This document shows positions 1 to 21,665 of a stretch of 21,665 nt of DNA, one piece after another. The first letter of the stretch is position 1. Each line of letters starts with the position of its first letter. The notes beneath the pieces are model-generated. The model worked only from the letters and a program-made list of their open reading frames with translations, was not told where the DNA came from and did no database searches. The translations under genes were made by a program, and so were the position numbers. This DNA is from a virus. Location: the IMG/VR virus record IMGVR_UViG_3300031707_000210, positions 1-21,665 of that record; one strand, written 5' to 3'.

Positions 1-174
1 CTCAAGGATGGGCAGGCCAAGGTGACTACCGGGGATACCATCGCTGTCAAGGTGCGGAGGTATTACGATCCCTCAGAGCGAGACAACAAGACAGAACTCT
101 ATCGGTCGGAACCAGCGATCATCGATGCTAATTTGGAAGTAGTGAATGCAATCACCGAACTTTTGGAGGAATGA
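1..174 (+). CDS. Phage protein of unknown function, C-terminal part (cut by window edge)
   Basis: The frame is open from the first base and ends in TGA at 172-174, leaving 57 residues that start LKDGQAKVTTGDT and end ITELLEE. The start lies outside the window. It is hydrophilic, with no membrane segment and no motif I recognise. The next gene begins only 3 bases after this stop, and the GGAGG that serves as its ribosome binding site lies inside the last codons of this frame. That arrangement makes this a real, co-transcribed gene and not a chance frame. It is plus-strand, opposite to the late block, so it belongs to a separate transcription unit. No function is assigned. Confidence 0.7.
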   Translation, partial: LKDGQAKVTTGDTIAVKVRRYYDPSERDNKTELYRSEPAIIDANLEVVNAITELLEE

Positions 175-177
175 TCG

Positions 178-441
178 ATGCCATTTACGTTGAAAGTGTT
201 AGGCATCTCAAATGATCGAGTAACCTTCGGGATCGACGCCAACTTTCGGGGGCAGAAGGTCGCTTTTCATCAAAAGACTTATTCCATGGAGCCAGGAGAA
301 GAACTCCACATGGCTCTTAATGTTCATCTCGAAGGATTTGGAGACTTGCCGGATCAGCAAACAGAGTTAGAGATGTCTCTGCCGGATGGCCTCTATGCTC
401 CGAATGATCTGCCATTTCTTTACAAAGTAGAATCAGAATGA
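178..441 (+). CDS. Small hypothetical phage protein (87 aa)
   Basis: The gene starts with ATG at 178, 3 bases after the upstream stop. GGAGG at 166-170 gives a well placed ribosome binding site 7 bases from the start. The product is acidic and has alternating hydrophobic residues suggesting a beta-rich fold (for example FTLKVLGISNDRVTFGI), then a loop rich in Asp, Glu and Pro. There is no signal peptide, membrane helix or catalytic motif. It forms an operon with the upstream partial gene. After its stop comes an AAAGGAG element (441-447) with no start codon at usable distance, then the structured non-coding stretch. The family is not recognised. Confidence 0.75.
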   Translation: MPFTLKVLGISNDRVTFGIDANFRGQKVAFHQKTYSMEPGEELHMALNVHLEGFGDLPDQQTELEMSLPDGLYAPNDLPFLYKVESE

Positions 442-472
442 AAGGAGAAAAAGGGCTTTACAGCGAGAGATT

Positions 473-503
473 GTGTCCGTGAGGACACCCGTTGAAAAAA
501 CGG
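473..503 (+). other. Two adjacent hairpins after the 87-aa gene
   Basis: GTGTCC (473-478) pairs perfectly with GGACAC (483-488) around a GTGA tetraloop. Directly after it, CCGTT (489-493) pairs with AACGG (499-503) around an A-rich loop. There is no U-run after either, so they are not canonical terminators. They may protect the 3' end of the upstream mRNA or be the first helices of the non-coding RNA. Confidence 0.5.
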
Positions 504-534
504 AAAACCGGGAAAGTGAGCGATGTCTGATCGA

Positions 535-570
535 CAAACAGACAACCATCTGCAAACAGACAACCATCTG
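535..570 (+). repeat. Perfect 18-bp tandem duplication
   Basis: CAAACAGACAACCATCTG occurs twice back to back (535-552 and 553-570) with no mismatch. The second copy runs straight into the TCTGC/GCAGA hairpin (567-582), just before the 3' half of the tRNA-like element. It is non-coding. Identical copies imply a recent duplication or selection on both. Confidence 0.9.
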
Positions 571-583
571 CTGGTATGCAGAG

Positions 584-661
584 CATAAGCGTTAGGTCGA
601 AGGTTCGATCCCTTCCCCCCCCACTTACGGGGGGATAGCTCAGTGGTAGAGCGAACGCCGC
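584..661 (+). tRNA. Candidate circularly permuted tRNA (3' half before 5' half), anticodon probably CAT
   Basis: Bases 589-623 read as the 3' half of a tRNA: anticodon stem GCGTT (589-593), variable loop AGGTC (594-598), T-stem GAAGG/CCTTC, T-loop TTCGATC (604-610, matches TTCRANY), acceptor strand of seven C (616-622) and discriminator A623. After five bases (CTTAC), 629-658 read as the 5' half: acceptor GGGGGGA, TA, D-stem GCTC/GAGC with loop AGTGGTA, G26, anticodon stem AACGC. The halves pair with each other: six G-C acceptor pairs (A7 faces C66) and all five anticodon-stem pairs. No linear partner exists for either half nearby. Joining at the loop gives CGCATAA (anticodon CAT, bases 584-586) or CGCTTAA (anticodon CTT), depending on the junction. 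Both have G where tRNAs have U33. CCA is not encoded. It could be a real permuted tRNA, a tRNA-like regulatory RNA or a relic. Confidence 0.55.
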
Positions 662-840
662 TTAAAGAGCAAGGCTCAAGGTTCAGGCAGTAAGGTTGCA
701 AGGATCAGAATCGGCAAGGAAGTAGGATCAAAGGAAGTAAGGATGGCCTCGAAGCGTAAGCGGAGAGAATGTCCTTGGACAAGTTGCTTTCTCACTTTAT
801 ACTGGAACTTCCAAGGCTTCCTCAGACCCGAAAGGGTCGT

Positions 841-866
841 AGCTGGGAAGGCCCCAACTTTTTCTT
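841..866 (+). terminator. Rho-independent terminator of the left plus-strand unit
   Basis: AGCTGGG (841-847) pairs with CCCAACT (853-859) with one C-A mismatch, and the stem runs directly into TTTTTCTT (859-866). The perfect GACCC-GAAA-GGGTC hairpin (825-838) sits just in front. It closes the unit that contains the 87-aa gene and the tRNA-like element, 23 bases before the next plus-strand gene. Confidence 0.7.
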
Positions 867-888
867 ATGATTTGTAGAATTTGACAGT

Positions 889-1230
889 ATGAAACCCACT
901 CTCATTCATTCCAAAATCCTCAATGAAACGATTTGCCTCTCTGATGAACCGGTCGCAGGGCAGATATGTTATTCAGAGAAAGAGATCAAATTTCTCCGGG
1001 CCTGCGAGAAGAACATGAAGCCGGAGAGATACGCCGATTACCTACGGAAGGTTCATTCGGTGAAGAAGGCATTCCCAGAATCAAAGATAGAAGATGTTAA
1101 GATGGAGGCCCGGCAGGAAGACGTTGCGGGGAAACCATTCCGTGAAGAGTCAACCGATCTGCGGGTGGAAGACGCCGAGGAACCCGTGGCCCCCACCATT
1201 CCTGCACAAAAAAGTCTTTGGGAAGATTAA
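889..1230 (+). CDS. Hypothetical phage protein (113 aa), possibly leaderless
   Basis: ATG at 889 follows an in-frame stop at 874-876, so this is the most upstream start. No Shine-Dalgarno sequence is visible. TAGAAT at 875-880 resembles a -10 box and would place the transcript start within a few bases of the ATG, allowing a leaderless message. No good -35 box is seen. The product is charged and soluble. Its central part (about residues 28-75, containing YSEKEIKFLR and YADYLRKVHSVKKAF) looks helical, and the C-terminus is acidic and proline-containing, ending SLWED. The family is not recognised. The gene ends tail to tail with the minus-strand late block, the two stop codons overlapping in the palindrome TTAA (1227-1230). 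I chose it over the overlapping plus-strand frame at 1094 because it is longer and more protein-like. Confidence 0.6.
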   Translation: MKPTLIHSKILNETICLSDEPVAGQICYSEKEIKFLRACEKNMKPERYADYLRKVHSVKKAFPESKIEDVKMEARQEDVAGKPFREESTDLRVEDAEEPVAPTIPAQKSLWED

Positions 1231-1694
1231 AGTGCTATCGCTAATCCTGCGACCAACCCTGCGAGAATACCACCGATAACATAAAGAAGAGTATTTGATT
1301 TAGGTTTCACGGTTTCGGAGAGTTTAATCGCCCGATCCGTAACTTTCTCCATGTCCGCCAATGCCCTTCTGGTTGCCATGATTTCCATGTCTTTGACTTC
1401 GATAATCTTGTCCTTCAAAACGATCTCCTGTTTGGCGAGGTCTAATTCCTTTTCGAGATTGGCAATCCGTTGATCCTTGAGGTCGCTTTCCTGTCTCCGC
1501 AGTTCAAGTTCCCGCCGGTCAAAATCGCACTCCTTCTCAGTCCTTAAAATATTTTGAGCATCACTTAGGGGGAAGGATAACTCTTGGCTTATAGCCACGT
1601 TTGCGAAACTCATCGGCAAGAGCGTTAGGATCAGTAGGAACGACAATAGCATCACGCTCTTTTTTAAGTTTTTTAATCTCAGCATTTTTTTCAT
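1227..1694 (-). CDS. Spanin-like coiled-coil membrane protein (155 aa), embedded start
   Basis: The N-terminus has several Lys/Arg residues followed by a hydrophobic run (about residues 15-31, VMLLSFLLILTLLPMSF), which reads as a signal peptide or anchor. Residues about 45-125 are a highly charged heptad-like coiled coil, and residues about 136-155 form a Gly-rich hydrophobic C-terminal segment that reaches the stop codon. The start lies inside the preceding 141-aa gene and the two overlap out of frame for 134 bases, as in Rz/Rz1 spanin pairs. However, the signal region has no lipobox cysteine: the first Cys is at about residue 56, past the signal. A classical outer-membrane lipoprotein role is therefore not supported. 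The C-terminal hydrophobic segment instead recalls the membrane anchor of unimolecular spanins. A role in the last step of host lysis is inferred from position. It is the last gene of the late block. Confidence 0.7.
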   Translation of the reverse strand: MKKMLRLKNLKKSVMLLSFLLILTLLPMSFANVAISQELSFPLSDAQNILRTEKECDFDRRELELRRQESDLKDQRIANLEKELDLAKQEIVLKDKIIEVKDMEIMATRRALADMEKVTDRAIKLSETVKPKSNTLLYVIGGILAGLVAGLAIAL

Positions 1695-1986
1695 TGACCA
1701 ACCTCGCTAATCGTAGAGACTCCGCTTCGGCGGCGATTCTCTTTTGTTCGACATCTCTAACCTCGCTCTCCAATTCGGCGATAGCCTGGCGATCTTTCTC
1801 TTGTTCCTTTTTCAGGTTTTCGACGATAGTGGTCTTGTCCTCCCTAAGCTGATCGAGGGCCATATTGAATAGGCTCCGGTTGAGAGCACGGGCCGAGATG
1901 TAGTTCACGAGAAAAAGGATTGCAATCGCAATGGCGATCCAACCCCACCACGGTATTTTTTTAAGAAGGTTGAGAAAGGTATTCAT
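1561..1986 (-). CDS. i-spanin-like (Rz-type) protein (141 aa)
   Basis: One N-terminal transmembrane helix (about residues 10-31, IPWWGWIAIAIAILFLVNY) is followed by a long charged coiled coil (about 45-110) and a short Pro-rich tail ending RVILPPK. This is the usual layout of inner-membrane spanins, which span the periplasm and help disrupt the outer membrane. The gene directly follows the amidase, overlapping its end by 26 bases, and its last third overlaps the next gene in another frame. Both are typical of lysis cassettes. Sequence identity to Rz is not claimed: the assignment rests on topology and neighbours. Confidence 0.7.
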   Translation of the reverse strand: MNTFLNLLKKIPWWGWIAIAIAILFLVNYISARALNRSLFNMALDQLREDKTTIVENLKKEQEKDRQAIAELESEVRDVEQKRIAAEAESLRLARLVNEKNAEIKKLKKERDAIVVPTDPNALADEFRKRGYKPRVILPPK

Positions 1987-2566
1987 GGATGCCTCGTGCT
2001 ATAAAAGCCCCGATTTTTCGGAGCGTCAATTCGTCAGTGAAAGTTTCGACCGATGAGGATTTATCGATAAATCCAATTTCGATCAGGCACGCCGGGGCGT
2101 TCGTATATGAAACAACGTATAGGAACGGTCGCCCGTCCACGTCTCTACTGACCCCAATCGGTCTCGTTTGTTTGATGCCCCTAAAGGGCTCATCAGGAAA
2201 AATTCGATCCACTTCATCGGCAAGGCATTGAGCGAGCCTGAGTCCCTTCTGGCTTGAGTTATAAATCCAAATCTCTTCCCCTTTTGCTTCGGGCATTCCA
2301 GGGCCATCTTCGTCGGGATCGGCATTGCAATGGATCGAGACGAAACAATCAACATTCATGTTATTGGAGAAGTCGCAAACCTCCTGGAGGTTCATGGTTC
2401 GGTCGTAGGTTCTTGTCATCCCAACCCAGATTTCGGGATCAACAGCCTTGAGACCTTCGAGAACATATTCGCTAACCGTGAGAACGACATCCTTTTCTAA
2501 GAGATCACCATAGACCGCACCCGGTTGACTTCCCCCGTGACCGGGGTTAATACACACTCTTTTCAT
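1961..2566 (-). CDS. N-acetylmuramoyl-L-alanine amidase (Amidase_3 type endolysin)
   Basis: The enzyme cleaves the amide bond between N-acetylmuramic acid and L-alanine in peptidoglycan. Zinc-amidase motifs are complete. Counting from the ATG at 2578, they are INPGHGG (H14), LLEKD (E28), SIHCNA (H83) and IEIGF (E167, catalytic). The domain fills almost the whole protein, with no cell-wall-binding domain and no signal peptide, so export should need the holin. Two starts are possible. ATG at 2578 has GAGG six bases upstream. ATG at 2566 has the stronger GGAGG five bases upstream and begins just before the domain (MKRVCINPGHGG), so I prefer 2566 (201 residues). The GGAGG of the second start lies within codons 1-3 of the longer form, so initiation at the first could affect the second. 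It sits between membrane proteins and spanin-like genes, as expected for the endolysin. Confidence 0.93.
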   Translation of the reverse strand: MKRVCINPGHGGSQPGAVYGDLLEKDVVLTVSEYVLEGLKAVDPEIWVGMTRTYDRTMNLQEVCDFSNNMNVDCFVSIHCNADPDEDGPGMPEAKGEEIWIYNSSQKGLRLAQCLADEVDRIFPDEPFRGIKQTRPIGVSRDVDGRPFLYVVSYTNAPACLIEIGFIDKSSSVETFTDELTLRKIGAFIARGIHEYLSQPS

Positions 2567-2592
2567 TTTATCCTCCATGCTTTTCCTCGATA

Positions 2593-2648
2593 GGGGGCGG
2601 GCCGTGGGGGAGTATTTTTAAGCTACCCACGTTTGACCGCCCGCCCCC
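2593..2648 (-). promoter_or_regulatory. Very stable bipartite hairpin upstream of the amidase gene
   Basis: GGGGGCGGGC (2593-2602) and GCCCGCCCCC (2639-2648) are perfect 10-bp inverted repeats. Directly inside, CGTGGG (2603-2608) pairs with CCCACG (2626-2631), leaving a 7-base bulge on one side and a 17-base A/T-rich loop. It fills the gap between the stop of the 75-aa gene and the amidase start. On the minus strand no U-run follows, so it is not a canonical terminator. It more likely stabilises or cleaves the mRNA, or limits amidase expression, which is inference. Confidence 0.7.
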
Positions 2649-2662
2649 GATGGTTGTCATTT

Positions 2663-2890
2663 TTAAAGTTTCAGGATTGCTTTGAAGGCGGATTTCCAAT
2701 CGACATCCTTCCATTCTTTCTTGATGGTCGTCTTTTCCTCTGCCGTCAATCTGCCATCTTTAACGGATGTCCACATGGCAAGCATGGCCTCCCCGAATTC
2801 TTTCCCGAAGTTCGGGTCTCTCTTAATCATAAAGATCAAGAGAATGATGGCGATCACAAGAAGAATAAAAATGGGCCAGAGTAACCACAT
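2663..2890 (-). CDS. Small single-helix membrane protein in lysis cassette (75 aa)
   Basis: The N-terminus is one strong transmembrane helix (residues 1-22, rich in Leu and Ile: WLLWPIFILLVIAIILLIF). A cytoplasmic or periplasmic tail of about 50 residues follows, with the segment VKDGRLTAEEKTTIKKEW and then an amphipathic Trp-containing end. AAGGGGGTG lies 7 bases before the ATG. It lies between the two-helix holin-like gene and the endolysin gene. It could be a holin-family protein, an antiholin or a small lysis accessory protein, and the sequence alone does not separate these. Confidence 0.75.
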   Translation of the reverse strand: MWLLWPIFILLVIAIILLIFMIKRDPNFGKEFGEAMLAMWTSVKDGRLTAEEKTTIKKEWKDVDWKSAFKAILKL

Positions 2891-2906
2891 ACTTTATCAC
2901 CCCCTT

Positions 2907-3146
2907 TCATGGAGTGGGCGGCGTCTGCCCATTCCCGGTTTTTCCGGTGTAGGCTCGGAAGGCCAACCATGCCGTAAATTGGCCGATAACAATGGTTGCC
3001 CACGCTATACCTATCTTGGCGAACCGATCACATACCTTATCGAACAGCATAGAAGCAATGAAGGCCGCAAGAGTAATTATTGTTATCATAAAAGAGACGA
3101 ACCACCCTTGAATACTTCCATCTTTAATGATTTGAATCCTTCCCAT
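2907..3146 (-). CDS. Holin-like membrane protein, two helices (79 aa)
   Basis: Two hydrophobic segments (about residues 14-35, starting GWFVSFMITIITLAAFIASM, and about 45-66, starting IGIAWATIVIGQFTAWLAF) are joined by a short charged turn DKVCDRFAK. A polar Pro-rich tail ends the protein. This size and topology fit class II-type holins, which permeabilise the inner membrane and release the endolysin. AAGGAG lies 7 bases before the ATG. It sits two genes before the amidase in transcription order, the usual place for a holin. The coding sequence begins inside the end of the 58-aa ORF (23-base overlap), so it is probably translationally linked to it. Confidence 0.7.
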   Translation of the reverse strand: MGRIQIIKDGSIQGWFVSFMITIITLAAFIASMLFDKVCDRFAKIGIAWATIVIGQFTAWLAFRAYTGKTGNGQTPPTP

Positions 3147-3300
3147 GGTCGTTCTCCTTTTTCAACTCAATGATTAAGATTTCGGTTCGGTTAATCGCCA
3201 ACTCCAAAAAGAAAATCGCCATTTCGGTATCATTAGAGGCCCACGCCCGCACAGCATCGTAATAGGATTCTCGAATGTTTTTCCATAGTGTTACGATCAT
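3124..3300 (-). CDS. Small coupled ORF (58 aa), unknown function
   Basis: The ATG at 3300 overlaps the stop of the upstream gene as ATGA, and the frame ends with TAA at 3124-3126 inside the holin-like gene. Without it there would be a 150-base gap in an otherwise gap-free cassette. The product begins MIVTLWKNIRESYYDAV, continues with AWASNDTEMAIFFLELAINR and ends in a charged tail ELKKENDHGKDSNH. It looks helical and amphipathic, with no clear transmembrane segment. The ribosome binding site is weak (GTGAG), so translation probably depends on coupling with the upstream gene. It could be an antiholin-like regulator by position only. Confidence 0.6.
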   Translation of the reverse strand: MIVTLWKNIRESYYDAVRAWASNDTEMAIFFLELAINRTEILIIELKKENDHGKDSNH

Positions 3301-3710
3301 TTCTCACGAGCTTTTGTTACTTCCATCCTTAGAAGTTTTAGTTCTTGTCCGACCCATTGACGATGATGCTCGAAGAGTTCATCGATCCTTTCACAAAAAT
3401 TTTCGGTCATTTCTTTGGTCATCTCTTTGGATAGAGCCAAATATTCTCCCTTCAACATTACACCTCCTTTGTCCAACATACCATTCCTCCATTCCAATAA
3501 AATTCGGTAGGCTCCGCAGGCGGAACACCTACCTTGTTGGTCTTTACAGAGGTTGAAATATTTCTCTCTCGTGATAAGGCCACCTTCACGAACCCATCCC
3601 TGCCTTTCTTCGTCTTGTTGATTGATCCACCGCTTGAACCAGAACCAAACCACAATCAAAAGAACAAAGATCAAACCTTGAACCAACCAGATTATCCAAA
3701 CGTCTTTCAT
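3297..3710 (-). CDS. Membrane-anchored protein with Cys cluster and coiled-coil tail (137 aa)
   Basis: I chose ATG at 3710 because AGGAGG lies 6 bases before it. The longer frame from 3734 would start inside the end of the upstream gene without a binding site. From 3710 the protein has an N-terminal transmembrane helix (about residues 4-24, with WLVQGLIFVLLIVVWFWF), then a soluble part. That part has three cysteines spaced C-x6-C-x2-C (YFNLCKDQQGRCSACG, about residues 51-65) and a later Cys in NFCERID, which may bind zinc. A charged helical C-terminus follows (about 80-137), ending in AREK. The stop overlaps the next start as ATGA. It is the first gene after the giant protein and opens the lysis cassette. 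The family is not recognised. Confidence 0.75.
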   Translation of the reverse strand: MKDVWIIWLVQGLIFVLLIVVWFWFKRWINQQDEERQGWVREGGLITREKYFNLCKDQQGRCSACGAYRILLEWRNGMLDKGGVMLKGEYLALSKEMTKEMTENFCERIDELFEHHRQWVGQELKLLRMEVTKAREK

Positions 3711-3720
3711 CCATGCCCTC

Positions 3721-6700
3721 CTATCTATTTTCAAACCGAATGAATTTTTTCTCAGGTCTTTGTTTCAACGCATTGCGGATCATTTCTGGGGTGATGGAAG
3801 TGACAACACCCTTATATTTTTGGACTTCCAGGTTGTAATCCCTGATCTGTTTGAGAACGTCAGTTCTTTCGCTTCCCTTCGCTATCCTCAATTTAGAGTA
3901 GAGATCGTCACGCTGGTCGTCATAGTGTTGTTTAACGTTCGTAAACGATCTCTTCTCCTTTCCGAGAACCGAGATTCTTTCCGGCCTAAATCCAAAGACC
4001 TGGGTGGCTGTCTCCCCAGGCGTTAAGGTAACTGGTTTTCCTTCCTCATCGAACATGACCTTGCCGGTTGGAGTAGTTGCCCCCTCGGTTGCCATTCGAT
4101 AACCTTTCATCGGAGCTTCAAGGAAGGCAGGCATTAAACTCTCGATGCCACGATAGATGTCTGCCCTTTGGAAACTATCTATGGCCTTTTTCCCCTTGTC
4201 ATACATCCCACCATAAACGCCGTAAACATCCGAGAAACTAACGGTCGGGATGCCTATTTTTAAAGACCCCGTGAGGTCTGCCCCAAGGATCGCCGGAAGT
4301 CCTTCCATCCCGAAACGGGAGAGATATTCTCCACCGATCCCCTTTAAAACTTTTCTCATGTTTGATTTGTATGGAGTCCCGGTCATCCTTTCCATCCCAT
4401 CAAGAAGATCATCGAAGAACGGAATAGCCGCCGTTCCACCAAATATCGTTAGATAGGCCATCGTCCTCCCCATCACATCGAGAGCGATCTTCCCATCCGG
4501 CCCCTTGAGAGATTGCATCATGGAGAGTAAGAAGTTGTGATTGAAACTTCTAAAAGTATAGGCTGTTCTGGCCAACCGGCTACTGGGACTCCCACCCCTG
4601 GCCCAGGCCGGAAGATTCGATTTGCCATAGAGATAATGAGTATTATAAACATAATCCCTGGCGGCATCGAAGGCTTCCTTGTAGGACACATTCTTTTCGT
4701 ATCGCATCACCCGAAACATCGCCAGAGAAGCAGACTCACGATTAAAGACCTCCATCCCTGAGAAAGGCGTTGCGAGAACTTGGCCAATCTGATCGAGTGT
4801 TCCACCAAATTGACTTTTCATTCGGCCACGAATCTCTCTCAAATATTGAGCAGTATCAATTCCTTTCTCGTGCATTTCATGGAGAAACCCTTGCTCTTCT
4901 TTCGAGAGATGGCCTGGATTGAATTTATAGGCGGCAATGTCCTTCATGGACTGGACGTATTTTTTCAGAGGATTCTTTGTAACCCGCCCTAGGAACGGAA
5001 CGCCCGTGACGAAGTTTTGCGAGAAGTTGACCATGGCCGCCTTGATCGAACCGGAAAGATACCAGGTGAATGCCGCCCCTCGAACTTTGCCGGATAGTTT
5101 ATCGAGTCGGTCGGAGTTGCGGAGCATATCCGTGACATAAGATGAACCTTCTTTGAAAAGCTCTGGCTGTTTGGATGGGTCGATCCCTTCAAGGGATTTG
5201 AAGAAATCAAAAGCCGCTCGTTGTTTTGTGAGGAAACCGGAGAGGCCAGTCATGTAATCATAGAAAACCTTCTGGCCATTCTCTGTCTCATAACCTTTAA
5301 TAGTGGCTCCCTCTTCACGCATGATGAAGTGAGAAGCGAATCCACGGGCCTTGAGATCATCGGCCACGGCCTCAAAGAGGGCATCGGTGATATGATCTGC
5401 ATCCTCTGGACTAATCGTTTCTTTTCTCTTTGCCCGGTCGATACCTTTCTTGATGAATTGCTCAAGATGGATGTCGGAGACTTTCTGATACATCTCTTCA
5501 ATGGGTTGAGGTTCAAACTTTGATTCCCATCGCAATCCGGGATATTCTTTCATAAAACGATCTCTGGCCCTGGCCCCACGGATTTGATCGATGGCCCGGA
5601 CGCTTACGACGATCTTATCTTCCTTATCAAAGCCACGGATAACGTAATCTCCCTTTTCCCGAACACGGGGAACATAATAAGACCACCGACCCATGTCGTC
5701 CCGTAGTTCCTTGAGGCGGGAGATTGGTTTTTCGAGCCGATCTGCGGCACGTCCCAGTTCTTTTAATTGAGCATCGGTATATTTTCCGCCGGGCCGAAAA
5801 AGAGTTGGAGACATCTCTTCAAGGATATAATTCTTGAACGTCAATCCTCTTTGTTTGAGTTTCGAGAATTCGGTGTATCCTTTTTTTAGGTCTTCATACC
5901 ATGGTTGATCTTCGTATGGAGCAAAGGTCATTACCTCGTGTTGTTTTTTAACCTTAGCCCAGGCACTATCCATGGTTCGTTTCCAAGCGTAATATGCTGT
6001 AACCTGATCTTCGTTCAATTCTTTTCCAAGAATTTCTTTCGCCTTCGCTTGTAGAGAAACAATGTCCCGGTTAATCTCCCCTTGCTTTCCGATTTTCCCG
6101 AAGAAAACATTTTGGTCATCAGACCAGATCATTACTCTAAACAAATCTTTGGATTGATCTTTCGGCAAGGCGAGGAATTCATGGCCTTCCGTTTTGCTTT
6201 CGGCAAAGGCTTTTTGAACCATCTCGTGATTCATTTGCTCACGAGATTCGTCACGATTTAACTGGACGTCGATCAGTTTTCGGAAGTTACCAAACTTTTG
6301 GCCGATGTGCCAGGGGAGCATATACAACCGTTCAGACACCTTAAGATCGTTGCCCTTGATCCCCAGGTCATATTTGCTTTTGAAATTCTTGATCGAATCC
6401 CACCACGATCCCTCCGTCATTGGATTGTCTCCGAACATAAAGTAGGGTTCGTTCTGCCAATGGCGACCCATCTCTCCGGCCTTTAATTTTGGATTACCTC
6501 CGATCTGATTGCCTACCTGTCTGCGAAGATTTTCGATCTTCGCATTGATCGGATCAACCGGGGAAGAAATTTCTCCCTTCTTCGTTTGTTCTGACGCTTT
6601 GCGGACGAGATTGCGGATGTCATTATCTGTAACTTTTAGATCAGGGAAAACCTTCCTGATCCAATCTTTGACAGTTGCAATCAGGGTTTTAAGAATACCA

Positions 6701-9700
6701 GGATGATCTCCTTTTTGAGCGACTTGAGCGATCTTCTCTTCGGCGGCCTTCCACTTCCCGATATTTGTATCCATGTCGAATCCGTATTTCTTCCCGACGG
6801 CATCAATGTCTTTCGGGAAGTCACGGACGACTCGTTGAAGGAGATCGAAATAAGAATCTCCCATCATCTTTGGGAGTCCATAATGGCCGACGGACTCATG
6901 GAAGATCGCTTCTCTGGCTTCACCAGGATTTTTCAGATTCTCGGCAACGAGATAGACCTTGCCGTCATCACCGAATATACCTTTCGTGCCAGGATAGAGT
7001 TTTTTGCCAGGAGGGAGGTCTCTTTCGGTCGGCACGATCTCAACATCGGGAGCATCCCGCCATTTTACTTTGATGTCAAAGATTGCCTCATTGACATCTT
7101 TCGGAGTCATTCCCTTGGGGCCACGTTGCATCAATTCCGGGGGAATATTTCCTTCTGCCATCTCTCTTGCAAGAACAAAACCCTTTTCTCCGTATGCCAT
7201 CTTCCCGGCCTGGCGAATGAATTCGTCATGGCCGAGTTTTTCATAAGCAGACTGGATTTCTTCAGAAGGGGGCCATGCACCGCCCTCGATCTTCATCCCG
7301 GTGATCGGGACAGGCTCCTCGAACATTGCCTTGGGTTCTTTGCCTAAATCGGGGGTGCGGGAACGATATTCTTCAAACTCTCTTTGAAGCCATTTTGGTA
7401 ACTTAGAAAGTCCTTCGGAGCCATTAAGTGCTTCATCGGTGAAGGTTCTCATCCGATCCATTTTTAGAATAGCGGATACCTTCTTGTTATTCTCTTTTAA
7501 TTCATCCCATTTTTTCTCCTCTGTTAAACGGTCAGAAATGGCATTATGTTCATCCGATATTTTATCAACAAATTGACCAACCGCTTCACGAAGAGGTTTT
7601 GTAGTAGGTTCTATGCGGGGAGGAAGTGGTTCAACTTCAAACGGAATCTTCGCTATCCTTTCCTGGTGTCTATACTCCATTAATGCTTCAAACTTTGTAT
7701 CGTATCTTTCATGGCCCGTCGGCATTCTGTCTTTACGATCAATGGAGGTTGATCTCCATCCACCTTCCGGGTCTTTTGTAATTAAGTAGATGTGATTATC
7801 GGTTTGGAAAATGACTGGTTCGTTGGCCGGGATGGTCTTCTCCCATTCTACGAATGCCTTCTCATACTCTGCGATTTTATTTTCCCCCGCACCTTTGGCC
7901 GCAAAGTATTCTTTTTCTGTTGGTCGTTTTGGAGGTTGGAATCCTAACTCCTCGGTAGGTTTTGGGGCGGGTTCGACGGATACCCTTTCGACAGGGGCTT
8001 TTTCTGGTTCGGGAATTCCTCCGGGTGGTTTTTCTTGTAGCGTCTCATCAATTCGTTCACCACCGATTCGTTGAACTTCGGGCGGGAATAACCCTTTTTG
8101 TTCTGGGGTGACATATTTTTCCTCGATTGTTCTACGAGCCGCTTCTAAAATGTCAATCTTAGAGGGCGGCTTCTGGGCTCCAAAGAGTCCTTTCTGTTTT
8201 GGATTGCCAACGTCATCTACCATTTTAGCATAAGCATCGAGGGTGTCAATGATTTTTCTTGGAGTTCGACTCATGTCATTGAACATCTTCATCAGTTCGG
8301 TCTCGATGGGGTTTTTCCCGAAAAGGTTCCCTTGAAGCAAATACTCCTCTACATTCGTTCCTGCATTTCTCAGATCAGAGATAGTGCGTGCCGCATCCGA
8401 GATTTCTTTTGCAATGGAAAGATCGTGGCGATCTCCTCGCCGTATCGCATCCATCAACACGGTTTGTCTGGGAGCCGCTATGAGAAGGGCATTTGTGATA
8501 TTCTTGATATTGTTCTCAGGGTCTTCCGTCATCATAGTGATGAGGTCTGAATTCTCTTTACCGTATGCTTTGGCGAAAATCGCATTCTTGATTCTGGTAA
8601 GACCTTGAGAGGAGAGCTTTGCTTCTCCACCAATGCCTTCTCCCTTCTCGGTGATAAATTCTCCCATCTCATTGGCCGGAATCTTACCAAGAAAACTTCG
8701 GACGAATTCCCGATTGGAAGCCGCCAGCAAGTTGCCACTCTCGTCCGGGGCAAACACGGAAAGAACATCTGGTGACAACCGATCCATGTCAATCTTTGCT
8801 TTTTCACCTGCGGACATGACCAGGGTTGTCGGAGTGTTCGCATCTCTCGAAAACTCAACCCGCTCCTCCGGCGTCATCGCCGTAGTATTTTCTCGCACGA
8901 GTATCGGGTTTTTGGCACTTGCAACATCTTCTTTGGTGAGTCCGAACCTTTCCGCATTCTGGGTGAGCCATGCTTTGTATTTCTCGCCATTGGGATGGGC
9001 ATCCTCGTAGAGCTTTTTGATTGCGACTGCACGACCATTACCGGATTCGGCCATGTTGTCGGCCCCGACGATGGGAGCCCCGGTATCGGCCCCACGGCTT
9101 TCTCCGAGTTGTTCTGGATCGAGTTTGCTGTAAATCCGCATGATCTGATTCATGGAAGTTACCTTGTCTCGATCCCGTGGTTGTAGTTCTTGATTGTAAT
9201 TCGGGTTGTCCCTGAAATTGGTATCAATAGAAGTAATCACATCATTGGCCTCGACAACCTTGAACCGAGTTTGGGCCTTGATGCCCTTTGGCGTGATTAC
9301 CTCTTCCGGTCTTCCACCAGCCGCAAGTGGCATGGCTGGTTGACCAGGAGCCGGGGTCGGGGCGGGAGCCGGAGTCGGTGGAACGCCAGAAGGGATGAGG
9401 TTGGGAAGTTTCCCCTTAATGTGTGCATCGATCATCTCTCTGGCGGTATCTCTCGATCCAGCAATCCCGATCTTTCCCTCTCCCTCACGATAGACTTCCC
9501 ATCCGGCATCCGTCTTAATATAACCATATCCTTTTTTTGGCTTTGTCAACCCCTCCGGTAATGGAATCGAGGGTTTTTTTGGGACTTTCTCGGTGAAGGT
9601 ATAAGGGTATATCGCACGACCTCCACCGACCTGGGGTTCGATTTCGCCATTGGCATGAAGATAATCAAGAACCTCAGTTCCTTTCCTGGCATTGATCTTA

Positions 9701-12036
9701 TTCCCCATCGCATTAGCAACCCGTTGAATCAAAGCAATACCTAAACCTCCGAGATACTTTCCTTCGGTGCGGATGGCATCCATTTGATCCTGTGGCAGAG
9801 GAGTCTCGGCTGGTAAAGGAGGCTTTTCTGCCGGGGGAGGGGTAACGGCAGGGGGGATCGCTTTCTCGCCCGGCGGAAGGGCTCCTGTGACCGTGGGGGC
9901 TACTTCTGGGGGTGCTCCTCTCACTTCCATGACGATTTGATTAAGGACGACAAATTCCCCACTTGCTCGACCGATAATGTCGTATCCGTTGTCTGCGGCC
10001 CATTTTGCCCTTACCTCTGCCATGTCGGAGACCTTCCCGGCCAGACCGCTTCTCTTGATGAGGTCTTTCTCCATGATAACCTTTGCCCCATCCTTGATCC
10101 CGATCTCCATGACCGTCGGCTTTCCTCCACGGCCTACGGCTTGTTTGCCGTAGGTTTCTGCGAGCGGGCGTGAAGTGGTGAGATAGAAGCCAGGATAATC
10201 TTTATTGCTCGCAAACCTGGCCTCAATGGGTTCTCCAGCCACAATCTTGTTCGCATTGACATCGGAAGTTCCATGATAAAACGCCCCCGGAGCAGGCATT
10301 GAGGGTCTTTCGGTGGGGAGGACACCGGCGGAGGTAATACCCACTTCGGGGGCAATTCTTCCCTTTCCGGTCTCGACCGTGGCCCCTTTAGGGACGATCT
10401 GAGACCGTTTGTAACTTTTATCTCCAAGGATCGGCCTTCCATCGGTCTCCATTCCGACAACCTCTCGGTAAGAGTCCTGGGCGATCCTGGCATAGACTTT
10501 CGGTTGAACCGGCTCCTTCATCCGAAAACCCTCTCCAGGGGTCGTTCCGGCAGGAGGGGGAAAGAAAGGTAATTGGAGAATAGGTTTTTCGAGATCGGGA
10601 AGAAGTAATTGACGCAAAGATGAATAACCGTGTTCTCCTCCCGTGAGTAAATAAGGTTTTCCGTCTGGGCCAACGCCATACCATCGGTCGGCCTTATTGA
10701 CAAGAAGTTGTGGTTCTTCGGTTCTTCCTCCATAAATCGTCCCACCCGATAACGGGCCAGGAGGAACAGGAAGACCCCCTTCTTCTCGGATTGCCGGAGC
10801 ATGAAAAGGACGGATTGCCGGGACTCTTTCTCTTTGACTCTTTAAGAGCCAGGCCATGTAATCTTCGTCGATAGGGATCGGACGTTTTCCTTGGATATGA
10901 AGATCGGCTTCTCGTTTCCACATTTGGGCGACTTCTGGGTCAATCTTTCCCAAATTCGCAAAAACTCGTGATGCCGCTTTCTCCCTGAACTGAGGATCAA
11001 CGGTCTCATTTTTTAAAGAGGCGAAGGTTGCACTCCGATCTTGCCATCTCATCGCTCGTGTTCCGAGACCGAATAAGATCGAAATTCCAATCGAGGGAGC
11101 AATGGAATTGTAAGCGGCCTCTTCCGGTGTTGGGGTTGGAATGCCAGCTTCCTCTGCGGCCCTGGCTTGAAGTGCGGCGGAGGTTGCACCGGCGGCAGTT
11201 ACGAGAGGAACATTCGTCGCCATGCCAGCGAGACTTTGAGTGAGGGTTGGGGTTAGAAGTTTGCGGATCGTATCGATGGCTGGCTTTTTAATAAACTTGC
11301 CTGCGATCCCTCCGGTTACGGCTTCCGCAGGAGCGAGAAGAGACCATACCCCACCTTCGATTGCACCGATCTTGTTCGAGTAGGATTGAGCTTGCTCTTC
11401 CGGCAAACCTTCGGCCAGGGCCTCTTCGTATGCCCGACCCTTTCCGGCAAGGCCGAATGTTCCAAAAACTCCGACCATCCCGCCGAGAATCGCACCCGCA
11501 GTCGGGCCAAGAAAGCCGGTGACGGGGGCAGTTAAGGCTCCAATGGCGGCTCCGCCCTTTGCGGCGGCCAGAATTGTAGGGAGACTCTCGCCCATTCCGG
11601 TTAGAAAACGTCTAAACCCACCCTGGCCCTCAGCTTCCGAAGGTTGAAGGAATGGAATTTTTTCTGGAAGTTCTTCTGCAAATCCGGTGATGGCCTTTCC
11701 AGTTTCTTTCATCGGTTCGATCCCAGTCAAGGCTCCCATGCCAGTGATCGCTTGACCAGCGAATTGAGGAATGCCAACCGCTACGCCACGAGCGAGCGAA
11801 GAAGCGATGTCTCCCAGAACTCCACGTTGCGGAGGCGGAGGAGGCGGAGGAGTGGTTTCAAGGCCCCGGATGTGAGAAAGAAAAGGGTCTTCTGCGGTGG
11901 GTTCAGGAGCGGCTGGTCTCATTAAGGGTTTTGCAAAGGCAACCTGCGGAGGTTCCATTGGGGGTAGAGTTGTTCCCCCTATTGTTCCCCTTCCCAGTTC
12001 CGATTCACGCAGATAATCCAAAAACGGATCAGGCAT
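3721..12036 (-). CDS. Giant polyvalent protein: ART-like, ParB-like, zinc metallopeptidase and LPD-type regions (2771 aa)
   Basis: A single uninterrupted frame. In order: Pro-rich start with a run of seven Pro (about 62-70); Gly/Ala-rich hydrophobic, membrane-active-looking region (about 140-205); ADP-ribosyltransferase-like region (about 580-705) with FYHGTS (H588), GFYLTT (Y618) and EFVVLNQIVME (E694/Q700); Pro-rich linkers; DdrB/ParB-like region (about 915-1310) with QTRFKVVEANDV and the ESGNGR motif (997-1002); a small alpha/beta module (about 1380-1425); zincin-like metallopeptidase with HESVGHYGL (H1713, E1714, H1718) and AAEE (1764-1767) as likely third ligand; long helical C-terminus with the PAWAR..RLARTAYTFRSFNHNF region (about 2475-2500), resembling large polyvalent protein associated domains. 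Polyvalent proteins of phages are thought to enter the host with the DNA and counter defence. The position after virion genes fits. Which activities are live, and any self-processing, is inference. Confidence 0.85.
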   Translation of the reverse strand: MPDPFLDYLRESELGRGTIGGTTLPPMEPPQVAFAKPLMRPAAPEPTAEDPFLSHIRGLETTPPPPPPPQRGVLGDIASSLARGVAVGIPQFAGQAITGMGALTGIEPMKETGKAITGFAEELPEKIPFLQPSEAEGQGGFRRFLTGMGESLPTILAAAKGGAAIGALTAPVTGFLGPTAGAILGGMVGVFGTFGLAGKGRAYEEALAEGLPEEQAQSYSNKIGAIEGGVWSLLAPAEAVTGGIAGKFIKKPAIDTIRKLLTPTLTQSLAGMATNVPLVTAAGATSAALQARAAEEAGIPTPTPEEAAYNSIAPSIGISILFGLGTRAMRWQDRSATFASLKNETVDPQFREKAASRVFANLGKIDPEVAQMWKREADLHIQGKRPIPIDEDYMAWLLKSQRERVPAIRPFHAPAIREEGGLPVPPGPLSGGTIYGGRTEEPQLLVNKADRWYGVGPDGKPYLLTGGEHGYSSLRQLLLPDLEKPILQLPFFPPPAGTTPGEGFRMKEPVQPKVYARIAQDSYREVVGMETDGRPILGDKSYKRSQIVPKGATVETGKGRIAPEVGITSAGVLPTERPSMPAPGAFYHGTSDVNANKIVAGEPIEARFASNKDYPGFYLTTSRPLAETYGKQAVGRGGKPTVMEIGIKDGAKVIMEKDLIKRSGLAGKVSDMAEVRAKWAADNGYDIIGRASGEFVVLNQIVMEVRGAPPEVAPTVTGALPPGEKAIPPAVTPPPAEKPPLPAETPLPQDQMDAIRTEGKYLGGLGIALIQRVANAMGNKINARKGTEVLDYLHANGEIEPQVGGGRAIYPYTFTEKVPKKPSIPLPEGLTKPKKGYGYIKTDAGWEVYREGEGKIGIAGSRDTAREMIDAHIKGKLPNLIPSGVPPTPAPAPTPAPGQPAMPLAAGGRPEEVITPKGIKAQTRFKVVEANDVITSIDTNFRDNPNYNQELQPRDRDKVTSMNQIMRIYSKLDPEQLGESRGADTGAPIVGADNMAESGNGRAVAIKKLYEDAHPNGEKYKAWLTQNAERFGLTKEDVASAKNPILVRENTTAMTPEERVEFSRDANTPTTLVMSAGEKAKIDMDRLSPDVLSVFAPDESGNLLAASNREFVRSFLGKIPANEMGEFITEKGEGIGGEAKLSSQGLTRIKNAIFAKAYGKENSDLITMMTEDPENNIKNITNALLIAAPRQTVLMDAIRRGDRHDLSIAKEISDAARTISDLRNAGTNVEEYLLQGNLFGKNPIETELMKMFNDMSRTPRKIIDTLDAYAKMVDDVGNPKQKGLFGAQKPPSKIDILEAARRTIEEKYVTPEQKGLFPPEVQRIGGERIDETLQEKPPGGIPEPEKAPVERVSVEPAPKPTEELGFQPPKRPTEKEYFAAKGAGENKIAEYEKAFVEWEKTIPANEPVIFQTDNHIYLITKDPEGGWRSTSIDRKDRMPTGHERYDTKFEALMEYRHQERIAKIPFEVEPLPPRIEPTTKPLREAVGQFVDKISDEHNAISDRLTEEKKWDELKENNKKVSAILKMDRMRTFTDEALNGSEGLSKLPKWLQREFEEYRSRTPDLGKEPKAMFEEPVPITGMKIEGGAWPPSEEIQSAYEKLGHDEFIRQAGKMAYGEKGFVLAREMAEGNIPPELMQRGPKGMTPKDVNEAIFDIKVKWRDAPDVEIVPTERDLPPGKKLYPGTKGIFGDDGKVYLVAENLKNPGEAREAIFHESVGHYGLPKMMGDSYFDLLQRVVRDFPKDIDAVGKKYGFDMDTNIGKWKAAEEKIAQVAQKGDHPGILKTLIATVKDWIRKVFPDLKVTDNDIRNLVRKASEQTKKGEISSPVDPINAKIENLRRQVGNQIGGNPKLKAGEMGRHWQNEPYFMFGDNPMTEGSWWDSIKNFKSKYDLGIKGNDLKVSERLYMLPWHIGQKFGNFRKLIDVQLNRDESREQMNHEMVQKAFAESKTEGHEFLALPKDQSKDLFRVMIWSDDQNVFFGKIGKQGEINRDIVSLQAKAKEILGKELNEDQVTAYYAWKRTMDSAWAKVKKQHEVMTFAPYEDQPWYEDLKKGYTEFSKLKQRGLTFKNYILEEMSPTLFRPGGKYTDAQLKELGRAADRLEKPISRLKELRDDMGRWSYYVPRVREKGDYVIRGFDKEDKIVVSVRAIDQIRGARARDRFMKEYPGLRWESKFEPQPIEEMYQKVSDIHLEQFIKKGIDRAKRKETISPEDADHITDALFEAVADDLKARGFASHFIMREEGATIKGYETENGQKVFYDYMTGLSGFLTKQRAAFDFFKSLEGIDPSKQPELFKEGSSYVTDMLRNSDRLDKLSGKVRGAAFTWYLSGSIKAAMVNFSQNFVTGVPFLGRVTKNPLKKYVQSMKDIAAYKFNPGHLSKEEQGFLHEMHEKGIDTAQYLREIRGRMKSQFGGTLDQIGQVLATPFSGMEVFNRESASLAMFRVMRYEKNVSYKEAFDAARDYVYNTHYLYGKSNLPAWARGGSPSSRLARTAYTFRSFNHNFLLSMMQSLKGPDGKIALDVMGRTMAYLTIFGGTAAIPFFDDLLDGMERMTGTPYKSNMRKVLKGIGGEYLSRFGMEGLPAILGADLTGSLKIGIPTVSFSDVYGVYGGMYDKGKKAIDSFQRADIYRGIESLMPAFLEAPMKGYRMATEGATTPTGKVMFDEEGKPVTLTPGETATQVFGFRPERISVLGKEKRSFTNVKQHYDDQRDDLYSKLRIAKGSERTDVLKQIRDYNLEVQKYKGVVTSITPEMIRNALKQRPEKKFIRFENR

Positions 12037-12039
12037 TGT

Positions 12040-13596
12040 TTAATTCTTCCCCCAGTATTCTCCCCAAAGCTGATTGGTATATTGAGAAGTATATTTACTT
12101 CTCTCCTTTTTGGGCAATCTCGATACCCAGGCTTTTTGTTCCGCCATGAATTCAGGTCTTGTCATTTTATAAGCTTCCCTTGGAATGTCTATCCCCTGAG
12201 CCTTTAGCCATGGGGCCATGAAGCCAATTTTCTGTCTGGCTCCCCGAATGTCGAACCCAGTTTGCATTCCTGTGTTCGGATCAGTCATCATCGATTTATT
12301 GATGACATCTCGAATGATGGGATGAATGGCTTCCGGTTTCTCTGGGACGTAACCCAATAACTTAGCCCCCTGGTAAACCGCAGAATTTGGAGCAAAGGCA
12401 TGGGGTCTTTCAGCTTCGGAAAGGGCGTGCATTCCGGTAGCGTATCTGGCGAATTCTTCTCCGGGAAGGGCCTTCTCGTGAACTCCGGCCATCCGGCGAT
12501 AATAATCACCCATGGCTTCTCGATACGGTTTCTCCGCTCCAATCTCTGCCATCTTCGTTTGATAACCGGCTCCCGTGGCGGCCATCTTTTCGAGTGTTCC
12601 CGCAAAGTTTTCGAGGGCATTCAATTTCGTTTTACTATAACCGCCTTCTCTTCCGAGATATCCCTGGGGAGACCATGGTCTTGCTGTCGGTGTCATCAAA
12701 ATCTTTTGGATACCTTGAAGAGCCGTTCTAATTTCGCCAGGCATCTCATAACCTGGAACCTCTGGGGCACGGCCCGTCGGAATTGGTGCTTCTCCCATGG
12801 CAGACAACGGGATCGCTGATCCGCCACCAGTTCCAATTCTTTCTCTCGCAAGTTGATCTCCACTCACGGCCCCAGGCGTGCCTGCGGGAACTTCTCTTCC
12901 GCCAACGAAAAATCTTTCAGGCCCGGCTGAATAAGTTCCTTGCTTTGCCAATTCTCCCTTCCAATCCCATCCACCTGTCGGAACTGGTTTCCCTGCTTCA
13001 AAAACTCCGGTAGGCCCACGCTCCATGTCAATTACGTCTTTTCCGGTAGGCATGAAAGTATTTCCGAACCCACCCGAAATGACGCCGGTGATAGGATCGG
13101 GATAATTTGCTCCATAGGCGGCCCTGAGTTGATCGAGCGTTCCACTCGTCGTTCCACCCACGTTAAAGGCAGTAGGTTCTGCCGGAAAACCAAGTTGTTG
13201 GGCTTCGGGTTGGGTTATCTCAGGATTGTAGGCCGCAAACCTTTTGAAAAGTTCCGGCAATGCAGGTCTATTGAGCTGAGGATTATATGGGCCACCCATG
13301 GCGGGTTGATTGGGAATCGCCTTTTCCGGGCCGCTTAAATTCGTAAATGGAGACCCTGGCGTTCCCTTTCCGCTCATCACATCCAGCACCTTACCGAATG
13401 TATCAGGATGGATGGATGCCGCAAGAATTTTATCCCTTTCGATCTGGGCTTGCTCTTTCGTCATCGGCATCCCGGCAAGGGTTGTTTCTTGAGACTTCGC
13501 TATCGCCGGAGACCCGGTTATGAGAGTCGGAAGGAACTTGTCCTGATAATCCGCCATGAATTGATCCACCTTCTCTTGATAAGGTCTATTTGCCAT
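12040..13596 (-). CDS. Putative virion or ejection-associated protein of unknown fold (518 aa)
   Basis: ATG at 13596 has AGGAGG seven bases upstream, and the stop lies only 3 bases before the start of the giant protein. The protein is rich in Gly, Pro and Ala. The N-terminus (about 1-85) is helical, beginning ANRPYQEKVDQFMADYQDKF. The middle (about 85-300) is low in predicted helix with repeated short Gly/Pro turns. The C-terminal third (about 330-518) is helical and charged, ending in an aromatic-rich tail NQLWGEYWGKN. There is no signal peptide, transmembrane helix or catalytic motif. By position it may be an internal virion protein that works with, or packages, the giant polyvalent protein. 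That is inference and no family was recognised. Confidence 0.75.
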   Translation of the reverse strand: MANRPYQEKVDQFMADYQDKFLPTLITGSPAIAKSQETTLAGMPMTKEQAQIERDKILAASIHPDTFGKVLDVMSGKGTPGSPFTNLSGPEKAIPNQPAMGGPYNPQLNRPALPELFKRFAAYNPEITQPEAQQLGFPAEPTAFNVGGTTSGTLDQLRAAYGANYPDPITGVISGGFGNTFMPTGKDVIDMERGPTGVFEAGKPVPTGGWDWKGELAKQGTYSAGPERFFVGGREVPAGTPGAVSGDQLARERIGTGGGSAIPLSAMGEAPIPTGRAPEVPGYEMPGEIRTALQGIQKILMTPTARPWSPQGYLGREGGYSKTKLNALENFAGTLEKMAATGAGYQTKMAEIGAEKPYREAMGDYYRRMAGVHEKALPGEEFARYATGMHALSEAERPHAFAPNSAVYQGAKLLGYVPEKPEAIHPIIRDVINKSMMTDPNTGMQTGFDIRGARQKIGFMAPWLKAQGIDIPREAYKMTRPEFMAEQKAWVSRLPKKERSKYTSQYTNQLWGEYWGKN

Positions 13597-13608
13597 CTTA
13601 ATCCTCCT

Positions 13609-15531
13609 TTATTCTGGCACGGGCATATCGTAGTTATAGTTGTAATTCTCATCCCTGCTACTTTTGTAACCGATGTCTTCTGATGCACTTCCCCTCGCAT
13701 CGATTCCGGCAGAGACATGGATTGCGGTCAAGGCTCCGATTGCCAGGGACGAGGCGATCTGGGCCATACCTTTCATGGCCTCGATCTTTAATTGAGTTTC
13801 CGCTTCAAGGTTTTTGATCTCAATCTCTTTGGCCTTGATCTCTAAATTTGCCTTGGCGATCAATGCCTGGATTTTTACATCATAGACCTTAACTTCAAGG
13901 TTTGCGAAGGCGGCGGCTCCATCAATCTGTGCCTTGAATGATTCGACCTCTCCCACATATCCCTTCACGAGAGCGTCGATCCTTGCGGCTTCTCCTTGAA
14001 TGATAGACTTGAACCCGTCAACCTCTGCGGCATACTGACCGGCAATAGATTTGTTCACGTCTGCGATGGCCCTAAGTTCGTCGGTCTTCGCTTGAAGTTG
14101 TGCGGCTTTTGCTGTGACCTCTGAACGATAGGCGTCAGCCTGTTTAGAAAAGACTTCGATTTTGGCGGTCTCTCCTTCAATCTTCGCCCGATACAAACTA
14201 TATTCTGCGGTCTTCGCATTGATGCCCGCCATGAATCCTTCGATTTGAGCTCGATAGACACCCAAACGGGCGTTTTGAATTTCGACGAAAAGTTTCGCTC
14301 CTTCCATTTCCGCCCGGTAAAGGCCGATCAGAGATTCGACACCAGCGAGTTGGGCCTGATAAATTTTTACACGGGCGTCATTCATATCGACCGTGAGTCT
14401 GGCTCCCTCCATCTGAGCCTTATAAACCTCGATCTTCCCGATCTCTGCACGGATGATGATCTCATAAACAGACGCACGGGTCTTATAGATGTCGGCGAGA
14501 ATTTCTACTTTCTTAACTCCCGCATTGAAGGAAGCGATCATGGCATCTGCCGCCGCCTTGGAAGCCTCAAAGACTCTACGGGCGATAGCATCTGCGATTG
14601 TTCCATAAAAACCTTGAAGTTGGACTCCCCCGTCAATTCCTTTGTGAACATTGGCCTGGGTTAATTCAAAATTCTTTATTACAAAATCCCGGATGACATC
14701 GAGACGTTTATTTGAGAAATTCAATTCAGCTTCTTCGATGGCCGCCACAAGGACACCATTTGGAAGAACAGCCCTTCTCCGACTCCACTCTGCGGAGATT
14801 CGATCTATGGTATCATTCTGGACTTGCCTTGCCGCTTCTATCCCTCGATTTATCATCGCCGTTTCGACTTCTTCCGTGAAGGCAGGTCGATCTCCCCTTA
14901 TCATCTCTTCAATCTTTTCCCTCAATCCTTCAATCACCGTGTATTCGCTTCCACCATCCGTAATCATCGGTTGCGGTGCGATCAGATTTGAAGCATCGGG
15001 TGGTTCGGCATCGAAGGTCGGAAAAGCTGGATAGGGAACCTCCGGGATCATCGGAAGAATCAGCGAAGGCACATCGGGCAATACATAAATAGGTTTTGGC
15101 GGAATCTCCGGGTCAGTAATCTCAGGAATTCCCGGAACCGGATCGAAAGGGACAATGGGAGGCAAAGTAGGAATATCCAAGTCTGGCGGTTTTGCGGTGA
15201 AATCTGGAAACGGAACTTCGGGGACATCGGGTAAGGGAAGATAGATAGGAAGAACCGGGGTTGGTGGATAAATAAAATTCCACGGAGGAACGTCGGGTGG
15301 TTCTCCTATGAAATCATCCAAAACAAAGGGGGGGTAATCAATCACCACATCAATGGGAATTGGGGAGATCGCCCCTGCGGTATTCTTTAAATCCGTTAGG
15401 GCCTGGTTTGCCATGCCGAAAGCAGATAGAGCATAACTCTGAGCCAAAGTGAAATTTGCGGTTACAAGGTCTTTAGCACCATAAAGAACATTTTCGATGT
15501 CCTCTTTTATAGTTGGGTTCTCTTCTGACAT
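13609..15531 (-). CDS. Long coiled-coil virion protein with proline-rich N-terminal region (640 aa)
   Basis: The ATG at 15531 shares a base with the upstream stop (TAATG), with AGGAGG eight bases before it. A short helical start (1-50) is followed by a striking Pro/Asp-rich segment (about 57-185) with recurring P-x-(I/V/L)-P and DVP motifs. From about residue 195 to 600 the protein is almost entirely helical. Between about 370 and 490 there are repeats of the form YxAxxEGxxxxIxxxxAR, starting at Y370, Y391 and Y405 with 21- or 14-residue spacing, that is, whole heptads. The C-terminus has a small hydrophobic patch (IASSLAIGALTAIHV) and a Tyr/Asn-rich end. This suggests a long multimeric fibre or internal rod. 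Candidates are an ejection, tail or needle-type protein. No enzyme motif is visible and function is not assigned. Confidence 0.8.
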   Translation of the reverse strand: MSEENPTIKEDIENVLYGAKDLVTANFTLAQSYALSAFGMANQALTDLKNTAGAISPIPIDVVIDYPPFVLDDFIGEPPDVPPWNFIYPPTPVLPIYLPLPDVPEVPFPDFTAKPPDLDIPTLPPIVPFDPVPGIPEITDPEIPPKPIYVLPDVPSLILPMIPEVPYPAFPTFDAEPPDASNLIAPQPMITDGGSEYTVIEGLREKIEEMIRGDRPAFTEEVETAMINRGIEAARQVQNDTIDRISAEWSRRRAVLPNGVLVAAIEEAELNFSNKRLDVIRDFVIKNFELTQANVHKGIDGGVQLQGFYGTIADAIARRVFEASKAAADAMIASFNAGVKKVEILADIYKTRASVYEIIIRAEIGKIEVYKAQMEGARLTVDMNDARVKIYQAQLAGVESLIGLYRAEMEGAKLFVEIQNARLGVYRAQIEGFMAGINAKTAEYSLYRAKIEGETAKIEVFSKQADAYRSEVTAKAAQLQAKTDELRAIADVNKSIAGQYAAEVDGFKSIIQGEAARIDALVKGYVGEVESFKAQIDGAAAFANLEVKVYDVKIQALIAKANLEIKAKEIEIKNLEAETQLKIEAMKGMAQIASSLAIGALTAIHVSAGIDARGSASEDIGYKSSRDENYNYNYDMPVPE

Positions 15532-16613
15532 TATCTTTTCCTCCTCGTGACAGCATCGGTTGTGAACCGAAGATTGTTATTATCAAAATCGCTCCCGTCC
15601 ACATTGCGAATTTCAAAAGCGAGAAATCTTTCGTCTATCCCTTTTGGAAGTTTACCACGATATTCGTAGGCCCTACCGGTTGGTTCAAAAATATCATCAT
15701 AATAATCGTCTTCTCCGAGTTGAATCACAAACATCATTTGTCCATCTGTCCGGCAGGTGAGCCATGCGTCTCTTGCCTTTTTAACAATGTCTTGATAAGA
15801 ATCGAGCATGGGCATCTTCGCCCTGGCGTTGATCTTAGTGCCATTGTCATTATTTCCCCCCAGGGCGAAGATGCCACTTTGACCACCCCCTAAGAATTTC
15901 CCATTGAAATATGCCAGACTATTAAAATCGCAACCAATATAATCTGTGACGGCGAAATGACTCATGTTCATCGCAATACCTTTGAGATAGCGGGCCGCAA
16001 AAAATTGATCGCCAGTCATCACAAGGTAAGGAACTGGCATCGTTAGAACAAGGTTTCCCCTTGCCTCGATGAATCCTGACATTAAAAGACGTGGAGGTTT
16101 TAATTGCAGAGAAAGCGATCCCACAATTCCGGCGAGGCCGTGCATGGAAAGTCTCGGAGGTCTTAAAGATAAGATCAGGTTTCCGATCTCACTTTCCCTG
16201 CCGGTCATCAATAAACTTGGAGGACGAAGCGTAAGGACTAAAGCACCGACTTCATTTAGATAGCCGGTCATTTCGAGGGAGGGAACGAAACCTCGAAGTA
16301 AAATGTTTCCAACTGCTCCGTTAAGACCGGTCATTAATAAGGTCGGAACGGGCATCTTCAATTCGAGACTGCCGCCCTGGAACATCGAGAGGGTCGGCAT
16401 TGGCATTGTGAGTCGGAGGTTTCCGATTGCTCCGACGAGGCCGGTCATCAAAAGTTGTGGAACCGGCATCGTTAAAACGAGATTAGCCGTTTCCGTCCAG
16501 CCAGTCATTTGAAGCTCTGGCATCGGCATCGTGAGAGAAAGTTCGTTGTTGATCCTGACCGTGACTTCCATGGAGGTCACGGCAGTAAGAGGAGCCTGAA
16601 CCTGTGATCCCAC
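15531..16613 (-). CDS. Virion protein with nine LTMPxPxLxMTG-type repeats (360 aa)
   Basis: The start is GTG at 16613 with GGAGG six bases upstream. Residues about 25-201 hold nine degenerate repeats of 17-22 residues with the core L-x-L-T-M-P-x-P-x-L-x-M-T-G (variants LRPPRLSMHG and LKPPRLLMSG in the middle), joined by short AxGN-type turns. Such short beta repeats fit a beta-solenoid or fibrous stalk. Residues about 205-360 form a separate globular domain (starting ARYLKGIAMNMSHFAV, ending AVTRRKR) with no motif I know. One more copy of the repeat, LNLTMPLPSIEMVGH, ends the tail protein at 18094-19065, which points to a structural link between the two proteins. The stop overlaps the next start. 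It is probably a tail fibre, spike stalk or appendage component. Confidence 0.8.
   Translation of the reverse strand: MGSQVQAPLTAVTSMEVTVRINNELSLTMPMPELQMTGWTETANLVLTMPVPQLLMTGLVGAIGNLRLTMPMPTLSMFQGGSLELKMPVPTLLMTGLNGAVGNILLRGFVPSLEMTGYLNEVGALVLTLRPPSLLMTGRESEIGNLILSLRPPRLSMHGLAGIVGSLSLQLKPPRLLMSGFIEARGNLVLTMPVPYLVMTGDQFFAARYLKGIAMNMSHFAVTDYIGCDFNSLAYFNGKFLGGGQSGIFALGGNNDNGTKINARAKMPMLDSYQDIVKKARDAWLTCRTDGQMMFVIQLGEDDYYDDIFEPTGRAYEYRGKLPKGIDERFLAFEIRNVDGSDFDNNNLRFTTDAVTRRKR
16011..16541 (-). repeat. Coding repeat array (nine beta-repeat units)
   Basis: Nine units of about 51-66 bases encode the LTMPxPxLxMTG motif. At the DNA level the units diverge but keep a recognisable core: on the plus strand, CCGGTCATCA or CCAGTCAT followed about 15-25 bases later by GGCATCGT or similar. 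The first four and the last unit keep MPxP, while units 6-8 carry RPP or KPP, suggesting two sub-families that expanded separately. Confidence 0.75.
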
Positions 16614-16631
16614 TATTTACCTCCATGAAGA

Positions 16632-17282
16632 TCAGGAGACCCTTACAACCACATCTTCGAGAGTAAAAACCTGGCCAGTTGTTGCCTGTTGATTGCCTCC
16701 GAAATCGAGAAAACCGATCACTGTCTTATCCGATGTTGATTCGTCTATGAGTAACGCTCCCGGAGAAGGGCCTATCGTTCCGCCACTCGCCGTCCAGGAA
16801 GGATCGGCACAAGTCATCTCTGCCCGATCATTTGTGTTATCTTCGGTTAAGACTTGGCTCGCAAGAGCTTTTGCATACTGGGTATAACCGTAATTTGTTC
16901 CGATCTCATCATCCGAAGAGACGGTCTTAACAACCGGGCCTTCATCAACCATCGTTTCATTTACCGTGATAACATACTGTGTCACATTCGTAATGGTGAA
17001 TGGGCCAGGATTGAGAGAGGCGTCCGTTAAAATTTTATTCCCTGGAATGAATCCATCGGTCAGCCATGATCCGGTTCCTCTCGAAATCGTTTTCGATGTA
17101 GAGAACGTAATCGAGATCGCTCCCGAATTCGTTCTCATGTTTATTTTTTGGGCGACCTTATCTGGATTAAAACTATATCCGCTACGAACCAGACAAACAC
17201 GAATACCATCGGCAGAAAGGTCGATCAGTTTTTTTGCAAGCTGATACTTATAGTGGTTGCTCAGGATCGCAGTAACCGCCAT
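16632..17282 (-). CDS. Phage virion protein, likely tail- or head-associated (216 aa)
   Basis: ATG at 17282 has GGAGG six bases upstream. The N-terminus (SNHYKYQLAKKLIDLSADGIRV) and C-terminus (ALLIDESTSDKTVIGFLDFG followed by GNQQATTGQVFTL) match a layout I know from uncharacterised phage structural proteins encoded near capsid and tail genes. In the middle (about residues 56-115) is a small beta domain, ISITFSTSKTISR..GSWLTDGFIPGNKI..PFTITNV..YVITVNE, that recurs in the adaptor protein at 19065-19973. There is no signal peptide or catalytic motif. The gene lies between two other virion genes with short spacers. A structural role is well supported by context, but the precise place in the particle is unknown. 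Confidence 0.75.
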   Translation of the reverse strand: MAVTAILSNHYKYQLAKKLIDLSADGIRVCLVRSGYSFNPDKVAQKINMRTNSGAISITFSTSKTISRGTGSWLTDGFIPGNKILTDASLNPGPFTITNVTQYVITVNETMVDEGPVVKTVSSDDEIGTNYGYTQYAKALASQVLTEDNTNDRAEMTCADPSWTASGGTIGPSPGALLIDESTSDKTVIGFLDFGGNQQATTGQVFTLEDVVVRVS

Positions 17283-17294
17283 AGCCTACCTCCA

Positions 17295-18077
17295 TTAACT
17301 GACTGGCAAGTTGAAAAGTGCCGTGTCGATTGTCAACGTTGCCCCTATCACGAGATTGATGTTGGACAGGTTCAATTCGGCCCCGCTTGTTCCGATGGCC
17401 CCCTGAATCCTTCTGGATATTGTCGAAAGGGCTCCGGTATCATCGGGTCTTACGATCCTGAACCATGCCGCCGTCCCGCCGAGGACATTCACCCCAGACC
17501 AAACCTCAGAAGGTTTTGCCATCTGAGCGTTCGATGGTGTTCCCCATTGAAGAGCATCGCTTCGGACGTTGGCAATCGTGTTATCGGTGACTGTCCAGGT
17601 CGCCGTCCCGCCGCCTCCTCCACCACCCTTTGCGATGGTAAAGGTAAGTCCTTGGATAGAACTTTTAACCGCAACCTTTCCGTCTCCGCCTGCCGTTCCA
17701 TGGGCGACCGCATGAAGCTCAGGGATACCTTCCAGCATGAGAGCTACCTTCCGGGCAACCTTTCGGAGATCATCGTCTTCGGCCAGCACGAGATAGGTGT
17801 AATCGACGCCATTGATTGCCACAATGACTGTCGCACCCACGCCCGCCACGGTGATGTCCATGGATGCCTGTTTTGCAACGGAAAGTTCCGTGGAAAGGAC
17901 TTCCCCGGAGGCTTTAGTGATGGTGCAGAGAAGCGAACCTGAACCTGGTTCTGCTTGATCTGCATCCGATGGGGTAGAACCGGAGAAGATTCTGATTATA
18001 AAATCATCAAAGGCTTCCCGCAGGTCTTTCCCGCCAAGTAACCAATTTCTTAAACCAGTCGAATACTTTTCAGCCAT
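17295..18077 (-). CDS. Phage virion protein of unknown position (260 aa)
   Basis: ATG at 18077 has GGAGGG in good position. The N-terminus (TGLRNWLLGGKDLREAFDDF) is followed by beta-rich sequence. A run of seven Gly (about residues 151-157) separates two parts, and the C-terminal part (about 160-260) contains WGTPSNAQMAKPSEVWSGV followed by TAAWFRIVR and a final beta-rich stretch. The first part includes ATVIVAINGVDYTYLVLAEDD. The overall look is that of phage tail or capsid-associated beta proteins, and the neighbours on both sides are virion genes. I do not recognise a named family. The Gly run is probably a flexible hinge. Confidence 0.7.
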   Translation of the reverse strand: MAEKYSTGLRNWLLGGKDLREAFDDFIIRIFSGSTPSDADQAEPGSGSLLCTITKASGEVLSTELSVAKQASMDITVAGVGATVIVAINGVDYTYLVLAEDDDLRKVARKVALMLEGIPELHAVAHGTAGGDGKVAVKSSIQGLTFTIAKGGGGGGGTATWTVTDNTIANVRSDALQWGTPSNAQMAKPSEVWSGVNVLGGTAAWFRIVRPDDTGALSTISRRIQGAIGTSGAELNLSNINLVIGATLTIDTALFNLPVS

Positions 18078-18093
18078 TTTTCGTTCCCTCCTT

Positions 18094-19065
18094 TTAATGA
18101 CCTACCATCTCAATGGATGGCAGGGGCATTGTGAGATTTAATTCACCGCCACCAGTTCCTTCGACCATTTCGTAAAGACAAAGATATTGCCCGAAGCCAC
18201 GATCCCATTTGTAGATCGCCGTGCCTTTTTCGCCGTCTTTAACTCCATAGGTTCCCTTGGTCACTTCTTTAACCTGACCGCCGGGAAGACCAAGATAAAT
18301 ACCATCTTCCGAGGCCCACAAAACCGTCTTTCCAAGAAGACCTGGGCCAATGTCTTCTCCTTCGACGGTGATTGCAGAACCTTCGAGTGCCTTACTATCT
18401 GTAACTCTGTCATAAACAAATCCCCCTTGGAGAAGAGGATCATCCCCCAGGAGAAAAAAAACATCCTCTCCGGCCCCAACATAAAGTCCATCCTTGACAG
18501 ACTTGAGCATCGTAATCCAACCGTTAAATTGAAGAAAATTTTTCCTCGTGTCCATCCTCATCGGTTGCGTTGCGTCGGAGAAAAATATCTTCGCTCCCTG
18601 GGCCGAATAGAGTCTCGAATTGTAAAGCTCGATCAAATGACCGCCTACCATCTTTTTCTTGAAGGCTAAGTCCGGGTTAGGAAATGGATGTGGTTTCCCA
18701 TCTTCGATATATCCGACAATGCTTTTGTTTGAGAAATAGATCGTTCCGGCCACATCCAAAAAACTCATCCGTTCTCCGGGATTGATCCCCCCAAGAATGG
18801 TTTCGGTGGAATAATCCTCATACAGACGTTTCAGGTTTGTTTCCTCACAAAAGAAACAAACCTTACCATTCGACCAAAGCGAATGGACATCGCCGGATAC
18901 GACAGGATCGAACCCTTTTCTGCGATGTATCATCTTGTCATCGTCGATGTCGATATTTTCGCCGACCTCAAGATATGTCCCACCCTTTCCGACCGGGATT
19001 CTCAGGGGATCGGCCATGTTGTTCACACCAAGATAATTTCTGAAATCTATCCAGGGTTCAACCAT
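18094..19065 (-). CDS. Tail protein, probable beta-propeller, with one C-terminal MPxP repeat (323 aa)
   Basis: I chose ATG at 19065: it overlaps the upstream stop (TGATG) and AGGAG lies seven bases before it. A GTG codon directly in front is possible but less likely. The sequence has repeated short beta units, for example LEVGENIDIDDDKMIHRRKG, TIYFSNKSIVGYIEDG, SRLYSAQGAKIFFSD, GLYVGAGEDVFFLLGDD and TVLWASEDGIYLGLPGG. This periodicity suggests a propeller-like fold and recalls podoviral tail hub or stabilisation proteins that follow the adaptor gene, such as P22 gp10. That comparison is by gene order and style, not by a search. The last 15 residues, LNLTMPLPSIEMVGH, are one unit of the repeat found nine times in the 360-aa protein. 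Confidence 0.75.
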   Translation of the reverse strand: MVEPWIDFRNYLGVNNMADPLRIPVGKGGTYLEVGENIDIDDDKMIHRRKGFDPVVSGDVHSLWSNGKVCFFCEETNLKRLYEDYSTETILGGINPGERMSFLDVAGTIYFSNKSIVGYIEDGKPHPFPNPDLAFKKKMVGGHLIELYNSRLYSAQGAKIFFSDATQPMRMDTRKNFLQFNGWITMLKSVKDGLYVGAGEDVFFLLGDDPLLQGGFVYDRVTDSKALEGSAITVEGEDIGPGLLGKTVLWASEDGIYLGLPGGQVKEVTKGTYGVKDGEKGTAIYKWDRGFGQYLCLYEMVEGTGGGELNLTMPLPSIEMVGH

Positions 19066-19973
19066 CACATCGCTCCTGGGTGCGGCCTGAGAACACGACT
19101 CGAATGTCTCAGCCGATACTTCTCCTTTTTAGCGAGAACCTTGCTTGCTTCAAATAAAATCCTATGTTTATCTGCGGCTTTGGGGTCATAGCATTCAGCA
19201 TCTTGTTTCGAGTAAGCCTCTCTCAGAATTCCATCGATCAATTTCGGGTGATAATCAAAATTGATCTCCGGCGATTCTGTTTCCCAATTTGCAAGGGATA
19301 ATTGAATAAGCGGCAACCGAGAGGTAGAGAGCCACAGCGTATCTCTAACTTTCTGAATAATTGCCGCAGAAGGGGTTTCGTCCGTGACAGCTTCGCTCAC
19401 CGTAAAGGCATCTGCGGTGGCCGTGACCACGGTTTTCATTCCTTGATTAGCGGTAGTGCCGGTGATGACCACTTGATTACCGACTGAAAGATAGGTGGAG
19501 AAGTTTGCACCCGCCTTTGTGATGCTCTTATCCGCCGTCGCAAAGGTCATCGGCCCGGAGAAATAGCCGTCCGAATTGAAATAGGGAACAATTCTCAACT
19601 TTGCCGCTTCGTAATCGGGCACGAGATAGCGAGGTTCGCCCACCCGTGTCTCCCATGAAAAGATATTGTCATCGAGCCAGAGTTCATCTTTGATTTCAAT
19701 ATTCGGCCATCCACTCAGGAGTCTTCCTTTGTGAAGGGCGACAATTCTCGAATCCATGGGAAAGATATATTGATTGGCAAGGAGAGAAATTTTACAGATA
19801 GCTTCGGTGGAGGAATCTCGAAAGCAAAGGGTCTGCCTGCACCATTCGTTCAAAATGAAATTCAGGTGACGAAGCAGTTCTTCGTCTTTCCAAAGTTCAT
19901 ATCCTTTTCCGTATCCCTTCACGTCATCGAGTTTATCCACCCTCGTCGAAGTGAGGATTTCCTTCGTATTCAT
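19065..19973 (-). CDS. Head-tail adaptor (P22 gp4-like) with inserted beta domain (302 aa)
   Basis: I chose ATG at 19973, preceded by GGGGG with five bases between. The ATG four codons upstream (19985) follows the U-run of a terminator and has no binding site. The N-terminal helices (LWKDEELLRHLNFILNEWCR, then DSSTEAICKISLLANQYIF) have the typical look of phage adaptor proteins that bind under the portal. About residues 140-205 form an insertion (FATADKSITKAGANFSTYLS..VVITGTTANQG..FTVSEAVTDE) related to the beta domain of the 216-aa protein. The C-terminal helices (LANWETESPEINFDYHPKLI, then REAYSKQDAECYDPKAADKH) complete the fold. Placement after the capsid genes and before the tail protein agrees. 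The terminator just upstream suggests lower expression than the capsid genes. Confidence 0.75.
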   Translation of the reverse strand: MNTKEILTSTRVDKLDDVKGYGKGYELWKDEELLRHLNFILNEWCRQTLCFRDSSTEAICKISLLANQYIFPMDSRIVALHKGRLLSGWPNIEIKDELWLDDNIFSWETRVGEPRYLVPDYEAAKLRIVPYFNSDGYFSGPMTFATADKSITKAGANFSTYLSVGNQVVITGTTANQGMKTVVTATADAFTVSEAVTDETPSAAIIQKVRDTLWLSTSRLPLIQLSLANWETESPEINFDYHPKLIDGILREAYSKQDAECYDPKAADKHRILFEASKVLAKKEKYRLRHSSRVLRPHPGAM

Positions 19974-19988
19974 AGTCGCCCCCATTTG

Positions 19989-20012
19989 AAAAAAGGGAGG
20001 CCGAAGCCTCCC
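19989..20012 (-). terminator. Rho-independent terminator between capsid and tail genes
   Basis: On the minus strand GGGAGGC-TTCG-GCCTCCC forms a perfect 7-bp stem with a stable UUCG loop (19995-20012), followed by six T (19989-19994). It lies between the stop of the 202-aa gene and the adaptor start. No new promoter is visible in the short gap, so downstream genes probably depend on partial read-through. Confidence 0.9.
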
Positions 20013-20017
20013 CCTTG

Positions 20018-20626
20018 TTAAGACTGATAGACCACCGTGAGTTTTTTCGAGGCATCGCCAGTCGGAACAAGAACCGTGTTTTCACACAATTCGTCTCCGA
20101 TGACGACGGTGGGGGCGTTTACGATTGCCGTGCTGAAACCAACCAACAGAACATCGGTCGTTGCGGAGAGGCGGTCGGGGAGACCGACGACTTCACCGAA
20201 ACCGATGACGATGGTATCCGGGTTCGTGTCCACTATCCATCCAGAACCCACGATGGAAGTGACCTTTGCGAAAGCCTTCAATCCCTCAACGGTCGCTCCG
20301 CCATTCGGGATGATAACCTCGGTGATGATCTTGCCGTTAATGTCGAAGCCGGTAACGGTGAGAATACCATTGGTATCCTCTAAGGCATCTGTGATCGTTT
20401 GCAGGCAGGTCACGTTATGAGCAAGTCCGTCTCCTGGAAGACCGGAGTTTGCGATGGTATATGCCTTGTTGCCCATGACGACCGTAGTTACAAACCGGTT
20501 CGCCACGATAGCCGCCGGAACGCCTGCATAAGCCCTTACCATTTTCCGAATCATTCCAGCCACACCTGTTTTAATACCCTTGGTGATGGTGAGTTCACCA
20601 ATGGTCATCTGTTCTCGTCTGCCCAT
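20018..20626 (-). CDS. Capsid-associated or decoration-type protein (202 aa)
   Basis: ATG at 20626 has AGGAGG eight bases upstream. A basic N-terminus (GRREQMTIGELTITKGIKTG) is followed by a beta-rich protein with Val/Ile/Thr alternation and many Gly turns (for example GILTVTGFDINGKIITEVII, then NTDPDTIVIGFGEVVGLP-like strands). There is no helix-rich region, signal peptide or catalytic motif. It lies two genes after the major capsid gene, between two terminators, which suggests a moderately abundant virion component such as a decoration protein, head completion protein or fibre. The family is not named here. Confidence 0.7.
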   Translation of the reverse strand: MGRREQMTIGELTITKGIKTGVAGMIRKMVRAYAGVPAAIVANRFVTTVVMGNKAYTIANSGLPGDGLAHNVTCLQTITDALEDTNGILTVTGFDINGKIITEVIIPNGGATVEGLKAFAKVTSIVGSGWIVDTNPDTIVIGFGEVVGLPDRLSATTDVLLVGFSTAIVNAPTVVIGDELCENTVLVPTGDASKKLTVVYQS

Positions 20627-20675
20627 TTGCTTTTCCTCCTTTCATCTTGGCGAGTTGGCCTTCTTCCAAAGATGT

Positions 20676-20704
20676 GAAAAATGCGGGCCGCACGAGGCGG
20701 CCCG
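20676..20704 (-). terminator. Rho-independent terminator after the 136-aa gene
   Basis: On the minus strand CGGGCCGC-CTCGT-GCGGCCCG forms a perfect 8-bp stem (20684-20704), followed by CATTTTT (U-run with a two-base offset). It lies between the 136-aa and 202-aa genes and would lower transcription of everything downstream of the capsid pair. Confidence 0.8.
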
Positions 20705-20712
20705 GTTGAGGT

Positions 20713-21123
20713 TTATTCTGGGGTAAGCATATACCCTTCGAGCACCACATCGAAAATCGCACCGGTGATGTCCGCCGTTGCGATCAGCCCAACGATTGTC
20801 GTGGCGACCTTATAATACTTCGGCAAGGAGGTCGTGCCATAAAACATCCCGATTGCGTTCATAATCTGAGCCGCAAGGGGAGTGATCGACCCGTCGTTCA
20901 AGGTCGAAGTTCCGGTCAAGAGGCTTGCAGTCTTGACACGGATGCCAACGGACTTGAGAACGAATCCAGCCGGGATTACTCCATACTGGTAGGTGTTCCC
21001 GTTTACGAGACCACCGGTAATCTTCGTCAAATCGACGGGGATTTCGATGACTGCATGAGCCCTGATCCCGCTTGAGGGAACAACGCCCACCGTTTCTTTT
21101 CTGAGATCGATTGTTGAAGCCAT
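20713..21123 (-). CDS. Small capsid-associated (decoration or stabilising) protein (136 aa)
   Basis: ATG at 21123 has AAGGAGG upstream. The protein is beta-rich with hydrophobic strands (AHAVIEIPVDLTKI, TYQYGVIPAGFVLKSVGIRV, ATTIVGLIATADITGAIFDV) and ends GYMLTPE. There is no signal peptide, membrane helix or catalytic residue set. It directly follows the major capsid gene and is cut off from the next gene by a terminator, so it should be made in amounts close to the capsid protein. This is the usual setting of small capsid decoration proteins. Assignment is by context and composition. Confidence 0.7.
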   Translation of the reverse strand: MASTIDLRKETVGVVPSSGIRAHAVIEIPVDLTKITGGLVNGNTYQYGVIPAGFVLKSVGIRVKTASLLTGTSTLNDGSITPLAAQIMNAIGMFYGTTSLPKYYKVATTIVGLIATADITGAIFDVVLEGYMLTPE

Positions 21124-21154
21124 CTTTTTATCCTCCTTTACAGAGATTTAAGCG

Positions 21155-21176
21155 AGGCCCCCGTGGTAGCGGGCCT
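21155..21176 (-). terminator. Weak terminator or hairpin after the capsid gene
   Basis: On the minus strand AGGCCC (21176-21171) pairs with GGGCCT (21160-21155) around a ten-base loop. The sequence after it (CGCTTAAAT) has only a poor U-run. Given the strong terminators after the next two genes, this may be a leaky terminator or an mRNA-stabilising hairpin at the end of the capsid message. Confidence 0.45.
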
Positions 21177-21184
21177 GTTAAAGG

Positions 21185-21665
21185 TTATTTGTGGCAATAC
21201 AGAATTCCAACGCTCTCAGTCTTGAGAACCTTGAACCCCAGGATATTCAACCCTCGCACGATATCTGCGAAGGCATCCTGAGACCGAAGGGTCTCTGTCT
21301 CGGTGATCTGAGAAGCGAAAGAAGGCCCACTTCGATGGCCGAACATCGACTTGTAGCAAGTCACTCCATCAACTGCCGTGGGGAGAAGGTTCGAGGAGTA
21401 AAGGGTGAATCGGTCTATCTGCCCCAGTCTTCCATTCCGCAGAATGGAAGTGTTGTCTCCCGTAAGGGAGGCATCTTTCAGGTCGGACTTCTTGATGAGG
21501 CCCGCCATCCAGATGGGGATAAGTATCCATCGACCGGTTTCAGGGACGTTCTGCTCATCGAGGACGGAACCGCAGTCCACGATGTAGTCAAGGACATTCG
21601 CCTTATCAACGGTCTCAGGAAAGCCTGCGGCCCCCAGGCTATAAGAAGAAGACTTCACGCCTGCG
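21185..21665 (-). CDS. Major capsid protein, C-terminal part (cut by window edge)
   Basis: The frame is open to the right edge, so the start is outside the window. The GTG at 21658 that could open a 157-residue frame is internal: the codons before it (Ala, Gly) remain open and no binding site is visible. The visible part has the pattern of large phage coat proteins of the P22/N4 type: an early VLDEQNVPETGRWILIPIWM segment, then ILRNGRLGQIDRFTLYSSN, then a CYKSMFGHRSGPSFASQITE loop and SQDAFADIVRGLNILGFKVL before a hydrophobic end. It forms the HK97-fold shell of the virion. Neighbouring decoration-type genes and the adaptor support the call. Confidence 0.8.
   Translation of the reverse strand, partial: AGVKSSSYSLGAAGFPETVDKANVLDYIVDCGSVLDEQNVPETGRWILIPIWMAGLIKKSDLKDASLTGDNTSILRNGRLGQIDRFTLYSSNLLPTAVDGVTCYKSMFGHRSGPSFASQITETETLRSQDAFADIVRGLNILGFKVLKTESVGILYCHK

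Follow-up and report, generated by a model that had tools for sequence, protein, structure and literature searches.

A permuted tRNA-like module in a long conserved phage RNA: probable tRNA mimic of the Y RNA kind

The window (21,665 nt of viral DNA, positions 1-21,665 of the IMG/VR record IMGVR_UViG_3300031707_000210) carries at 589-658 the two halves of a tRNA-like fold in inverted order, the 3' half preceding the 5' half. Is this the gene of a circularly permuted tRNA, as proposed in an earlier note on this DNA, the relic of ordinary tRNA genes, or part of an RNA that imitates a tRNA? The anatomy of the module, its behaviour in controls, the RNA in which it is embedded and its relatives in other phages are considered in turn.

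Anatomy of the module and its relative in L002

The features of the locus are given in Table 1. In a position-by-position parse, the limits proposed for both halves and for the five-base spacer are right to the base. The halves pair with each other as claimed: the acceptor stem has six G-C pairs, A7 and C66 being unpaired in the window, and the anticodon stem holds 5/5 pairs. The conserved T-loop, variable loop, D-loop and TA are likewise present, and the contacts of a tRNA elbow (G18-U55, G19-C56, U8-A14, G15-C48) are possible. The loop that caps the acceptor stem is ACTTAT in L002 and comprises 3-9 nt in other phage copies. The name 'circularly permuted tRNA-like gene' is apt for the anatomy, a rotated fold; it does not hold for a spliced, decoding tRNA.

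L002: viral contig of 67,491 bp, its ends bearing a direct repeat of 127 bp, apparently a complete phage, whose amidase is 72% identical to that of the window. The RNA is about 91% identical between the window and L002 over 605-814, versus 72-74% for neighbouring DNA. Conservation in related phages, by which the earlier note proposed to judge the module, is found here: the rotated fold is kept in L002, where A7/C66 is replaced by a G-C pair, an A-U pair of the T-stem by G-U, and the D-loop varies in length. Changes that keep the structure in this way would be expected of a mimic, for which the elbow matters and decoding does not.

Table 1. Features of the conserved RNA, its tRNA-like module and the adjoining ORF, sorted by first position
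Feature	Positions	Strand	Basis or remark
Probable extent of the conserved RNA	450..857	+	Alignments with L002, consensus fold
Possible outermost stem, 453-459/848-854, GGGCTTT/AAGGCCC (L002: GGGCCTT/AAGGCCC)	within 450..857	+	
Closing helix, 513-520/791-798 (AAAGTGAG/CTCACTTT)	513..798	+	Eight pairs in both phages
Outer basal stem, 521-524/710-713 and 526-532/703-709, CGAT-TCTGATC/GATCAGA-ATCG	521..713	+	Two-sequence consensus fold
18-nt tandem duplication (AAACAGACAACCATCTGC twice)	536..571	+	Absent from L002
Inner basal stem, 543-547/694-698 (CAACC/GGTTG) and 550-553/687-690 (CTGC/GCAG), leading to the module	543..698	+	Two-sequence consensus fold
YrlA (RF02553) match, full-length, sub-threshold	580..681	+	31.8 bits, E 4.4e-5; gathering score 69
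Module, first half: anticodon-stem 3' strand GCGTT 589-593; variable loop AGGTC 594-598; T-arm GAAGG-TTCGATC-CCTTC 599-615; 3' acceptor CCCCCCC 616-622; A623	589..623	+	Conserved in L002
Linker CTTAC, forming with A623 the loop that caps the acceptor stem	624..628	+	
Module, second half: 5' acceptor GGGGGGA 629-635; TA 636-637; D-arm GCTC-AGTGGTA-GAGC 638-652; G653; anticodon-stem 5' strand AACGC 654-658	629..658	+	R1 model (see text) covers 589-658
3' side hairpin, closing stem 739-745/770-776	739..776	+	Compensatory change
113-aa ORF, neighbour of the RNA here and in L002	889..1230	+	No PHROG; Pfam match weak, sub-threshold

Controls against chance and ordinary tRNA genes

No tRNA gene is detected in the window by ARAGORN. 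The best linear 7-nt acceptor partners of the halves in the window pair at only 2/7 positions upstream and 3/7 downstream, which bears out the statement that neither half has a linear partner; the L002 module is likewise without one. The combined T-arm-to-D-arm pattern occurs once in the window, with 0 matches in 100 shuffles.

Tandem phage tRNAs yield the same order of a T-arm followed by a D-arm; such sites were therefore gathered as a control (147 distinct sites from viral contigs). Half-swap control: the 3' half from one tandem site is joined artificially to the 5' half from another. An acceptor stem of at least six pairs together with a full anticodon stem is reached by just 0.2% of the 21,462 swapped half-pairs. 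R1: permutation-aware covariance model of the rotated fold, built from 17 other phage sites, the window and L002 being left out. In this search, of the kind recommended in the earlier note, the window scores 71.9 bits (E 2.9e-20) and L002 66.8 bits; the best tandem-tRNA junction in the control loci scores 64.1 bits, below the window. The strong acceptor covariation is partly built in, since the R1 sites were picked largely by acceptor pairing. The inner anticodon-stem columns 4/72 and 5/71 are paired in 19/19 and 18/19 cases, with 12 and 7 double changes; their pairing was a softer criterion, yet one also used in ranking the first sites.

A remnant of two neighbouring tRNA genes, of which a deletion would have fused a 3' half to the 5' half that follows, would show the observed order, as tandem phage tRNAs do, some of them with similar scores. 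Such an origin is extremely improbable: the acceptor and anticodon strands are mutually complementary, as so few swapped pairs are, and the arrangement is kept in L002, with G-C in place of A7-C66, amid neighbouring DNA that is far less conserved.

Two other candidates were set aside. tmRNA: the T-arm match to cyano_tmRNA is weak (15.4 bits), and the D-arm of the module is canonical. Remnant of a prophage attachment site: it would not put the 5' half downstream of the 3' half.

The larger conserved RNA

The module appears to belong to a larger, strongly conserved non-coding RNA, as judged from alignment and predicted folding; the long form is compared in two sequences only, the window and L002. 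The consensus-fold energy of 450-857 in these two is -90.4, versus -70.0 (SD 5.7) for column shuffles (z -3.6), and none of 200 column-shuffled controls is as low. In the consensus fold, the energy of the four-arm cloverleaf equals the optimum. The module is located at the tip, within the nested helices 543-553/687-698, 521-532/703-713 and 513-520/791-798. The support differs among the parts. The hairpin at 739-776 shows a true compensatory change of A-U to U-A (AAGGATG/TGTCCTT to AAGGTTG/TGACCTT). The strands of the inner basal stem are identical in L002 and show no covariation. The energy of the outer basal helix alone is reached in 44/200 shuffles of the window, which is not significant, and this stem has an alternative pairing with 683-689. 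L002 folded singly gives z -0.86. Most of the inserts by which the two phages differ are hairpins. The 18-nt duplication doubles one strand of a basal helix.

Structured RNA conserved on both sides of permuted halves would suit a permuted group I or II intron (PIE-like), with the tRNA halves as exons and a circular tRNA as product. This is scarcely credible here: Rfam gives no group I or II match with E values of up to 10 admitted (its models do not allow for permutation), no base pattern is conserved at the putative 3' splice site and catalytic core motifs were not seen.

Further long-form relatives were sought in viral and genome contigs by exact conserved patterns, which gave only L002 or chance matches. 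The RNA was seen in none of the 12 further contigs to which protein-based searches led; the majority are short pieces and possibly do not reach its position. A third contig, L003, keeps the amidase, and the RNA is not there. No match to the RNA is found in isolated phages. In L002, a linear tRNA-Asn (L002:11632-11703, minus strand), absent from the window, directly follows the RNA. A 2771-aa ORF in the structural gene block of the window (3721-12036, minus strand) has about 80% DNA identity to the gene of a 2497-aa protein of L002.

Decoding tRNA or Y RNA-like mimic

From a genuine circularly permuted tRNA gene, a decoding tRNA with anticodon CAT or CTT would arise once the anticodon loop of the precursor had been closed and RNase P and RNase Z had cut at the acceptor. 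In its favour are the cloverleaf, complete though permuted and canonical in its T- and D-loops, and the precedents in algae and archaea, which the earlier note also named: in the permuted tRNA genes of algae, nucleomorphs and Thermofilum, too, the 3' half precedes the 5' half (PMC3978253). These known genes depend on bulge-helix-bulge splicing, which leads to functional tRNAs, whereas the decoding features are not kept here. G33, already remarked on as an oddity, is real and present in both the window and L002. Bulge-helix-bulge splicing is not known from bacteria. Where the anticodon would have to come from, before AAGCGTT, the window has AGCAT and L002 has GCC. No RtcB ligase is found in the window record or in the 67-kb L002. 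G33, the unconserved anticodon region and the capped acceptor argue against a decoding tRNA. The A7/C66 mismatch also counts against it, a permuted tRNA gene would leave the long conserved flanks unexplained, and the RNA family matched by the module is one that is used without splicing. A decoding permuted tRNA is thus very unlikely. The need for splicing to close the anticodon loop, or for a tRNA that works nicked, the two alternatives in the earlier note, would fall away with a module of the Y RNA type, which works unspliced.

That family is YrlA, the only good match among the Rfam families. YrlA: Y RNA of bacteria, 90-150 nt long, whose ends build a large stem and which imitates, in one domain, the D-arm, T-arm and acceptor of tRNA; it tethers Rsr, the Ro60 ortholog, to PNPase (PMC8394870). 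A role of the tRNA-like domain as a decoy against a tRNA nuclease has been suggested (PMC7790460). The YrlA score alone proves nothing, because ordinary tandem tRNAs reach 36-41 bits against the same model; nor does a sub-threshold score rule out membership, because phage copies adjoining Ro60 genes score 27-42 bits (two measured, G007 and G008), also under the cut-off. The likeness lies in the shared order of T-arm, capped acceptor and D-arm, in the elbow positions, which are kept, in a full-length Rfam alignment and possibly in a stem made by the flanks, which in the window is predicted from the consensus fold and has strands invariant between both sequences. The differences are the length of the window RNA (about 190-400 nt, from the conserved region and the nested helices), its additional conserved 3' domain, the lack of Ro60 in the window and L002 and the score under the Rfam cut-off. 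No Ro-binding motif is recognisable by eye in the window RNA. The module looks like a tRNA mimic of the Y RNA kind, not like a tRNA that requires splicing. Permuted tRNA-like modules in phages are not new, contrary to the impression in the earlier note that no phage example was established: Y RNAs are reported from mycobacteriophages in a passage of PMC12282133 that cites Chen 2014, and further phage copies were found here.

Genes for TROVE, vWA_Ro60 and DUF2828 proteins are absent from the window and L002, and no Ro60-like domain was found by Pfam in ten L002 proteins, mostly non-structural. The RNA is a Ro60 orphan as far as phage-encoded partners go. In the same Ro60-less phage, a MoxR-like AAA ATPase (G001, the contig of L002, 65181-67045, minus strand) lies beside a protein with a weak DUF7192 match. 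Elsewhere the same module adjoins TROVE/Ro60 genes: in L072 (171 nt away from the stretch that matches TROVE), in L085 and in Xanthomonas phage Olaya, where an unannotated YrlA-like module (L170:2496-2567) directly precedes a 'hypothetical protein' with TROVE and vWA_Ro60 domains. These copies share with the window the module itself, a capped acceptor and acceptor sequences that are diverse yet pair; they differ in that their RNAs are shorter and the protein partner is encoded nearby.

Unannotated permuted modules are also found in Sinorhizobium phage phiM12 (L169:2534-2602), L168, L173 and L093 (L093:298-366), with a 21-bp basal stem measured in those of L169 and L093. Downstream of the module, phiM12 has a gene for a DUF2828/DUF7788 (vWA) protein at about 1.3 kb, and the L093 contig one for a DUF2828 protein at about 0.7 kb. 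DUF2828 may be an alternative Ro60-like partner; its homology to TROVE is only suggested, because BLASTP finds no similarity between the DUF2828 protein and a TROVE protein. Other permuted modules lie in or near phage tRNA arrays (L034:592-663, L115:9220-9287, L043:1773-1845, L069:8908-8977, L127:1681-1753); no TROVE gene is detected in these five contigs, and that of L034 encodes a DUF2828 protein far from the module. In Microbacterium phage BAjuniper (L171:2433-2574), annotated genes for tRNA-Pro and tRNA-Asn flank two unannotated permuted modules in head-to-tail order.

The site is probably the part that mimics tRNA within a non-coding phage RNA of the Y RNA (YrlA) kind, made as one unspliced transcript. 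The window RNA is best read as a Ro60-orphan, unusually long Y RNA-like tRNA mimic, a variant of the YrlA type. We infer expression, partner proteins and a benefit to the phage as follows. The RNA would be transcribed in one piece and used without splicing. Stacking of the T-arm, capped acceptor stem and D-arm would build a tRNA elbow, while the 'anticodon stem' would continue into the basal stem built from the flanks. By analogy with YrlA, the module might engage PNPase, tRNA-modifying enzymes or, as a decoy, a tRNA-targeting nuclease, and the basal stem and extra 3' domain might bind a protein. As no Ro60 gene was detected in either the window or the apparently complete L002, a host Ro60 or some other protein would serve as the partner.

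A large structured RNA specific to phages, functionally unrelated to Ro60 and with the tRNA-like tip as a decoy or handle, for example against tRNA-cleaving defence nucleases or for tRNA-modifying enzymes, is a possible but less favoured reading. It overlaps the Y RNA-like mimic preferred here, which leaves the partner open. The length beyond that of YrlA, the conserved 3' domain, the lack of a Ro60-like gene in L002 and the decoy role suggested for YrlA speak for it; its partner is conjectural, and a host Ro60 is possible. Tentatively, the RNA may represent a new class of large phage RNA, a Y RNA-style mimic without Ro60 that might, for example, recruit an enzyme which processes or targets tRNA during infection, or serve as its decoy. 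It resembles the GOLLD- and ROOL-type phage RNAs in being large and structured and, in L002, in lying directly beside a tRNA gene; it differs in that neither family is matched in an Rfam search of the window.

The claim of a permuted tRNA becomes testable in this form: phages carry Y RNA-like tRNA mimics, several of them with no Ro60 gene detected in the same record. These mimics are missed by standard tRNA finders, and the Rfam cut-off for YrlA excludes even copies adjacent to Ro60. Their binding partners would tell whether phage tRNA mimicry redirects RNA decay or evades tRNA-based defences.
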